Assembly (NCBI GenBank): GCA_001769125.1
Contig: MEOG01000088.1
Span: 62,001 to 126,000, forward strand
Source: Bacteroidetes bacterium GWF2_35_48
GTDB taxonomy: Bacteria > Bacteroidota > Bacteroidia > Bacteroidales > GWF2-35-48
Reading direction: 5' to 3'
Length of the DNA stretch: 64,000 nt
The position numbers and the translations under genes are program-made. The notes beneath the pieces were generated by a model that saw only the letters and a program-made list of their open reading frames with translations, ran no database searches and had not been told where the DNA came from. Below, piece after piece: positions 1 to 64,000 of the stretch. Within the stretch, counting starts at the first letter, position 1; each line of letters opens with the position of its first letter.

Positions 1-759
1 AAACAGAGGGACTTTTTCAGGATTTATTTTAATGCAGACCTTACTCGCCATCGCAAGTTTCAAAGCATGACCGGCAAGACCAAAACCCGTTATATCTGTA
101 GCAGATTTCACATTGTATTTTTGCATCAGGTCGGCAACAGTATTCAGTTGTTTCATACTTTCCAACACTGTCTGATAGTAACTCTGTGAAATCTCACCCA
201 ATCTTTTTCCAGCTAAAATAATTCCTGCTCCTATTGGTTTTGTAAGGATAAGAACATCTCCCGGACGCGCATTTGAATTTGTAATAATTTTTTCTGGATG
301 TACTGTCCCTGTAACTGCCAAGCCATATTTAGGAATATCATCAACTATTGTATGTCCACCCATCATTACCCCACCTGCTTCAATTAATTTATCAATACCA
401 CCGTGTAAAATTTCTTTTAAAACGTCAAGAGGGATGCTGGCTGGAAACGCAACAATATTCATTGCTGTTAGAATTTTACCGCCCATTGCATATACATCGC
501 TGAGCGCATTTGCTGCAGCTATTTGTCCGAATTCATACGGGTCAGAACAGACAGGTGGAAAAAAATCTGTAGTCTGTATCAACGCTAATTCATCATTAAT
601 TTTATATACGCCGGCATCATCGTGAGTTTCGATATCTACGAGTAAATTGGGATGTGGTGTTCCCGGAAGTCCCTTAAGAGTTTCAGATAATTTTCCGGCA
701 GGAAGTTTAACAGAACATCCCCCGTATTCTATTGTGGACAACAAATCAAATGAACTCAT
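1..759 (-). CDS. selD: Selenide, water dikinase (selenophosphate synthase), 3' end cut by window
   Basis: Makes selenophosphate, the selenium donor for Sec-tRNA, from selenide and ATP. The 253 visible codons cover the N-terminal and central parts; the C-terminus lies beyond base 1. Seen: a glycine-rich N-terminus (EYGGCSVKLP) with Cys15 where the family has its catalytic Cys or Sec, the PHPNLLVDIETHDDAGVY metal/ATP region, TTDFFPP, and DITGFGLAGHA. The catalytic residue is Cys, not Sec, so this protein does not itself need Sec decoding. The ATG at 759 overlaps the stop of the DUF3343 gene (ATGA). It is the last visible gene of the Sec operon. Confidence 0.96.
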   Translation of the reverse strand, partial: MSSFDLLSTIEYGGCSVKLPAGKLSETLKGLPGTPHPNLLVDIETHDDAGVYKINDELALIQTTDFFPPVCSDPYEFGQIAAANALSDVYAMGGKILTAMNIVAFPASIPLDVLKEILHGGIDKLIEAGGVMMGGHTIVDDIPKYGLAVTGTVHPEKIITNSNARPGDVLILTKPIGAGIILAGKRLGEISQSYYQTVLESMKQLNTVADLMQKYNVKSATDITGFGLAGHALKLAMASKVCIKINPEKVPLF

Positions 760-977
760 ATCTGATAAAATTGATGTATTATGTTATTTTGAATTAATAT
801 TTCAGAAATTATTTTAATATCAAATTTAGTGCTATCAATACGCATTGACATTCCGCAATCGCTTGAAATATTTTTCGGTGTAGGAATAATATCAAAACGT
901 ATACCCTGTTCCAGAAGAAGTTTCTCTGACTTCAATACCCAATGAACAGATTGAAATGTAATTATCTGAAACGCCAT
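756..977 (-). CDS. DUF3343 protein, putative Se/S carrier-like
   Basis: Small protein of 73 residues from the ATG at 977, which sits one base after the yedF stop. A TTG nine bases upstream would add three residues but overlaps yedF, so I prefer the ATG. It carries the DUF3343 signature SSDCGMSMRI. Family members sit beside yedF and selenium genes and are thought to carry selenium or sulfur on the single Cys; the biochemical role is not established. Its stop overlaps the selD start by four bases, indicating translational coupling. Confidence 0.88.
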   Translation of the reverse strand: MAFQIITFQSVHWVLKSEKLLLEQGIRFDIIPTPKNISSDCGMSMRIDSTKFDIKIISEILIQNNIIHQFYQI

Positions 978-978
978 A

Positions 979-1587
979 TTATGCAAAAATCACTTTTGAA
1001 GCCTTGGTCATACTATCAAGAATATCATACATATTTGAAACGATTCCAACTCCGAGCTCTCCTTTTTTATTATAATAATCAAGGCATGTACCGCAAACTA
1101 AAATAGTAACTCCCATATTTTCTATTTTACGCAAACTTTCTATTACAGGAGAATCTTTTAATGCTAAGAAAATACCGGAATTGAGAAAAATAATTTTTTT
1201 TGGTTTTAAATCAATATCAGGAAGCGTATTGATACAAGCTTTTATCAGAATCTCGCCTAATTCTTCTGCGCCATCTCCCATGCGGTTTCGCTTAACAGTT
1301 AAAACATAATCTGAGAGTTTAGTGCTATCTATGCTGCAAAAATCTTCAACATTTGTTTCTTCAGGTATAATGCCGGCTTTACGCACGAAAATAGTAAAAA
1401 TATCGTCTTGTTTTTCTGTTGCAAATTCAATTTTATGCTCTTTTAAAAGCCGCACGACATTTTGGAATGAAGTTTCATTATTTAACAAAATTTGTAATGA
1501 TTCATTTTCCGCTAGTTCAGCCAGAGCTTTTTTTGTCATGATAAGAGGGACAGGGCATAATTTGCCTCTTGCATCTACAGTTTTCAT
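979..1587 (-). CDS. yedF: Selenium metabolism protein YedF (TusA-like plus DsrE-like domains)
   Basis: 202 residues. The N-terminal 70 are a TusA/SirA-like domain with the Cys-Pro motif (DARGKLCPVPL, Cys11), which in this family carries persulfide or selenide sulfur. The second half is DsrE/F-like, with a Cys pair region (VCGTCLDYY). YedF-type proteins are found almost only in selenium-using organisms and probably deliver Se to SelD. The start lies one base after the upstream desulfurase stop, so it is co-transcribed with the Sec genes. Confidence 0.92.
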   Translation of the reverse strand: MKTVDARGKLCPVPLIMTKKALAELAENESLQILLNNETSFQNVVRLLKEHKIEFATEKQDDIFTIFVRKAGIIPEETNVEDFCSIDSTKLSDYVLTVKRNRMGDGAEELGEILIKACINTLPDIDLKPKKIIFLNSGIFLALKDSPVIESLRKIENMGVTILVCGTCLDYYNKKGELGVGIVSNMYDILDSMTKASKVIFA

Positions 1588-1588
1588 A

Positions 1589-2743
1589 TCAGGTATTTTT
1601 TATTACTAAAATTTCCTTTAACGACTTTATAGTATAATCAATTTCTTCCTGTGTATTAAAATATCCAGGGCTAAAACGCAATGTTCCTTGCGGAAAAGTT
1701 CCTGCAGCTTTGTGCGCAAGCGGAGCACAATGCAATCCGGGTCGGGTCATAATTTCATAATCTTTATCTAATATTTCAGCAAATTTTGATGGAGTAATCA
1801 ATGGAGAAGTAACAGAAATGACTGGTAACACTTCATTTTCCGAATCATATCCATGTATTTTTATTTCATCTATTTTCAAAAGATTATCAATAAAATATTT
1901 TGATATGTTGTGTGAATGCTGACGAATTTTATCAATACCCTCTGAAAAAATAAATTCCAATCCTGCTTTCAATCCTGCAATACCAACAGTATTTGGAGTT
2001 CCAGCTTCTAATTTATCAGGATAAAAATCCGGATGAAATTCAATTTCAGATTTACTACCAGAGCCTCCGTGAATGAATGTATCTATTTCGACATTTTTTC
2101 CAAAACATAAACCTCCAGTTCCAGATGGTCCGTAGAGCTTTTTATGACCCGTGAATGTAAGGATATCAATATGCTGCGCCTGCATGTCAATAGGAACAAA
2201 ACCTGCTGTCTGCGCGGCATCTATCATGTATAATACAGAGTGAGTTTTGCAAATTGCTCCAATTTCTGCAATAGGTAATACTTTTCCTATAACATTCGAA
2301 CCATGAATTGTCGCAACAATTTTAGTGTTAGGGCGAAAACTATTTTTCAGTTGTTCAATGTTAATATTTCCATTCTTATCGCAATCAATGATACTAAGGT
2401 CTATCAATCCGGATTGTTCTAAATGCTTTAAAGGGCGTAGGGTTGAATTATGTTCAAGATGACTGATAATTGCATGATCTCCCTTTTTTAAAATTCCTTT
2501 TAAAGCAATATTGCTTGCCAGCGTCGCATTTGCGGTAAAAATTACTTTTTCAGAAGCTTCTGCATTAAACATCTTTGCTATTAAATCCCTCGCATCATAA
2601 ATAATATGAGCTGCCTGCAAAGACATACGATGCCCTGAGCGTCCAGGGCTTGCACCGCAATGAACCATATAATCAGTTATTGCTTCAACTACCGATTTCG
2701 GTTTTGGCCAGCTTGTAGCTGTATTGTCAAGATAAACCCGCAT
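1589..2743 (-). CDS. Cysteine desulfurase family protein (PLP, class V aminotransferase fold)
   Basis: 384 residues, full length for the family. It begins directly with the fold ([12 protein letters not shown]). The PLP Lys is Lys201 in TGHKKLYGPSGTGGL and the catalytic Cys is Cys339 in RPGLHCAPLAHKAAGT. Such enzymes take S or Se from cysteine or selenocysteine. Members next to yedF and selD are thought to mobilise selenium for selenophosphate synthesis. It overlaps the selB 3' end by 17 bases. Whether it prefers selenocysteine (lyase) or cysteine cannot be told from the sequence. Confidence 0.92.
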   Translation of the reverse strand: MRVYLDNTATSWPKPKSVVEAITDYMVHCGASPGRSGHRMSLQAAHIIYDARDLIAKMFNAEASEKVIFTANATLASNIALKGILKKGDHAIISHLEHNSTLRPLKHLEQSGLIDLSIIDCDKNGNINIEQLKNSFRPNTKIVATIHGSNVIGKVLPIAEIGAICKTHSVLYMIDAAQTAGFVPIDMQAQHIDILTFTGHKKLYGPSGTGGLCFGKNVEIDTFIHGGSGSKSEIEFHPDFYPDKLEAGTPNTVGIAGLKAGLEFIFSEGIDKIRQHSHNISKYFIDNLLKIDEIKIHGYDSENEVLPVISVTSPLITPSKFAEILDKDYEIMTRPGLHCAPLAHKAAGTFPQGTLRFSPGYFNTQEEIDYTIKSLKEILVIKNT

Positions 2744-4709
2744 TGATTAGTTCCTTTCCTTTTTGTGTAATTATTATTTTTGTATTTGATTCTGCGTCAT
2801 GTTGCACCAAAATTATTTTTTCATTTTCGAAAATATCAGTCAGTAAAGAACGAAGACTTTTTGTTCCGGGAATTATTTCTTTGTACTCTGCTATAACAAT
2901 TCCTTCTTCTTTTTGTTTTAAAGCTTTTAATAATACAATTCTGAATTTGTCAAGTAAACTAGTATGAATATAATCACTGCCCGAAAATTTAATTTTACCT
3001 GAATTGGCAAGATAGTTTAAATACGTTTTGATTTTTGCTTTGGGAATACTCTGCAGCAAAGCTTTTTTCTCAATTTCTGATTGAATGGGTTTGCCTTCTT
3101 TATAATTCAGAATTTCATTTTCGATCCACTGAATTTCATTTTCAAACTTAGAATCAATTTGAGGAGTATGTCCCCATTTTATCCATGTTTTTTTACATTT
3201 ATCAATCTGCTTGTTTGCATACATTTTCTGCAATAAAAGTTCGAGATACATTTTACCGCTTTTAACCTTGGAAAGGTCTAGTTTGCTAATTATCTCTCCT
3301 GACTCTAATCCTTCAGCAAATATTGCATTTTGCTTATGATGCAATTGAAGAATTTTTAAAATTTTTATCGTAAAAGCCTCGTCAAATTTAGTTGCAATCA
3401 AAATATCGTTATCGTTATTTTCATAGTGAAAAAACTGACAAGAATTATTTTGAATATTTGTTTTTAATTCATCTTTTTTCAAGCTTAATTTTTCTGCAAG
3501 CTCATCTATAAAGAAAGGTCTGAATTCGCGATTTAGAAGAAGGTTAATATTTTCATTGATATTGTTATCGCTAAGAATATTTACACTCAAATTTGCAAGA
3601 GTTTCAATAAGTTTTTCAGTACGCTTTCTGTGATGTAAAGGCGCTGCATCAATAATGTATCCTCCACCCAAAGTTATATCGCCGGATGTATTTCTAAGAA
3701 TAAATTTATCACGATTCAAAAGAATTGCCGGTTGGCTGAGATGAAGCTGAACAAGGGCATCTTCTGCCGGCTGAACAACTTCTTTATTTAACAAATGCAT
3801 GCGCGCCTGACATTCAAAAGTGCCTGAAATAATAATAATGTTTGACCACAATTCAAGAGCTGGAGCATTGTTAAAAAGAGATATAAATGCATCTGCCAGA
3901 ATTGTTGTTTCAAGTTGTTTTTCACATAATAACATTCCGCGTTTAAAATCTTCATTTTTTAAACCTATCAGATTTATTGCAGCGCGGTCGCCCCGAACAA
4001 CAGCATCAACGGGCTTTCCATGTCTTTCAATAGAACGGATTCTATTTTTTTGTTTATCACCAGGGAGAAGATAAACATCATTACCAAGTGAAATACCGCC
4101 GCTAAGTACCGAACCTGTTACTACACTTCCCATTCCTTTAACAGAAAAAATCCGGTCAATATATATGCGAAAAAGATTACCCTTTTCCTTTTCATCTAAC
4201 AGTAAAATTGCATTTTCTAAAGCTGCAATAAGTTCATCTTTTCCCTTTCCTGTATGTGCTGAAACGCCAACAACAGGGATATTTTTTAGACTTGTTTTTT
4301 CGAGATATTCTGAAATCTCAAGCATTGCCATTTCTGCTAGTTCCTCATCTACAAGATCAATTTTTGTAAGGGCTACTACTCCATTTTTAATACCCAATGC
4401 AGTAATGATATTTAAATGTTCTATGGTTTGCGGCATCATACCGCTATCTGCTGCTATTACTAATAAGACAAGGTCAATTCCACAAGCACCTCCCACCATC
4501 GTGGTAATAAAATCTTTGTGACCTGGAACATCTATAATACCGCATGATTCACCCGATGGAAGTTCAATATGTGAAAAACCCAGATTAATTGTTATACCTC
4601 TTTCTTTTTCTTCTTTGTGGGTATCGCAGTCTATTCCTGTAAGCAATTTTATCAGCGATGTTTTTCCATGGTCAATATGTCCGGCTGTACCAATAATAAC
4701 ATGTTTCAT
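2727..4709 (-). CDS. selB: Selenocysteine-specific elongation factor
   Basis: 660 residues. An EF-Tu-like GTPase at the N-terminus has G1 [13 protein letters not shown]3 DVPGHKDF and G4 TKID. EF-Tu-like barrels follow, then a long C-terminal part (about 370-660) of winged helices, which in SelB binds the SECIS hairpin. It brings Sec-tRNA to the in-frame UGA of the formate dehydrogenase gene in this same cluster. The ATG overlaps the selA stop by four bases (ATGA). The SECIS-reading C-terminus is complete. Confidence 0.97.
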
Positions 4710-6142
4710 GTTTTAAAGATGATTTTATTTTGCGGAAAAGAATTATGTATATCTATAATTGCTCTGGCAACAATTTCAATGTCTTCATCAAAAAGGGTCA
4801 ATGCATCAAATAAAATAGTTCCTTTTTTTAATATTCCAAGAACAGGTGTAGAATGATTAAGAAGACCATAATACATCTTTTCTGCATACCCTGATTTCTC
4901 TTTGTTTGAAGATTGATTCCCTGTTAAAATAACAGCGCGGCTTTGATTGTATTTATCGGGCAACGAACCTCCGCCAATTTGCGGTTCATTGTCTATTACC
5001 GAACATTTCAAGCCTTTTTCAGATAAAAGAGTTGCCAGTTTATATGCAAGCACATCAATTTCTGAAGGCTTTTTTGATGCAAGCTTATGAACACTGTTCT
5101 TATCGAACAAAATATTTTCTTTTATATAATAAGAGCAGGTTGTTTCAAGTAATGCTATGGTAGTTTTGCAAACCCGCAAAGCACGCAACATCGGAGCTTT
5201 TTTTAGTTTATCTATGTATTGTTTTTTACCTGCAATGATCCCTGCCTGCGGACCACCTAACAGTTTATCCCCTGAAAAACAAATAAGATCAACGCCTGTT
5301 GCCAGTGCATCTTTTATATTCGGTTCGTTTTTAAAATTTGAATTATTAATGTTTCTCAGTAAGCCAGAACCTTGATCATACATAACAGGAATTCCTGCTT
5401 CTTTACCAAGATTGCAAAGATCTTTTAATTCCACATCTTCAGTAAATCCTGTTATTACATAGTTTGATTTATGCGCTTTGAAAAGCATCCTGATTTTACT
5501 TGTAATTGCATTCCGATAGTCATCAATTTTAGTTTTGTTGGTTGTCCCTACTTCCTTCATTATGCAATCCGATGCGGCCATGATTTCAGGCACACGAAAC
5601 GAGCCTCCTATCTCAACCAGTTCTCCTCTGGATACGATTACCTCTTTTCTTTTAGCAAATGTATTCAGGCACAACATTACTGCTGCTGCAGCATTATTCA
5701 CAACCAGCACATCTTCTGCTCCTGTTAAAAATTTCAGCAATTCTGAAAGATGGTCATTACGGCTTCCTCTGTTCCCATTTTGCAAATTAAATTCAAGATT
5801 ATTGTACCCGCTTAGAACATCGAATACTTCAGCAAGAAGTTCTTTTCCGAAAGGAGCACGACCAAGATTCGTATGAATAACGATTCCTGTTGCATTGTAA
5901 ACTTTACGTAAACTTTTCTTTGTAATGAGGCTTACAATTTCATTGACTTTTAGAAGTAAATCATCTAAAGAAGGAGAGGGATTTCCGTTTTTGATTTTTT
6001 CTCTGAAAAATTCCAGAGCATGCCTGATAGCAAAAGTAATGCTTTCTTTTCCGTATAGTTGAATCAGCCCGGCAAGTTCAGAATTGCGCAAAAGCTTGTC
6101 AACAGCTGGAAGGCTTTTAAGTGCCTCCTGTATTGTATTCAT
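4706..6142 (-). CDS. selA: L-seryl-tRNA(Sec) selenium transferase
   Basis: 478 residues, typical bacterial SelA size. It converts Ser-tRNA(Sec) to Sec-tRNA(Sec) using PLP and selenophosphate. The N-terminal helical tRNA-binding domain includes LPAVDKLL; the PLP fold has [16 protein letters not shown], and the PLP Lys is Lys293 in [14 protein letters not shown]. It lies 37 bases downstream of the tRNA-Sec gene, so tRNA and enzyme are probably on one transcript, followed by selB. Confidence 0.97.
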
Positions 6143-6179
6143 AATCTTTTACACATCTTATTTATAAATAATTAATTTG

Positions 6180-6271
6180 CAGAGAGAGCAGGAATCGAAC
6201 CTGCCACAGCCGGTTTTATCCGTCTGCTACTGGTTTTGAAGACCAGTTGGAACACCAGATCCGTTCTCTCT
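6180..6271 (-). tRNA. selC: tRNA-Sec (anticodon UCA)
   Basis: Read on the minus strand this 92-nt stretch folds as a bacterial tRNA-Sec. It has an acceptor built from AGAGAGA / TCTCTCT, a D arm with a 4-nt loop (TGGT), a 6-bp anticodon stem with loop CTTCAAA (anticodon TCA), a long variable arm of about 7 bp with one mismatch, and a T arm with TTCGATT between GCAGG and CCTGC. The discriminator is G, as in E. coli tRNA-Sec. The 3' CCA is not encoded. The eighth acceptor pair expected in bacterial tRNA-Sec is an A-C mismatch here. It sits directly upstream of selA. Confidence 0.95.
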
Positions 6272-6375
6272 ATTTATTCACAAATATAAATTAAAATTTT
6301 TATTATTCAAGATTGATATAATGCTCAACACACAGCATTCCATTTTCAAATCAAATAATCAACATCCAGCAAAAA

Positions 6376-7524
6376 CTATTCTCTATAGCAATTTTTTTGT
6401 TCAACAGTTTTAATGTATTCAATATATTCATCACGTACATTTAAGTTCTGATACCAGTTTTGATCGTTGAAGTCAACTGTTGTGAATTTTAAATTATTCA
6501 ATAATTCAATTACCCTGCGCTTGTTATTTGCAATTATTTTTTCAGCTTCAGGTATAACACTATTTTTTTTATAGATAGCAAACAAAGGCTCGTGTTTATC
6601 TTCATCTTTAACAGGAATCACAATATCAACTTTACCCGAAATGCTGATCATATTATGAATAAGTTTCGTATTCATTATTGGAATATCACAGGCAGTCACA
6701 AAATTTATTTCATTCGAAGAAGACTTTAAACAAGAATAGATTCCCATTAATGGACCCTTGTCTTTTTCCTCGTCTGCAATAACTGAAAGATTTAAAAATT
6801 TATATTTTTCAGGATCATTTGCTCCTATGATAATCTCATCGAAATGATCTTCTAATTGCTTAACAATTGTTTCAATCAGGGTCAGACCATTTACCTTTAA
6901 AAAGCTTTTATCTTCACCCATCCGTGAACTTTTACCTCCTGCAAGGATAATTGCTGTCGCTTTTTCCTTAACTATCCAGGTTTGATTTTTTATTGAGACC
7001 CTTTCAGGTTCAAAATTCCAAGCCATATTATCGAATTCGATAATTTTATTTGCATAATTGATGACTTCCGCGCAACTTTCTTTGATCGTTTTATCTAAAA
7101 GATTTTTAATGACAATAAACAATGCCGGTTCAATTACTTTTCTCAATGAATTTGATTCGCAAACAGCAAGCGCATTCTCTGGAATATATTTTATCATTGC
7201 CTGAACTCCTTCTTCAAGTTTATCAACTCTGACTTTAAGCAGATAAACTTTATGCGCACCTGCAATCAGCATACGGCACGTATCTTTTGAAGGATTAAGT
7301 TCTGTTTCTTCAATTATTTCAAAATCTTTTTTTAACGAAGAGCAGATACCGCATCCGTTTCCTCCTCTCGGACAGTTTCCATGGCTTGGTTCAATTGCGA
7401 CAACTTTGAATCCGATAATCTGATGCTTCTTTGACAGGCGCTGAATTAGACGGCAGGAGAATTCTGTTTTACCAGTATTTCTACCTGTAGAGCCAATAAT
7501 TATCGCATTTGGTAACCTTATCAT
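6376..7524 (-). CDS. MobB-MobA fusion, molybdenum cofactor guanylyltransferase
   Basis: 382 residues with two domains. Residues 1 to about 180 are a MobB-like P-loop ATP/GTPase (GSTGRNTGKTEFSCRL) with a Cys-rich stretch (NCPRGGNGCGICSS). From about 190 there is a MobA nucleotidyltransferase (AIILAGGKSSRMGEDKSFL, then DEEKDKGPLMGIYSCL and TACDIP). MobA attaches GMP to molybdopterin to form the bis-MGD cofactor that formate dehydrogenase needs, which explains its place between the dehydrogenase and Sec genes. It follows a terminator, so it probably has its own promoter in 7525-7557. Confidence 0.9.
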   Translation of the reverse strand: MIRLPNAIIIGSTGRNTGKTEFSCRLIQRLSKKHQIIGFKVVAIEPSHGNCPRGGNGCGICSSLKKDFEIIEETELNPSKDTCRMLIAGAHKVYLLKVRVDKLEEGVQAMIKYIPENALAVCESNSLRKVIEPALFIVIKNLLDKTIKESCAEVINYANKIIEFDNMAWNFEPERVSIKNQTWIVKEKATAIILAGGKSSRMGEDKSFLKVNGLTLIETIVKQLEDHFDEIIIGANDPEKYKFLNLSVIADEEKDKGPLMGIYSCLKSSSNEINFVTACDIPIMNTKLIHNMISISGKVDIVIPVKDEDKHEPLFAIYKKNSVIPEAEKIIANNKRRVIELLNNLKFTTVDFNDQNWYQNLNVRDEYIEYIKTVEQKNCYRE

Positions 7525-7557
7525 TATGTTTTGCAGAATTAAAAAAAGGTATTAAAT

Positions 7558-7599
7558 AAAAAAAGCAAATACCCCGTTTCCGGAATATTTGCTTTTTAA
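7558..7599 (-). terminator. Rho-independent terminator after the OFA transporter
   Basis: An 11-bp stem (AAAAGCAAATA with TATTTGCTTTT) surrounds a 14-nt loop, followed on the minus strand by a T-rich run. It lies 15 bases past the transporter stop and would end the formate dehydrogenase-transporter transcript before mobBA. The A-rich left edge makes it potentially bidirectional. Confidence 0.75.
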
Positions 7600-7614
7600 A
7601 AAAATTAAATACTA

Positions 7615-8964
7615 TTAAGCTTTTGTTTCAGCAAGAGATTTGTTGTTCAGCGTGAAAGCAATTAATACTCCAATTGACAGTAAAATAGCTCCAGTAACAT
7701 AGGTATAAATTGCAGCATCTGCTTTATAATTATCTTTAATGAATGCAGCAATCTGAGGACCTACGATACCAGCAGCAGACCATGCAGTAAGGATTGTTCC
7801 ATAAACTACAGGCATAAGTTTCGCTGTAAAAATATCACCCACAAATGATGGCATAGTACCGAAACCTCCACCGTAACAAAGTAACACGTAACAAACCATG
7901 ATTCCGAACAAAATTGGATTTCCTACCCAGATTAAAAGTACGAATACAAGAACCTGTGATGCCAAAATCAAACGGAAAGCCTGAATTCTTCCAATTTTAT
8001 CAGAAAGACCGCCCCAGAAGAAACGACCAATACCGTTAAACAAAGAGCTAACCGCAATAAGAGTTGCACCAGCAGCAGCTAAAGCAGCAGAGTCCATTCC
8101 AGGATCTGTCATTTTAAATAAATCCTGAATCATAGGAGACTGTAGACCGATAAACATAATACCAGCAGCAATGTTGAGGAAGAAAATAAGCCACATCCTG
8201 AAAAATTTGCTTGAAGTTACACAATCTTTTACAGTTAATTTATCAGCACTAGCCTGATTTGCTGCGCTAACAGTAGGAGGAGTAAAACCTTTAGGAACAT
8301 AACCTGCAGGAGGGTTTTTTAATACTAAAGCAGCTGGAAGAGCAATACATAGTAAAATGCAACCAGCATACATAAATACTTTAACCAATTCTCCTTGTAA
8401 TGTTGCCTTAATAGCTTCGTCCATTAATTTGCCATCAACAAAAGATTCTGCAGGAATAGCTTTAAAAATAGCATTAAAATTTCCCATTAATGCAGGAGCA
8501 ATGAATTTCGACATAATCAAAGCACCAAGTCCGAATCCCATAACAACCATACCTGTAATGAACCCTTTTTTGTCGGGAAACCATTTTGCTGCAGTAGCAA
8601 CAGGAGTAACATAACCAAGACCAAGTCCGCAACCTCCAATAACACCATAACCAATATATAATAGCACTACACTATTAATAGACATGGCTAATGATCCAAT
8701 AAAATAACCGGATACGAATAAAATAGCACCTGAAATAGCTAATTTTCTAGGTCCTAATTTTGCAAGGTTCATACCACCCCAAGCAGCTGATAAGCCAAGG
8801 AAGCAGATTGCAAGACTAAAAATCCACATTACCTGAACATTTGACCAACCAAAAGCGGCCATGATTGGTTTCTGAAAAAAGCTCCACGCATAAACAGTTC
8901 CTAAAGCTAACTGAAGAACTGTTCCCATAATGGCAATAAGCCAACGATTTGTTTTTGTTTCCAT
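7615..8964 (-). CDS. MFS transporter of the oxalate/formate antiporter (OFA) family
   Basis: 449 residues with about 12 membrane helices. The family motif is visible at the N-terminus (GTVYAWSFFQKPIMAAFGWS), as is the MFS loop between helices 2 and 3 (NLAKLGPRKLAISG) and its repeat in the second half (GGLSDKIGRIQAFR). OFA members move small carboxylates such as oxalate and formate. Its place directly after the formate dehydrogenase genes suggests formate uptake or export, but the substrate is inferred from context only. Confidence 0.9.
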   Translation of the reverse strand: METKTNRWLIAIMGTVLQLALGTVYAWSFFQKPIMAAFGWSNVQVMWIFSLAICFLGLSAAWGGMNLAKLGPRKLAISGAILFVSGYFIGSLAMSINSVVLLYIGYGVIGGCGLGLGYVTPVATAAKWFPDKKGFITGMVVMGFGLGALIMSKFIAPALMGNFNAIFKAIPAESFVDGKLMDEAIKATLQGELVKVFMYAGCILLCIALPAALVLKNPPAGYVPKGFTPPTVSAANQASADKLTVKDCVTSSKFFRMWLIFFLNIAAGIMFIGLQSPMIQDLFKMTDPGMDSAALAAAGATLIAVSSLFNGIGRFFWGGLSDKIGRIQAFRLILASQVLVFVLLIWVGNPILFGIMVCYVLLCYGGGFGTMPSFVGDIFTAKLMPVVYGTILTAWSAAGIVGPQIAAFIKDNYKADAAIYTYVTGAILLSIGVLIAFTLNNKSLAETKA

Positions 8965-9016
8965 CTGATTTTTATTTATTATTACTAATTAATTAATGAA
9001 TAAAGATTAATAAAAT

Positions 9017-10744
9017 TTATTTAATTAAAGATTCGAAATCTTTTCTGAATTTTGTAAGCATAACCTTAATAGGTGATGCATACGCTTCTCCTGTAGGGCA
9101 AAGTGTTTTTCCCTTGATATTATCACACAGCCAGAGAACTTTTTCAATATCTCCTTTTTCTCCTTTGCCTTTAAGAATATTATCTAGCAGATGAACAATC
9201 ATTCCAGAACCCATACGACAAGGTGTACATTGACCGCAAGATTCATGATTGTAAAATTTTATAGTTCTAACGGCAATTTCAGGAATAGAGAATTCATCGC
9301 TGATAACCATTACGCCTCCGGAACCCAATGCTGTGCCAAAGTTAGCGCATGATTCATAATCCATTTTTAATCCTCCATTTTTCTCCAACTCTTCAGGTGT
9401 TAAAATCGGAACTGATAACCCACCAACAATAACTCCTTTGATTTTGCCCGTGTATCCACCCGCCATTTCAATTAATTCTTTATATGAAATTCCCATCGGA
9501 CATTCATAAACACCGGGTTTTTTCACTGCACCGGAAACTCCAAATAATTTGAATCCGTATCCACCCTGTGAACCCCAAGCTTTAAAAGCATCTGCACCTT
9601 TATCAATAATGAAAGGTACACTGGCAAGCGACTCAACATTATTAACAATAGTAGGACAGTTGTATAAACCTTCAACTGCCGGAAATGGTGGTTTCATTCT
9701 TGGTAAACCGCGTTTCCCTTCGATAGATTCGATAAGTGCTGTTTCTTCGCCGCAAATGTAGGTTCCGGCTCCCTGATGAACAATGATATCAAGGTTTTTC
9801 AATTGTCCGTCAGCTTTTGCTTCTTCAATAGCTTTTTCAAGTATGTCGGCGATCCAACTAAATTCACCCCTGATATAAATAAATGATAAAGAACAACCAA
9901 GCGCATAAGCAGAAATAGCCATCCCTTCAATTAAAAGATGTGGGTCATAAGCCATAATCTGGCGATCTTTGAATGTTCCAGGTTCACCTTCGTCTGCATT
10001 ACAAATTAAATAAACAGGTTTTTTGTTATCTTTTGGAATAAAACCCCATTTAACACCTGTAGGGAAACCAGCTCCTCCACGTCCACGAAGCATTGAATTC
10101 TTTACTTCAGCAATCACTTCTTCAGGCTTCAGTTTTAATGCTTTTGGCAAAACCTGATATCCGCCATTCTTTTTATAAACTTCAATAGATGTGGAATCTT
10201 TCACACCCATATTTTTCAAAAGAACATTGCATTTACTGCCCCAATTGTATTCAACAGGTAATTCGGGCATAATTCCCTTACGGAGAGAATCAATGAGCAT
10301 ATCTACTTTTTCAATAGTCATCAGCTCATAATATTTATCATTTACCTGAACTACAGGGCATGTTCCACAGGATGCAAGACACTCCACGTGACTGAGTGTG
10401 AATAATCCATCAGGAGTAGTTTCTCCATGTTTAATACCAAGTTTAGTGCTGATGTGATTGAAAATTTTTACAGCGCCCATTAATGTAGCAGGGATGTTTG
10501 TATCAACTTGTAAGTGGTATTTCCCAACTGATTTATCAATATTAAACATTGAATAATAAGTTGCAACACCATAAGCTCTCGAGTAAGATACGCCTATCAG
10601 ATCAGCAATTTCTTCAACATGTTCTTTAGTAAGATTGTTGTTATTTGCTTTCTGAACAAGAGTGAGTGCGGGCATTATAGCAGATTCCTTTTTAGGATAT
10701 TTTGCCATTAATTTTTCTATCTGAATTTTTATTTCTTCTTTCAT
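9017..10744 (-). CDS. NAD-linked formate dehydrogenase diaphorase subunit (NuoE-NuoF fusion)
   Basis: 575 residues. Residues 1 to about 150 are a NuoE-like thioredoxin-fold domain. The rest is NuoF-like: GRGGAGFPTGVKW (NADH/FMN), CNADEGEPGTFKDRQ, CGEETALIESIEGKRG and the [4Fe-4S] site ESCGQCTPCRMGSG. It would pass electrons between the formate dehydrogenase subunit and NAD(H). The NuoE part lacks the first pair of [2Fe-2S] Cys ligands: the positions hold Asp81 and Ala86 (QVDTNIPATLMG), while Cys122 and Cys126 (plus Cys129) remain. There is no C-terminal ferredoxin extension. It lies 12 bases after the dehydrogenase stop. Confidence 0.93.
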   Translation of the reverse strand: MKEEIKIQIEKLMAKYPKKESAIMPALTLVQKANNNNLTKEHVEEIADLIGVSYSRAYGVATYYSMFNIDKSVGKYHLQVDTNIPATLMGAVKIFNHISTKLGIKHGETTPDGLFTLSHVECLASCGTCPVVQVNDKYYELMTIEKVDMLIDSLRKGIMPELPVEYNWGSKCNVLLKNMGVKDSTSIEVYKKNGGYQVLPKALKLKPEEVIAEVKNSMLRGRGGAGFPTGVKWGFIPKDNKKPVYLICNADEGEPGTFKDRQIMAYDPHLLIEGMAISAYALGCSLSFIYIRGEFSWIADILEKAIEEAKADGQLKNLDIIVHQGAGTYICGEETALIESIEGKRGLPRMKPPFPAVEGLYNCPTIVNNVESLASVPFIIDKGADAFKAWGSQGGYGFKLFGVSGAVKKPGVYECPMGISYKELIEMAGGYTGKIKGVIVGGLSVPILTPEELEKNGGLKMDYESCANFGTALGSGGVMVISDEFSIPEIAVRTIKFYNHESCGQCTPCRMGSGMIVHLLDNILKGKGEKGDIEKVLWLCDNIKGKTLCPTGEAYASPIKVMLTKFRKDFESLIK

Positions 10745-10756
10745 AGCGCTCTGATT

Positions 10757-13477
10757 TTACAGGTTTTTAACAATTTTTTCAACTTTACAGGAGCATACTT
10801 TGTATTCCGGAATTTTTGCAACAGGGTCAAGTGCATCATTTGTGAGAATGTTTGCGGCACTTTCTGCAAAGTGGAATGGGATAAATACAATGCCCTCTTT
10901 GATTTTCTTTGTTACCAAAGCTGTAATTTCTATGCTGCCACGGGGTGAAGATACTTTAACTCTTTCTCCGTCTTTAATATTTAATTTAGCTGCATCATTT
11001 ACATTAATTTCAATCATACCTGAAGGCATAATACCTTCAAGGACTTTTGATCTTCTTGTCATAGATCCAGTATGATAATGTTGAAGTAAACGACCTGTTG
11101 TTAAAACTAATGGATACTCCTTACTTGGATATTCCGCAGATGGTTTATACTCAATAGCTTTTAATAGACCAAGACCTCTAGAGAATTTGCCTCCATGAAG
11201 CACAGGTGTTCCAGGATGTTCTTCTGTTGGGCAAGGCCATCTTAATCCCGGAAGTTTTTGCAATCTTTCGTGAGAAATACCAGCATAAGAAGGAGTAAGT
11301 TTCCGGATTTCAGCCCATAAAGCTTCAACCGTTTCAGGAAAATCTTTACAACCCATACGTTTTGCTATTTCTGCAACAATCACATGATCATGTTTTGCAT
11401 CTCCGGGGGGATTCAAGGCTTTATTTGTATATTGAACTCTTCTTTCAGTATTGGAAATAGTGCCATACTTTTCAGCGAATGCAGCAGCAGGAAGAACCAC
11501 ATCTGCTATTTGTGCTGTTTCTGTGAGGAAAATATCCTGAACAACGATGAAGTCAAGTTTTTCCATCTGGTGCTTCGCGTGTGTTTGATTGGGATCTGAC
11601 ATCATTGGATTCTCTCCGACAATGTACAATCCTTTAATCGAAGCACCTGCATTCTGAACCATTGTAGTTACAGTCTGTCCAACTTTATCATCCATATCTT
11701 CCAGTTTACAACCCCAGGCATCTGCAAATTTTTTGCGTGCATCTTCATTTGCAACAGGTTGGTATCCTGAAAATACATTGGGCAGTCCACCCATATCACA
11801 AGCGCCCTGTACGTTATTTTGCCCACGTAGCGGATTTACCCCTGTTCCTTCAACACCATAATTTCCAAGAATCATCTGTAAATTAGAGCAAGCCATTACG
11901 TTGTCAACACCATGTGAATGCTGCGTAATACCCATAGCATAAAAAATTGCTCCGCGGCCTGCAGTTGCATATAATTTTGCTGCTTCAAAAAGCTGTTCTT
12001 TAGATATGCCGCTTATTTCTTCCACTTTTTCGGGAGTATAGAATTCAAGGCTCTTTACATAATCATCCCAGCCTTCAGTTCTTTCTTTGATAAATTCTTT
12101 ATTATGCCAGTCGTTTTTCACAATAATATGTTGTAATCCCATCAGCCATGCATTGTCTGAGCCTGGATTTTGTTTCATGTGTATATCGGCAAGTTTTGCC
12201 AAGCCAATATCACGTGGGTCAACAACAATTAATTTAACACCTTTTTCTTTAACGGCTTTTTTTATCATACCACCAAAAACAGGGTGGTTCCATGTTGTAT
12301 TTGTTCCTGTAATAAGAATTACATTTGATTTATCGGCTTCCTGCATGCTGTTTGTCATAGCACCAGAACCTAACGTAGTTGCCAGTCCCGCAACTGTAGA
12401 GCTATGTCACAGTCGGGCGCAATGGTCGATGTTGTTGGTACCAACAACCCCCCTTGCGAATCTCATTACAGAATAATTCTCTTCATTTGTAACTCTGGCA
12501 GAAGTGAAAAAGCCAAGTGCTCCTGCGCCATGTTTTGCTTTTATATCTGAAAATTTAGAAGCTACCAAATCCAAAGCCTCATCCCAGCTTGCTTCTTCCA
12601 GTTTTCCGTTTTTGCGGATTAAAGGAGTTTTAAGCCTGTCTTCACGGTTAAGAAAATCAAAACCGAAACGACCTTTAACACAAAGCATTCCTTTGTTGGT
12701 TTGTTGTTCCCAGTTTTCTTCTGTACCCAAAGAATATACATATTTATTATCTTTAGTATACATATCAATAGAACAACCAACACCGCAATAAGTACAAATA
12801 ACTTTTGTTTTATCAAGAGTCCAGTGCTGTCCAATACCTTTTGCATTTTTAAAAGTTAATGCTCCAACCGGACAGACCTGAGCGCACTCGCCACATTGAA
12901 CGCATGATGATTCACCCATTGGTTTGTCATCATCGCAAATAACGCGCATATCTCCCGAACGCCATCCAAAATCAAGCACTTCGTGCATAACATTATGATT
13001 GCAAGCGCGAACGCATCTGCCACATTGAATACATTTATTTGGATTACGGATTATTCCTTCAGAAGATTCGTCCAATGCCATTGTAGCATGTTCAATAGGG
13101 AAATGAGGACGTTCAATACCACAATGATAAGCCATATCCTGTAATTCACAATTTCCATTGCGTTCGCATGAAATACAATTATGCTCACCATTAGATAAAT
13201 GCATTTCAACAATCATTTTCCGCAGATCGAGAATTGCTGGTGTGTTGGTGTTTATAACCATACCATCGTTGGCTGGCAAAGCGCAACTTTCTTTAAGTGC
13301 CATCAAACCTTCTACCTGAACAAGGCATGCACGGCATTTTCCTGCTTTTCCCGTACGGGCATGATAGCAGAGTGTGGGAATATAGAAGTTGTTCTCGCGG
13401 GCAACTTCCAGAACTGTCTTTCCTTTGACAGTTTCAATTTTCTTCCCATCAATGGTTAAACTTATTTTATTCTCCAT
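10757..13477 (-). CDS. Selenocysteine-containing formate dehydrogenase catalytic subunit (NAD-linked type)
   Basis: One gene of 906 residues interrupted by an in-frame TGA at 12407-12409, read as Sec357 in the motif DHCARL-U-HSSTVAGL. Domains in order: NuoG-like [2Fe-2S] domain (CYHARTGKAGKCRAC), His-Cys cluster (NCISCERNGNCELQ), two [4Fe-4S] motifs (CIQCGRCVRAC, CVQCGECAQVC), the Mo domain [4Fe-4S] motif (CTYCGVGC), the molybdopterin domain with Sec, and a C-terminal dinucleotide-binding domain (LVLTTGRLLQHYHTGSMTRR). It oxidises formate, or reduces CO2, at a Mo- or W-bis-MGD centre and works with the NuoEF-like subunit. A conventional gene caller would split it into two genes. Confidence 0.96.
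12377..12409 (-). promoter_or_regulatory. Sec UGA codon with bacterial SECIS hairpin
   Basis: On the minus strand, TGA at 12409-12407 is followed after exactly 11 nt by a 6-bp stem, AGUUGC (12395-12390) with GCAACU (12382-12377), closing the 7-nt loop GGGACUG. E. coli fdhF has the same arrangement: an 11-nt spacer, a short helix and a G-rich apical loop. Translation continues through the TGA in the same frame into conserved dehydrogenase sequence. This is the site SelB would recognise. Confidence 0.92.
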
Positions 13478-13882
13478 ATATAAAGTGTGTTAAATTATTT
13501 TTAAACTTAAGCAATGATGATAAAAATGTTTCGTTTTAAAATTTCTAGTTTATTATTATACTGACATTTAAAAATTATGATTTTTCCACAAAAAGAACAA
13601 AGAAAATCTTTGCCCTGCTTAATTCTTATGCTATAAAACATATCAATATATGTTATACATCTGTTTTTTCGTGCATTATAATTCCAAAATTATTAGATTT
13701 CAGGTACTTATAAGCATATATTCTTAAAAAATGAGAAATTAATATGACTTCCATTCTGATTAATTTCTAAAATAAAATAATATTTTTTACGAAGTGGAGA
13801 ATAATTGAAAAAAAAACTCAGAAAAAAGAAAGAAGTCATCTTTGTTTTTAAATTTTTCTATATTTGTTTTTTGCTCTGAAAT
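13478..13882. other. AT-rich divergent intergenic region
   Basis: 405 bases between the divergent formate dehydrogenase and rmlD genes. It must hold promoters for both. I see no open reading frame with coding character, no clear terminator hairpin and no riboswitch-like structure. Confidence 0.6.
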
Positions 13883-14785
13883 ATGAAAAAAACGATTTTA
13901 ATAACAGGATCAGAAGGTCAGCTCGGAAAAGAAATACAAAAAATATCTGAGCAAAATCCATTTTCTGCATATAATTTTATTTTTACGGATATTATTTCTT
14001 CCGGAACAAACAATAAAATTCTTGATATAACAGACCAAAATGCTGTTAACAAATTGTTTGCTTCTGAAAAAATTGATTATGTTATAAATTGTGCGGCATA
14101 CACGGCAGTTGATAAAGCCGAAGAGGAAAAAGAAAAGGCATTTCTTATTAATGCAACAGCTCCTGCAATATTAGCGGAATGCTCATCTATTTATAACGCT
14201 AAAATAATTCATTTCTCTACAGATTATGTTTATGACGGAACAAACTCAATTCCCTATAAAGAAACGGATTCGGTAAATCCACAATCAGCTTATGGAAAAA
14301 CAAAATTATCTGGAGAGAAAGCCGTAATCCAAGTCTGTAGTGATTCTATAATCATAAGAACCTCTTGGCTGTACTCCGCTTTTGGAAATAATTTTATTAA
14401 AACAATTTTAAAATATGGAAAAGAAAGAGGAGCTCTAAACGTTGTATTTGATCAAATCGGAACACCTACTTATGCAAAAGATTTGGCTGTGGCAGTTCTA
14501 AAAATAATTGATGAAACAGAAAATGACAACAACAAATTTATTCCGGGCATCTATCATTTTTCAAATGAAGGAGTATGCAGTTGGTACGATTTTGCGCAAA
14601 CAATAATAAAATTATCAGGTATTTCCTGCAATATTATACCTGTTGAAACAAAAGATTATCCTCTGCCTGCAAAGCGTCCGGCATACAGCGTTCTGAATAA
14701 AGAAAAAATAAAAAAAACATTTAATATTGAAATACCCTATTGGCAGGATGGTGTTGAAGATTGTTTGAAAAACATCATAAAATAA
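13883..14785 (+). CDS. rfbD: dTDP-4-dehydrorhamnose reductase
   Basis: 300 residues, the usual length. It reduces dTDP-4-keto-L-rhamnose to dTDP-L-rhamnose for surface polysaccharides. Extended SDR fold: NAD(P)-binding GSEGQLGKEI at the N-terminus, NCAAYTAVDKAEEE, STDYVYDG, and the catalytic YGKTKLSGE (YxxxK). No other rhamnose genes lie beside it, so it stands apart from a classical rfb cluster; the next gene is a phosphohexomutase. Confidence 0.93.
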   Translation: MKKTILITGSEGQLGKEIQKISEQNPFSAYNFIFTDIISSGTNNKILDITDQNAVNKLFASEKIDYVINCAAYTAVDKAEEEKEKAFLINATAPAILAECSSIYNAKIIHFSTDYVYDGTNSIPYKETDSVNPQSAYGKTKLSGEKAVIQVCSDSIIIRTSWLYSAFGNNFIKTILKYGKERGALNVVFDQIGTPTYAKDLAVAVLKIIDETENDNNKFIPGIYHFSNEGVCSWYDFAQTIIKLSGISCNIIPVETKDYPLPAKRPAYSVLNKEKIKKTFNIEIPYWQDGVEDCLKNIIK

Positions 14786-14831
14786 AAATGTTAAAAAATA
14801 GAATAAATAATATCATTATTGTCCTACAAAA

Positions 14832-15029
14832 AAACAGGGCGCTCCTATCTACGGAGCTTTACTTATGGATATTTATTCGTTTTATAAACAGTTCACTCCT
14901 CCGGAGTTCCTTTATTTTTAAGACACGCCTGCCTGCCTCAATGGCTTGAGTACGGCTGGCAGGTAGTGTCGTACTGTTTATAAAAAAAAAATAAAAAAAA
15001 TATGGAAGCTCCGTAGGAGCGCCCTGTTT
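14832..15029. repeat. Nested fold-back element between rfbD and the phosphomutase
   Basis: Three nested inverted repeats. The outer arms are 14832-14859 and 15006-15029, identical except for a 4-base insertion in the left arm. The middle arms are perfect 12-mers, TTTATAAACAGT (14881-14892) and ACTGTTTATAAA (14973-14984). The inner arms are GACAC (14922-14926) and GTGTC (14966-14970), with CCTGCC and GGCAGG just inside. It has no coding capacity and resembles a MITE or fold-back insertion. Confidence 0.8.
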
Positions 15030-15108
15030 ATAATACGAGCTGTAATGAAAAGGTTAAGCTACATAACAAGATTTTGTCGGACAATAGTGAAATAAAAAAT
15101 AAACAATT

Positions 15109-16851
15109 ATGAATAATACAGATATTTTTAAAAAAGTAAAAGAAAAAGCGCAACAGTGGCTTCATGGAACTTATGATGAAGAAACAAAAAAACAAGTGCA
15201 TCATCTTTTAGAAAATGATGAGCAAGGACTGGTTGAAGCATTCTATCAGAACCTTGAATTTGGCACTGGTGGCTTGCGCGGCATTATGGGTGTTGGAACA
15301 AACCGCATGAATATATATACGGTTGCCATGGCAACACAAGGTTTGTGCAATTATATAAAAAAACAATTTACCAATACAGATATAAAAGTTGCCGTTGCTT
15401 ACGACAGTCGCAATAATAGCAAGCTGTTTGCTGAAACAACTGCCAATGTATTTTCTGCAAATGGTATCAAGGTATACCTTTTTGACGAGCTCCGCCCTAC
15501 CCCCGAGCTGTCATTTGCAATTCGTCATTTCGGATGTAAAAGCGGCGTTGTCGTTACAGCCTCCCATAATCCAAAAGAATACAATGGTTATAAAACATAC
15601 TGGAATGATGGCGGACAAATAATAGCGCCACATGATAAAAATATCATTGAAGAAGTGCAGAAAATCACATCACCGGACGAAGTAAAAATGATCGGCAATA
15701 AAGATTTAATTGAAATTATTGGAGATGAATTTGACACAATATACCTTGCCAAAATAAAAGAATTGTCATTATCTCCTGAAATTATTCAGAGGCACAAAGA
15801 TTTAAAAATTGTATATACCCCATTGCATGGAACAGGAGTTAAGCTTGTCCCTGAAATTCTGAAATTGTATGGTTTCACAAATATTATTACTGTACCGGAA
15901 CAAATGATTAGCGATGGAAATTTTCCAACGGTTAAATCTCCGAACCCGGAAGTTTCCGCTGCGCTGGCAATGGCTATAGCAAAAGCAAATGAAACAGGCG
16001 CAGACTTAGTAATGGCTACCGATCCCGATGCTGACCGTGTAGGCATTGCTGTAAGAAATAATAAAGGAGAATTTATTTTATTGAACGGAAATCAGACAGG
16101 AGCTGTATTATTTAATTATATTGTATCCAAATGGTCTGAAAATGGCAAGTTACAAGGAAAAGAATTTATTGTAAAAACAATTGTTACAACAGAACTACTC
16201 GTAGACATAGCAAATAAATATAAAATTGAATATTACGATGTATTGACCGGATTCAAATATATTGCAGATATTATTTTACAGAATGAAGGCAAAAAACAAT
16301 TTATTTGCGGAGGAGAAGAGAGCTATGGATATCTTGCAGGCGATTTTGTAAGGGACAAAGATGCGATTATTGCCTGTGCATTAATTGCAGAAATGGCTGC
16401 TGTTGCTAAAGATAAAAGGAAATCTGTTTTTGAATTATTACTTGACATTTATGTAGAATATGGTTTTTATAAAGAATATCTTGTTAATGTAGAAAAACAT
16501 GGAAAATCAGGCGCGGAAGAAATTCAGAAAATGATGAACGATTACAGAAATAATCCTCCTGTTGAAATAATGGGAAGCAAAGTAGTTCGCATTGCCGATT
16601 ATCAGCTTCGAAAAGAATTTGACAAAGTAAAAGAAACTGAAAAAAATATTGATTTGCCCAAATCAAATGTCTTGCAATTTTTTCTTGAAGATGGAACAAA
16701 AATATCAATACGACCTTCCGGAACAGAGCCCAAAATAAAATTTTACTTTGGCTTAAAAGAAAATCTTGCATCACGCGATCATTATGAGCAAATAAAAAAC
16801 AAGCTCGATAGCAAGTTTGAAAAGCTTATCCATACATTAAATCTGAAATAA
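15109..16851 (+). CDS. Phospho-sugar mutase (phosphoglucomutase/phosphomannomutase family)
   Basis: 580 residues, the long form of the alpha-D-phosphohexomutase family. Seen in order: the substrate loop GTGGLRGIMGVGTNRMN, the phosphoserine loop VVTASHNPKEYNGYK, the Mg site DPDADRVGIA, the sugar-binding loop CGGEESYGYLAGDF, and the phosphate loop RPSGTEPKIKFYFG. It interconverts hexose 1- and 6-phosphates; glucose or mannose preference cannot be decided. The stop lies 14 bases before the next gene, so the two may be co-transcribed. Confidence 0.93.
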   Translation: MNNTDIFKKVKEKAQQWLHGTYDEETKKQVHHLLENDEQGLVEAFYQNLEFGTGGLRGIMGVGTNRMNIYTVAMATQGLCNYIKKQFTNTDIKVAVAYDSRNNSKLFAETTANVFSANGIKVYLFDELRPTPELSFAIRHFGCKSGVVVTASHNPKEYNGYKTYWNDGGQIIAPHDKNIIEEVQKITSPDEVKMIGNKDLIEIIGDEFDTIYLAKIKELSLSPEIIQRHKDLKIVYTPLHGTGVKLVPEILKLYGFTNIITVPEQMISDGNFPTVKSPNPEVSAALAMAIAKANETGADLVMATDPDADRVGIAVRNNKGEFILLNGNQTGAVLFNYIVSKWSENGKLQGKEFIVKTIVTTELLVDIANKYKIEYYDVLTGFKYIADIILQNEGKKQFICGGEESYGYLAGDFVRDKDAIIACALIAEMAAVAKDKRKSVFELLLDIYVEYGFYKEYLVNVEKHGKSGAEEIQKMMNDYRNNPPVEIMGSKVVRIADYQLRKEFDKVKETEKNIDLPKSNVLQFFLEDGTKISIRPSGTEPKIKFYFGLKENLASRDHYEQIKNKLDSKFEKLIHTLNLK

Positions 16852-16864
16852 AATTATTGAAAAA

Positions 16865-19800
16865 GTGAGAAGTGTTTTTCTGATATATTTTTTATTTCTA
16901 TTTCTGAGTTTTTATCCGGAGTTTTCTTTTTCTAAAAATGATAAAGACAGCATAGGTAATAAACTTTCAAAAGTTACAGATATTGAAAAAATAAAAATAT
17001 TAAACAATCTGGCAGAAAAGTATCTTAACATTGCTCCTGACAACAGTATTTATTTTGCTAAAATTGCCCTTAAAACCCAACGTAGAGCTTCTTCTTATAA
17101 ATATAAATCCTTATCATTTAATTTAATCGGAGATGGTTATAAAGCAGCGGGCAATAATATCGAGGCACTAAATTTTTATCAAAAAGCGCTTATTGCGGCT
17201 CATAAATACGGAACAAAAGAAGATATTGCCAAAACGCTGAATAATATTGGAGTAATTTACAGGCTTTTTACAGATTATAACAGGTCTTTGGAATATCACA
17301 AAGAAGCACTTGAATTGTACAAAGAAACAAATTTTCACAAAGGCATCGCCCAATCTTATAATTATAGCGGGATTGTGTACAGGAATTTAAATCAGACAAA
17401 ACTTGCAATGAAATATTATAATGATGCATATCAATTAAGCATTCATTATAATATTAAGGATGAGGAAGCTTTTTCATTACTAAATTTGGGAAACATTTAC
17501 TGGTATTCTGAAAATTATTCTGACGCACTTTTGTATTATGAGCGAGCGCTTTTTATTTTCGAGAAACTTCAAAATTATTCTGAGATATCAGCAGTACTAA
17601 ATAATATTGGAAATGTCAAACGTGAGCTTGGTAACTTGCAGGAGGCAATGGAATATTTAATAAAATCATTTCGGCTTGCAGAAAAATATTACGACAGAAA
17701 TCAACTGGCTGTTACATTACGAAATATTGGTAAAACATTTCAGAAGCAGGAAAAATCAGATTCTGCGCTATATTATTATAAACTAAGTCTTAATTTTTCG
17801 CTTGATAATGATTTAAAAAGATATATTCAGGATAATTATCAAAGCATTGCTGAAATTTATAATATTTCAGGATTAAAAAACGAAGCAATTAAATATCTGA
17901 AGCTTTACATTGAGACGCGGGAAAAAAATCTGAAAGATGAAAAATCTCAGTCTGTTTTAAATTTACAATATAAATTTGAATTAGACAAAAAAGAAGATGA
18001 ACTGAAAAACTTAAATCTGTATAAAAATCAGATTCTTTTATATATTGTATTATTATTTACCCTGTTTATTTCAATAATTGCAATTATAATTTACCGCTCT
18101 TATATCAATAAAAAAAGATATGTTTTACTTCTTGAAAATGAAGTCAGGGATAGAAAAAAAGCAGAGCAATTACTCTCAGAAAGCGAAGAACGCTTTCGTA
18201 CGCTTGCCGATCTTCTTCCCGAAACTATTTATGAATCTAATGAAAACGGAATTTTTACCTATGTAAATAAAACTGGATATAAATTATTTGGATATGAAGA
18301 AGAAGACCTTTCCAAGGGACTTTCCATTTTGGATGCAATTGCGCCTTTTGACAGATTAAGGGCATTAGACAACCGAAACAGAACCGTATCAGGAGAAAAA
18401 ACACAACGCGTTGAATACACGATGATCAAAAACGATGGCTCTTTTTTCCCTGCGCTTATACACACAAGTCCTGTAATTATTAATGGAATTACAAAGGGAA
18501 CCAGAGGCATTGTTGTTAATATTTCAGAGCAAAAAAAGAAAGAAGAAGAAATTCAAATACTCTATGAACAATCCCAATCCTTAAACAATGAACTGCTTGA
18601 ACGTGAAAAAGAATTACAGGATGCACTGAAGCTAACAGAAAAATTATATGAAAAAATATCCGCATCTGAAGCAAATCTTATTGCAGTCTTTAACAGCTCA
18701 TTAATTTCGTATGTTTTAATCAGCCTTGATTTAAGAATCATTTCCTTTAATAATGCTGCAAAGAGCCTTATAAAAGAAGTTTTTGATAAAGACATCGCAG
18801 CAACAGAAAACTCTGTTGAAATATTGCCATTGGAATATCTTGATACTTTCAAGAAAAATATGAACCTTGCCGCAAAGGGAGAAACAATAAGGTTAGAAAG
18901 ATCTTATTGTTTAGCTGGAAAAAACTATTGGTTCGACATGATTTTTGCTCCCGCTTATGATATTGAAAAAAAATTAGCTGGTATTTCTTTTTCATTTATT
19001 GATATTACGACTCGTAAAAAAATTGAGCTTGCACTTAAAGAAAATGAAGAGAAATACAGGCTTCTGATTGAGCAGGCTGTAGATGGAATTATTGTAGGAA
19101 ATATTGAAGGAAAAATTATTATTGCAAATTCTGGTATTGCTAATATTTCAGGCTATTCAATAAATGAATTGCTTGAGAAAAACTTCAACGACATTTTTAT
19201 TTTCAGCAAAAAAAATACTGAAAATTTTTATCCACTCAATATAGAACCTGACGAAATACTATTACTTCAAGGGAGTCTTCTTTGTTCATCTTCTGAAATC
19301 AGACCTGTGGAAGTTAACTTAAAACGAATGCATGATAACACTTTTCAAGCATTTATCAGAGACTTAACTGAGAGAAAACTTACCGATGATAAACTCAGGG
19401 AAATGCAACGATCTATTTCGACTTTAACAGAAAATTTATCCGGTATGGCTTATCGTTGTTTGAATGATAAAAACCGAACCATAGAAGTTGTAAGTAAAGG
19501 AGCCAAATCGCTTACCGGATATGCTGCAGATGATTTCATCCAAAATAAAGTTGTTTCGTATAATAATATAATATATGATGAGGACAGGCAAAAAGTAAGA
19601 GATATTACGAATAAAGCGATTGAGCTCAATATAGGTTATCAGATATCCTACAGAATTATTACTGCAGGTAATGAAATAAAATGGGTTTGGGAACAAGGAT
19701 GCGCTGTTTTCAATTCAGATGGGAAAGTAGTGGCTTTAGAGGGTTATATTTCTGATATTACAGAGAAAAAAATGATGGAAGAAGCCCTGATAAAAAGCGA

Positions 19801-22800
19801 AGAACGTTTCAGAATGCTTGTAGAAAATCAGGGAGAAGGAGTTGTTATAATTGACAAAGATGAATTATTTACTTTTGTGAATCCCGCTGCAGAAGAGCTA
19901 TTTGGGCTACCTCAGGGGTTGTTAATCGGTATGTCTCTGAAAGAATTTGTAGATGAAAAACAGTTTGCAAAAATAAAATCAGAAACAAAGCTGCGTAAAC
20001 TCGGAAGAAAAAGTACTTATGAAATTACTCTGAAAAGAAAAGACAAACAAATACGCCACATTCTTGCTACGGTTACACCTTACTTTTCTGAATCAAAACA
20101 ATTTATTGGTTCCTTGAATATATTCACAGATATTACCCATAGAAAAATTGCAGAAGAAAAATTAAAAAACAGCGAACAACGCTTACAATACGCGCTTGAT
20201 GCAACCAGTGATGGAATATGGGATTATAATCCTCAATTGAATTCAATGGATTATCTGAGCTCAAGGTTTTATACAATGCTGGGCTTTGAGCCGAATGAAT
20301 TTAAAATTGATTTTTTAAAATTATTGGAGCTAATACACGAAAAAGATAGAACTGTTTTTAAATCTGCGCTCAGCTCCTATCTTAAAAATAAAACGCATAT
20401 TTTTTTCTGTGAATTCCGTATGAAATCAAAAACGGAAAAATATATATGGATAAATTCGCGGGGTAAGGCTGTGGCATGGAATGAAAAGGGAAACATTACG
20501 CGTATTGTAGGAACTAATATTGATATTTCTGAAAGAAAAGCTTATGAAGAAACATTGATAGAAAGCGAAGCCAAATTTCGAGCCGCTTTTGAAAATGTTA
20601 ATTACGGTAAAGCCATCATTTCATTAGAAGGTAAATTTATTAAATGCAATCCTGCTATATCAAAAATATTAGGTTATTCGGAAAAAGAACTTGAAACTTT
20701 ACGTTTTTCAGACATCACATATAAAGATGATGTAAGCACAAATGTTCAAGTTTTTAAAGATATGCTGAAAGGGAAACTTGATTATATTTCTTTTGAAAAA
20801 CGATATATTACCAAGAGCAGAACAATTATTCTTGCGTTATTAGATGTTTCTATCATAAAAAATAAAAACGGAGAACCCATCTATTTTGTTACACATATTC
20901 AGGATATCACTCATAAAAAAATTGCAGAAGAAGCACTGCGTGAAAGTGAAGAAAAATTTAAGCTGCTTGCTGAAAAAACCACCGATATTATCTGGACTTT
21001 TGATTTATCTCTTAACCTTACCTACCTGAACCCTGCAATAAAAAAACAGCTTGGATTTACTGTAAGCGAATATATGAATTTAACAGATGAAGAAAAATAT
21101 CCTCCTGAATCAAAAAAAATTATTAATTCAATTTTTGATAATGAAATACAAAAAATTAATAAAGGAATACAACCCGGAAAAAATTATTCTGTAGTTTTTG
21201 AAATACAATTATATCATAAAAATGGAACTTTAATCTGGGGTGAAATTAATTTTACATTTTTATATAATGAATCAGATGTTGTTTATGGAATACATGGAAT
21301 TACAAGAAATGTTACGGAAAGAAAACGCGTTGAAGAAGCGATGCGGAAAAGTGAAGAGCGCCTGAAATTAGCTCTTGATGCTGCAAACGATGGCTTATGG
21401 GATATCAACCTGAAAAGCAAATATGTGAATTATTATAGTCCGCGCTGGTACGCAATGCTCAATTATGACCCCTACGAATTTCCAATGGATTACACAAGTT
21501 GGATAGACCTTATCCACCCTGAAGACAAACAATTTGTATTGCAGGCTTTTTCATCCTATTCAAAATCTGTTATAAATGTTTTTTCGGTAGAATACCGAAT
21601 GAAAAGTAAAAACGGAAACTATAAATGGATTCTTTCCAGAGGTAAACAGGTAGAGACAGACGACGAAGGTGAAATTACAAGAATGATAGGAACCCACATT
21701 GACATTTCAGAAAGAAAAGAAGCAGAAGATGCTTTGCTGAAAAGCCGAAAAAAATATATGGATCTTACCGAGTTTTTACCTCAAAGCGTCTTTGAATGCG
21801 ATACAGAAGGTAATCTTATTTTTGCAAACCGTCAGGCATTTTTAAGTTTCGGATATAACAAAGAAGATTTTGAAAAAGGGCTTAATGTAATACAAATGAT
21901 TGCTCCAAAAGATAAAAAAAGAGCTTTTCAAAATTTCAAAAAAAATATTGAAACCGATTCTTTTCAACCCAATGAATACTTAATGATAAAAAAAGACGGT
22001 TCATTTTTTCCTGCTATAATTTATTCCATATCATCTATTCTTGATTCAAATACACGTGGTGTGAGGGGAATAATTGTTGATATAACTGAAAGAAAACTCG
22101 TAGAAGAACAATTGATTGCCGCCAAAGAAAAAGCAGAAGAATCAGACAGCCTCAAATCAGCTTTTCTTGCTAATATGAGCCACGAAATTCGTACTCCTAT
22201 GAATGCGATACTGGGCTTTACCGAACTTTTAAAAACCACCGAATTATCAGAAGAAAAAAGACACAATTTTATTGATATTATAAGCAAAAGGGGAAAAGAT
22301 TTACTGAATATTATTAATGATATTATTGATATATCAAAAATTGAATCAAAACAATTAAAAATAAATAAAGTTAAATGTTATCTCAATAATGTTATTAAAG
22401 AACTTTATACCTTTTTTGAAAGTGATTTGGCTTTCAAAGAAAAAAAATCGCTTAAGCTTAAATATAAAATGGCGTTGTCTGATACGGAATGTCTAATACT
22501 TGCTGACGATTTGAGAATTAAACAGATTTTAACAAACCTTCTCGGAAATGCAGTAAAGTTTACATCAAAAGGATTTATCGAATTTGGTTACACAATTAAA
22601 AATATCGAAATATTATTTTATGTTAAGGACACAGGTATTGGCATTCCTGAAGAAAAACAATCCATGATTTTTGATCGTTTCAGACAGGCAGATGACAGTA
22701 CATCAAGACAATTTGGAGGAACAGGGCTTGGGCTTGCAATTTCAAAAAGCCTTAGTGAAATGATGGGAGGGAAAATATGGGTTGAATCAACATTCGGAAA

Positions 22801-23260
22801 AGGCTCCATATTTTATTTTACACTGCCCTATACCCCTGTGCGTTTTTCTGTTGATATTGCAACCGAAACAACAGCTCCTAACGTAAGATTTAACTGGTCT
22901 GATAAAACGATTCTTATTGCAGAAGACGATAAAGTCAACTTTTTATATCTTTCAACATTACTAAAAAGAACAAAAGTAAAAATAATTCACGCATTGAATG
23001 GTGAAATTGCAGTAAAAGCCTGCCGCGATATTCCTGAAATCAATCTTGTTTTGATGGATGTACAAATGCCGGTAATGAATGGATTTGAAGCAACAAAGCT
23101 GATAAAAAAGAACAGACCCGCACTTCCTGTTATTGCGCAAACTGCTTATGCCATGAAAGAAGATAAAGTTAAATGTACAAATGCCGGCTGTAATGATTTT
23201 GTTGCAAAACCAATTAAAATAGACAATCTACTGGCTGTTATTGAAAAATACTTTAATTGA
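16865..23260 (+). CDS. TPR and ten-PAS hybrid sensor histidine kinase
   Basis: 2131 residues from a GTG start that gives a clean signal peptide (VFLIYFLFLFLSF). Order: about seven or eight TPR repeats (about 45-370, periplasmic), one membrane helix (about 391-411), then cytoplasmic PAS domains. Ten PAS endings (such as DITERK, DISERK, DITHRK) can be counted. Then HisKA with His1773 (NMSHEIRTPMNAILGF), HATPase with DTGIGIPEEKQ and FGGTGLGLAI, and a C-terminal receiver with Asp2065 (LMDVQMPVMNG). It probably senses through both TPR and PAS parts and passes phosphate to its own receiver. No DNA-binding output partner is adjacent; the following genes encode an Hdr-like complex. Confidence 0.92.
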   Translation: MRSVFLIYFLFLFLSFYPEFSFSKNDKDSIGNKLSKVTDIEKIKILNNLAEKYLNIAPDNSIYFAKIALKTQRRASSYKYKSLSFNLIGDGYKAAGNNIEALNFYQKALIAAHKYGTKEDIAKTLNNIGVIYRLFTDYNRSLEYHKEALELYKETNFHKGIAQSYNYSGIVYRNLNQTKLAMKYYNDAYQLSIHYNIKDEEAFSLLNLGNIYWYSENYSDALLYYERALFIFEKLQNYSEISAVLNNIGNVKRELGNLQEAMEYLIKSFRLAEKYYDRNQLAVTLRNIGKTFQKQEKSDSALYYYKLSLNFSLDNDLKRYIQDNYQSIAEIYNISGLKNEAIKYLKLYIETREKNLKDEKSQSVLNLQYKFELDKKEDELKNLNLYKNQILLYIVLLFTLFISIIAIIIYRSYINKKRYVLLLENEVRDRKKAEQLLSESEERFRTLADLLPETIYESNENGIFTYVNKTGYKLFGYEEEDLSKGLSILDAIAPFDRLRALDNRNRTVSGEKTQRVEYTMIKNDGSFFPALIHTSPVIINGITKGTRGIVVNISEQKKKEEEIQILYEQSQSLNNELLEREKELQDALKLTEKLYEKISASEANLIAVFNSSLISYVLISLDLRIISFNNAAKSLIKEVFDKDIAATENSVEILPLEYLDTFKKNMNLAAKGETIRLERSYCLAGKNYWFDMIFAPAYDIEKKLAGISFSFIDITTRKKIELALKENEEKYRLLIEQAVDGIIVGNIEGKIIIANSGIANISGYSINELLEKNFNDIFIFSKKNTENFYPLNIEPDEILLLQGSLLCSSSEIRPVEVNLKRMHDNTFQAFIRDLTERKLTDDKLREMQRSISTLTENLSGMAYRCLNDKNRTIEVVSKGAKSLTGYAADDFIQNKVVSYNNIIYDEDRQKVRDITNKAIELNIGYQISYRIITAGNEIKWVWEQGCAVFNSDGKVVALEGYISDITEKKMMEEALIKSEERFRMLVENQGEGVVIIDKDELFTFVNPAAEELFGLPQGLLIGMSLKEFVDEKQFAKIKSETKLRKLGRKSTYEITLKRKDKQIRHILATVTPYFSESKQFIGSLNIFTDITHRKIAEEKLKNSEQRLQYALDATSDGIWDYNPQLNSMDYLSSRFYTMLGFEPNEFKIDFLKLLELIHEKDRTVFKSALSSYLKNKTHIFFCEFRMKSKTEKYIWINSRGKAVAWNEKGNITRIVGTNIDISERKAYEETLIESEAKFRAAFENVNYGKAIISLEGKFIKCNPAISKILGYSEKELETLRFSDITYKDDVSTNVQVFKDMLKGKLDYISFEKRYITKSRTIILALLDVSIIKNKNGEPIYFVTHIQDITHKKIAEEALRESEEKFKLLAEKTTDIIWTFDLSLNLTYLNPAIKKQLGFTVSEYMNLTDEEKYPPESKKIINSIFDNEIQKINKGIQPGKNYSVVFEIQLYHKNGTLIWGEINFTFLYNESDVVYGIHGITRNVTERKRVEEAMRKSEERLKLALDAANDGLWDINLKSKYVNYYSPRWYAMLNYDPYEFPMDYTSWIDLIHPEDKQFVLQAFSSYSKSVINVFSVEYRMKSKNGNYKWILSRGKQVETDDEGEITRMIGTHIDISERKEAEDALLKSRKKYMDLTEFLPQSVFECDTEGNLIFANRQAFLSFGYNKEDFEKGLNVIQMIAPKDKKRAFQNFKKNIETDSFQPNEYLMIKKDGSFFPAIIYSISSILDSNTRGVRGIIVDITERKLVEEQLIAAKEKAEESDSLKSAFLANMSHEIRTPMNAILGFTELLKTTELSEEKRHNFIDIISKRGKDLLNIINDIIDISKIESKQLKINKVKCYLNNVIKELYTFFESDLAFKEKKSLKLKYKMALSDTECLILADDLRIKQILTNLLGNAVKFTSKGFIEFGYTIKNIEILFYVKDTGIGIPEEKQSMIFDRFRQADDSTSRQFGGTGLGLAISKSLSEMMGGKIWVESTFGKGSIFYFTLPYTPVRFSVDIATETTAPNVRFNWSDKTILIAEDDKVNFLYLSTLLKRTKVKIIHALNGEIAVKACRDIPEINLVLMDVQMPVMNGFEATKLIKKNRPALPVIAQTAYAMKEDKVKCTNAGCNDFVAKPIKIDNLLAVIEKYFN

Positions 23261-23447
23261 TTCTGCCTCCAAAGATCGCTTGAAAAAATGGGTATTCCTT
23301 TTGACCCGGAAAAAAAATATTTAGATTTGCACGGAAATTTTATTGGAAAATCATTGATTCCGGAAAGTTTAGGATGCTCTTGTTAAAGATGAATTTAGAT
23401 TATTCAAAATATATTATCTGAAAGCCAGAAGCCATTCGAAACCATAA
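23261..23447 (+). pseudogene. Possible decayed gene remnant after the hybrid kinase
   Basis: Two short protein-like stretches in different frames follow the kinase stop. The first is a 32-codon frame from the ATG at 23288 to the stop at 23386, ending in Cys-Ser-Cys. The second starts at 23373 in another frame and continues to a stop at 23447 (DALVKDEFRLFKIYYLK). Composition and continuity suggest the end of an unrecognised gene split by a frameshift, but I cannot name the family. It could also be chance reading in a spacer. Confidence 0.35.
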
Positions 23448-23462
23448 AAAAATAAAAAAATA

Positions 23463-24515
23463 ATGAGCAAAAATGTAATAATAATAGGTGGCGGCATAGC
23501 AGGGATGGAGTCAGCAGCCTATCTTGCAGCAATGGGATACAATGTTACCATTCTTGAAAAAGAAGGCAGACTGGGAGGCAATTTGCTGAAGTGGGAACGA
23601 CTTTTTCCTACAAAAAGAATGGGCAGCGAGGTACTTGAATTCCTTAGCCAGGGAGTAAGTGAAGATGTCAGTATTATTTACCATGCAGATATTGAAAAAA
23701 TTGATAAAAAAGATAAAACTTTCATTGTACATCTTTCAAAAGGAGCTTCACTCAGAGCCGATGCCCTGCTTATAGCAACAGGTTTTGACACATTTCCCGC
23801 AGAAAAAAAAGAAGAATACGGATATGGAATTTACAATAATGTTATCACATCCCCTGATTTGGAATCATTATTTTTATCAGGAAAAGAAATAAAAACAGCA
23901 TCGGGAAAAAAGCCACATCGTATTGGCTTTGTACACTGTGTAGGCTCACGCGACGAAAAAGTCGGCAATATTTATTGTTCTAAAGTTTGTTGCGTTACGG
24001 GAGTAAAACAATCAATCGAAATAAAAGAAAAATTTCCGCAATCTGAGGTCTATTGCTTTTACATGGACATGCGTATGTATGGCGTTAACTTTGAAGAATT
24101 ATACAAAGAAGCGCAGGAAAAATGGGGTGTCTATTTCATCAGGGGACGACTTTCAGAAGCATGTGAAAATGCCGACGGCAGCATTGTTGTTAAAGTTGAA
24201 GATACACTTGCTGGAAAACCTTTAAAAATGACAGTAGATTTATTAGTATTGCTTGTTGGCTTTGTACCTTCTGAAGGAACAAAAAAAATAGGACAAATGC
24301 TTAACCTTGAATTAGACTCAAATCGTTTTCTAAAACCCGCGGATGAACATACAATGACCAATGTAAGCAGCATTCCAGGAATTTTTCTCGCTGGAACTTG
24401 TACATCGCCAAGAACCATTACAAATACAATTATGGATGCCCGTTCTGCAGCAGCAACAGTGGCAAGCTATCTCGAAGGATATGATATTGAAAAAAGAGTT
24501 AGAAATAAAATATAG
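23463..24515 (+). CDS. HdrA-like FAD-dependent oxidoreductase (heterodisulfide reductase A / QmoA type)
   Basis: 350 residues, much shorter than methanogen HdrA. Seen: N-terminal FAD motif VIIIGGGIAGMESAAYLA, the GRLGGN loop, the HdrA Cys cluster motif HCVGSRDEKVGNIYCSKVCC, and a C-terminal GIFLAGTC region. It has no ferredoxin domains at either end, so it resembles the QmoA core. It starts the set followed by HdrC- and HdrDE-like genes, which together would move electrons between a soluble donor and a quinone or thiol/disulfide. The natural substrate is unknown. Confidence 0.88.
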   Translation: MSKNVIIIGGGIAGMESAAYLAAMGYNVTILEKEGRLGGNLLKWERLFPTKRMGSEVLEFLSQGVSEDVSIIYHADIEKIDKKDKTFIVHLSKGASLRADALLIATGFDTFPAEKKEEYGYGIYNNVITSPDLESLFLSGKEIKTASGKKPHRIGFVHCVGSRDEKVGNIYCSKVCCVTGVKQSIEIKEKFPQSEVYCFYMDMRMYGVNFEELYKEAQEKWGVYFIRGRLSEACENADGSIVVKVEDTLAGKPLKMTVDLLVLLVGFVPSEGTKKIGQMLNLELDSNRFLKPADEHTMTNVSSIPGIFLAGTCTSPRTITNTIMDARSAAATVASYLEGYDIEKRVRNKI

Positions 24516-24672
24516 GTTTGGTATATGGTATGTGGATTGGGGTTGTGGATTGTAAATACGTTGCATGCAACGTATCCACATGACAACATCATCAACATCA
24601 ACATCAACCACATGCCAACAACAACAACAACATCCATATAACAACAAAAAAAATGTTTCATCAAAATAAAAA
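24516..24672. repeat. Spacer with 20-bp perfect palindrome and CAA/CAT-rich low-complexity tract
   Basis: The 157-base gap inside the Hdr-like set holds a perfect palindrome at 24556-24575 (ATACGTTGC then GCAACGTAT around a central AT). TGTGGAT (24545-24551) and ATCCACA (24574-24580) extend the pairing. A run built of CAA and CAT trinucleotides (about 24581-24650) follows. A structured gap is odd inside an operon and may be an inserted repeat or an operator. Confidence 0.7.
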
Positions 24673-25017
24673 ATGAAAAAAGACTTCGGATACAGTATAA
24701 ACAAAGACCGTCAGATAGATTTCGACAAAACCGATAAATGGATTTACGAATATCTGAAAAAACACGAACCTACGTTTAAACTGTGTATTGGCTGCGGTAG
24801 TTGCACTGCAACCTGTTCTGCCGGAAATTTTACAGATTTCAATCTGCGCCGTCTTTTTACGCTGATTCACCGTGGATACAAATTAGATATGAAAGATGAA
24901 ATAACAAAATGTATGCTTTGTGGGAAGTGCATTCTTGTTTGCCCGAGAGGTGTAAATACACGAAATATTATTTTAAAAATTAATGAAGTTATTGAAAACA
25001 GAAAACGGAAAAAATGA
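24673..25017 (+). CDS. HdrC-like 4Fe-4S dicluster protein
   Basis: 114 residues with two ferredoxin motifs: CIGCGSCTATCSAGNF (Ser replaces the usual Pro after the fourth Cys) and CMLCGKCILVCPRG. Size and spacing fit HdrC or QmoC N-terminal domains, which link the HdrA flavoprotein to a catalytic or membrane subunit. The stop overlaps the next ATG (ATGA), so it is translationally coupled to the membrane subunit. Confidence 0.9.
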   Translation: MKKDFGYSINKDRQIDFDKTDKWIYEYLKKHEPTFKLCIGCGSCTATCSAGNFTDFNLRRLFTLIHRGYKLDMKDEITKCMLCGKCILVCPRGVNTRNIILKINEVIENRKRKK

Positions 25018-26843
25018 ATTTTGACCCCTTTGTCATACCATTTCTAATAGGACTTGCAACTTTAATAATTGTATTAAGCTACAAATACATTCGTTGGTTT
25101 ATAAAGCTATCCGGCGAACATAAATTAAAACTGTTGCGCTGGATTTTCAGCCATAAAATAATTCTCGCTTTAAAAGAAATTTTCCTTGAAAGCCTTTTGC
25201 ACAGAAAAATTTTCAGAAGAAATCTTTTATTAGGATACATGCATGCAAGCATTGCACTTGGCTGGGCATTGCTTATTGTTGCAGGCAATTTAGAAGCAAA
25301 ACTGCACAGCGGCAAGGTTTTTAACATGCCCTATGATCCAATCTTTCTCAAATTTTTTGTTCACGAACGAAGCAACATTCCTATTGCAACATTCTATACT
25401 TTTGTTATGGATTTTTTGCTTCTGATGATTTTGATTGGTGTAGGACTTGCCATTTACAAAAGAATAAAATCCAGACTATTCGGAATGAAGCGGACAACAC
25501 GTTTAAAAATATTTGACAAAGTTGGGCTTTATACAATATGGCTGATTTTTCCGATGCGGTTTCTGGCTGAAAGCTTCACTTCTGGTCAGTATGGAACAGG
25601 AGGGTTTCTGACAGGTAATGCAGGAAATTTTTTCGCCACTTTTTTACCGGTTGAATATTTATCTTATGGTGCCTGGTGGGGCTACTCCACTGTGCTCGGT
25701 ACGTTTTTAATAGTACTTCCCTTTTCCCGTTATATGCACATACCAACTGAAATTTGCCTTATTGCTCTCAGAAATTTTGGGATTAAAACCAATAAAATTT
25801 ACGATGGAATTACAGAATTTGAAGTCAACTCCTGCCCCCGTTGCGGAATATGTATTGATGTTTGCCAGTTAAATGAAGTTAAGATAAACGATATTCAGGC
25901 AGTTTATTTTTTACAGAAAACGCGCGAACATGTAAAAGACGAACACAAAGCATTTAATTGCCTTCTTTGCGGAAGATGCGAAAATGTTTGCCCGGTTGGA
26001 ATTGAAGTGAATGCTATAAGAATAACAAAACGCAAACAACTTGTTTTTGACAATGCAAATGCTTTTAATTATCTTAATGGCGCAACAGTTAAAAAAGCAG
26101 ATGTAATATACTTTGCAGGGTGCATGACGCATTTAACTCCTGCAATAAAATTTGCTATGTGCAGCATTTTAGACACAGCTGGAATTAACTATAATTTTAT
26201 TGATAAAGATGGTTCAATTTGCTGTGGAAGACCTTTGCTCATGGCAGGGAAAATTGATTCTGCGCTAAGTCTTATTAAAAAGAATAAACAGCAGATAACA
26301 GAATCGGGTGCTACTACGCTTGTTACTTCCTGCCCTATTTGCTATAAAATTTTTAAAGATGAATATAAATTATCCATAAATGTACTGCACCATTCGCAAT
26401 ATATTTTACAACTTATCAGAGAAAATAAAATTCAGGTTGATGCTTCAAACCTTAAAACGGTTTATCACGACCCCTGCGAACTTGGCAGGGGTTCTGGGAT
26501 TTATAACGAACCAAGACAATTATTGCAAAATGTAAGCAATCTCATTTCAATAAAAAAAGAAAAAGAAGACAGTTTGTGCTGCGGAGGCAGTCTTGGTAAT
26601 TTTAAACTTTCTGTTTCAGAAAAATTACAGATTTCATCAAATGTTATAAAAGAATTTGAGTTGTATACTCCGGATATGATAGTTACCGCCTGCCCTTTGT
26701 GTAAAAAAACATTCAGCCGGGTTAGTGCTATTCCCGTAAAGGATATTGCAGAACTTACATTTACTGCTATGCGAAAAAAATATAAAATCAATACTGAATT
26801 ACAAAGAAAACAGCCTAAGGAATCAGAAATGATTTCAGGTTGA
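25014..26843 (+). CDS. Membrane-bound HdrDE-like iron-sulfur oxidoreductase
   Basis: 609 residues. The first 260 hold about five membrane helices of NarI/HdrE-like type, a likely heme b quinone site. Then come two [4Fe-4S] motifs (CPRCGICIDVC, CLLCGRCENVCPVG) and two CCG domains of HdrD type (CCGRPLLMAG with CPICYK, and CCGGSLGNF with CPLCKKTF). The layout is like HmeCD/DsrMK or a GlpC-type fusion. With the HdrA- and HdrC-like proteins it would form a membrane complex exchanging electrons with quinone. The physiological substrate (disulfide, lactate or a sulfur compound) is not shown. Confidence 0.88.
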   Translation: MNFDPFVIPFLIGLATLIIVLSYKYIRWFIKLSGEHKLKLLRWIFSHKIILALKEIFLESLLHRKIFRRNLLLGYMHASIALGWALLIVAGNLEAKLHSGKVFNMPYDPIFLKFFVHERSNIPIATFYTFVMDFLLLMILIGVGLAIYKRIKSRLFGMKRTTRLKIFDKVGLYTIWLIFPMRFLAESFTSGQYGTGGFLTGNAGNFFATFLPVEYLSYGAWWGYSTVLGTFLIVLPFSRYMHIPTEICLIALRNFGIKTNKIYDGITEFEVNSCPRCGICIDVCQLNEVKINDIQAVYFLQKTREHVKDEHKAFNCLLCGRCENVCPVGIEVNAIRITKRKQLVFDNANAFNYLNGATVKKADVIYFAGCMTHLTPAIKFAMCSILDTAGINYNFIDKDGSICCGRPLLMAGKIDSALSLIKKNKQQITESGATTLVTSCPICYKIFKDEYKLSINVLHHSQYILQLIRENKIQVDASNLKTVYHDPCELGRGSGIYNEPRQLLQNVSNLISIKKEKEDSLCCGGSLGNFKLSVSEKLQISSNVIKEFELYTPDMIVTACPLCKKTFSRVSAIPVKDIAELTFTAMRKKYKINTELQRKQPKESEMISG

Positions 26844-27018
26844 TATTTTATGTATTCTAATTTTCATACCTGTATTGTTACTGAAACAATTTAAAAGGGT
26901 AAAAACATCCAAAATATTATGGTATAAAACAGATTTTTAAGTTTTTATTAATGATTATTTTTTATATTTTTACAGCCGGAGAGATAATTTAATTTTAAAA
27001 ATCTAATAATACATAATT

Positions 27019-27474
27019 ATGACAATAGCAGAATACAAACAAACCCTGACAATGGCAATCGGCAATGAAGTTGAAGCCTATGATTTTTATAAAAGCGCCG
27101 CGCAGAAATCAAAAAGCGAAAACCTGAAGGCAACGTTCAATGAATTGGCAGATGAAGAAATGAAACATAAAAAAACGCTTGAAGCTTTTCTGAATAATGA
27201 AGCAAAACAAATGCATTTTCAAGAAGCCGCAGATTATAAAATTTCAGAATCTGTTTATTTACCAGTGCTTACAGCCGAAATGTCTTTTGCAGACGGAATA
27301 GCTCTTGCCATGAAAAAAGAAGAGGAAGCTATGAATATGTATAACAAATTCGCTGAAGCAAGTACAGAAACTGCGCAAAGAGATATGTTCATTCAATTGG
27401 CAAAAATGGAACAGGGACATAAAGCAAAATTAGAAGAATTGTATTCAAATACTGCTTATACAGAAGTTTGGTAA
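27019..27474 (+). CDS. Ferritin-like diiron protein (rubrerythrin family)
   Basis: 151 residues forming a four-helix bundle. Diiron ligand motifs are visible: Glu in GNEVEAYDFY, ELADEEMKHKK (ExxH), KKEEEAMNMY and KMEQGHKAKLEE. There is no C-terminal rubredoxin domain. Such proteins remove peroxide or handle iron in anaerobes, which fits the oxygen-sensitive iron-sulfur genes upstream. It has its own 175-base upstream region and ends before a strong terminator. Confidence 0.85.
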   Translation: MTIAEYKQTLTMAIGNEVEAYDFYKSAAQKSKSENLKATFNELADEEMKHKKTLEAFLNNEAKQMHFQEAADYKISESVYLPVLTAEMSFADGIALAMKKEEEAMNMYNKFAEASTETAQRDMFIQLAKMEQGHKAKLEELYSNTAYTEVW

Positions 27475-27483
27475 GCAATATTC

Positions 27484-27539
27484 TTATTGATATTATAAAA
27501 AAAGGCTCATTAATGAGCCTTTTTTTATAATATCAATAA
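27484..27539. terminator. 56-bp perfect palindrome, bidirectional terminator
   Basis: Every base from 27484 to 27539 pairs: 28-base arms centred on TTAA with core GGCTCATTAATGAGCC and flanking A- and T-runs. It lies between the convergent ferritin-like and C1 peptidase genes and covers the last codons and stop of the peptidase. The core plus T-run ends transcripts on both strands. Confidence 0.9.
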
Positions 27540-29135
27540 TTGTCTTTTTATTGAAGTTGTCGAAGTTTTTAGACTGAAAATATAAACCCCTTTGGGCAAT
27601 TTTGAAAAATTAAATCGCTGAATAATCTGACCTAAATTTTTAACAAATGCTCTTTTATAAACTATCTTTCCTGTAATATCATATAACTCAACAGAAATTA
27701 ACTCCTCTTGTTTTGTATCAAATTCCAAAGTAAAAATTCCCTGATTCGGATTGGGATAAATATTTAATCCATTGAATGTGCTGCTCGAATCAATTTCCGC
27801 ATAAGCGCGAATACAAACATCTTTCATCTTTCCGTTTATTGGAGCACCCATCCGCTCCCAGTAAAGAGCAGAACTGCTTACCCAAGATGTATTTTCTGAA
27901 ATATGCGGGTCAGAATAATCTGCAATTTTATATTCACAGGGAACAGGAAAATTGTATCCGGGTGTAATATATTTTATCTTAACATAAAAATCTTCTCCTT
28001 TATTTATAGGAACTTTAACAGGCAAATCAAATGTATAATAACCGGGATACGGACATGTTTGCTCATTAATTTCTGCAAGACGATTTACAAGGCTTTCATC
28101 ATTTTTTCCAGAATAAATTTCTACACTTATTTTTGTATTCTGAGCATTAATAAAAGTGCCTACTTTTGTAAGACTGTGCGTTTCTTTAGCTGTTAATTTA
28201 ACTAATCCATACGCAGTATTACCTCCATACCCCAAGCTGCCTACCATTCCAAGCGTATCATGAAGATATACCGTTTGTCCGTTTTTGAATGCAGAAAATT
28301 CAGGAAAGACACAAGCAGCAGATAAAAATTTTGTATCAAAATACGAAATATAAAAATACCCGTTTTGTCCCCAGCCCGTTCCCCAACTATTCTTTGCAAT
28401 CCATGCCCCGGTTTTACCTGAAATAACTTTGTTATCATCCCATCCTGTTACAAGTACTGCATGATTTACCTCATTCGTTCCTGTGTAATAATAAGTTTTA
28501 TAAGTAAAATTATAAAAATTCTGTTGCCAGTAAATCGTTGCATACACACCACCATTTTCCATAATTGCATTTTTTATTACAAGCGGATCTTTTGGCAAAT
28601 CATACGATTTTGTTACCAAAAACTGTGGTTGAAAATGCGCTGTGCATAAATTATCGGAAGGAATATACGGTTCTTGAGATTCAAGTGCAGGGCCGCTTCC
28701 GCGCGTGAGGTAAGCCACAGAAACATGATGGTTGCCACTGGAACAACCGGACATTAAAAAGCCATGGCAGTTTTTCATATTTTCTTCCGAAAAATCGAAA
28801 ACGCCGGAATTACGCATCATAACTGATGATTCAAGACTTCCTAATGTTGCAAAAGCCCAACAGCAACCACAAGAACCCTGATCTTTTACCGGGCTTACAA
28901 ATCCTGAATCTTTAAGGTTAAAATATAAAGGGAAATTTTCAGAAGTATTTATCCCATCAGAAAAATAATATTTGAAAGGAGCAGGAATAATCTCCTTTTT
29001 TTGTTTTTCATTCTTCAATAATTCTTCTCTGTATTTTAAAAACTCAAAATTTAAGGGCGAGGTCTGCAATTCCTGTGCATCAACAAGGACAGAAGAAAAA
29101 ACAAATAAAATAAATATGATTAAAAAATATTTCAT
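27525..29135 (-). CDS. Secreted papain-like C1 peptidase with type IX sorting domain
   Basis: 536 residues from the ATG at 29135, which gives a clean signal peptide (MKYFLIIFILFVFSSVLVDA); an upstream in-frame extension runs through a terminator and is rejected. Catalytic residues are visible: Cys in PVKDQGSCGCCWAF, His in VNHAVLVTGWDDN, and Asn in WIAKNSWGTGWGQNGYF. The C-terminal 75 residues are a type IX secretion signal (NIYPNPNQGIFTLEF to KGVYIFSLK). It is predicted to be exported through the outer membrane and to digest proteins outside the cell. Confidence 0.92.
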   Translation of the reverse strand: MKYFLIIFILFVFSSVLVDAQELQTSPLNFEFLKYREELLKNEKQKKEIIPAPFKYYFSDGINTSENFPLYFNLKDSGFVSPVKDQGSCGCCWAFATLGSLESSVMMRNSGVFDFSEENMKNCHGFLMSGCSSGNHHVSVAYLTRGSGPALESQEPYIPSDNLCTAHFQPQFLVTKSYDLPKDPLVIKNAIMENGGVYATIYWQQNFYNFTYKTYYYTGTNEVNHAVLVTGWDDNKVISGKTGAWIAKNSWGTGWGQNGYFYISYFDTKFLSAACVFPEFSAFKNGQTVYLHDTLGMVGSLGYGGNTAYGLVKLTAKETHSLTKVGTFINAQNTKISVEIYSGKNDESLVNRLAEINEQTCPYPGYYTFDLPVKVPINKGEDFYVKIKYITPGYNFPVPCEYKIADYSDPHISENTSWVSSSALYWERMGAPINGKMKDVCIRAYAEIDSSSTFNGLNIYPNPNQGIFTLEFDTKQEELISVELYDITGKIVYKRAFVKNLGQIIQRFNFSKLPKGVYIFSLKTSTTSIKRQLLIL

Positions 29136-29138
29136 AAA

Positions 29139-29159
29139 AAAAGCCCCGAAGGGCCTTAA
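29139..29159 (-). terminator. Terminator between M49-like gene and C1 peptidase gene
   Basis: On the minus strand AAGGCCC, TTC, GGGGCTT forms a short stem with one mismatch, followed by a run of T. It sits just after the M49-like stop and just before the peptidase ATG, so it may end the upstream transcript or attenuate read-through. Confidence 0.6.
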
Positions 29160-29160
29160 A

Positions 29161-31104
29161 TTATAATCCAAGAACTTTAACTCCCTGCTCAAAAATAATA
29201 TCTTTTGGAATGCTAGCTTTTGCAATACGATCAAGATCTTTCTGAAGCTCTGCTCCTATTTTACCTTTTTCGTCAATCCACTTTTTAGCTTCATCATAAT
29301 TGCCATCTCCTTCAACAGTAAGAACTCGTTCGCCGAGAGAATTCATGGCCTCTTTCATCTTTTCAAAATTCACCTTATACAATCCATTCGCATCTTTTTC
29401 AAAAGCGCCTTTTTCTTCAAACCAATAAAAGGTAAGCATATTGGCTTTACCATGCGCACTCGATACACCAAAGCGGACAGATCTGAAAATTCCGGCAAAA
29501 AAAGTTACATAATTATCATGAATATCCTTATTTTTAATCTCTCCCATTTCCGCGAGTTTTGCTACTAAAAACAAACCCAAAATATCTGCTTTGGCTTCTT
29601 CAATTCCCGAATAACTTTCTTTAAGCGCACCGCGAACAGTGCCTTTATTTGTAAGCGTAGTTTTAATTCCTAGTCCGTGCGCCACTTCATGGAACATTAC
29701 ATTTTCAAAGAAAGCATCAAATTTTATATGTTTTCTTTGTTCTTCGGCTATTACAATATTGCTGATGGGGACAAGAATTTTTTCAAACTTCGCCTGCATT
29801 GCATTTTTCAACTGTAATTTACGAGAACCTTTTTTTGCATGAACGCGTTCATCATTGGGCAGGTTGATAGCGATATTCTTACTTCCCGCATTACAATCGC
29901 CCGCATAATAAATCACATCATAAACATTCATATCAGAATCAACTCCGGGTTTTTCTTTTTTATATTTTGCATCAACCGGAAGACTTTCCTGTAGTTTGGG
30001 CATCAAAGCGCCGTAGTGTTTCAGGCGATCGCTCCATACTTTATCCTTCACAAGAATCTGACCAGATTGCGCTGCTTTATGACCGAATAACTGGTCTTCA
30101 TAATTTTCGATAGGGCCAACAACCATATCAATAGTATTGTTCTTCATATCCATCCATGCAAGGTCGCTATCAAGATAATCATCTGTGAGCAAAGCTTTGG
30201 AACGTAACTCCAAAAACTTCTTTAATCCCGCATCTTCTGCTAATTCTGCTGCTTGTTTCAGCAATACTGCCGCTTTTTCAATCTGCTCTTTATATTCTTC
30301 ATGATACCATACACATTTCAATGATTTATCCTCATTTCTTCTTAATACAGTGTACCAGCTTGTCTTATTCTTATCTTTAAATGCTTCAAACTCTTCATTT
30401 GTAATATCAGCCGGATAAAAACATGCGCCTTTTGGTTTTTCAGGATAACCATAAACAAAAGCACGATTTCCATTCAGTCTGTCCCATGGTCCGTAGTGAA
30501 TCAATGCAAACTTCCTGGTGTTCTCATCTTTTATTTCATCCATTAATTTTTGTTTATCTCCAAAAGCCTGTTTCCAGTAAATTTCTTCCATCAAATCTGC
30601 TGCCTGTATTAAAACAGGAATCATTTGTTTTTCTTTTTCTGTAAGTTTAGAAATATCTGTTTTCAGCGTGTAAAGCGCAAATTCATTAACCTTTGTTTCC
30701 ATATATTTATCAAATAATTTCAGTACCAATTCTTTTCCATCACCCATTATATCGGCAATAATCAAAGCCTTTTCGTTTTTATCAAATTTAAACTTATAAG
30801 TAACTTCTGAATCCTTATGTTTTGCATTGGCAACAAAATCTACAAAATCCTTACTTGTTTCAGTTATTTTATAAGTTGTTTTATATATTTCAGATCCATA
30901 AAAAAACACGATTGAATCTTTCATAACTTCAACCTTGAAATCAAAGCCGGGTACTTCAATTTTATTTCCGGTCTCATTGGTTTTAGTGGATGCAGCATGA
31001 GAACCGAAATAAGTTCCATACATAGTTTCATGATTTTCAGATGAGCAAGCTGCGAAAAAAACAGCAAGCAATACAATTCCTGTAATCTTAAAAATATTCT
31101 TCAT
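29161..31104 (-). CDS. M49-like (dipeptidyl peptidase III family) zinc lipoprotein
   Basis: 647 residues from the ATG at 31104; an upstream CTG reading is rejected. The signal peptide ends in a lipobox (LLAVFFAACSS), so it is a membrane-anchored lipoprotein. Zinc ligands are visible: His472-Glu473-Val-Ala-His476 (HEVAHGLG) and Glu502/Glu503 in GIEEAKADILGLF. The DPP III family normally has a six-residue HExxxH motif; this branch has the compact HExxH. Peptide hydrolysis is likely; the substrate is unknown. Confidence 0.82.
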   Translation of the reverse strand: MKNIFKITGIVLLAVFFAACSSENHETMYGTYFGSHAASTKTNETGNKIEVPGFDFKVEVMKDSIVFFYGSEIYKTTYKITETSKDFVDFVANAKHKDSEVTYKFKFDKNEKALIIADIMGDGKELVLKLFDKYMETKVNEFALYTLKTDISKLTEKEKQMIPVLIQAADLMEEIYWKQAFGDKQKLMDEIKDENTRKFALIHYGPWDRLNGNRAFVYGYPEKPKGACFYPADITNEEFEAFKDKNKTSWYTVLRRNEDKSLKCVWYHEEYKEQIEKAAVLLKQAAELAEDAGLKKFLELRSKALLTDDYLDSDLAWMDMKNNTIDMVVGPIENYEDQLFGHKAAQSGQILVKDKVWSDRLKHYGALMPKLQESLPVDAKYKKEKPGVDSDMNVYDVIYYAGDCNAGSKNIAINLPNDERVHAKKGSRKLQLKNAMQAKFEKILVPISNIVIAEEQRKHIKFDAFFENVMFHEVAHGLGIKTTLTNKGTVRGALKESYSGIEEAKADILGLFLVAKLAEMGEIKNKDIHDNYVTFFAGIFRSVRFGVSSAHGKANMLTFYWFEEKGAFEKDANGLYKVNFEKMKEAMNSLGERVLTVEGDGNYDEAKKWIDEKGKIGAELQKDLDRIAKASIPKDIIFEQGVKVLGL

Positions 31105-31120
31105 AGGTTTTAAATTAAAT

Positions 31121-31192
31121 TTCAGCAAATATAATAATGATTTGTAATTGATTTAAATTTTATTTTGCTTTACCATATATGTTGTTGATAAA
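31121..31192. repeat. Direct repeat copy A (promoter of the M49-like gene)
   Basis: 72 bases nearly identical to 32048-32120, with an indel near 31150 and a few substitutions. On the minus strand it holds a TATATTTG box (31133-31126), a match to the Bacteroidetes -7 consensus TAnnTTTG, placed to drive the M49-like gene. Its right edge abuts the fold-back starting at 31193. Confidence 0.85.
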
Positions 31193-31376
31193 GGTTATTC
31201 GACATTTTTAGTGGATAATAAATAATTAACTATATTTAAGACAAGTGATGCCCGGCTATTTTCAAACGGAAAACACCCTCGAGGTTTCAGCGCACCTGCC
31301 GGGTATAAACCTCGAGGGTGTTCCCATTGCATAATTAGCCGGGTATTTAAACATTCACTAATTTTGTCGAATAACC
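31193..31376. repeat. Fold-back element with nested inverted repeats
   Basis: Outer arms GGTTATTCGACA (31193-31204) and TGTCGAATAACC (31365-31376) are perfect. Inner arms AACACCCTCGAGGTTT (31272-31287) and AAACCTCGAGGGTGTT (31307-31322) are perfect, with GCCCGGCTA and TAGCCGGGT arms between them. The GC-rich core differs from its AT-rich surroundings. No coding capacity. Confidence 0.85.
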
Positions 31377-31535
31377 AAATATATTCGTTTAGATACAATA
31401 TTTACAAAGATTTATTTAAAAATTTGTTTTATATGTGGAATTGTAATATTTTTGTAAAAACACCCACCTGTGATGAGATATTCATAGGTTGATTTCGTAA
31501 TAACAGCGAGGTTTCAATTTTAAAAAATTATTAGT

Positions 31536-31733
31536 ATGATTTATTTAGCAATAGATATACGAGATAGTAAGGCAAAAAAATTTTTAGATTTCATTAAAAG
31601 CCTTTCGTTGCCATTTATAAAAGAAATTGAATTGCCTAATGATACAACGATTAAAGCAATCACAGATGCAAGGCAACGCAAAACTATTAAAGCAAAAAAC
31701 ACAAAGGAATTGTTTACAAAACTTGATGCTTGA
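31536..31733 (+). CDS. Putative antitoxin of a type II toxin-antitoxin pair
   Basis: 65 residues, lysine-rich and charged, beginning with a beta strand (MIYLAIDI) and ending in a helix that would wrap the toxin. I recognise no exact family. The call rests on size, and on a stop that overlaps by one base (TGATG) the start of a YafQ/RelE-like toxin frame. The toxin is frameshifted, so the antitoxin may be an orphan survivor. Confidence 0.65.
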   Translation: MIYLAIDIRDSKAKKFLDFIKSLSLPFIKEIELPNDTTIKAITDARQRKTIKAKNTKELFTKLDA

Positions 31734-32006
31734 TGTATAGTTTTGAATTTACAAATGAGTTCAAGAAAGACTATAAGCGCACTGTAAAGCGTAATTTGAA
31801 AATTGAATTACTTCAAAATACGCTTGATTTTTTTACAAAATTCAGGGGAATTGCCAGCAAAATTTAAAGCACATAAACTTTCAGGAAATTATTCAGATTG
31901 TTGGGAGTGTCATATCCAGAATGATTGGTTGCTAATTTGGCAAATAAATACTGTAGAAAAAATAATCATACTTTTAAGAACAGGAACCCATTCCGATTTA
32001 TTTTAA
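31733..32006 (+). pseudogene. Frameshifted YafQ/RelE-type mRNA interferase toxin
   Basis: The ATG at 31733 opens a frame matching the YafQ N-terminus (FTNEFKKDYKRTVKRN) that runs off course after a run of seven T at about 31828-31834 and stops at 31867. Shifting by one base restores a YafQ C-terminus: ELPAKFKAHKLSGNYS, then CHIQNDWLLIW and LLRTGTHSDLF, ending at 32006. Six T would give one intact gene of about 90 residues. It is probably an inactivated toxin; a homopolymer sequencing error or slippage is possible. Confidence 0.82.
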
Positions 32007-32047
32007 CAAAACAACAACACCCCTTTCAATCAATCCCTATTTCCTTT

Positions 32048-32120
32048 TTCAGCAAATATAATAATGATTTGTAATTGAAGTCAAATTTTATTTTGCATTA
32101 CCATATATGTTGTTGATAAA
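32048..32120. repeat. Direct repeat copy B
   Basis: 73 bases nearly identical to 31121-31192. The two copies start 927 bases apart and enclose the fold-back and the toxin-antitoxin pair. This copy also keeps the minus-strand TATATTTG box, now pointing into the 3' end of the toxin gene, which suggests a duplicated promoter that could make antisense RNA. Confidence 0.85.
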
Positions 32121-32239
32121 ATAATATTGAATAATACATGAGAATAACACCTAGTGCATGTAAAACGATTTGCAATATAAAAAAAATGTTCTTGGGGTTT
32201 TGATATTCATTTGTAAAAATGAGATGTTTTTTCCATTTA

Positions 32240-32755
32240 TTATTTCCAATCATCACTATCAAACGTAACATGTATTTCATAGTTTATCAATGTTGGTAAA
32301 ACAGAAAACTGTTTTATCTTTTGGTATTGATTTTCTATAACAGAGATTGTTAAATGAATACTTCCATCTTGTAGGCTGTATGAATAATTTAGTTTATGGT
32401 CAGCATCAAGATAGGGTAATTTTTTCAAAGAATTGCTGCTTTGTCTCAGAAAAACATCAAGCTGGCAATCCCCATTAACAGATCCTTCCTGCAAAGTAAG
32501 ATTGAAATAGTATTCATTCGATGCGCTGTTATAAATAAAATCTGAATAATTTAGGGTAAAGCTGTAAGTATTGTAGTCGGTAGTTGAAGGATCGCTTCCT
32601 AAACCGGGAACAGGTTGTATATTATTGATTTCTTTTAATATTATTTTTGCAGCGTATTTTTGATTCTTGATTATGGGCTCCACTAATAAATCATTTTCTT
32701 TTCTGCATGATGTGAAAATAAAGATCAGTCCCATTACTATTACTATGACTTTCAT
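32240..32755 (-). CDS. Hypothetical lipoprotein
   Basis: 171 residues from the ATG at 32755; a TTG 27 bases upstream is less likely. The signal peptide ends in a lipobox (GLIFIFTSCRKEN) with Asp absent at +2. The mature part is rich in alternating hydrophobic residues suggesting a beta-sandwich (YSFTLNYSDFIYN, YYFNLTL). I do not recognise the family and no function is assigned. Confidence 0.75.
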   Translation of the reverse strand: MKVIVIVMGLIFIFTSCRKENDLLVEPIIKNQKYAAKIILKEINNIQPVPGLGSDPSTTDYNTYSFTLNYSDFIYNSASNEYYFNLTLQEGSVNGDCQLDVFLRQSSNSLKKLPYLDADHKLNYSYSLQDGSIHLTISVIENQYQKIKQFSVLPTLINYEIHVTFDSDDWK

Positions 32756-33084
32756 AATTGTGTTTGTATTAATTTTTATCAAAAATACAATATCTGTTAG
32801 CTGCTTTCAACAGCATTTTACCTATTTTGATAATAAAATATTGCGGGAAATGCCTATTACCTTACCTGACAATTATCTTAACTGTTTTTATGTAGCCTGA
32901 CGATTGCATATATACAAGGGACATTCCTGTCTATAAATTCAAATCAGAAAAATAAATTATATCTTTAACAAAACCGGAAAAATCTACCTGTGAGAGTCTG
33001 TATTAAGCACTCTGATTTGTCTTCTCATTGTCTTCTATGCATTACTCTATTCATTCCTTGGGGAAAGCCAGCTAAATTACCAGA

Positions 33085-34341
33085 TCAGTATTTCAAAATT
33101 TTGCCGAAATATATTTTGTCTTTATTTTTGAATATCCCGATAATATAAACTCCTTTAGGAGCACTGTTTAAATGATTTATTTTATGTCTGTTTATTCCCG
33201 CATTGACGGATAATTTGTTAGTGAAAACACATTTATTATTTGCATCAAATATCTTCAATATATAGGATTCCTGATTTTCTGAAAAAAATTGGATATAGAA
33301 ATTTTCCGTAAAAGGACAGGGTGAAATAGCGACATCTGATATTTTATTGTCTTCACTATTTCCTGAAACGGCAAGTATTTGAGAACAATATTTAAATTGT
33401 CCGTCAAAATCAGTTTGCTTTAACCTGTAATATGATATTTTTTCCTTCATATCTATATCTGAAAAAGTGTATTCCTGAATCGAATTACTGTTACCGGCAC
33501 CAACTACACGGGCGAGTTCGGTAAAAAATATACAGTCTGAACTTTTTTCAATTGTAAAATAATCATTATTAATTTCCGAAACAGTTTTCCAGTTAATAAT
33601 TATATCATTTTCGGTTGCAACAACATCAAAATCTAAAAGTTCAATTGGAAGTTCAATTTGAATAGTACTGTTGGGAGGAATAGAACTTGTCGGAGATATG
33701 CTAAAGGTTGTACCTGCTCCATCAAATATACCCGAAACAAAGATTGCCCCCGAACCACTAATGATACCGCCATAACCATTTGTGAAATTGCCACCAACAA
33801 TCAGGTTGCCCCCAACAACAACATTTATGGTGTTATTCTTATTGTCAAAATCGCCAGAAATTGCCACAACACCTGAAGGCAAAATACATAACGTACTTCC
33901 ATTGTTAAGTGTCAGGTTATCTAAATTTAATGTTCCGGAAATTATTAATACGGCACCATTTGATACTATCATATCTAGAGAGCTTAATGTCCCGGAACTT
34001 TCTATCAATATTGAGCCGGTAATACTTAAGTTTGTGAAATTAGCAACACTATGTATTATAGTTATATCATCTGATAAACTGGGGCAAGCAGTTGGATTCC
34101 AGATTGAAGTTGAAGACCAGCTGCCATTCATTACAGTTGCATATAAAGCTTTTGTTTCTGCATGTGATATGTTAAAGCAAAATAAATAAATAAAAATTAA
34201 CAAAATGAATGGAAGTCTTGTGTTGGCAAAAAGAGTTGCTTTTCCTATTATGTTTGAATAATAAACCTTTTTTATTTCACAAATAGTTTCATTTAAAAAT
34301 AAATTTTTGCTATCATAACAATTTCGTTTTATTGTTTTCAT
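33085..34341 (-). CDS. Secreted beta-rich protein with type IX sorting domain
   Basis: 418 residues. The signal peptide core is unusually far in (about residues 44-62, LPFILLIFIYLFCFNISHA) behind a 40-residue charged leader, with no internal Met to shorten it. The middle (65-215) is a repetitive beta-helix-like stretch starting GSWSSTSIWNP. Residues about 225-330 look like a fibronectin-type module typical of type IX cargo (NWKTVSEINNDYFTIEKS), and the end is a C-terminal sorting domain (ISPCPFTENFYIQFF to KGVYIIGIFKN). Probably a surface or secreted adhesin-like protein. Confidence 0.82.
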   Translation of the reverse strand: MKTIKRNCYDSKNLFLNETICEIKKVYYSNIIGKATLFANTRLPFILLIFIYLFCFNISHAETKALYATVMNGSWSSTSIWNPTACPSLSDDITIIHSVANFTNLSITGSILIESSGTLSSLDMIVSNGAVLIISGTLNLDNLTLNNGSTLCILPSGVVAISGDFDNKNNTINVVVGGNLIVGGNFTNGYGGIISGSGAIFVSGIFDGAGTTFSISPTSSIPPNSTIQIELPIELLDFDVVATENDIIINWKTVSEINNDYFTIEKSSDCIFFTELARVVGAGNSNSIQEYTFSDIDMKEKISYYRLKQTDFDGQFKYCSQILAVSGNSEDNKISDVAISPCPFTENFYIQFFSENQESYILKIFDANNKCVFTNKLSVNAGINRHKINHLNSAPKGVYIIGIFKNKDKIYFGKILKY

Positions 34342-34541
34342 GATTTTTCAATATATTAATTCCTGATACAAAATTACATTTCAGAGTCCCTTTAATGAAA
34401 GAGCATATTACTCATTTTAAAAACTGACATATAGGTAATATGATTATGTAATACACGTCCATTAGTAATAATGCCTAAATTAATTATACAAATTATTTAA
34501 AAAATAGGTAATAAACTCTTATCCCGATTTGCTGGCTATAG

Positions 34542-34549
34542 TAGTTTTG
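34542..34549 (+). promoter_or_regulatory. Candidate -7 promoter box TAGTTTTG
   Basis: It matches the Bacteroidetes -7 consensus TAnnTTTG, 28 bases before the next ATG, inside an inverted repeat TATAGTA / TACTATA (34537-34543 and 34550-34556). No good TTTG -33 box is seen at the usual spacing. A GGAGG-like stretch (34563-34568) lies ahead of the ATG. Confidence 0.45.
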
Positions 34550-34577
34550 TACTATAATAAAATGGAGGAAATAAATT

Positions 34578-35015
34578 ATGAAATCAATCATTAAATTTTT
34601 AGCAGTAGTAAGCTTTTCAATGCTCTCTGCAATGGCTTTTTCGCAGAAAAATGCTACAGTGGCTGTACTTGATCACGATGAATATGAAACAAGCATCGTT
34701 GAGTTTACTTCTCAATATGCTGAAGGTAAAACATACCTAAAATGGCTTGTTAAGGGACAAAAATCAGATTGCGCATTTTTAATATTACGTTCATTTAATA
34801 AGTCAGATTATGAAGTAATCGGCTCTAAAAATGGATATAAAGTACCTCATGCTATTCCTTTGTTATATTGTTATGTAGATAGTGTGCCTCTGGCTACAAC
34901 TGTTTACTACAAAATAAAAACATTAAATTTTGATGACACGAAACAACAGCTTCCTTCAAATAATGAATCTGAACTTCATATCGTATTATCAGATAAAAAA
35001 AAATATATGGAATAA
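34578..35015 (+). CDS. Small secreted hypothetical protein
   Basis: 145 residues with a clear signal peptide (FLAVVSFSMLSAMAFSQ). The mature part (VEFTSQYAEGKTYLKWLVKG, then CAFLILRSFNKSDYEVIGSK and VYYKIKTLNFDD) resembles a single fibronectin-like module of the kind that precedes type IX sorting domains, but no sorting domain is present. Role unknown. Confidence 0.72.
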   Translation: MKSIIKFLAVVSFSMLSAMAFSQKNATVAVLDHDEYETSIVEFTSQYAEGKTYLKWLVKGQKSDCAFLILRSFNKSDYEVIGSKNGYKVPHAIPLLYCYVDSVPLATTVYYKIKTLNFDDTKQQLPSNNESELHIVLSDKKKYME

Positions 35016-35463
35016 ATCCGATGTACAGAAAACGCTTTTTTCAAATCAGGGTCGCACATCTGATAGCAAATGAATTTAACGAAGAAACGAAATTTGTAAC
35101 CCCTGAATTTTTATATTCAAATCACATTTTTTCTTACGACTTTATGCGTGAATTTACATTTTATCCTACGACTTTTTGTGTTTGTTTCTTTTTCGTATAG
35201 GTACAATTTGAAAGTTAATGTTTCCTTTCGTGAGGCCACTCCTATGTTTCTCAAAGAATTCTCACCAAAAATCGGTAATTTACCTATTTATACTCATATT
35301 GATTTCTCGAAACCTGTTATCACTCAGCATAATGCATAATTATTTGTAAATTAATTGGGTTTATGCATTAATGTTGTTGTATTCCGTTTTTTATACATTA
35401 CCTTTGATAAAACCAGTTGCGAATAATAAACTCTCTCTAAACAGGGAATTATAAAAAAAAATT
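35016..35463. other. Intergenic region without a convincing gene
   Basis: 448 AT-rich bases. A short similar pair (around 35122-35142 and 35156-35176, both containing TACGACTTT) gives a weak direct repeat. A 63-codon frame at 35148-35339 has no family resemblance and no ribosome binding site, so it is not called. Nothing else is seen. Confidence 0.5.
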
Positions 35464-35613
35464 ATGCCAACGAACCAAATTACTCAAATAAATTATCAAA
35501 ACAAATCAAAAGAAAAACTGGTAATTGAGCTTCAGAAGCTACAACTGGATTATGTTTCACTCATAGCACAAAGCCAAAAAGACAGGAAGAAAAATATAAA
35601 ATTGATTTTCTAA
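35464..35613 (+). CDS. Short ORF resembling the N-terminal coil of PAS kinases
   Basis: A 49-codon frame from the ATG at 35464 containing KEKLVIELQKLQLDYVSL, a helix common at the start of Bacteroidetes PAS sensor kinases. It stops 10 bases before the CheB-CheR gene. It is either a small coiled-coil protein or the remains of a kinase whose body has been replaced. Confidence 0.5.
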   Translation: MPTNQITQINYQNKSKEKLVIELQKLQLDYVSLIAQSQKDRKKNIKLIF

Positions 35614-35623
35614 ACCCTTTTCT

Positions 35624-38236
35624 ATGAAGCCTAAAAAAATACAATCAGCAAAACAGGTAAAAGAAAAAACACCTTTAAAAACCCTTATAAGTGATTTCCC
35701 AATTGTTGGCATTGGTGCTTCTGCAGGGGGCCTGGAGGCATTGGAGCAGTTCTTTAAAAATATGCCCAAAGACAATGGTATGGCTTTCGTAGTAATTCAG
35801 CATCTCGATCCAAACCATGTTGATATTTTGGCGGAATTGCTTCAACGAACAACAAGCATGCCAGTGGCTCAGGTTACTGACCGGTTGCCGGTTAAACCCA
35901 ATCATGTATATGTGATCCCTCCAAATAAAAGTATGTCTATATTAAACGGCACATTGCATTTATTTGAACCGATAGAATCAAGGGGGTTAAGGCTACCTGT
36001 TGATTTTTTCTTCCGCTCGCTTGCCGATGATCAGCAGGAAAAAAGTATTGGCATTATTCTCTCTGGCATGGGCTCCGATGGCAGCCTGGGATTGAAGGCC
36101 ATAAAAGAAAAAAACGGATTGGTATTGGTACAAGACCCCGGTGAAGCAAAATTCGATAGCATGCCCAAAAGTGCAGTTGCTGCTGTAAATGTAGATATAC
36201 TGGGCGCTGCGAATGAGTTGCCGGAGAAACTTATCAATTACCTTAAATTTAGTCCGGTTGTCACCCATGATTCAGAAATTGAACCAAAAAGCATCAGCAA
36301 CCTTGATAAAATAATCATCCTCCTGCGCACTCAAACTGGGCACGATTTTTCCCAGTATAAAAAAAATACGATGTTCCGTCGTATCGAAAGACGTATGAAC
36401 GTGCACCAGATTGATAAAATCAATAACTATATCCGCTTTTTACAGGAGAATCCAAAGGAACTGGAAATTCTTTTTAAGGAGCTATTGATTGGTGTTACAA
36501 GTTTTTTCCGCGACGCAGCTGTTTGGAACAAAATAAAAGAAAGTATTCTGCCCGATATGTTTAATGAGTTACCCAACGGACATGTTTTTCGTGCCTGGAT
36601 TCCCGGTTGTTCCACTGGAGAAGAAGCGTATTCTTTAGCAATGATTTTTATTGAAGCCTATGAGAAAATTAAGCAAGAAAAGAATTTCACTATGCAGATA
36701 TTTGCTACTGACCTCGATAGTGATGCCATTGAAATAGCCCGCAAAGGAGTTTTTTCTTCAAACATTGCCGTAGATGTTTCACCCGAAAGGTTGAGTCAGT
36801 TTTTTACGAGTAACGAAAATGGATTCAGAATAAATACAGCTATACGAGAAATGGTAATTTTTGCACCGCAGAATGTGATTAAAGATCCTCCATTTACCAA
36901 ACTGAGCCTTCTTTCCTGCAGGAATATGCTGATATATATGGAGTCGGAATTACAGAAAAAACTGATGGCTCTGTTTCATTACTGCCTCAATCCCGGAAGT
37001 ATTATGCTGCTTGGCAGCGCTGAAAGCGAAAATTCTCAGAATGCGATGTTCTCCATACTCGATCCAAAGTTAAAACTGTATAAACGTGTTGAAAATCCTA
37101 TTGCAGCTGAACTGATAAATTTTCCAAGTTCCTTTTCTCATAAAAAAATACAAATCATGGAAGATAAAAAAAACGTAAATGTTACAACAAATATACAAAC
37201 AATAGCAGACCAACTGTTGCTTCAGCGCTTTGCCCCTGCCAGTGTACTGATCAATGACAAAGGCGACATTCTTTACATTACAGGCCGCACAGGGAAATAC
37301 CTCGAACCTGCAGCGGGCAAAGCAAATATGAATATTTTTGCAATGGCCCGCGAGGGTCTGAGCAATGAGTTACCGGGAGCTTTACGTAAAGCAAAGCAAA
37401 ATTATGAACCTGTAATTTTAAGACACATTAAAGTTGGAACGAATGGAGGCACACAATATGTGAATATTACTTTTCAGCAAATCGAAAAACCGGATGCCAT
37501 AAAAGGAACGATCATGATCGTTTTTTCAGATGTTTCTGTTCTTGAAAAAGAGGCGAACATAAAATCAAAAAAAGGAAAACAGGGAGTCTCGGTTAATCAA
37601 CAGGAAATTGGAATGGAACTGCAGCGTGCCCACGAGGAACTGCAAAGTACACGCGAAGAAATGCAGACCTCACAGGAAGAATTAAAGTCATCCAATGAAG
37701 AACTTCAATCTACCAATGAAGAATTACAATCTACCAACGAAGAATTAACCACATCGAAAGAAGAGATGCAAAGCCTCAACGAAGAACTGCAAACAGTGAA
37801 TGTGGAACTGCAAAGCAAAATTACAGATTATGTTCAGTCAAATAACGACATGAAAAATTTGCTCAACAGCACAGATATAGCCACCCTGTTTCTCGACAAG
37901 GAATTAAATGTCCGTCGTTTTACTGACCAAATCACCAGCATCATTAAACTAAGATCCTCAGATATTGGCAGGCCTTTTACCGATCTGGTTACCGATTTAC
38001 AGTACCCGGAAATCAAAGATCATGTTGTCGAAGTATTGCGTACACTTGTATTTAAGGAAACACCTATAACAACAAGTGATGACAGGTGGTTCAACATTCG
38101 CATTATGCCTTACCGCACATTCGATGACCGGATTGACGGATTGGTAATCACGTTTATTGATATTACTGTTGCAAAAAAATTAGAAATGGAACTAAACAAA
38201 ACCATTAATTTACTTCGGGAAAATAATTTATTGTAA
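35624..38236 (+). CDS. CheB-CheR-PAS fusion protein
   Basis: 870 residues. The CheB methylesterase domain (about 25-205) has catalytic triad Ser33 (GASAGG), His60 (VIQHLDPNH) and Asp152 (GMGSDGS) and no receiver domain. The CheR methyltransferase domain (about 220-490) has the SAM motif IPGCSTGEEAYSL and SCRNMLIYM. Then a PAS-like region, a heptad coiled coil (about 660-735, repeats of EELQSTNEE) and a second PAS (about 740-850). Many homologues continue into a histidine kinase; here the gene stops after PAS, and a separate kinase follows beyond a DUF559 unit. The role is probably sensory adaptation outside classical chemotaxis, as no other che genes are seen. Confidence 0.93.
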   Translation: MKPKKIQSAKQVKEKTPLKTLISDFPIVGIGASAGGLEALEQFFKNMPKDNGMAFVVIQHLDPNHVDILAELLQRTTSMPVAQVTDRLPVKPNHVYVIPPNKSMSILNGTLHLFEPIESRGLRLPVDFFFRSLADDQQEKSIGIILSGMGSDGSLGLKAIKEKNGLVLVQDPGEAKFDSMPKSAVAAVNVDILGAANELPEKLINYLKFSPVVTHDSEIEPKSISNLDKIIILLRTQTGHDFSQYKKNTMFRRIERRMNVHQIDKINNYIRFLQENPKELEILFKELLIGVTSFFRDAAVWNKIKESILPDMFNELPNGHVFRAWIPGCSTGEEAYSLAMIFIEAYEKIKQEKNFTMQIFATDLDSDAIEIARKGVFSSNIAVDVSPERLSQFFTSNENGFRINTAIREMVIFAPQNVIKDPPFTKLSLLSCRNMLIYMESELQKKLMALFHYCLNPGSIMLLGSAESENSQNAMFSILDPKLKLYKRVENPIAAELINFPSSFSHKKIQIMEDKKNVNVTTNIQTIADQLLLQRFAPASVLINDKGDILYITGRTGKYLEPAAGKANMNIFAMAREGLSNELPGALRKAKQNYEPVILRHIKVGTNGGTQYVNITFQQIEKPDAIKGTIMIVFSDVSVLEKEANIKSKKGKQGVSVNQQEIGMELQRAHEELQSTREEMQTSQEELKSSNEELQSTNEELQSTNEELTTSKEEMQSLNEELQTVNVELQSKITDYVQSNNDMKNLLNSTDIATLFLDKELNVRRFTDQITSIIKLRSSDIGRPFTDLVTDLQYPEIKDHVVEVLRTLVFKETPITTSDDRWFNIRIMPYRTFDDRIDGLVITFIDITVAKKLEMELNKTINLLRENNLL

Positions 38237-38252
38237 AAAAGAAAAGAAGAAA

Positions 38253-38726
38253 CCCAACCCCTTAAAAAGGGGCAATAACAGAGTAGTTGATTAATTAATT
38301 TATATGACAACCAAACTTTATAATTTAGCCTACCTGAAAGAAATCCGCATCAATTTGCGAAAAAATATGACAGAAGCAGAACTGGTTTTATGGGAGGTGT
38401 TAAAAGATAAAAAGCTTTGTGGGCGCAAATTCAGGAGACAGCATAGCATTGGTCATTATATTGTTGATTTTTATTGTTCTTCAGAAAAACTGATAATTGA
38501 ATTAGACGGTCAGCATCATTATACACCTGAAGGAATTGAAAAGGATAGTGAACGTGATGCTCACCTTGCATTAATGGATAAAAAAGTTTTAAGGTTTGAA
38601 AATAAAGAGGTACTAAACAATTTGACAGGAGTATTAAAGCAAATAAAAGCACAATTTAAATAAAATACCCACAAGTTATAGCCCCTTTAAGGGAGTTCAG
38701 TTATAGCCCCTTTGTAAGGAGTTGGG
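38253..38726. mobile_element. DUF559 nuclease unit enclosed by 27-bp inverted repeats
   Basis: The left arm at 38253-38279 and the right arm at 38700-38726 are inverted repeats with 24 of 27 positions matching; the arm begins CCCAACCCCTTAAAAAGGGG. A further right-arm-like copy lies at 38675-38700, giving a tandem right end. Each arm holds its own small palindrome (CCCCTTAAAAAGGGG type). Between them is only the DUF559 gene. It sits between two signalling genes that are often fused or adjacent. I infer a small mobile unit; no target duplication is evident. Confidence 0.6.
38304..38663 (+). CDS. DUF559 (Vsr/PD-(D/E)xK-like) endonuclease-domain protein
   Basis: 119 residues, full length for a stand-alone DUF559 protein. 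Motifs: RKNMTEAELVLWEVLKDKKL, GRKFRRQHSIGHYIVDFYC (the Asp of the nuclease core) and KLIIELDGQHHY (ELDG, the E-x-D pair). Related to very-short-patch-repair endonucleases. It is a lone gene within inverted repeats, suggesting self-mobilisation or a host-DNA nicking role; activity is inferred from family only. Confidence 0.88.
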   Translation: MTTKLYNLAYLKEIRINLRKNMTEAELVLWEVLKDKKLCGRKFRRQHSIGHYIVDFYCSSEKLIIELDGQHHYTPEGIEKDSERDAHLALMDKKVLRFENKEVLNNLTGVLKQIKAQFK

Positions 38727-38747
38727 GTAGATATAATAAAATAAATC

Positions 38748-41700
38748 ATGAAAAAAAGTAACAAATCAGACCCCGCAATCCTTCGCCAAAAAGCAGAAGC
38801 CTCTCTGAAAAAGAAAACTGCAAAACCCGTTGCACCTCTTTCTGAGATCGATTCGCTAAAACTCATTCATGAGCTGGAGGTACACCAGATTGAACTCGAA
38901 ATGCAGAACGAAGAGCTTATGCTGGCGAAAGAGCGGGCCGATATGTTAACCGAAAAATATACGGAATTAAACGATTTTGCACCATCGGGTTATTTTACGC
39001 TTTCGCACGAAGGCAAAATTATTGAACTCAACCTCATAGCATCAAAAATGCTGGGAAAAGATCGCTCATATTTAATTAACAGTTTGTTTGGCCTTTTTGT
39101 TTCAAAAGATTCAAAACCGGGTTTCAATCTTTTCCTTGAAAAAATATTTAACAGCAAAGCAAGGGAATCCTGTGATGTGTGTTTATCAGCTAACGGTAAC
39201 TCATTGTATGTACATCTTACCGGCATAATTTGTGAAAATGCAGATCATTGCCTTGTGACCGGGTTAGACATCACCGAACGAAAGCTGGCTGAACAAGCGT
39301 TGCAGGAAAGTGAAGAACGTTTTCGTGCTATTTTTGAACAAGCAGGAATTGGCATGGCAATATTGAATACTTACACAGGACAAATTGTTCGCATAAATCA
39401 GAAATATTGCGATTTTATAGGCTATACCATGCAGGAAATGTTACAAAAAACATTCATGGATATTACTTTTCATGAGGATATTCAAACAAATATTGATTAT
39501 AACAAACAGCTTTTAGAAGGTAGTAATAAAGAATTTTCATTTGAAAAGCGTTATATGCATAAAAATGGAAACATTCTATGGGGGAGCCTTACTGTTTCGC
39601 CTTTATGGAAACCAGATGAGAAACCGCAAACCTACTTTCATATTGCAATTGTCGAAAATATCACAGAGCGCAAGGAAGCTAAGGATGATCTCAGCAAAGA
39701 ATTATATTTCTCGAAAAGCCTGATTGAAACAGCACAGGTAATTATCCTGACCTTGAATCCTGATGGGACCATTTTCCATTTCAATCCCTATATGGAGGAA
39801 TTATCTGGATATAAATTAGAGGAAGTAAAGGGGAAAGACTGGGTGAAAACTTTTATTCCGGAAGAGATAAAGCAAAATATAAATGAAATATTTGGCAAAG
39901 CAATAAATAATATACCTACCCGTGGCAACGTAAATCCTATTATCACTAAAAATAAACAAAAACTATTTATTGAATGGTATGATAAAACCTTACTGGATTC
40001 ACAGTGTCGTACAATTGGAGTGCTAGCCATTGGTATGGATGTTACAGAGCGAATGTTGGCACAAGATGCTTTAATAGAATCAGAACAAAAGTTAAAATCT
40101 ATAACCGGGGCGGCGCAGGATGCTATTATTATGATTGACTACAACGGCAATGTGAGTTTCTGGAACCAGTCAGCAAATAACATTTTTGGTTATTCTCAGG
40201 AAGAAATAGTTGGAAAAACACTTCATAAAGTTATTGCAAGAAATGAAGATAACATGATCCACTTAAAAGCATTCCCTGTCTTTGCCAAATCAGGTACAGG
40301 AGCCGCAGTGGGAAAAACGCTGGAACTAATAGGCCTGCATAAAAATGGAAGCGAAATCAATATCGAACTTTCGCTCTCTGCAATAAAAATCAAAGATAAC
40401 TGGCATGCAGTGGGTATTGCAAGAGATATTACAGACCGTAAAAAACAAGAAGAAAAGCTCAGCGAAAGCGAAGAACGTTATCGCATGCTGGTGCAGCAAA
40501 TGCCCGATATGTTATCAATCCATGCCAATGGAAAATTTTTATATGCCAATGATATTATTCTGAATAATGTTGGATTAACTATTGAAGAAATTAAAGGGCA
40601 ATCTGTACTAAATTTTGTTACCGAGCCGTTCAGAGATATGGTTCTGCAAAATATGAAAAAACGAATGAGCGGAGAGCAAGTGGGCGAATATGAAATAGAA
40701 GTAATAGGGAAAAACGAAACCAACAGACGCGTAATTGTAAGGTCAGAAAGTATAAAATATGAACAACAGAATGCCATTTTATCAGTAATGACCGATATTA
40801 CAGAACGAAAAAATCTGGAGATTGAACTGCAAAAAAATTACGATTCACAAGAAGTACTGGTATCGCTGCTTAAGCTTTCTATGGAAAATATTACGCTGAA
40901 AGAAATTCTTTATAAATCTTTCGAAATTATTATTTCTCTGCCCTGGCTCGCATTTGAATCAAAGGGCTGTATATTTCTTTTCAATAAAAAAACACAGGAA
41001 CTGGAAATGTTTACAGAGAAAAATTTATCTGCAAACATTCAGAATTCCTGCCGCAATGTGAAGTTAGAACAATGCTATTGTGGAAAAGCAGCAGTTACGA
41101 AACAAATTGTATTCAGCAGTTGCCTGGATGCGGATCACGAAATTCGTTATCCGGATATTCATGAACACGGACATTATTGTGTCCCGATTCTTTTTGCAGA
41201 TCAATTATTGGGGGTTATTAATATTTATTTAAGAAACGGGCATCGGGAATCAGACCGGGAAAGAGAATTTCTTACAGCCTGTGCGAATACCCTTTCCGGT
41301 ATTATTGTCAGAAAAGACAATGAAAATGAACTAAACGAAACCTTGGAAAATCTTGAAAAAAGGGTAATGGAAAGAACTTCGGAATTGACAGATGAAATAG
41401 TTATCAGAAAAGAAATAGAAAATCTGCTTAAAAAAAGCGAGGTAAAGTACAGAACTTTGATTGAACAGGCTGTGGATGCAATTTTTATCGGGGACAGCAA
41501 GGGTAATTTTATAGATGTAAATGATGCAGCTGTTATTTTAACAGGCTATACGCGAAAGGAGCTTATGCGATCGAATATGGAAGACCTGTTCAGCAATGAT
41601 ATTTTAACAGCCACTCCTCTGAGGTACGATCTGCTTGATAAAGGGGAAATAGTAATAACCGAACGGATACTAACGCAAAAAAACGGTATGCCGATTCCCA

Positions 41701-42503
41701 TTGAAATGAAGACGCGTAAAATGCCGGACGGAACTTACCAGGCATTTTTGAGAGATACTACCGAGCGGAAAAAAATGGAAAAAAATATCCGCGAAGCCCT
41801 TGATAAAGAAAGAGAACTTAATTTATTGAAATCACGTTTTATTTCTGTCATATCTCATGAATTCCGTACCCCGCTGTCCGGTATTTTCGGGAGCGTGCAA
41901 CTACTCGAAAAACACGGCAGTAAATGGGACGATGCAAAAAAACAGGAATACTACAAACGCATTTATTCATCCATCCAATATACCAATGTGCTGCTCGATG
42001 ATGTATCCATAATCGGGAAAGACGAGAGCGGGCGTTTATCAGCTAATATTCAGGCCGTGAATGTGAAAAAGTTATACACCCAGGTTATATGCGATTTAAA
42101 ATCTGTGTACGGTAAGCTTGTCGTTATAAAAACAAAAAATAATTATAAGTCTGCAGAAATAAATACTGATGAAAGCCTGCTGCGGCATATTTTGAATAAT
42201 ATTATTTCAAATGGTATTAAATACTCAGAAAACAAGCCTGTTGATCTCCTTATCGAAAAATACGGTTTGCAGGGAATTCAATTTAGTATTCATGACCGAG
42301 GAATAGGTATTCCGGCAGAAGACATGAAGCATATTTTTAAACCCTTTCACAGGGCAGTTAATGCAGAAACCATAAAAGGTACAGGAATAGGGTTAACCAT
42401 TGTAAAGCGATGCGTGGATTTATTGCAGGGTACCATAGAAATTGAAAGTACGGAAGGTAAGGGAACAACGGTTAAGGTGGTTCTGCCGGTAACAGTTGCA
42501 TAA
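38748..42503 (+). CDS. PAS/GAF sensor histidine kinase
   Basis: 1251 residues, soluble. An N-terminal coil (ELEVHQIELEMQNEELMLAKE) leads into five PAS domains (about 60-700), a GAF domain (about 710-860) with Cys776, Cys778 (CYCGKAA) and HGHYC at 807-811, a sixth PAS (about 900-1010), HisKA with His1037 (ISHEFRTPLSGIFGSVQ), and HATPase with DRGIGIPAEDMKH and GTGIGLTI. No receiver domain. The second PAS (39303-39675) is nearly identical to one in the kinase at 54047. It probably works with the adjacent CheB-CheR-PAS protein or the REC proteins downstream. Confidence 0.92.
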   Translation: MKKSNKSDPAILRQKAEASLKKKTAKPVAPLSEIDSLKLIHELEVHQIELEMQNEELMLAKERADMLTEKYTELNDFAPSGYFTLSHEGKIIELNLIASKMLGKDRSYLINSLFGLFVSKDSKPGFNLFLEKIFNSKARESCDVCLSANGNSLYVHLTGIICENADHCLVTGLDITERKLAEQALQESEERFRAIFEQAGIGMAILNTYTGQIVRINQKYCDFIGYTMQEMLQKTFMDITFHEDIQTNIDYNKQLLEGSNKEFSFEKRYMHKNGNILWGSLTVSPLWKPDEKPQTYFHIAIVENITERKEAKDDLSKELYFSKSLIETAQVIILTLNPDGTIFHFNPYMEELSGYKLEEVKGKDWVKTFIPEEIKQNINEIFGKAINNIPTRGNVNPIITKNKQKLFIEWYDKTLLDSQCRTIGVLAIGMDVTERMLAQDALIESEQKLKSITGAAQDAIIMIDYNGNVSFWNQSANNIFGYSQEEIVGKTLHKVIARNEDNMIHLKAFPVFAKSGTGAAVGKTLELIGLHKNGSEINIELSLSAIKIKDNWHAVGIARDITDRKKQEEKLSESEERYRMLVQQMPDMLSIHANGKFLYANDIILNNVGLTIEEIKGQSVLNFVTEPFRDMVLQNMKKRMSGEQVGEYEIEVIGKNETNRRVIVRSESIKYEQQNAILSVMTDITERKNLEIELQKNYDSQEVLVSLLKLSMENITLKEILYKSFEIIISLPWLAFESKGCIFLFNKKTQELEMFTEKNLSANIQNSCRNVKLEQCYCGKAAVTKQIVFSSCLDADHEIRYPDIHEHGHYCVPILFADQLLGVINIYLRNGHRESDREREFLTACANTLSGIIVRKDNENELNETLENLEKRVMERTSELTDEIVIRKEIENLLKKSEVKYRTLIEQAVDAIFIGDSKGNFIDVNDAAVILTGYTRKELMRSNMEDLFSNDILTATPLRYDLLDKGEIVITERILTQKNGMPIPIEMKTRKMPDGTYQAFLRDTTERKKMEKNIREALDKERELNLLKSRFISVISHEFRTPLSGIFGSVQLLEKHGSKWDDAKKQEYYKRIYSSIQYTNVLLDDVSIIGKDESGRLSANIQAVNVKKLYTQVICDLKSVYGKLVVIKTKNNYKSAEINTDESLLRHILNNIISNGIKYSENKPVDLLIEKYGLQGIQFSIHDRGIGIPAEDMKHIFKPFHRAVNAETIKGTGIGLTIVKRCVDLLQGTIEIESTEGKGTTVKVVLPVTVA

Positions 42504-42517
42504 CATTTGGCCTGCCA

Positions 42518-43825
42518 CTATTTATTTAAAGCTGCTTTCACAGGTTCCATGATGCGCTCCAGCAACGATTTGTCATCTGTAACGATTTCAGCAGTTCCCT
42601 GCATCTGCTGCGAGAATTTTAATTTTTTCCCGTAATTGGTAACTAAGCTGTCAGCCAGACTCACTTCCACCACATACATATTATCGGCCGTAACAAGAGA
42701 AATATTTTGAATAAACCCGCGCAACTGCCCGTATTCCCTGAAAGGATAATTGTCTATTTTAATATTTACTTTCTGGCCTGCTTTTACTTTTCCGGAACCT
42801 GCAACAGGCAGCTTCACTTTTCCGGTTATTTCAGATTTTTGCATAGGCACAACTGTGAAAACTATATCGTCTGCCATAACATCCTGATTGTTCGTCCAGA
42901 TTTTGGTAAATGTGACCTTACCCTTTATCGGAGATTTCAGCACATACGCCTGCTCCCATGCAGCCACCTGGCTCAGTAAGTTTTCATACGATTCTTTAAT
43001 CGCCTGCTGAAGTTTATTTTTTTGCTCCGCAGCCTGAATTTTCATATCAAGTACCTGCTGCTCTACCTGCGTTATCTGAATCTGGGTATTTGCCAATACG
43101 GTATTTGCATTTTCATATTGATATTTTTTTTGCAGCATAGTGCTCTCCGCTTTTTCAAATTCTGCTACAGAAATCACATTTTTTGCACACAGCGATGAAT
43201 CACGCGCATACTGTTTCTTAGTAATGAAAAAATCGTTAAACTGAATATCTTTTTGTACTACGAGTTTTGAGTAATAATTTTTATAGTCGTTCACCTGCTT
43301 TGATAATGATATAATTTTTTGTTTTGAGAAATTCAGGCGTAAAAAATTTATATAATCTCCGTATGTTTTCAAAAAACAGCCAAATGAAGCCTGCAGGTCG
43401 CCTAATGAATAATTGTTTTTAAAACGGACAAGATGTAGGGTATCGTAAGAGCTGATAAACGGCATCAGGGAATCTAAGCTTTGCTTTAATGATAAAACGT
43501 CTTTGAAGTTGCTGGGATTTTCTATCAGTCCTAAAACCGTATTGGATTCTATTACCTGGTTATCGGTTACAAAAATACCGGTAATTTTTCCGTTCGATTT
43601 TGCCACAATTGAAACCGGTGGATTTTTTGTTATGACAACTATCCGGGCTGGGATGATTTCCGGGTAAGAAAAAAAATAACTTCCGGTAAGGAGCAGTAAA
43701 AAAATAATAAAAATAATGAGTATCCCTTTACGGATAATCCAGGCTGGGGTTTGCCCGAGAATTTCCTGCACCTCTTCGCTGCGGATTTGTATTTTTTTTA
43801 TTTCGTCAGAGTTGTTCATATTCAA
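42518..43825 (-). CDS. HlyD-family membrane fusion protein
   Basis: 435 residues: short cytoplasmic N-terminus, one membrane helix (about 33-53, GILIIFIIFLLLLTGSYFF), a biotinyl-lipoyl half-motif (VSIVAKSNGKITGIFV), a long coiled coil (about 120-290), the second lipoyl half (YVLKSPIKGKVTF) and a beta-barrel. This is the periplasmic adaptor of a type I-like exporter. Its ATG overlaps the ABC transporter stop (ATGA), so the two are coupled. It would link the C39-ABC protein to an outer-membrane channel, which is not encoded here. Confidence 0.93.
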   Translation of the reverse strand: MNMNNSDEIKKIQIRSEEVQEILGQTPAWIIRKGILIIFIIFLLLLTGSYFFSYPEIIPARIVVITKNPPVSIVAKSNGKITGIFVTDNQVIESNTVLGLIENPSNFKDVLSLKQSLDSLMPFISSYDTLHLVRFKNNYSLGDLQASFGCFLKTYGDYINFLRLNFSKQKIISLSKQVNDYKNYYSKLVVQKDIQFNDFFITKKQYARDSSLCAKNVISVAEFEKAESTMLQKKYQYENANTVLANTQIQITQVEQQVLDMKIQAAEQKNKLQQAIKESYENLLSQVAAWEQAYVLKSPIKGKVTFTKIWTNNQDVMADDIVFTVVPMQKSEITGKVKLPVAGSGKVKAGQKVNIKIDNYPFREYGQLRGFIQNISLVTADNMYVVEVSLADSLVTNYGKKLKFSQQMQGTAEIVTDDKSLLERIMEPVKAALNK

Positions 43826-46014
43826 TTTCCGAGTTCAAGCTGGTTTTTTATCAACTCATAATAAGCTCCTTTTTTTTCCGTGAGTTCGGTGTGCGATCCG
43901 GTTTCTACGATTTTTCCTTTATCAAGAACAATAATCCGGTGGGCATTTTTTACTGTGCTCAGCCGGTGAGCCACAACAACCGCCGTTCTGTTCCTGTAAA
44001 ACTGTTCCAGGTTACCCCATATTATTTTTTCATTGTTTGCGTCCAATGCGCTGGTAGCTTCGTCGAAAAACAGGAATTCAGGATTTTTATACACCGCCCG
44101 CGCAATAAGGATTCTCTGTTTCTGTCCCATGCTCAGTCCATGACCTTCCTGCCCGATTTTTGTGTTATACCGCAAAGGCAGCGATTCGATAAATTCTTTT
44201 ATATTGGCTACACTGACCGCATGAAGCAATCGTTCCTTATCAATGCAGTCGAAACCAACGGAAATATTTTTGGCTATGGTGTCGGAAAAAATAAAACCGT
44301 CCTGCATAACCGCCCCGCATTTGCTTCTCCATAAGCGGCAATGGATATTTTCCAGTTTGGCTTCCCCGATTTTAATTTCTCCTTTCACGGGTTTGTAAAA
44401 ACCGAGCAGCAGTTTTATCAATGTTGTTTTTCCGCTGCCGCTTGCCCCGACAATAGCGGTTACTTTATTTTTCTGAATGGTGATATTTACATCGTCCAGA
44501 ACCATTTCAGAATTGGGTCCTTCGTATTGAAAACCAAGACCGTTGATATGTATGTCTGCTGCTTCGGGATAATCTGATATTTTCTGATTGTTTTGCTCAT
44601 TTTCGTCTTCTTTAAGATGGATTTCAGCCAGTCGCTCCATGCTTATTTTAGCATCCTGCCATGAATGCATGAAATTTATCATTTGTAAAACGGGCGCATT
44701 CATCTGGCCTATGATATATTGTATAGCAAGCATCATCCCGAGCGTGATATCACCTGTAATTACCAACCTGGCAGCAAAAAATGTGATGACTATATTTTTT
44801 ATTTCATTGATAAGAACCGAGCCACTTTGCTGGTATTGATTCAATGCAAGACCTTTAATGCCCGTCTTGAACAGCTTGGCCTGTATTTTCTCCCACTCCC
44901 AGCGTTTTTCTTTTTCGCTGTTGTTCAGTTTTATTTCCTGTGCGCCTGCAATAAGTTGAACTATGTTTCCCTGGTTTTCTGCCATTTGCGAAAATTTTTT
45001 GAAATCAAGTTCCCTGCGTTTTCTTAAAAAGAGACATATCCACAAGGCATATAAAACGCTGCCGGCAAGAAAAATCATAAGGATATGAATATTGTATATG
45101 GCAAGTACCATACTGAAAATAATAAAACTGAAAAACGAAAACAAAATTTCGAGTGTCGAGTGGGTCAGAAAAGCTTCTATCCGGGAATGATCGCCTATTC
45201 TCTGCAGCAGGTCTCCCGTCATTTTCACATCAAACCACCCGATAGGCATATTTAATAATTTGATGAGGAAATCGGAGATAAGCGAAATATTCACACGGGC
45301 GCTGATATGCAACAATATCCAGCTCCTGATAAAATCAACGGCCGTGCGGCTTATAATCAGAACCAACTGGGCAATCAGAACTAAGTAAATAAAATTCAGG
45401 TCCTGGTTTGTGATGCCGAAGTCAACAATACTTTGAGTAAGGAACGGAAAAATCAATTGAAAAATACTTCCGAGCAGAAGCCCGAATGCGAATTGAAACA
45501 GCAGTTTTTTGTGTGGCCTCAGGTAAGAAAACAAAAACCGCATTGATTTTTTATCCGGCTTTTCATCGTCGGTAATATACAAATCGGGCGTGGGTTCAAG
45601 CAACAGGCAAACACCGCTTTTTTTTCCTTCTGCTTCCGTGGAAGCCCATTTACCGAGAAACTCGTCTCTGGTATATTTTACCTGACCAAATGCCGGGTCA
45701 GCTACAAATATGGTATTTCCTTTTTTTCCGATATCGTAAACAACCACAAAATGTTTCTGGTTCCAATGCGCAATAAAAGGAAAAGGTTTTTCTTCAACTA
45801 ATTTGTCAAAAGTAGTTTTTACTCCTGTGGTTCTGAACCCGATGCTTTCTGCGGCTTCGCTGATACCCAGCATAGACACTCCCTCGCGGGATATATAGGT
45901 TTTATCGCGCAGCGTCTGCAGGGAATAGTTCCGACCGTAAAATCTGGCAATCATGCGCAGGCAGGCAGGTCCGCAATCCATTTTATCCGTTTGTATATAA
46001 ACAGGAAAAGACAT
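43822..46014 (-). CDS. Peptidase-containing ABC exporter (C39 type, PCAT)
   Basis: 730 residues. The C39 peptidase domain (1-130) has Gln8, Cys14 (DCGPACL), His88 (KHFVVVYD) and Asp106, the full catalytic set for cutting after a double glycine. An ABC membrane domain (about 160-450, six helices) is followed by an ATPase with Walker A GASGSGKTTLI, signature LSMGQKQR, Walker B FLFFDEATSALD and the H-loop. It would cleave the leader of the nearby 51-residue peptide and export the core. Only two bases separate it from the upstream nucleotidyltransferase gene. Confidence 0.95.
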   Translation of the reverse strand: MSFPVYIQTDKMDCGPACLRMIARFYGRNYSLQTLRDKTYISREGVSMLGISEAAESIGFRTTGVKTTFDKLVEEKPFPFIAHWNQKHFVVVYDIGKKGNTIFVADPAFGQVKYTRDEFLGKWASTEAEGKKSGVCLLLEPTPDLYITDDEKPDKKSMRFLFSYLRPHKKLLFQFAFGLLLGSIFQLIFPFLTQSIVDFGITNQDLNFIYLVLIAQLVLIISRTAVDFIRSWILLHISARVNISLISDFLIKLLNMPIGWFDVKMTGDLLQRIGDHSRIEAFLTHSTLEILFSFFSFIIFSMVLAIYNIHILMIFLAGSVLYALWICLFLRKRRELDFKKFSQMAENQGNIVQLIAGAQEIKLNNSEKEKRWEWEKIQAKLFKTGIKGLALNQYQQSGSVLINEIKNIVITFFAARLVITGDITLGMMLAIQYIIGQMNAPVLQMINFMHSWQDAKISMERLAEIHLKEDENEQNNQKISDYPEAADIHINGLGFQYEGPNSEMVLDDVNITIQKNKVTAIVGASGSGKTTLIKLLLGFYKPVKGEIKIGEAKLENIHCRLWRSKCGAVMQDGFIFSDTIAKNISVGFDCIDKERLLHAVSVANIKEFIESLPLRYNTKIGQEGHGLSMGQKQRILIARAVYKNPEFLFFDEATSALDANNEKIIWGNLEQFYRNRTAVVVAHRLSTVKNAHRIIVLDKGKIVETGSHTELTEKKGAYYELIKNQLELGN

Positions 46015-46016
46015 TT

Positions 46017-46901
46017 TTACAATTTAAGATATATCCAAACCCTCACTAAAAAAATATTGACGTCTTCAACAGTCCATTTCCGGTCGCTGTGAAAAAGGGG
46101 AAGCAAGCCCGATGCTTCGTACCAGTTTTTACATAAGTTCGGGTTTCGTATATTGTTGAATAAATAGATTAACGATTGCTTTAACAGCTTGGACCATGAA
46201 TCATTGTCATTATATATTTTATCGGGAATATTCCATGCCAGACATTCTAATAAAAACGATGGGGCTTTTATATAGTCGCCGTCTTCAATCATTTTATATC
46301 TGAGTCTTTTAAATATTCTCACAAGATGTTTAAATTTGTTTTGCGTCCGGTAATTTTTTGTTTTGGCATTGGCAATATGTTGTAATGGAAAATTACTGAT
46401 CCAGTCGCCTTTATCGGTTTGAAATTTTACACCAACCTCGTAGGAATCTTTTCCCGAATATCTTCTATATTGACAGGTTGGTACAATATATTGCGCAATC
46501 CGGTTTACATTCCCCTTGACATAAATATATTTATCATTTCTCTCAATGGCTTCTTTACCGAATTTATTGACCAATGTATTTTCCACTGCAGATTTAAATT
46601 CTAAACTTGAATAATTGCAACGTGCGTTCAGGCCGAAATCGCTGTCGTTTTTTTCCTGCTGTAAATCTAAATAGAAATTGTCCATGTACCTGACATTAAT
46701 ATCTATTTCATTATTTAGTTTCACATTCGTATCATTGGAATAAGAGCCCTGTCCGAAAACCTCGATTTTCATTTTACCAAGGATTTTATCTTCATGAATA
46801 ATATCTGTAATTATTTTTACTGCATCCGAGAGTTTTTCTTCGTCCAAATCGTCCGGAGGCAAAATCCATTTATTAAAAATATCTTCTGTAAATTCCATCA
46901 A
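46017..46901 (-). CDS. CBASS-like CD-NTase nucleotidyltransferase, third catalytic Asp replaced
   Basis: 294 residues. The nucleotidyltransferase core is visible: GQGSYSNDTN (GS motif), then Glu65 and Asp67 in NNEIDINVRY, the metal-binding pair. The third acid, normally in a D-V-V-P type strand, is Tyr138 (AQYIVPTCQYRRY). The C-terminal part (about 180-290) is the helical OAS1-like half. In CBASS such enzymes make cyclic nucleotides, but no CBASS effector, HORMA, TRIP13 or Cap2/Cap3 gene is nearby. It lies between the double-glycine peptide gene and its exporter. It may modify the peptide, signal, or be an inactive scaffold. Confidence 0.8.
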   Translation of the reverse strand: MMEFTEDIFNKWILPPDDLDEEKLSDAVKIITDIIHEDKILGKMKIEVFGQGSYSNDTNVKLNNEIDINVRYMDNFYLDLQQEKNDSDFGLNARCNYSSLEFKSAVENTLVNKFGKEAIERNDKYIYVKGNVNRIAQYIVPTCQYRRYSGKDSYEVGVKFQTDKGDWISNFPLQHIANAKTKNYRTQNKFKHLVRIFKRLRYKMIEDGDYIKAPSFLLECLAWNIPDKIYNDNDSWSKLLKQSLIYLFNNIRNPNLCKNWYEASGLLPLFHSDRKWTVEDVNIFLVRVWIYLKL

Positions 46902-46949
46902 AATAGTATTTATAAAAAATGATACAATCCCATAAAATCAATCAGATTA

Positions 46950-47037
46950 CCACTAACGTAGACAAGCCACAACAGTTTAGCTGAGCATTCGACTGAGCTT
47001 ACGCTACAGTCTCATGCCAAGCTAAACAAGTTAGTGG
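46950..47037. repeat. Nested hairpin between peptide gene and nucleotidyltransferase gene
   Basis: Pairs: CCACTAAC (46950-46957) with GTTAGTGG (47030-47037); GTTTAGCT (46975-46982) with AGCTAAAC (47020-47027); then GCAT and ATGC, and GACTG with CAGTC around the centre. A second hairpin follows: GTTTTTAGT (47037-47045) with ACTAAAAAC (47073-47081). On the minus strand they come after the peptide stop and before the nucleotidyltransferase start, a place where partial termination would make peptide mRNA more abundant than exporter mRNA. Confidence 0.75.
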
Positions 47038-47117
47038 TTTTTAGTCTTGCCTATCTTTCGTCAGGTTTGACCACTAAAAACAAATTTTATGTTCTTAATA
47101 TAAGCAAATTCAAAATC

Positions 47118-47273
47118 TTAACCATTGCCCTTTGGTGGCGGAGGAGGCGGAGGTGGGGGAATCGGGTCGTCGCCTCCTCTCAGCTTTATCATTTCCTCCT
47201 TTTTCAGAACCTCTCCAATACGTTTCGACTTCTTTGTGTCAAATTTTTCTTTTAAAAATTTTCCTGTTTTCAT
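47118..47273 (-). CDS. Double-glycine leader peptide with polyproline core
   Basis: 51 codons from the ATG at 47273 to the TAA at 47118, too short for usual gene callers. Residues 1-34 form a charged leader (MKTGKFLKEKFDTKKSKRIG, then EVLKKEEMIKLRGG) that ends in Gly33-Gly34, the cut site of C39 peptidases. The core is Asp-Asp-Pro-Ile, nine Pro, then Lys-Gly-Asn-Gly. The leader resembles Bacteroidetes natural-product or secreted-peptide leaders with a K/L-rich helix before GG. It is followed on the same strand by a nucleotidyltransferase, a C39-ABC exporter and an HlyD adaptor. Nine prolines in a row would need EF-P for translation. The function of the core is unknown; no cyclase or radical SAM gene is near. 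Confidence 0.85.
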   Translation of the reverse strand: MKTGKFLKEKFDTKKSKRIGEVLKKEEMIKLRGGDDPIPPPPPPPPPKGNG

Positions 47274-47504
47274 AACTTTTATTTTTAATGATTTTTGCCT
47301 ACTCTGTTATAGCTTTTCAGCTTCCGCTATATTTATCCGGATAAGGGTATTTTTACAGTTAATCATAAAAAGGGTAAAAAGGTAAAGTGAGAATCTGAGC
47401 TATTGCCCACAGGCAGTGAGTTTTTTGACTAAAAAAAATAAAAGTATTTTATGTCTTTTAACGGGATATGATTTCATCATTTTAAGCGATTTTGATTTTT
47501 TTAC

Positions 47505-47512
47505 TACTTTTG
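47505..47512 (+). promoter_or_regulatory. Candidate -7 promoter box TACTTTTG for the CHAT gene
   Basis: It matches TAnnTTTG and lies 46 bases before the first possible start codon of the TPR-CHAT gene. A TTTG at 47491-47494 is too close for a -33 box, so the upstream element is unclear and may be read by the nearby ECF sigma factor. Confidence 0.45.
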
Positions 47513-47557
47513 TTTGCAGTATCATTTTATTTTTGAAACCCGATAATCTTCATTGTA

Positions 47558-50500
47558 TTGAAATTCATTTTACACATAGACTATAAATTGTACTCAAAAC
47601 GGGTAAATTATTTACTTTGCAAACTTGTGAGGACTCTTCCCGCATGCGAAGGAAGACCCAACAGGTTTGTCACATTATTTCCTGCCTTTAGGATCCTATT
47701 TTTCGTATTTTTTTTTACATTTACTTTTCCTGCAACCTATTCACAAAACAGGGAAGGCGATTCATTATCCATAACCGGTCTGAAATTTTATAAGGCGCTG
47801 GTACATCTGAATTCCTGCAGATATGACAGCGCATTAACAGGGTTTGATAAGGTACTTTCGGTTTATAAAACACAAAAGGATACTTTTCATATATTTCTTT
47901 GTTTTACTAATTTGGGTTTATGTTATTGCGGAAAATCAGATATCAAACAGGCGGAGAAATATCTGCAATTAGCAACACCTTTACAAAAGAAGCTTTCCGG
48001 GGAATTGACTTTAATGAATTTATTAAAATTGAAAAACCAAATTGCTTTTCAGAAAAAGGATTATGAAGAGGCGATTAATAGCAGCGCAGAAATTCTGAAA
48101 CTTCTTCTGAAGCAAAAAAAAGACAGTTTAGAAATCGCAAGAAACTACATCATGCTTGGTTATTGCTATTACCTGACGAATGATTTTGAAAAAGCGCTGA
48201 CTTTTTATTATGATGCTGAAGAATATATTTCAAAGACATTCGGAAAAAATTATTATTTGCTTGGTTCCGTATATACTACAATGGCTTTAATATTTTATGG
48301 AAAAGCGGAATATGAAAAGGCTCTTTTATTTTACAGCAAAGCATTAAATATTTTATCCGGGAATTATGGAAAAGAATATCCCGGGCTTGGAATAATTTAT
48401 AACTACATTGGCTTATCTTATTATTCTTTGAAAAATTACCAACTGGCTTTATCCTATATGAACAAGTGCCGGTTAATCTATGAAAAAAACAAAAGCGAAC
48501 AGCTCGGGTATAACTATGATTACCTGGCACGCACGTATCAGAAATTACACAACTATGCAGAAGCTGAAAAATATTTTTTTAAAGGCATTGAATTATTTTT
48601 AAAAAAACAGCATAAAGACATTGGCAACCTGTCTGATTTATATCTGAATCTTGGCGATCTGTATATAGAAAGCGGCGATACCTGTAAAGGGTACAAGTAT
48701 TATAAAAAAGCGAATTTTATCCTTAAAGATAAAAAAAAACAATATCCCGTTATTGTATCAAAATCATTTACCCGGCTTGGAGATTACTGTTGCAAAAAAA
48801 AACAATATAAAAAAGCACTGGAATTTTATCAGGAAGCGCTGATAGCCATTTCAGAAAATTTCAAGAATAAGGATTATTATACCAATCCCAACGATCCTGA
48901 ATATATTTCAGGCAAGCAATTTTTTTCGGTTCTGAAAAATAAAGCTTCGGCCTTGCTGAATTATTATTTTATTTCTGGGAATAAAAAAGATTTGGAAGCA
49001 TGTCTCTCTACTTATGAGCTGCTCATGCGGGCGTTAAATCAAGCCCGTATAGGCTTCCTCTCTTCCGGGGATAAATTATTTTTTACGGAAAACTACAGGG
49101 AAATTTTTATCAATGCTCTTCATTCTGCTTACCTGCTTTATAAAATTACAGGCAATACGGGATATAAGGAAAAAGCGTTTTCAATTGCTGGTCAGGGAAA
49201 AGCCGCTGTTTTATTATCGTATATTCATGATGCTGCGGCAAAAATTTCAGGCAATGTTCCATTATCCGAAAGGGAAAAAGAGCGGTTCCTGAACCAAAAA
49301 ACATCTGCTTATAAAAAATATATTTATGAAGAAAAATTAAAGGCTTCGCCCGATGAAAATAAGCTGAACACTTACACCTCGAGATTATTTTATTTAGAAA
49401 AAAGTTACGATTCTCTTATTGCTGTATTTGAAAATAAATATCCTAAATATTATAAATTAAAATATGATTTCACAGTACCGGAAATTTCATCCGTTCAAAA
49501 ACAATTGGCGGCAGACCAGGCACTGGTTGAATATACGGTAGCCGATACAGCGGTTTATATTTTTGTGTGTACGCAAAACCGGTTTGAAGCTATGGCTATC
49601 TGCATTGACAGCTCTTTTAAAAAAAAACTGGCTGTCTATCAAAGCAGGTTTTCAACCTCCCAGCTACAGTGCCAAAGTGCGGAGGACCTTAAGCAATTTG
49701 CAGAAGCTGCTTATTCATTATATGCCTGTTTGATCGGACCGATAGAGACTGTGGTTAAAAATAAAAGACTCATTATTGTTCCCGACGATTGCCTCGGCAC
49801 AATGAGCTTCGATGCACTTTTGTACAGACCTGCCTGCAAAAATGAAAACTACAGGGATTTGTCATACCTGATAAAAAAATACGCTTTGAGTTATTATTAT
49901 TCATCCGCATTATTTTCCGTGAGTAAAAGACAAAATAGCATGAATCATTCCCTGCTGGCATTTGCCCCTGATTACAGCAATTATTCTTCTGTTGACAATA
50001 CAGGGTTCTCAGATTTGCATAAACGTGGCGTTGACCTTAGACCCATACGGAGAACAATGGATGAGATAAAAAATATATCCGGCATTACCGATTGCGATAT
50101 TTTAAGTGGCGAAGCGGCAACAGAAGAGAATTTTAAAAAAAATGCATGCTCATACGGAATACTTCATTTGGCCATGCACACAGTGATTGATAACGAAAAT
50201 CCGTTGTATTCCAAATTGGTGTTTACCCCGGGCGCCGATAAAAAAGAAGACGGTTTACTTAATGCCTATGAATTATATAATATGGATATCGGTTCCTGCC
50301 TGATTGTGCTGAGTGCCTGCAATACCGGATGCGGAAAACTTTATAGGGGAGAAGGGACGATGAGCCTTGCCCGCGCTTTTATATATGCCGGTTGCCCGGG
50401 TATAGTAATGACGCTTTGGACAGTTGATGACAATTCGGGTGCTGCGCTTATGAGAAATTTCTACTCTAAACTTGCCGTAGGTATGACCAAAGACGAAGCG

Positions 50501-50731
50501 TTACGCCATGCCAAACTCGATTTTCTCGCCAGATGCGATGATACCAAGGCTTTTCCTTATTTTTGGGCGGCTTATGTAAGTATCGGCGATTCTTCGCCAT
50601 TCGTATTAAAAGAAAATCGTAAATGGTATTATATAGCGGCTTCTTTTACAGTTTTAATGTTGGTGATTCTTTTTATACTCTTTGTTATTTCGAAAAGAAA
50701 AAAGAAAGTCAACGTTTTAAACAATGAATAA
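47558..50731 (+). CDS. Secreted, membrane-anchored TPR-CHAT protease
   Basis: 1057 residues if it starts at the TTG at 47558. There is no ATG before the signal-like segment (about residues 47-62, RILFFVFFFTFTFPATYS), so a GTG at 47627 is an alternative. TPR repeats cover about 70-450. The C-terminal CHAT domain is a caspase-like Cys protease with His874 (HLAMH) and Cys921 (LSACNTG). A membrane helix near the end (WYYIAASFTVLMLVILFILF) and a Lys-rich tail follow. It would sit in the periplasm with a cytoplasmic tail. It is divergent from the double-glycine peptide operon and overlaps the anti-sigma-like gene tail-to-tail by 23 bases. Confidence 0.9.
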   Translation: MKFILHIDYKLYSKRVNYLLCKLVRTLPACEGRPNRFVTLFPAFRILFFVFFFTFTFPATYSQNREGDSLSITGLKFYKALVHLNSCRYDSALTGFDKVLSVYKTQKDTFHIFLCFTNLGLCYCGKSDIKQAEKYLQLATPLQKKLSGELTLMNLLKLKNQIAFQKKDYEEAINSSAEILKLLLKQKKDSLEIARNYIMLGYCYYLTNDFEKALTFYYDAEEYISKTFGKNYYLLGSVYTTMALIFYGKAEYEKALLFYSKALNILSGNYGKEYPGLGIIYNYIGLSYYSLKNYQLALSYMNKCRLIYEKNKSEQLGYNYDYLARTYQKLHNYAEAEKYFFKGIELFLKKQHKDIGNLSDLYLNLGDLYIESGDTCKGYKYYKKANFILKDKKKQYPVIVSKSFTRLGDYCCKKKQYKKALEFYQEALIAISENFKNKDYYTNPNDPEYISGKQFFSVLKNKASALLNYYFISGNKKDLEACLSTYELLMRALNQARIGFLSSGDKLFFTENYREIFINALHSAYLLYKITGNTGYKEKAFSIAGQGKAAVLLSYIHDAAAKISGNVPLSEREKERFLNQKTSAYKKYIYEEKLKASPDENKLNTYTSRLFYLEKSYDSLIAVFENKYPKYYKLKYDFTVPEISSVQKQLAADQALVEYTVADTAVYIFVCTQNRFEAMAICIDSSFKKKLAVYQSRFSTSQLQCQSAEDLKQFAEAAYSLYACLIGPIETVVKNKRLIIVPDDCLGTMSFDALLYRPACKNENYRDLSYLIKKYALSYYYSSALFSVSKRQNSMNHSLLAFAPDYSNYSSVDNTGFSDLHKRGVDLRPIRRTMDEIKNISGITDCDILSGEAATEENFKKNACSYGILHLAMHTVIDNENPLYSKLVFTPGADKKEDGLLNAYELYNMDIGSCLIVLSACNTGCGKLYRGEGTMSLARAFIYAGCPGIVMTLWTVDDNSGAALMRNFYSKLAVGMTKDEALRHAKLDFLARCDDTKAFPYFWAAYVSIGDSSPFVLKENRKWYYIAASFTVLMLVILFILFVISKRKKKVNVLNNE

Positions 50732-51515
50732 TTTCTTCGGATTTACCCTTATAATATTCATTTGTGAGCAGTTGTTCAAAATTACGTAATGCTGCTTTCG
50801 GGTTATTGATCTTTGAATAGCAAAAACCTTGATACCATATTGCATGCGATAAAAACAGCCTGTCTTGTTTGTCAATTATTATCTGAAGCTTAACAATAGC
50901 TTCGTTAAATTTTTCTGTTTCCATCAGGGCTATGGACGAGTAAAAAAGTGCGAGTATATTATTTTTATCAGTAGCCAGAACCTGGTTGAAGAGAGAGAGA
51001 GAGCCCTTATAATCGCCTTTTTCGTAAAGTATGAATGCATTTTCCAAAACAGGATTCAACCCGGATTCTCCGGACCTGACAATAGAAACAGGTTCATAGG
51101 GTTTGTAATATTCGGCAAAAATTTTGTCATGCGAAGTAGACGCATTTTGATAAAACAATAAGACGACAGTGGCAATTATGATGATGCCCGAAATTGAAGC
51201 GGCAGCATACCATAACGGGGAAAAACCGGTTTTTTTCAGTTTAACGGGTCGCTCATTTTTAACAGAATCTTTTTCTTCATCCTGAAACTCTTGCATCACT
51301 TTATCATGTATGAAATTTAATTGTTTTTCCAGCTTTTCTTCTTCCGTAAGTTCATGAATGAAATAATGATTTATTTCTTTATGTAAATTAAGCAGATCTG
51401 CCAGTTCGGGTTCTGTTTCAAGCCTTTTTTCAAACCCAAAGAGTTCTTTTTCCTGCATCTCGCCTGATAAATATTGTTCAATTAACGTCGTATTTTTTTT
51501 ATTCGGTAGATTCAT
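50709..51515 (-). CDS. Anti-sigma-like membrane protein with TPR domain
   Basis: 268 residues. The N-terminal cytoplasmic part (1-100) opens with the Bacteroidetes anti-sigma-like helix (IEQYLSGEMQEKELFGFEKRL), lacking a zinc motif. One membrane helix (about 103-123, ISGIIIIATVVLLFY) is followed by a periplasmic TPR region (about 155-265, LENAFILYEKGDYKGSLSLF). It starts four bases after the sigma factor stop, so it is very likely that sigma factor's partner. Its periplasmic TPR half could sense the TPR-CHAT protein encoded next to it. Confidence 0.82.
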   Translation of the reverse strand: MNLPNKKNTTLIEQYLSGEMQEKELFGFEKRLETEPELADLLNLHKEINHYFIHELTEEEKLEKQLNFIHDKVMQEFQDEEKDSVKNERPVKLKKTGFSPLWYAAASISGIIIIATVVLLFYQNASTSHDKIFAEYYKPYEPVSIVRSGESGLNPVLENAFILYEKGDYKGSLSLFNQVLATDKNNILALFYSSIALMETEKFNEAIVKLQIIIDKQDRLFLSHAIWYQGFCYSKINNPKAALRNFEQLLTNEYYKGKSEEIIHCLKR

Positions 51516-51519
51516 GGCT

Positions 51520-52161
51520 TTAGATTAAAATTAATTCCTGTTTTTTAATCAGTTCTTTATAATCCGGGTCGTTTTTGATGCAGGAAACAAGATATTCCTT
51601 GCATTGGTATCTTCGGGCTTTTACCGATTCAGCACTTTTAAACTTTAATCTTGTTTTAATCCTGTTATCCGGAATTTGACTAAAAAATAACTTCAGCAAT
51701 ACTTTACAGTCTTTACCTAGCTTCTTAAAATGTAACCGGAACAACTGTGTTTTCTTTAATTCAAGATATTTATTTTCAAAATCTTCAATTGCATTTATGT
51801 TTTCGGAAAAAAATGATCCCTTGTCATAAAATATTTCGTAATCTATCAAAACCTCGCTTCTTGTTTTTTTGATTTGTAGTTGCTGTAACCACAGAATGCG
51901 GCAAACCGAAAAAAAATAGGTGTTAAAATCGCAGGTTAAATCAAATTTTGGCTTGGTAATATTTTTAAAAATAATAATAAGAGCATCCTGAATAATATCT
52001 TTCACTTCTGATTCGGAGCCGTTGTTTGCTAATATCATACTGGCTACAGTCCGATAATTCGATTTATATATATAATACAGGATGATATTTTCTTTCCTTC
52101 GAAAACCCTGTATTATCTCACTATTCGTATAAGTTTTCATCGATTTGGTATCTGTACTCAA
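51520..52161 (-). CDS. ECF-type sigma-70 factor
   Basis: 213 residues. The region 2 pattern includes YYIYKSNYRTVASMIL and SEVKDIIQDALIIIFKNI (the DxxQD-like helix), with RILWLQQLQ as the region 2.4-like part. The C-terminal region 4 is divergent but has a helix-turn-helix-like stretch (AESVKARRYQCKEYL). Met8 is an alternative start. It sits first in a two-gene unit with a membrane anti-sigma-like protein. It may control the peptide and CHAT genes; I see no confirmed shared promoter. Confidence 0.85.
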   Translation of the reverse strand: MSTDTKSMKTYTNSEIIQGFRRKENIILYYIYKSNYRTVASMILANNGSESEVKDIIQDALIIIFKNITKPKFDLTCDFNTYFFSVCRILWLQQLQIKKTRSEVLIDYEIFYDKGSFFSENINAIEDFENKYLELKKTQLFRLHFKKLGKDCKVLLKLFFSQIPDNRIKTRLKFKSAESVKARRYQCKEYLVSCIKNDPDYKELIKKQELILI

Positions 52162-52611
52162 AATTGAAACCTTTATTTTACATTTGCAATTTCTATTTTT
52201 TATCTTTACTCACTTTGGGATAATTGTTATTACCCGCACAGTTCCCGGCTGTATGCAATATATTATTGCTTTACTCAGGAATAATTCTCCGAATGGCAAA
52301 GTTACAATTTTTCATTATCGTTTCCAATAATGATTTAATAACTCACATTACGCAAAAAACTAAAAAAGACACGAATTTCACGAATTTTCACTAAAAAAAG
52401 TACAATGAGGGAATTAGTTTATGTATGTAAAGGTGACATACCAAATAATTGGTATTTGCATGGAAGTGTAAAGAGTTCACGGGAAGGAATATCCTGGAGT
52501 GGTTTATAAGTCAGTTTAGCACTTATTATGATAATTAGTGTAATTCGTGTCAAAAAACTTAAGCGTAACATCAGATAATAAGTATATTTGTTGACTTAAA
52601 AATTTAGGCTA
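52162..52611. other. Intergenic region with an inverted repeat
   Basis: 450 bases between the divergent sigma factor and response regulator genes. GACACGAATT (52368-52377) and its complement in GTGTAATTCGTGTC (52538-52551) form a loose fold-back. The same 14-mer occurs at 57855-57868, ahead of the paralogous response regulator, so it may be regulatory or a dispersed repeat. No gene seen. Confidence 0.6.
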
Positions 52612-53691
52612 ATGAAAAAAGTTCTTATTATTGAAGACGATCCTATTCTCCGTGAAAATACTGTTGAATTTTTAAAAGAAGAAGGCTTTGAAACCTTTGC
52701 GGCTAAAGATGGTTCATCAGGTGTACAACAAGCGTTGGAAATTATTCCTGATATTATTCTTTGTGATATTTCCATGCCTAAGATGGACGGATATGAGGTA
52801 TTTAAAACATTGCAATCCATTCCTTCAACTTCAACCGTTCCGTTTATTTTTCTCACAGCCAAAATACAAAGAGACGATATCCGGCTCGGTATGCAACTGG
52901 GAGCAGACGATTATATTACCAAACCTTATTCCTTCGACGATCTTCTCACTTCCATACAGGTTCGTCTCGAAAAATCTGAACGATTATCCAACTCGTTTGA
53001 TAACAAATTTATGGCGCTTATTGATAATCCCATGCTGGGGGTATTTATTTTACAAGGCGAAAAATTTAGTTATATCAATTCACGTTTTGCTAAACTATTG
53101 GAATACGATTCTGATAAGGAGATTCTCGGTAAGTCAATCAATAATTTTATTGATGATGAGTACAAACAAAAATTAGCCGAAAAAATTCAATTATGCCAAA
53201 AAGGAGTTTACAATTCACATTATTTCAGGGCGCGTTTGAAAACAGCAAATAATCAACCGATAAATGTTACTATTTTTACTTCATCTGTAAACCTGAAAGG
53301 AGTGAACAGCATAATAGGTTATGTGCTGAAAGATTCAGGTAATATCAGCTTTGAACAGTTGAACGACGGGGATTCCATTACTGACCAGATTACAGAAGCT
53401 ATAAACTATTTTACCATTCAGAAGAATGTTAAACCCAGCGATCTGGTAAAAATAGTACAGGAAAAATGTAAATCTGATACAATGCTTAACCCTGATGAAC
53501 TGACAAAACGTGAAATAGAAATCATCAAACTTATTGCAGTGGGTATGTCTAACAAAGAAATTGCAGATAAGTTGTTTGTCAGCCAGCGAACCATTGACAG
53601 TCATAAAGCAAATATACTTATGAAATCCGGGGTGAAACATACAGCGGCGTTGATGATTTATGCAATGAAAAATAATATTTTAAATTATTAA
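52612..53691 (+). CDS. Response regulator, REC-PAS-LuxR
   Basis: 359 residues. The receiver domain (1-120) has Asp9/Asp10, phosphoacceptor Asp52 (LCDISMPKMDG) and Lys104. A PAS domain (about 130-250, NPMLGVFILQGEKFSYINSR) follows, then a LuxR-type helix-turn-helix (about 295-355, LTKREIEIIKLIAVGMSNKEI). It probably binds DNA when phosphorylated by a nearby PAS/GAF kinase. It is a close paralogue of the regulator at 57924, and together they bracket the kinase at 54047. Confidence 0.95.
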   Translation: MKKVLIIEDDPILRENTVEFLKEEGFETFAAKDGSSGVQQALEIIPDIILCDISMPKMDGYEVFKTLQSIPSTSTVPFIFLTAKIQRDDIRLGMQLGADDYITKPYSFDDLLTSIQVRLEKSERLSNSFDNKFMALIDNPMLGVFILQGEKFSYINSRFAKLLEYDSDKEILGKSINNFIDDEYKQKLAEKIQLCQKGVYNSHYFRARLKTANNQPINVTIFTSSVNLKGVNSIIGYVLKDSGNISFEQLNDGDSITDQITEAINYFTIQKNVKPSDLVKIVQEKCKSDTMLNPDELTKREIEIIKLIAVGMSNKEIADKLFVSQRTIDSHKANILMKSGVKHTAALMIYAMKNNILNY

Positions 53692-53899
53692 ACTCCGCTC
53701 ATTGTCTCTTCTATTTATTCCGTTTAAGTTACTCTTCAAAAAAATACAAATTGTAAAAAACACAAATTACCATACAAGAGTCTCTAATACCCCTATGGAA
53801 AATATGTGAATTTTGCAATTCAATTAGATAACTTCGTAATACTTACCATTTTTAATTCAGGCAATTTTGTTCTGCAATTAAGTATACCACACCCGGTCA

Positions 53900-53975
53900 T
53901 CAATTGCGCTTTGGAAAAATCCTTGAGGTCTCCATTGGATAGGCACGATGAGACCTCAAGGGTTTAAGCGATTGA
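53900..53975. repeat. Hairpin repeat upstream of PAS kinase
   Basis: Arms CCTTGAGGTCTC (53921-53932) and GAGACCTCAAGG (53950-53961) are perfect. Outer TCAATTGCGCTT (53900-53911) pairs with AAGCGATTGA (53966-53975), with a 2-base difference. It lies in the 355-base gap between regulator and kinase. It has no T-run, so it is a repeat rather than a clear terminator. Confidence 0.75.
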
Positions 53976-54046
53976 GAAATTGTAGATGGTAAGAGCATGG
54001 ATTAATTACAACAGGTCTATTACTCTTCTTTTAAAAATATAAAAAA

Positions 54047-57000
54047 GTGGAAATGCAAAACAAAAATGAGAAACTTGCATCAGAACGAATCATTGCCAGG
54101 GAAAATGAAAAACAATTTGCTGAATTAGTAATTATCAAGAAAACTCTAATCGCATCGGAATCTCGCTATCGTCGTCTCTTTGAATCTGCGAAAGATGGGA
54201 TTCTTATACTTGATGCTGAAACCGGAATGATTACAGATGTGAATCCATTTTTGATTGAATTACTGGGATACACAAAAGAACAATTCCTCGAAAAAGAAAT
54301 TTGGGAAATCGGGTTCTTTAAAGATATAATTGCCAATCGTGAAAAATTTTTAGAATTAAAGCAGAATAAATATGTCCGTTATGAAAATTTACCGCTTGAA
54401 GCAGTTGGCGGTAAAAAAATCAATGTTGAGTTCGTCAGTAATGTGTATATTGAAAATCATCAAAAAGTAATTCAATGCAACATTCGGGATATTACAGAAC
54501 GTAAAAAAACAGAAGACGAAATCATTTCGCAAAGTAATTTGTTGGCTGCAATTTTTGAAAGTTCACCCTACATTATGTTTCTGGCCGACAGCGATGGAAT
54601 AGTAAGTAAAATCAACAAGTCAGGCGCTATTTTTGTTGATAAAATCGAAACTGAAATACAGAATAAATTGTGTGGGAATGTTTTTTCCTGCATACATTCC
54701 TTTGAAAAATTCGGTTGCGGAAAAACCAGTAGTTGTCCTGATTGTATTGTTCGTAAAAGTCTGAATAAATCCATTAGGACAGGAGAATCTGTTATAAATG
54801 CAGAAGGCATAATGACCTGCAAAGCTGGCAATGAAGAACACAAAATCAACATTCTTGTTTCATCCAATTTGATAAAACTAAAAGATGTTAACAAAATATT
54901 AATAACCATAATTGATATTACAGAACGCAAATTGGCGGAAAATGCTATGCAACAAAGCGAAGAGCGGTTTCGTGCTGTATTCGAACAAGCAGGGGTTGGG
55001 GTTGCCATTTTGAATACGAGAACAGGACAAATTGTTCGCGTAAATCAAAAATATTGCGATTTTGTGGGCTATACTATGCAGGAAATGTTACAAAAAACAT
55101 TTATGGATATTACTTTTCATGAGGATATTCAAACAAACATTAATAATAACATACAACTTATAGAAGGTAGTAATAAATTATTTTCATTTGAAAAGCGTTG
55201 TGTGCATAAAAATGGAAATATACTTTGGGGAATCCTTACTGTTTCGCCCTTATGGAAACCCGATGAAAAACCACAAACCTACTTTCATATTGCCATAGTT
55301 GAAAATATTACGGAACGCAAACTTATAGAAACCACACTGAGAGAAAGTGAAGCAAAATTTTCTCTGGCCTTTAAAACGTCACCCTATGCCATTACGATTA
55401 CGGAGCCAAAAACCGGAAAAATTGTCGAAGTAAATAATGGGTTTTTTGCTATTGCAGGATATAGCCCGGAAGAAGCCATTGGCAAATCTACCATAGAATT
55501 GAATTTATGGAACAATGAGGAGGATAGAAATAGTGTTGTAAGAGATTTACAAAATAATGAAATAATAAATAACCGCGAATATTGTTTTAACGCAAAATCA
55601 GGCAAATTGGTTTACGGTCTTTTCAGTGCCCAATTTATTCAATACAAAAACAATACTTATATTATATCAAGCATAAATGATATCACGGAGCGAAGGCAGG
55701 CTGAAGAATCCCTAAGAGAAAGCGAAGAAAAGTTCCGCAGTTATATAGAGAATGCGCCAGATGGCATCTTTGTCGTAAACGAAAATGGGAAATATATAGA
55801 AGTAAATAAAGCAGCATGCCAAATAACCGGGTATTCCGAAGACGAGCTTTTAAATATGACTATCATTGATATTATTCCCCATGAATCATTAGAGGAAGCA
55901 GGTAATAATTTTAGTAATGTTGTGAACACAGGTCGCTCATTCGGTGAGTTTTATTACAAACACAAAAACGGCACAAACCGATTGTGGGCTAAAGAAGCAG
56001 TTAAAGTTTCAGATGCAAGATTTCTATGTTTTGTGAAAGACATTACCGAACGCAAGCAATGTGAAGTTCTAGCAGAAGCAAATTATTCCATTCAAACTAC
56101 GTTAAACGCAATATTGCGATTGTCCATTGAAGATATTCCCCTGATAGAATTGCTAAAACAGACTTTCGACCTGATTATCAATATCCCTTCGCTCAATATT
56201 GAATCAAAAGGATGTATTTTTCTTGTCAATGAGACGAATGATTCATTGAAAATGGTTGTTGAAAAAAATCTTGGAGAGCATATAAAGCAGGCATGTGAAT
56301 TGATTCCATTCGGTTTTTGCCATTGCGGAAGGGCTGCTTCAACACAGGAAATACAATTCTCTAGTTGCATTGACGAAATACATGAAATCTCTTATGAAGG
56401 AATACATGATCACGGGCACTATTGCACACCTATAGTTTACATGAACAAAACACTTGGAGTAATCAATGTTTATTTAAAACCGGACCACGTAAAAAATAAA
56501 ACTGAAATAGAATTTCTTTTTGCAATAGCCAATACGCTGGCAGGTATCATTGTCAGGAAAAACAATGAAACAGAATTAAGGGAAACCCTCGAAAACCTGG
56601 AAAATATTGTAAGTATCCGCACAAAGGATGTTGAAATTAAAAACCGACAACTGCTTGATGAAATTGAAGAAAGAATCGAAATAGAAGAAGGCCTCGCTTT
56701 AAGCGAAGAAAAATACCGGACATTAATAGAACTGGCCGTTGACGCCATCTTAATAGGGGATACCAAAGGTAACTTCATAAATGCAAACAGGGCAGCCAGT
56801 GTTCTTACCGGTTATGAAAGTGAAGAATTATTTAACATGAATATGATGAATCTTTTTAGTAAGGAGGTTTTAATTGTCAACCCGCTTCGTTACCACTTTC
56901 TCAATCAGGGCGAAATTATTGTAACAGAACGAATGCTCACACAAAAAAGCGGAATGCTGATATCTATTGAAATGAAAACACGTAGAATGCCTGACGGAAA

Positions 57001-57766
57001 TTATCAGACTTTCATGAGAGATATGACCGTGCGAAATAAATTGGAGGAAAGCATCCGGGATTCTCTGGAAAAAGAAAAAGAACTCAATTTATTAAAGACA
57101 CGTTTTATTTCAGTAATTTCTCATGAATTCAGAACTCCCCTTGCCGGAATTTCTGGAAGCGTACAACTACTGGAAAAACATGGGAACAAATGGAATGATG
57201 CAAAAAAAACAGAATATTACAAACGAATTTATTCCTCAATTCAATATGCCAACGTGCTGCTTGATGATGTCTCTATTATCGGAAAAGACGATAGCGGCCA
57301 GCTCTCTGCAAAGATACAAGCTGTTAATATTAATATGTTATGTACTGAGGTAATTTATGATCTGAAAGCAATACATGGAGAACTAACAAAAATTGAGTTG
57401 CAAAACAATTGTTTATTGGAAGAAATAAATACAGACAAAAGCCACCTGCGACATATATTGAACAATCTCATTTCAAACGGAATCAAGTATTCAGATAAAA
57501 AAACGGTTGACCTGATTGTTGAAAGTGATGGCTCTGCAAACATTAAATTCATTGTACAGGATTATGGTATTGGCATCCCTGCAATAGATCAGAAACATCT
57601 TTTTGAGCCTTTTCATCGGGCTTCAAATGTTGAAGGGATAAAAGGTACAGGCTTGGGTCTGACTATTGTAAAGCGATGCGTGGATTTGTTAAAAGGAACC
57701 ATTGAAATTGAAAGCGTGGAAGGTAAAGGAACCAGAGTTATGGTGGTGCTGCCTACGAAAATATAA
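54047..57766 (+). CDS. PAS/GAF sensor histidine kinase, paralogue of the 38748 kinase
   Basis: 1239 residues from a GTG (an ATG two codons later is equally possible); soluble. Five PAS domains (about 35-670; endings DITERK or NITERK), the second with a Cys-rich insert (FGCGKTSSCPDCIVRK), then GAF (about 680-830) with CHCGRAA and HGHYCTPI, a sixth PAS, HisKA with His1026 (ISHEFRTPLAGISGSVQ) and HATPase with DYGIGIPAIDQ and GTGLGLTI. No receiver. It is flanked by two REC-PAS-LuxR genes, its likely partners. One PAS domain (54954-55320) is nearly identical to one in the 38748 kinase. Confidence 0.92.
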   Translation: MEMQNKNEKLASERIIARENEKQFAELVIIKKTLIASESRYRRLFESAKDGILILDAETGMITDVNPFLIELLGYTKEQFLEKEIWEIGFFKDIIANREKFLELKQNKYVRYENLPLEAVGGKKINVEFVSNVYIENHQKVIQCNIRDITERKKTEDEIISQSNLLAAIFESSPYIMFLADSDGIVSKINKSGAIFVDKIETEIQNKLCGNVFSCIHSFEKFGCGKTSSCPDCIVRKSLNKSIRTGESVINAEGIMTCKAGNEEHKINILVSSNLIKLKDVNKILITIIDITERKLAENAMQQSEERFRAVFEQAGVGVAILNTRTGQIVRVNQKYCDFVGYTMQEMLQKTFMDITFHEDIQTNINNNIQLIEGSNKLFSFEKRCVHKNGNILWGILTVSPLWKPDEKPQTYFHIAIVENITERKLIETTLRESEAKFSLAFKTSPYAITITEPKTGKIVEVNNGFFAIAGYSPEEAIGKSTIELNLWNNEEDRNSVVRDLQNNEIINNREYCFNAKSGKLVYGLFSAQFIQYKNNTYIISSINDITERRQAEESLRESEEKFRSYIENAPDGIFVVNENGKYIEVNKAACQITGYSEDELLNMTIIDIIPHESLEEAGNNFSNVVNTGRSFGEFYYKHKNGTNRLWAKEAVKVSDARFLCFVKDITERKQCEVLAEANYSIQTTLNAILRLSIEDIPLIELLKQTFDLIINIPSLNIESKGCIFLVNETNDSLKMVVEKNLGEHIKQACELIPFGFCHCGRAASTQEIQFSSCIDEIHEISYEGIHDHGHYCTPIVYMNKTLGVINVYLKPDHVKNKTEIEFLFAIANTLAGIIVRKNNETELRETLENLENIVSIRTKDVEIKNRQLLDEIEERIEIEEGLALSEEKYRTLIELAVDAILIGDTKGNFINANRAASVLTGYESEELFNMNMMNLFSKEVLIVNPLRYHFLNQGEIIVTERMLTQKSGMLISIEMKTRRMPDGNYQTFMRDMTVRNKLEESIRDSLEKEKELNLLKTRFISVISHEFRTPLAGISGSVQLLEKHGNKWNDAKKTEYYKRIYSSIQYANVLLDDVSIIGKDDSGQLSAKIQAVNINMLCTEVIYDLKAIHGELTKIELQNNCLLEEINTDKSHLRHILNNLISNGIKYSDKKTVDLIVESDGSANIKFIVQDYGIGIPAIDQKHLFEPFHRASNVEGIKGTGLGLTIVKRCVDLLKGTIEIESVEGKGTRVMVVLPTKI

Positions 57767-57923
57767 AACGATCAACTCATGTTACACTAAAAATGGAAGA
57801 CATGAATGATAATGAATTACAACCAAACGACTAATCACATCAACAATATAATTCGTGTAATTCGTGTCTAAAATATAAATATAAGTAACATGCTTTATTA
57901 ATTGTTATTAAACTTAAAAATCT

Positions 57924-59009
57924 ATGTTTAAGAAAAAGGTACTTATTATTGAAGATGATCAGATACTCCTTGCCAATGCTGTAGAATTTTTAAAAGAAGA
58001 AGGCTTTGAAACCTTTGCTGCCAAAGATGGTGCGTCAGGAGTACAACAAGCGCTTGAAATTATTCCGGATATTATTCTTTGCGATATTTCTATGCCCAGA
58101 ATGAATGGTTACGAGGTATATAAAACACTACAAACCATTCCTTCAACATCAAGCGTTCCGTTTATATTTCTTACAGCCAAAATACAAAAAGATGATATCC
58201 GGCTCGGAATGAACCTTGGCGTGGACGATTATATTACCAAGCCCTATTCATTTGATGATCTTCTCACTTCTATTCAGGTTCGCCTCGAAAAATCTGAATG
58301 CTTAGCCAGTTCGTTTGATACTAAATTCATGTCGCTTATTGATAATCCCATGCTGGGAGTATTTATATTACAAGGCGAAAAATTCAGTTATATCAATTCA
58401 CGTTTTGCAAAACTACTGGAATACGATTCTGATATGGACATTCTCAATAAATCCATCAATGATTTTATTGATGATGAGTACAAACAAAAATTAGACGAAA
58501 AAATTCAATTATGCCAAAAAGGAGTTTACAGTTCACATTATTTCAGGGCGCGTTTGAAAACAGCAAATAATCAACCGATAAATGTTACTATTTTTACTTC
58601 ATCTGTAAACCTGAAAGGGGTGAACAGTATTATCGGCTATGTACTGAAAGATTCAGGGAATGTCAGCTTCGAACAGTTAAACGATGAGGATTCCATTACA
58701 GACCAGATTACTGAAGCTATAAATTATTTTACAATTCAGAAGAATGTTAAACCAGATAATCTGATAAAAATAGTTCAGGAAAAATGTAAATCTGATACAA
58801 TGCTTAACCCTGATGAGCTTACAAAACGCGAAATAGAAATCATCAAGCTTATTGCAGTGGGTATGTCTAACAAAGAAATTGCAGATAAGTTGTTTGTCAG
58901 CCAGCGAACCATTGACAGTCATAAAGCGAATATTCTTATGAAAACGGGAGTGAAACACACTGCCGCGCTTATGATTTATGCTATGAAAAATAATATTTTG
59001 GGGGACTAA
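57924..59009 (+). CDS. Response regulator, REC-PAS-LuxR (second copy)
   Basis: 361 residues with the same layout as the regulator at 52612: receiver with Asp54, PAS, LuxR helix-turn-helix. The proteins differ mainly in the receiver. A central tract (58462-58627) differs from the first copy at only about three bases, including silent sites, while flanking parts differ at many third positions, which suggests gene conversion. Probably served by the kinase just upstream. Confidence 0.95.
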   Translation: MFKKKVLIIEDDQILLANAVEFLKEEGFETFAAKDGASGVQQALEIIPDIILCDISMPRMNGYEVYKTLQTIPSTSSVPFIFLTAKIQKDDIRLGMNLGVDDYITKPYSFDDLLTSIQVRLEKSECLASSFDTKFMSLIDNPMLGVFILQGEKFSYINSRFAKLLEYDSDMDILNKSINDFIDDEYKQKLDEKIQLCQKGVYSSHYFRARLKTANNQPINVTIFTSSVNLKGVNSIIGYVLKDSGNVSFEQLNDEDSITDQITEAINYFTIQKNVKPDNLIKIVQEKCKSDTMLNPDELTKREIEIIKLIAVGMSNKEIADKLFVSQRTIDSHKANILMKTGVKHTAALMIYAMKNNILGD

Positions 59010-59054
59010 TAAACTACTTTTCTGTTTAGGGCAGTTCGGTTAAAACTATTAAGT

Positions 59055-59220
59055 AGTGTCAGCAAGAAAACGCCAACTACTGCGTTACTCTCGTCATGAA
59101 AACAGTCATTTACAAAAGTAAACTCCTTGGTTTTCATGACTTCGAAAGCCTTGTATTTGACGTTTTCTTATCTGACACTAGCACTGTCAAACAAAAAAGA
59201 GTAGTTTTCTTGCTGACACT
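59055..59220. repeat. Fold-back element with 17-bp terminal inverted repeats
   Basis: Ends AGTGTCAGCAAGAAAAC (59055-59071) and its perfect complement (59204-59220). Inside, TCATGAAAAC and GTTTTCATGA form a second hairpin, and a degenerate end-copy (GTTTTCTTATCTGACACT, 59162-59179) lies near the right end. 166 bases and non-coding: MITE-like. Confidence 0.8.
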
Positions 59221-59239
59221 AAGTAATTGTCTATAAAAA

Positions 59240-59326
59240 TGCCACGAAATCTCAAAAGCACCAAATCCCACAAAAAAAATTTGTGAAATTATGTATTTAC
59301 CGCGGGTAAATCGTGCTTTAGTGGCA
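59240..59326. repeat. Inverted repeat TGCCAC...GTGGCA
   Basis: TGCCAC (59240-59245) pairs with GTGGCA (59321-59326) and AAAGCAC (59255-59261) with GTGCTTT (59313-59319). A small palindrome (TTTACCGCGGGTAAA) lies inside. Another fold-back in the same gene-free gap. Confidence 0.7.
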
Positions 59327-59382
59327 ATTTTAACTGAACAACCCTACTTTTAATGAAAAATTGGGTCTTAAAACAAACAGAA

Positions 59383-59539
59383 TGATATTACGGTGCGCTG
59401 CACCTATATAAACAACGCAGCTCTGCTGCTACAAATGTTATCGCAGCTCTGCTGCTATTTTTTTTTAGCAGCGTAGCTGCGTAATATTTGTAATATTGTA
59501 ATGTACTACAAAACCAAGGTGCAGAGCACCGTAATATCA
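59383..59539. repeat. Fold-back element with 23-bp arms
   Basis: Arms 59383-59405 and 59517-59539 are inverted with one mismatch; each holds GGTGC-CTGCACC-type symmetry. Inside, GCAGCTCTGCTGCT repeats twice and pairs with AGCAGCGTAGCTGC. 157 bases and non-coding. The rest of the gap 59010-59673 shows no gene. Confidence 0.8.
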
Positions 59540-59673
59540 CTTGCAGAGTCATACTACATAGGTGTAATATGTTTATAAAAAATGACCTGATGGTGATAAA
59601 AGTGCCGTAGTGCATGTCCCGTTTTACGGGATACGAAACGTAAGTATTTAAAATTTATAGGAAAGTGAATAAA

Positions 59674-59904
59674 TTATTTGCTCTCTAAATAAAGAGTATC
59701 CGGACAAAGGTCAACGCCATTGTCCCATTTTATGCTCCCTAATAAGGGTTTTACTGAATTAAATAAACTCAAATTCTGTAATTCTTTAAAAATACCGATT
59801 CCTAAATAGGGTTTTACATCAAAATATTTTACTTCGCCATTATTAAAAGTAATCGAAAGTGTATAATCATGTTGTGGTTTTACGTTTGTTACCCGTGGAT
59901 TCAT
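59674..59904 (-). CDS. DUF2442 protein
   Basis: 76 residues, full length for DUF2442 (small NTF2-unrelated beta-rich proteins). Seen: VKPQHDYTLSITFNNGEVKYFDVKPYL and WDNGVDLCPDTLY. Family function is unknown; members often pair with DUF4160 genes, absent here. It is isolated among fold-back repeats. Confidence 0.85.
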   Translation of the reverse strand: MNPRVTNVKPQHDYTLSITFNNGEVKYFDVKPYLGIGIFKELQNLSLFNSVKPLLGSIKWDNGVDLCPDTLYLESK

Positions 59905-59982
59905 TTGGATATTATTTTTAAATTTCCAAATACAAAAATACTATTTTTCAGAAAGAATTTGCTTAAAATCTGCACTTTTTCA

Positions 59983-60074
59983 TTTAGGTTTTATACCTAA
60001 ATATATAATTATTATATCCTTCATCTTTCATCTTTATACATACAAAATCAGTATGCCCTGATGTTATTTTTGTG
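59983..60074 (+). promoter_or_regulatory. Promoter with palindromic operator (copy 1)
   Basis: Operator TTTAGGT-5nt-ACCTAAA (59983-60001). After 31 bases comes a 23-base block (60033-60055) and, 7 bases later, GTTATTTTTGTG (60063-60074) holding a TAnnTTTG box. The same parts at the same spacing lie at 61310-61401 ahead of the next gene. The ATG follows at 60095. Confidence 0.75.
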
Positions 60075-60094
60075 CCGTTAAAATTTAATAAAAC

Positions 60095-61294
60095 ATGAAT
60101 AAAATAGTAGTCATTGAAGACGATGCTGTACTGCGGGAAAATACATTGGATTTCTTGAAAGAAGAAGGTTATGACACTTACGCAGCAATGGATGGCTTGC
60201 AGGGTTTGCATCTGACAAAAGAAGTGATGCCTGATTTGGTATTATGCGATATCGGGTTACCAAAAATGAATGGATACAATACTTGTATCGCGATAAAAGA
60301 AGTAGAAAAACTTAAAGATGTACCTGTGATTTTCTTAACAGCTTTTGGGGATAATGAGCATATCATGAAAGGATTTGAAGCAGGCGCACAGGATTATGTA
60401 ACCAAACCGTTTAATTACAAAGAACTTCTTGCAAGAGTTCATACCCATATTGAACTAAAAAAATCGAAAGAGAAAACAGAAGCAGAAATAGAAAAAGTAG
60501 ATGTGTTAAATAAAAAACTTAAGGTTGTTTATAACGAAATAAAAAATAGTATTCATTATGCAAAACTAATTCAGGATGGAATGCTTCCTGATATGAATAT
60601 ATTACATAAAAATGGCATTGATAATTTAATTATTTATAAACCAAAAGATATTGTCAGCGGAGATTTTTACTGGGCAGAATATTGTGATAATAAAATATTT
60701 CTTGCAGTAGCAGATTGTACTGGTCACGGTGTTCCCGGCGCATTGCTTTCTATGACCGGTCATAACCTTTTACATGAAATAATCAATATTGAAAAAATTC
60801 ATGATCCTGCTGAAATTTTAAACAACCTGAATAGCCGGATCCGCAGGGTTATTAAACAGGGCTTATCAGTTGTTCAGGAGGGAATGGATATTGCATTATG
60901 CGTAATTGACATGAATGCAAAAACATTAGAATATGCAGGAGCGAATATACCACTTTGGTATTTTCAAAATTCTGTTTTCAAAAAATTATTACCCGACAAA
61001 TTAGGTATTGGAGAAGATTTCACTCCTGAGAATAAATCCGGTTTTAGCAAACAAATAATTGAATTTAACATCGGCGACAGGTTTTTCATGTCCACGGATG
61101 GAATTGCCGCTCAATTTGATAATACCAACAAAAAACGAATTACAAAAAAAGATTTCGAACAACAGCTTTCTTTATATGGAGAACATCCTTTCAATTCCAT
61201 TAAAACCGATTTGTTAGAATTTTTAAACGATTGGCAGGGTTGCAATGCACAAACGGATGATATTTTAATAGTAGGGTTTGAAATTATCTTATAA
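60095..61294 (+). CDS. REC-PP2C (SpoIIE/RsbU-type) phosphatase
   Basis: 399 residues. A receiver domain (1-120; Asp52 in LCDIGLPKMNG) is followed by a short coil and a PP2C-type Ser/Thr phosphatase domain with its metal-binding Asp residues: SGDFYWAEY, VADCTGHGVPGALLSM, FMSTDGIAAQFD and TDDILIVGFE. Phosphorylation by a PAS kinase would switch the phosphatase, which in relatives acts on anti-sigma antagonists. No target is adjacent. Confidence 0.93.
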   Translation: MNKIVVIEDDAVLRENTLDFLKEEGYDTYAAMDGLQGLHLTKEVMPDLVLCDIGLPKMNGYNTCIAIKEVEKLKDVPVIFLTAFGDNEHIMKGFEAGAQDYVTKPFNYKELLARVHTHIELKKSKEKTEAEIEKVDVLNKKLKVVYNEIKNSIHYAKLIQDGMLPDMNILHKNGIDNLIIYKPKDIVSGDFYWAEYCDNKIFLAVADCTGHGVPGALLSMTGHNLLHEIINIEKIHDPAEILNNLNSRIRRVIKQGLSVVQEGMDIALCVIDMNAKTLEYAGANIPLWYFQNSVFKKLLPDKLGIGEDFTPENKSGFSKQIIEFNIGDRFFMSTDGIAAQFDNTNKKRITKKDFEQQLSLYGEHPFNSIKTDLLEFLNDWQGCNAQTDDILIVGFEIIL

Positions 61295-61309
61295 ATTCTT
61301 CTTCTTCAA

Positions 61310-61401
61310 TATAGGTTTTGTACCTATAAAAAATAGGTCTCGCATTCCTGTATTTCATTTTTATACATACAAAATCAGTATGTTTTGTTGTTATTTTTGT
61401 G
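61310..61401 (+). promoter_or_regulatory. Promoter with palindromic operator (copy 2)
   Basis: Operator TATAGGT-5nt-ACCTATA (61310-61328), 31 bases, the identical 23-base block (61360-61382), 7 bases, and GTTATTTTTGTG (61390-61401). The layout equals copy 1 base for base in spacing. The ATG follows at 61420. It implies that both REC genes answer to one regulator. Confidence 0.75.
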
Positions 61402-61419
61402 GTAATGATTAAATAAATT

Positions 61420-62595
61420 ATGAAAAAAATAGTAGTCATAGAAGACGATACGGTACTGCGGGAAAACATGCTGGACTTTCTGAGAGAAGAAGGCTATGAC
61501 GCTTATGCAGCGCAGGATGGTGCGCAGGGTTTGCTTCTTACAAAAGAGGTAATGCCCGATCTGGTATTATGCGATATCGGTCTGCCTAAAATAAATGGCT
61601 ACGACACATGCATTGCAATAAAAAAAGTAGATGCCCTTAAAGATATCCCTGTAGTTTTTTTAACAGCATTGTCGGGCAATGAAGCTGTTTTAAAAGGATT
61701 CAACGCAGGAGCGCAGGATTTTGTGGTAAAACCATTCCATTTTTCGGAATTATTGGTCAGAATCAAAAAACATATTGATCTAAAATGTAAAAAAGATCAA
61801 TTACAGGAAATGAATTATTTGCTGGAAAAAAAAGTCAAAGAACGTACTGCTGAGCTTGAAAAAGCCTATAATCAATTAGAATCTGCAAATACTATGTTGG
61901 AAAAACTGGATCTGCTCAAGACAGAATTTTTGAATATTATCAGTCATGAGCTGCGAACTCCGCTGAACGGTATTATGGATCCCTTACAATTACTCAAGCT
62001 TCAGGTTGAAAATAAAAATATGGTTGAACTTATCAGGCTGATTGACCAATCAGCTATACGTCTCGAAGAATTTTCATTAGCAGCTATAGAAATTACACGG
62101 TTAAAAACCGGGAAATCTGAAATGAATTTTTTATCTGTTTCATTAGATTGTATACTTGAATTAACATTGCTCCAAATTCAAAAAAAGCTTTCCGGAAATG
62201 TTGTGCTTATGAACCATGCTGTTGAAAAAAACGTTCGAATCAAGGCACATAAAAATTATTTGATAAACAGCCTTGCGAATATTATTGAATCTGTAAATGT
62301 TTATTTGCCTAACGACGGGACTCTTGAAATAGGAACTACTGTCACTCCGAAAAACGTCTGTATTTTTATTAAGAGTAAAAAAACCGGTTTAATTGCCGGG
62401 AACATGAAGAATCTATTTGAGTTTTTCAGGTTCGACGACAAAAAATGCGACCAGAGACAAAGACTCAAATTATACCTTTCACAATTGGTTATTGAAATGC
62501 ACCATGGGCATATTCACTTCCCGGGGTCTATGGAACCTGAAACTATTTTAACCATTTCATTTCCCGTTTTACAGGATAATTCTTTCTTAGGATGA
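61420..62595 (+). CDS. REC-HisKA protein with degenerate ATPase domain
   Basis: 391 residues. Receiver (Asp52), a coil, then HisKA with His176 (NIISHELRTPLNGIM). The C-terminal 190 residues have the length of an HATPase domain, but its motifs are lost: the N-box is ANIIESVNVYLPND, the DxGxG box reads KSKKTGLIAG, and the second glycine box is missing. It probably cannot use ATP and may act as a phosphotransfer protein, taking phosphate from a kinase on His or Asp. Its receiver is closely related to that of the REC-PP2C gene upstream. Confidence 0.85.
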   Translation: MKKIVVIEDDTVLRENMLDFLREEGYDAYAAQDGAQGLLLTKEVMPDLVLCDIGLPKINGYDTCIAIKKVDALKDIPVVFLTALSGNEAVLKGFNAGAQDFVVKPFHFSELLVRIKKHIDLKCKKDQLQEMNYLLEKKVKERTAELEKAYNQLESANTMLEKLDLLKTEFLNIISHELRTPLNGIMDPLQLLKLQVENKNMVELIRLIDQSAIRLEEFSLAAIEITRLKTGKSEMNFLSVSLDCILELTLLQIQKKLSGNVVLMNHAVEKNVRIKAHKNYLINSLANIIESVNVYLPNDGTLEIGTTVTPKNVCIFIKSKKTGLIAGNMKNLFEFFRFDDKKCDQRQRLKLYLSQLVIEMHHGHIHFPGSMEPETILTISFPVLQDNSFLG

Positions 62596-62712
62596 AAGAA
62601 TCCTATTCACAAAATCTCTGTAAATTATTTGTTTTCCAAAGAATTAATTTTATTACTTTTGAACCTGCTGAAAAATTATAAAAAAAATGATTTTGTCCTG
62701 ATATAAAAAAAA

Positions 62713-64000
62713 ATGAAAGAGGAGCTAACCAAATCCGAAGATAAATTTCGCATGATTTTTAATAAATCAAGAGATGAAATATTTATTCATGAAATTAATG
62801 GAAATTTTATTGAGGTGAATCAGATGGCATGTGAAATGCTTGAATATTCACACGAGGAATTACTTCAAATGGGACCTGAAGATATTGATGATCCTGAAAA
62901 TGCAAAAAAAGTAGGTGAAAGAACGATTCATGTAAGTAAAGAAAAGTCTTGTTTTTTTGAAACAACTCAATTGTCAAAATCCGGTAAACTTATTTTTGTT
63001 GAAGTAAATTCCGTACTCATTGATTATTTTGGAAGGCCCGCTATTCTTAGCATTGCACGTGATATTACTGAAAGGAAAAAATTAACATCCGAATTGACCA
63101 GGAACATTGATGTTCAAAATGTCATAAATATCCTTTTAAAAGAAGCATTGACAGCTATTCCTTTGGATAATTTATTAATATGGGCCATTGAATTGATTGT
63201 ATCAATACCATGGCTGGCAATTGAGAAAAAAGGGGCTATTTTACTTACCAACGAAGAAGGTATCCTGGAAATGAAAGCACATTACGGTTTGAGTAAGCAC
63301 ATTACAAAAACTTGTAAAAATGTGTATCCCGGCAAATGTATATGTGGAATTGTGCTGGAAACAAAGAAACAGTTGTTCGTATCCAGGCTCGATCATCAGC
63401 ATTCGGTTTTATATACGGATATTAAAGATCATGGGCATTATTGTGTACCCATTTTATACTCAGGTAAAGTGCTCGGAGTCCTTAATACCTATATAGCAAA
63501 AGATCATGCTTATTCTGAGTTTGAAATTAATTTTTTGGTTACAGTTGCAAATACACTTGCCGGTATTATTATCCGAAAAAAAGCGGAAATCGAATTGCAA
63601 AACATGAATGAAGTCCTTGAAGCAAAAATAACTGAACGTACTGCTGAACTGGCTACAATCAATGAAAAATTAAATTTGGAAATTGCAGAAAGGCAAAGAG
63701 TGATTGAAAAAGAAAAAGAACTGAATATGCTTAAATCACGTTTTATCTCTGTAGTATCTCACGAATTTCGTACCCCGCTTACAGGGATTTATACAAGTGT
63801 CCAGCTTTTTGAACGCTACGGCAATAAATGGGATGATGATAAAAAACAACAATTTTATAAAGATATTTATAAATCGGTAGGTTATACAAATATGTTACTG
63901 GAAGACGTTTCTCTTATTGGCAGGGATGATAGCGGGAAACTACCCTTTAACGCCAACCCTGTATTTATTGAGGCTGTTTGTTTTCAGGCGATCAAAGACA
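62713..64000 (+). CDS. PAS-GAF sensor histidine kinase, 3' end cut by window
   Basis: 429 codons visible from the ATG at 62713. One PAS domain (about 1-125, ending ARDITERKK), a GAF domain (about 135-300) with CICG and HGHYCVPI, a coil, and HisKA with His350 (VVSHEFRTPLTGIYTS). The HATPase domain lies beyond the window. It is the third member of the PAS/GAF kinase family of this window, with a shorter N-terminus. Confidence 0.9.
   Translation, partial: MKEELTKSEDKFRMIFNKSRDEIFIHEINGNFIEVNQMACEMLEYSHEELLQMGPEDIDDPENAKKVGERTIHVSKEKSCFFETTQLSKSGKLIFVEVNSVLIDYFGRPAILSIARDITERKKLTSELTRNIDVQNVINILLKEALTAIPLDNLLIWAIELIVSIPWLAIEKKGAILLTNEEGILEMKAHYGLSKHITKTCKNVYPGKCICGIVLETKKQLFVSRLDHQHSVLYTDIKDHGHYCVPILYSGKVLGVLNTYIAKDHAYSEFEINFLVTVANTLAGIIIRKKAEIELQNMNEVLEAKITERTAELATINEKLNLEIAERQRVIEKEKELNMLKSRFISVVSHEFRTPLTGIYTSVQLFERYGNKWDDDKKQQFYKDIYKSVGYTNMLLEDVSLIGRDDSGKLPFNANPVFIEAVCFQAIKD

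What the first reader, a model, noticed from the sequence alone, without database searches (positions are those of the whole stretch)
38253..38726. DUF559 nuclease gene enclosed by 27-bp inverted repeats: a possible minimal mobile unit
The arms match at 24 of 27 positions and enclose only a Vsr/PD-(D/E)xK-like nuclease gene, with a tandem right-end copy. Stand-alone DUF559 genes are widespread with no known job; terminal repeats would make this a self-mobilising nuclease element of about 474 bp.
Basis: partly seen in the sequence, partly recalled or inferred. Interest (0 to 1): 0.65.

Follow-up and report, generated by a model that had tools for sequence, protein, structure and literature searches.

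The report
Nuclease gene between mobile palindromic repeats
A tiny DNA-cutting-enzyme gene (DUF559 family) sits between two inverted copies of a G/C-rich palindrome, and the same gene-plus-palindrome pairing recurs from Bacteroidetes to Deinococcus and E. coli at changing genomic places, which suggests that this unexplained nuclease family spreads, and probably moves, a very common class of bacterial repeats whose origin was unknown.

Summary
The arms at 38253-38279 and 38700-38726 match at 24/27 positions. No other place in the 64 kb, and no other place in the 6.0 Mb genome, looks like this pair. The enclosed gene is an intact DUF559 (PD-(D/E)XK, Vsr-like) nuclease, the only one in the genome.

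In relatives the same arm is a dispersed repeat, TCTGTTATAG-CCCCTT-nnn-AAGGGG-TT-GGGGTT, alone, in inverted pairs, or around DUF559. One genome carries dozens of copies and two internally deleted DUF559 copies between arms (MITE-like).

Across phyla, DUF559 genes are flanked by palindromes of one architecture (C-block, loop, G-block, spacer, G-block), the 'intrastrand triplex motif' known as BoxC/TM in E. coli. Repeat counts track DUF559 and not Y1/RAYT transposases, whose genes carry different palindromes. Deinococcus plasmids hold the unit at two sites of one operon, with empty sites in other species and homology ending at the arms. Elsewhere the unit is an in-frame insert in LeuRS and HsdR.

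So the mobile-unit reading is well supported for the family. That DUF559 itself does the moving is likely but inferred; no cleavage or movement has been seen. I found no published description of this pairing in the papers searched.

The parts
38253..38279 (-). Left arm. Read on the - strand: (TCTGTTATTG)CCCCTT-TTT-AAGGGG-TT-GGGTTT, i.e. C-block, loop, G-block, spacer, shortened third G-block; tail points outward. With flanking matches it spans about 38250-38282.
   Evidence: hairpin fold -5.2 kcal/mol, z -3.2; family consensus from dispersed copies
38304..38663 (+). DUF559 (PF04480) nuclease, 119 aa, with the invariant family residues R19, E26, W30, Q46, D55, E66, D68 and H72 present
   Evidence: E 1.8e-34; 50 homologues, invariant columns; AlphaFold pLDDT 87, best PDB matches 3hrl (DUF559) and I-Bth0305I
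38674..38697 (+). Truncated extra copy of the right arm (AGTTATAGCCCCTTTAAGGGAGTT), lacking the third G-block
   Evidence: direct repeat of 15 nt
38700..38726 (+). Right arm GTTATAG-CCCCTT-TGT-AAGGAG-TT-GGGG (one stem mismatch); tail points outward
35624..38236 (+). Upstream neighbour, CheB-CheR-PAS protein (not part of the unit; the unit starts about 15 nt after its stop)
38748..42503 (+). Downstream neighbour, multi-PAS histidine kinase (not part of the unit)

Best explanation
The unit of about 480 bp at 38250-38728 is one copy of a widespread class of minimal mobile element: a DUF559 nuclease gene between inverted palindromes that can fold as hairpin or intrastrand triplex (C-block, loop, G-block, spacer, mirrored G-block). 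Shown by sequence comparison: the arms belong to the gene, the arms-gene-arms unit sits at different places in relatives, it gives rise to internally deleted copies that keep the arms, and solo or paired arms disperse through genomes. Inferred: the Vsr/homing-like DUF559 enzyme recognises the arm when it is extruded or single-stranded (for example at a replication fork), nicks at or beside it, and repair or template switching copies the unit, or arms alone in trans, into a new site. It would be a functional parallel of REP palindromes and their RAYT enzyme, but with an unrelated nuclease and unrelated palindromes.
For: (1) Inverted-repeat score >=15 across 49/100 DUF559 genes versus 12/311 other ORFs of the same loci (Fisher p 3e-24); hairpin-plus-tail modules are also enriched at DUF559 flanks. 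(2) The window arm is a dispersed repeat in relatives (27, 22, 17, 10, 8 copies; none for the reversed control). (3) G048: two internally deleted DUF559 copies bearing these arms, one keeping only the last 22 codons, one the N-terminus fused to them. (4) One MAG carries three 94-98% identical copies at different loci, homology ending near the arms. (5) Deinococcus: homologous units at two different junctions of the hpa operon, empty sites in other species, 79% identity ending at the outer edge of the arms. (6) In-frame inserts in LeuRS and HsdR, arms read as linkers. (7) 197 genomes of the order: motif median 10 with DUF559 versus 1 without (p 6e-15), reversed control equal; the effect holds with and without Y1 transposases, and Y1 has no effect of its own; 0 of 16 Y1 genes tested has the motif nearby. 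(8) Arm similarity tracks protein similarity (Mantel r 0.20, 8/2000 permutations); the window's four nearest arms belong to close protein relatives. (9) E. coli: ycjD (DUF559) adjoins a canonical TM; genomes with ycjD hold more TMs (median 21 versus 4).
Against: No cleavage or transposition seen; catalysis inferred. No target-site duplication identified. Arm orientation is not uniform (tails out/out 12, in/out 11, in/in 6, out/in 2), so ends are looser than classical terminal repeats. About half of DUF559 loci lack a strong inverted pair by the strict score. Twelve genomes with 15 or more motifs lack a strong DUF559 hit, and all twelve have Y1 transposases; some are draft MAGs and at least one (G048) has DUF559 relics. 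The E. coli contrast follows phylogroups (ycjD in A/B1/C, PMC12817139) and the order-wide test is not corrected for phylogeny. The window copy is single, its arms are worn, and its own empty site could not be shown.
Confidence: 0.66

Rival explanations
1. DUF559 is a passenger: the palindromes are moved by another enzyme (a Y1/RAYT transposase or general recombination), and DUF559 is cargo that profits from inverted flanks.
For: All twelve repeat-rich genomes without a strong DUF559 hit have Y1 transposases; the own genome has ten Y1 genes; arm orientation is irregular.
Against: Y1 presence has no effect on motif counts once DUF559 is considered (p 0.21 and 0.87), whereas DUF559 has an effect in both strata (p 7e-9 and 9e-4). 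Sixteen Y1 genes, mostly from repeat-rich genomes, have no motif nearby and many carry other palindromes. Arms co-vary with the nuclease.
Confidence: 0.15
2. DUF559 is a Vsr-like repair or structure-resolving nuclease kept because triplex-forming repeats stall replication; the association is functional, not mobile.
For: The fold is Vsr/homing-like. Caulobacter VsrA (DUF559) causes DNA damage in a methylase mutant and was proposed as a mismatch repair enzyme (PMC12907096). TM repeats are unstable in E. coli (PMC4666352).
Against: A repair gene need not be enclosed by inverted arms, appear as internally deleted arm-bounded copies, be inserted in frame in LeuRS and HsdR, or sit at two places of one operon with reciprocal empty sites.
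Confidence: 0.12
3. The association is a target preference: DUF559 genes spread by another route (homing-like) and merely land in pre-existing G/C-rich palindromes.
For: Closest non-DUF559 structure is the catalytic domain of the homing endonuclease I-Bth0305I; G040 has a half repeat and no DUF559 behind the orthologue of the upstream gene.
Against: Deinococcus empty sites contain no palindrome at the insertion point, so both arms came with the gene; both arms of homologous units are conserved while the flanks are not.
Confidence: 0.12
4. In the window itself the arms are a chance or local structure (for example terminators) unrelated to mobility.
For: Only two copies in this genome; G/C-rich hairpins beside a gene can act as terminators.
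Against: 0 of 631 control placements reach the score; the same 33-nt sequence, including its unpaired GTTATAG part, is a dispersed repeat in other genomes and flanks the nearest DUF559 relatives.
Confidence: 0.03

Closest known systems
REP / REPIN palindromes with their RAYT (REP-associated tyrosine transposase, Y1) genes ('REPtrons')
   Same: Small palindromes with a conserved tag, solo, as inverted dimers and flanking one small enzyme gene; dispersed copies depend on, or correlate with, that gene (PMC3733652)
   Different: Enzyme is a PD-(D/E)XK DUF559 nuclease, not HUH/Y1; palindromes have a G-rich third block and no GTAG/CGTC tag; Y1 genes in the same genomes carry different palindromes
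Intrastrand triplex motif TM_ECO / BoxC (Holder et al. 2015, PMC4666352)
   Same: C-block, loop, G-block, loop, G-block; high copy number in many genomes; inverted pairs; a canonical copy lies beside ycjD (DUF559) in E. coli K-12
   Different: The paper reports no mobility gene near the motifs; here they are tied to DUF559. Window arms have a 6-nt stem and worn third strand, so they are a divergent, shorter subfamily
Homing endonuclease I-Bth0305I (EDxHD, Vsr-like fold, PDB 3r3p)
   Same: Same catalytic fold (Foldseek E 2e-4, probability 1.00); selfish, site-cutting enzyme
   Different: No intron or intein seen here; DUF559 carries its own palindromic ends and sits at many unrelated sites
Rickettsia palindromic elements (RPE)
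   Same: Small palindromic elements that can insert in frame in protein genes (RPE-4/-6 equal CGTC repeats, PMC3733652; in-frame insertion is from general knowledge)
   Different: No encoded enzyme known; different palindromes
Vsr / Caulobacter VsrA
   Same: DUF559/Vsr-like nuclease (PMC12907096)
   Different: VsrA is discussed as a mismatch repair enzyme with a methylase partner; a search of that paper's text for 'palindrom' found nothing

Membership tests
DUF559 (Pfam PF04480) | Score above the curated cut-off | tested here: met
   118.3 bits versus 20.6
DUF559 (Pfam PF04480) | Conserved PD-(D/E)XK/Vsr-like catalytic residues and fold | tested here: met
   D55, E66, D68, H72 invariant in 50 homologues and present; model matches 3hrl and 3r3p
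REP/RAYT REPtron | Enzyme is a Y1/HUH transposase | tested here: not met
   Only DUF559 lies in the unit
REP/RAYT REPtron | Palindromes flank the enzyme gene and are dispersed | tested here: met
   Flanking here; dispersed in relatives, not in the own genome
REP/RAYT REPtron | GTAG or CGTC tag at one end | tested here: not met
   The arm ends in GGGGTT and GTTATAG
Intrastrand triplex motif (TM/BoxC) | C-block, loop, G-block, loop, G-block with third block mirrored | tested here: inconclusive
   Met by the dispersed consensus CCCCTT-nnn-AAGGGG-TT-GGGGTT; window arms each have a defect. Over DUF559 flanks mirror beats direct 122 to 70
Intrastrand triplex motif (TM/BoxC) | Forms a triplex in vitro | not testable with these tools
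   Only hairpin folding was computed
Classical DDE transposon/IS with TIR and its MITEs | DDE/serine/tyrosine transposase between TIRs | tested here: not met
   Only DUF559 between the arms
Classical DDE transposon/IS with TIR and its MITEs | Internally deleted copies that keep the ends | tested here: met
   In relative G048: L167 and L232
Classical DDE transposon/IS with TIR and its MITEs | Target-site duplication | tested here: inconclusive
   None seen at the Deinococcus sites, but the compared species are only about 75-83% identical
Homing endonuclease | Inserted in the cognate target site, usually in an intron or intein | tested here: inconclusive
   Intergenic and in-frame inserts at unrelated sites; no intron or intein was seen, but splicing was not tested specifically
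Vsr mismatch repair | Nicks T:G mismatches; methylase partner | not tested
   No biochemistry; methylases were not surveyed

The most novel reading that the evidence does not exclude
DUF559 proteins are the dedicated mobilising enzymes of the G/C-rich intrastrand-triplex (BoxC/TM) repeats found throughout bacteria: a new class of transposable unit whose only protein is a restriction-fold nuclease, acting on folded single-stranded palindromes, with REPIN/MITE-like dependants and in-frame insertion into essential genes.
Probability: 0.5. Interest if true: 0.93.

Novelty: new variant of a known kind. Interest (0 to 1): 0.84.

Why it matters
DUF559 is a common 'protein of unknown function', and the G/C-rich triplex palindromes (BoxC/TM) are among the common repeats of bacterial genomes, reported as unstable and without any mobility gene. 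Linking the two would explain both: where the repeats come from, why they come and go between strains, and what the nuclease does. It would add an unrelated second enzyme class to REP/RAYT-like systems. E. coli K-12 carries both parts (ycjD and about 23 TMs), so the link can be tested in a laboratory strain.

Tried and rejected
Chance arms rejected. Y1/RAYT as mover tested and not favoured. Azospirillum and Sinorhizobium plasmids searched for empty sites: all Azospirillum records that covered the locus kept the gene, and Sinorhizobium gave mostly repeat-only hits. The E. coli locus is no clean empty site: strains without ycjD carry the eef efflux operon there, proposed as ancestral. Orthologues of the upstream neighbour in G001 and G040 give no clean empty site; G040 has only a half repeat there. 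CGTC REPs considered as the same thing: different sequences. Rfam: no match in 38000-39000. PADLOC: only weak DpdF and homing-endonuclease hits. The fixed-loop arm pattern missed loop variants and was redone with a variable loop.

Full report
OBSERVATION. The finding is in the sequence as described. Arms at 38253-38279 and 38700-38726 match at 24/27; a truncated third copy lies at 38674-38697. Across the gene the inverted-repeat score is 20, and none of 631 equally spaced placements in the window exceeds 15. The arm 27-mer (up to 3 mismatches) occurs in the 5.98 Mb genome only here, and the gene is the genome's only DUF559 (PF04480 E 1.8e-34). The protein keeps the family's invariant residues. 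Its model (pLDDT 87) matches the solved DUF559 protein 3hrl and then the catalytic domain of homing endonuclease I-Bth0305I.

WHAT THE ARM IS. Each arm is a palindrome with a tail. The dispersed consensus in relatives is TCTGTTATAG-CCCCTT-nnn-AAGGGG-TT-GGGGTT: C-block, loop, G-block, spacer, second G-block mirroring the first. In other genomes of the order the pattern CCCCTTN{2,5}AAGGGGTTGGGG occurs 27, 22, 17, 10 and 8 times, with no match for the reversed control. The unpaired inner part (GTTATAG or GTTATTG) is shared with the window arms, so these are one repeat family and not merely similar hairpins.

THE GENE AND THE ARMS BELONG TOGETHER. In 106 DUF559 loci, inverted-repeat scores across the gene reach 15 in 49 of 100 testable cases, versus 12 of 311 other ORFs in the same loci (p 3e-24). 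A directed scan found a C/G hairpin on both sides in 63 of 110 loci, and a hairpin in 61 of 646 control segments. Hosts include Bacteroidetes, Clostridia, Chloroflexi, proteobacteria, cyanobacteria, Deinococcus and an archaeal MAG. Arm similarity tracks protein similarity among stand-alone genes (Mantel r 0.20, 8 of 2000 permutations); the window's four most similar arms belong to close protein relatives.

THE UNIT MOVES. (a) The nearest relatives of the window gene (L033, L034, L035, L036, L038, L025) share no neighbouring DNA with the window. (b) In one MAG, three copies 94-98% identical lie at different loci; the two complete ones share sequence from the outer edge of the left arm to about 18 nt beyond the right arm, the third lacks the left arm. 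(c) In genome G048, which matches the window arm at dozens of places, two copies are internally deleted: L167 has the last 22 codons between two arms, L232 has the N-terminus fused to the same 22 codons next to an arm. This is the usual relation between an autonomous element and its MITEs. (d) In Deinococcus the unit lies between oxidoreductase and hpaE in strain NW-56 but between hpaB and oxidoreductase in D. proteolyticus (and, shortened, D. wulumuqiensis); D. deserti, D. ficus and D. radiophilus have neither. At the first site their two genes overlap by 4 bp. The NW-56 and D. proteolyticus units are 79% identical and their homology ends at the outer edge of the arms. (e) Elsewhere the unit is an in-frame insert, the arms read as linkers: leucyl-tRNA synthetase (a solved LeuRS aligns on both sides of an insert of about 140 residues; Pfam) and HsdR of type I restriction systems, at more than one site in each. 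Relatedness among the HsdR cases means these are not all independent insertions.

REPEATS TRACK DUF559, NOT RAYT. In 197 genomes of the order, the general motif CCCCTN{1,9}AGGGGN{1,20}GGGG has median 10 in the 65 genomes with a strong DUF559 hit and 1 in the 132 others (p 6e-15); the reversed control does not differ (p 0.89). Because Y1 transposases (RAYT) are known movers of palindromes, they were counted too: DUF559 has an effect with and without Y1 (p 7e-9, 9e-4), Y1 has none with or without DUF559. Of 16 Y1 genes taken mostly from repeat-rich genomes, none has the motif within the roughly 1 kb examined on either side; many have palindromes of their own, whereas three DUF559 loci have 5-12 motifs. 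A caution: all twelve genomes with 15 or more motifs but no strong DUF559 hit have Y1 genes. The tests are not corrected for phylogeny.

LINK TO E. COLI. The same architecture was described as the intrastrand triplex motif TM_ECO (BoxC), 23 copies in MG1655, 3610 in 262 genomes, unstable, and explicitly without any mobility gene (PMC4666352). In K-12, ycjD is a DUF559 gene followed by a degenerate and then a canonical TM before fabI. In a sample of 59 records, the 37 with ycjD have a median of 21 other TM-like places (13-32), the 22 without have 4 (2-23) (p 3e-8). This is confounded by lineage: ycjD marks phylogroups A, B1 and C, and the eef operon occupies the locus elsewhere (PMC12817139). 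It is a lead and not a proof.

MECHANISM. Shown by comparison: association, co-variation, unit boundaries at or near the arms, relocation, internal-deletion derivatives. Inferred: DUF559 recognises the arm in folded, single-stranded form, nicks it or its target, and host repair copies the unit or arms in trans. The fold (Vsr and I-Bth0305I, enzymes that nick or cut one site) makes this plausible. Not shown: cleavage, a strand-transfer or copying step, a target duplication. Tail orientation varies, so the ends behave more like REP dimers than like strict transposon termini.

COMPARISON. It works like a REPtron (palindromes plus one small enzyme), but the enzyme test for membership is not met. 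Membership in DUF559 is met. Membership of the arms in the triplex-motif class is met by the consensus but only approximately by the worn window copies. None of the 14 papers in the library that name DUF559 has it in title or abstract. The passages examined in three papers that mention DUF559 or YcjD do not mention the palindromes, and the triplex paper does not mention endonucleases or DUF. Subscription literature and preprints were not searchable.

VERDICT. The window holds one intact-gene, slightly worn-arm copy of a mobile DUF559 unit.

Noticed in passing
L005, L006, L011, L020 (LeuRS editing-domain boundary); L021, L023 (second LeuRS site): DUF559 in frame inside leucyl-tRNA synthetase, an essential enzyme; in L021/L023 the insert is degenerate, as if tamed. 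The insert may alter the editing domain.
   Followed up: partly
L015, L039, L041-L046, L048, L051, L054: DUF559 in frame inside HsdR of type I restriction systems, at several sites, in hosts from an archaeon to Gammaproteobacteria.
   Followed up: partly
L044, L054 (HsdR ORF, second site): Repeat-only in-frame insert (...PLPEEEESLLPSPSGGRAGDGG...), apparently two arms without DUF559, in a protein gene.
   Followed up: no
E. coli sapF-fabI interval (L219, L218, L220): ycjD/TM region and eef efflux operon are alternatives between E. coli lineages; TM copy numbers differ strongly between lineages with and without ycjD.
   Followed up: partly
G040:C256:12-170: Tandem array of a palindrome, CCCCTATAGGGGGAGTGTTAG, 21-bp period, in a genome that also has the window-type arms.
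   Followed up: no
L214 ends of the unit: D. proteolyticus unit has an extra outer inverted repeat, GGGCCAGCGTTGCTG / CAGCAACGCTGGCCC, shared in part with D. wulumuqiensis but not with NW-56.
   Followed up: no
L242-L247 (Y1 genes of G048, G152, G040): Y1 transposase genes in these genomes are flanked by their own palindromes (e.g. GTCCCGTAGGGAC...GGTAG), separate from the DUF559-type repeats.
   Followed up: partly
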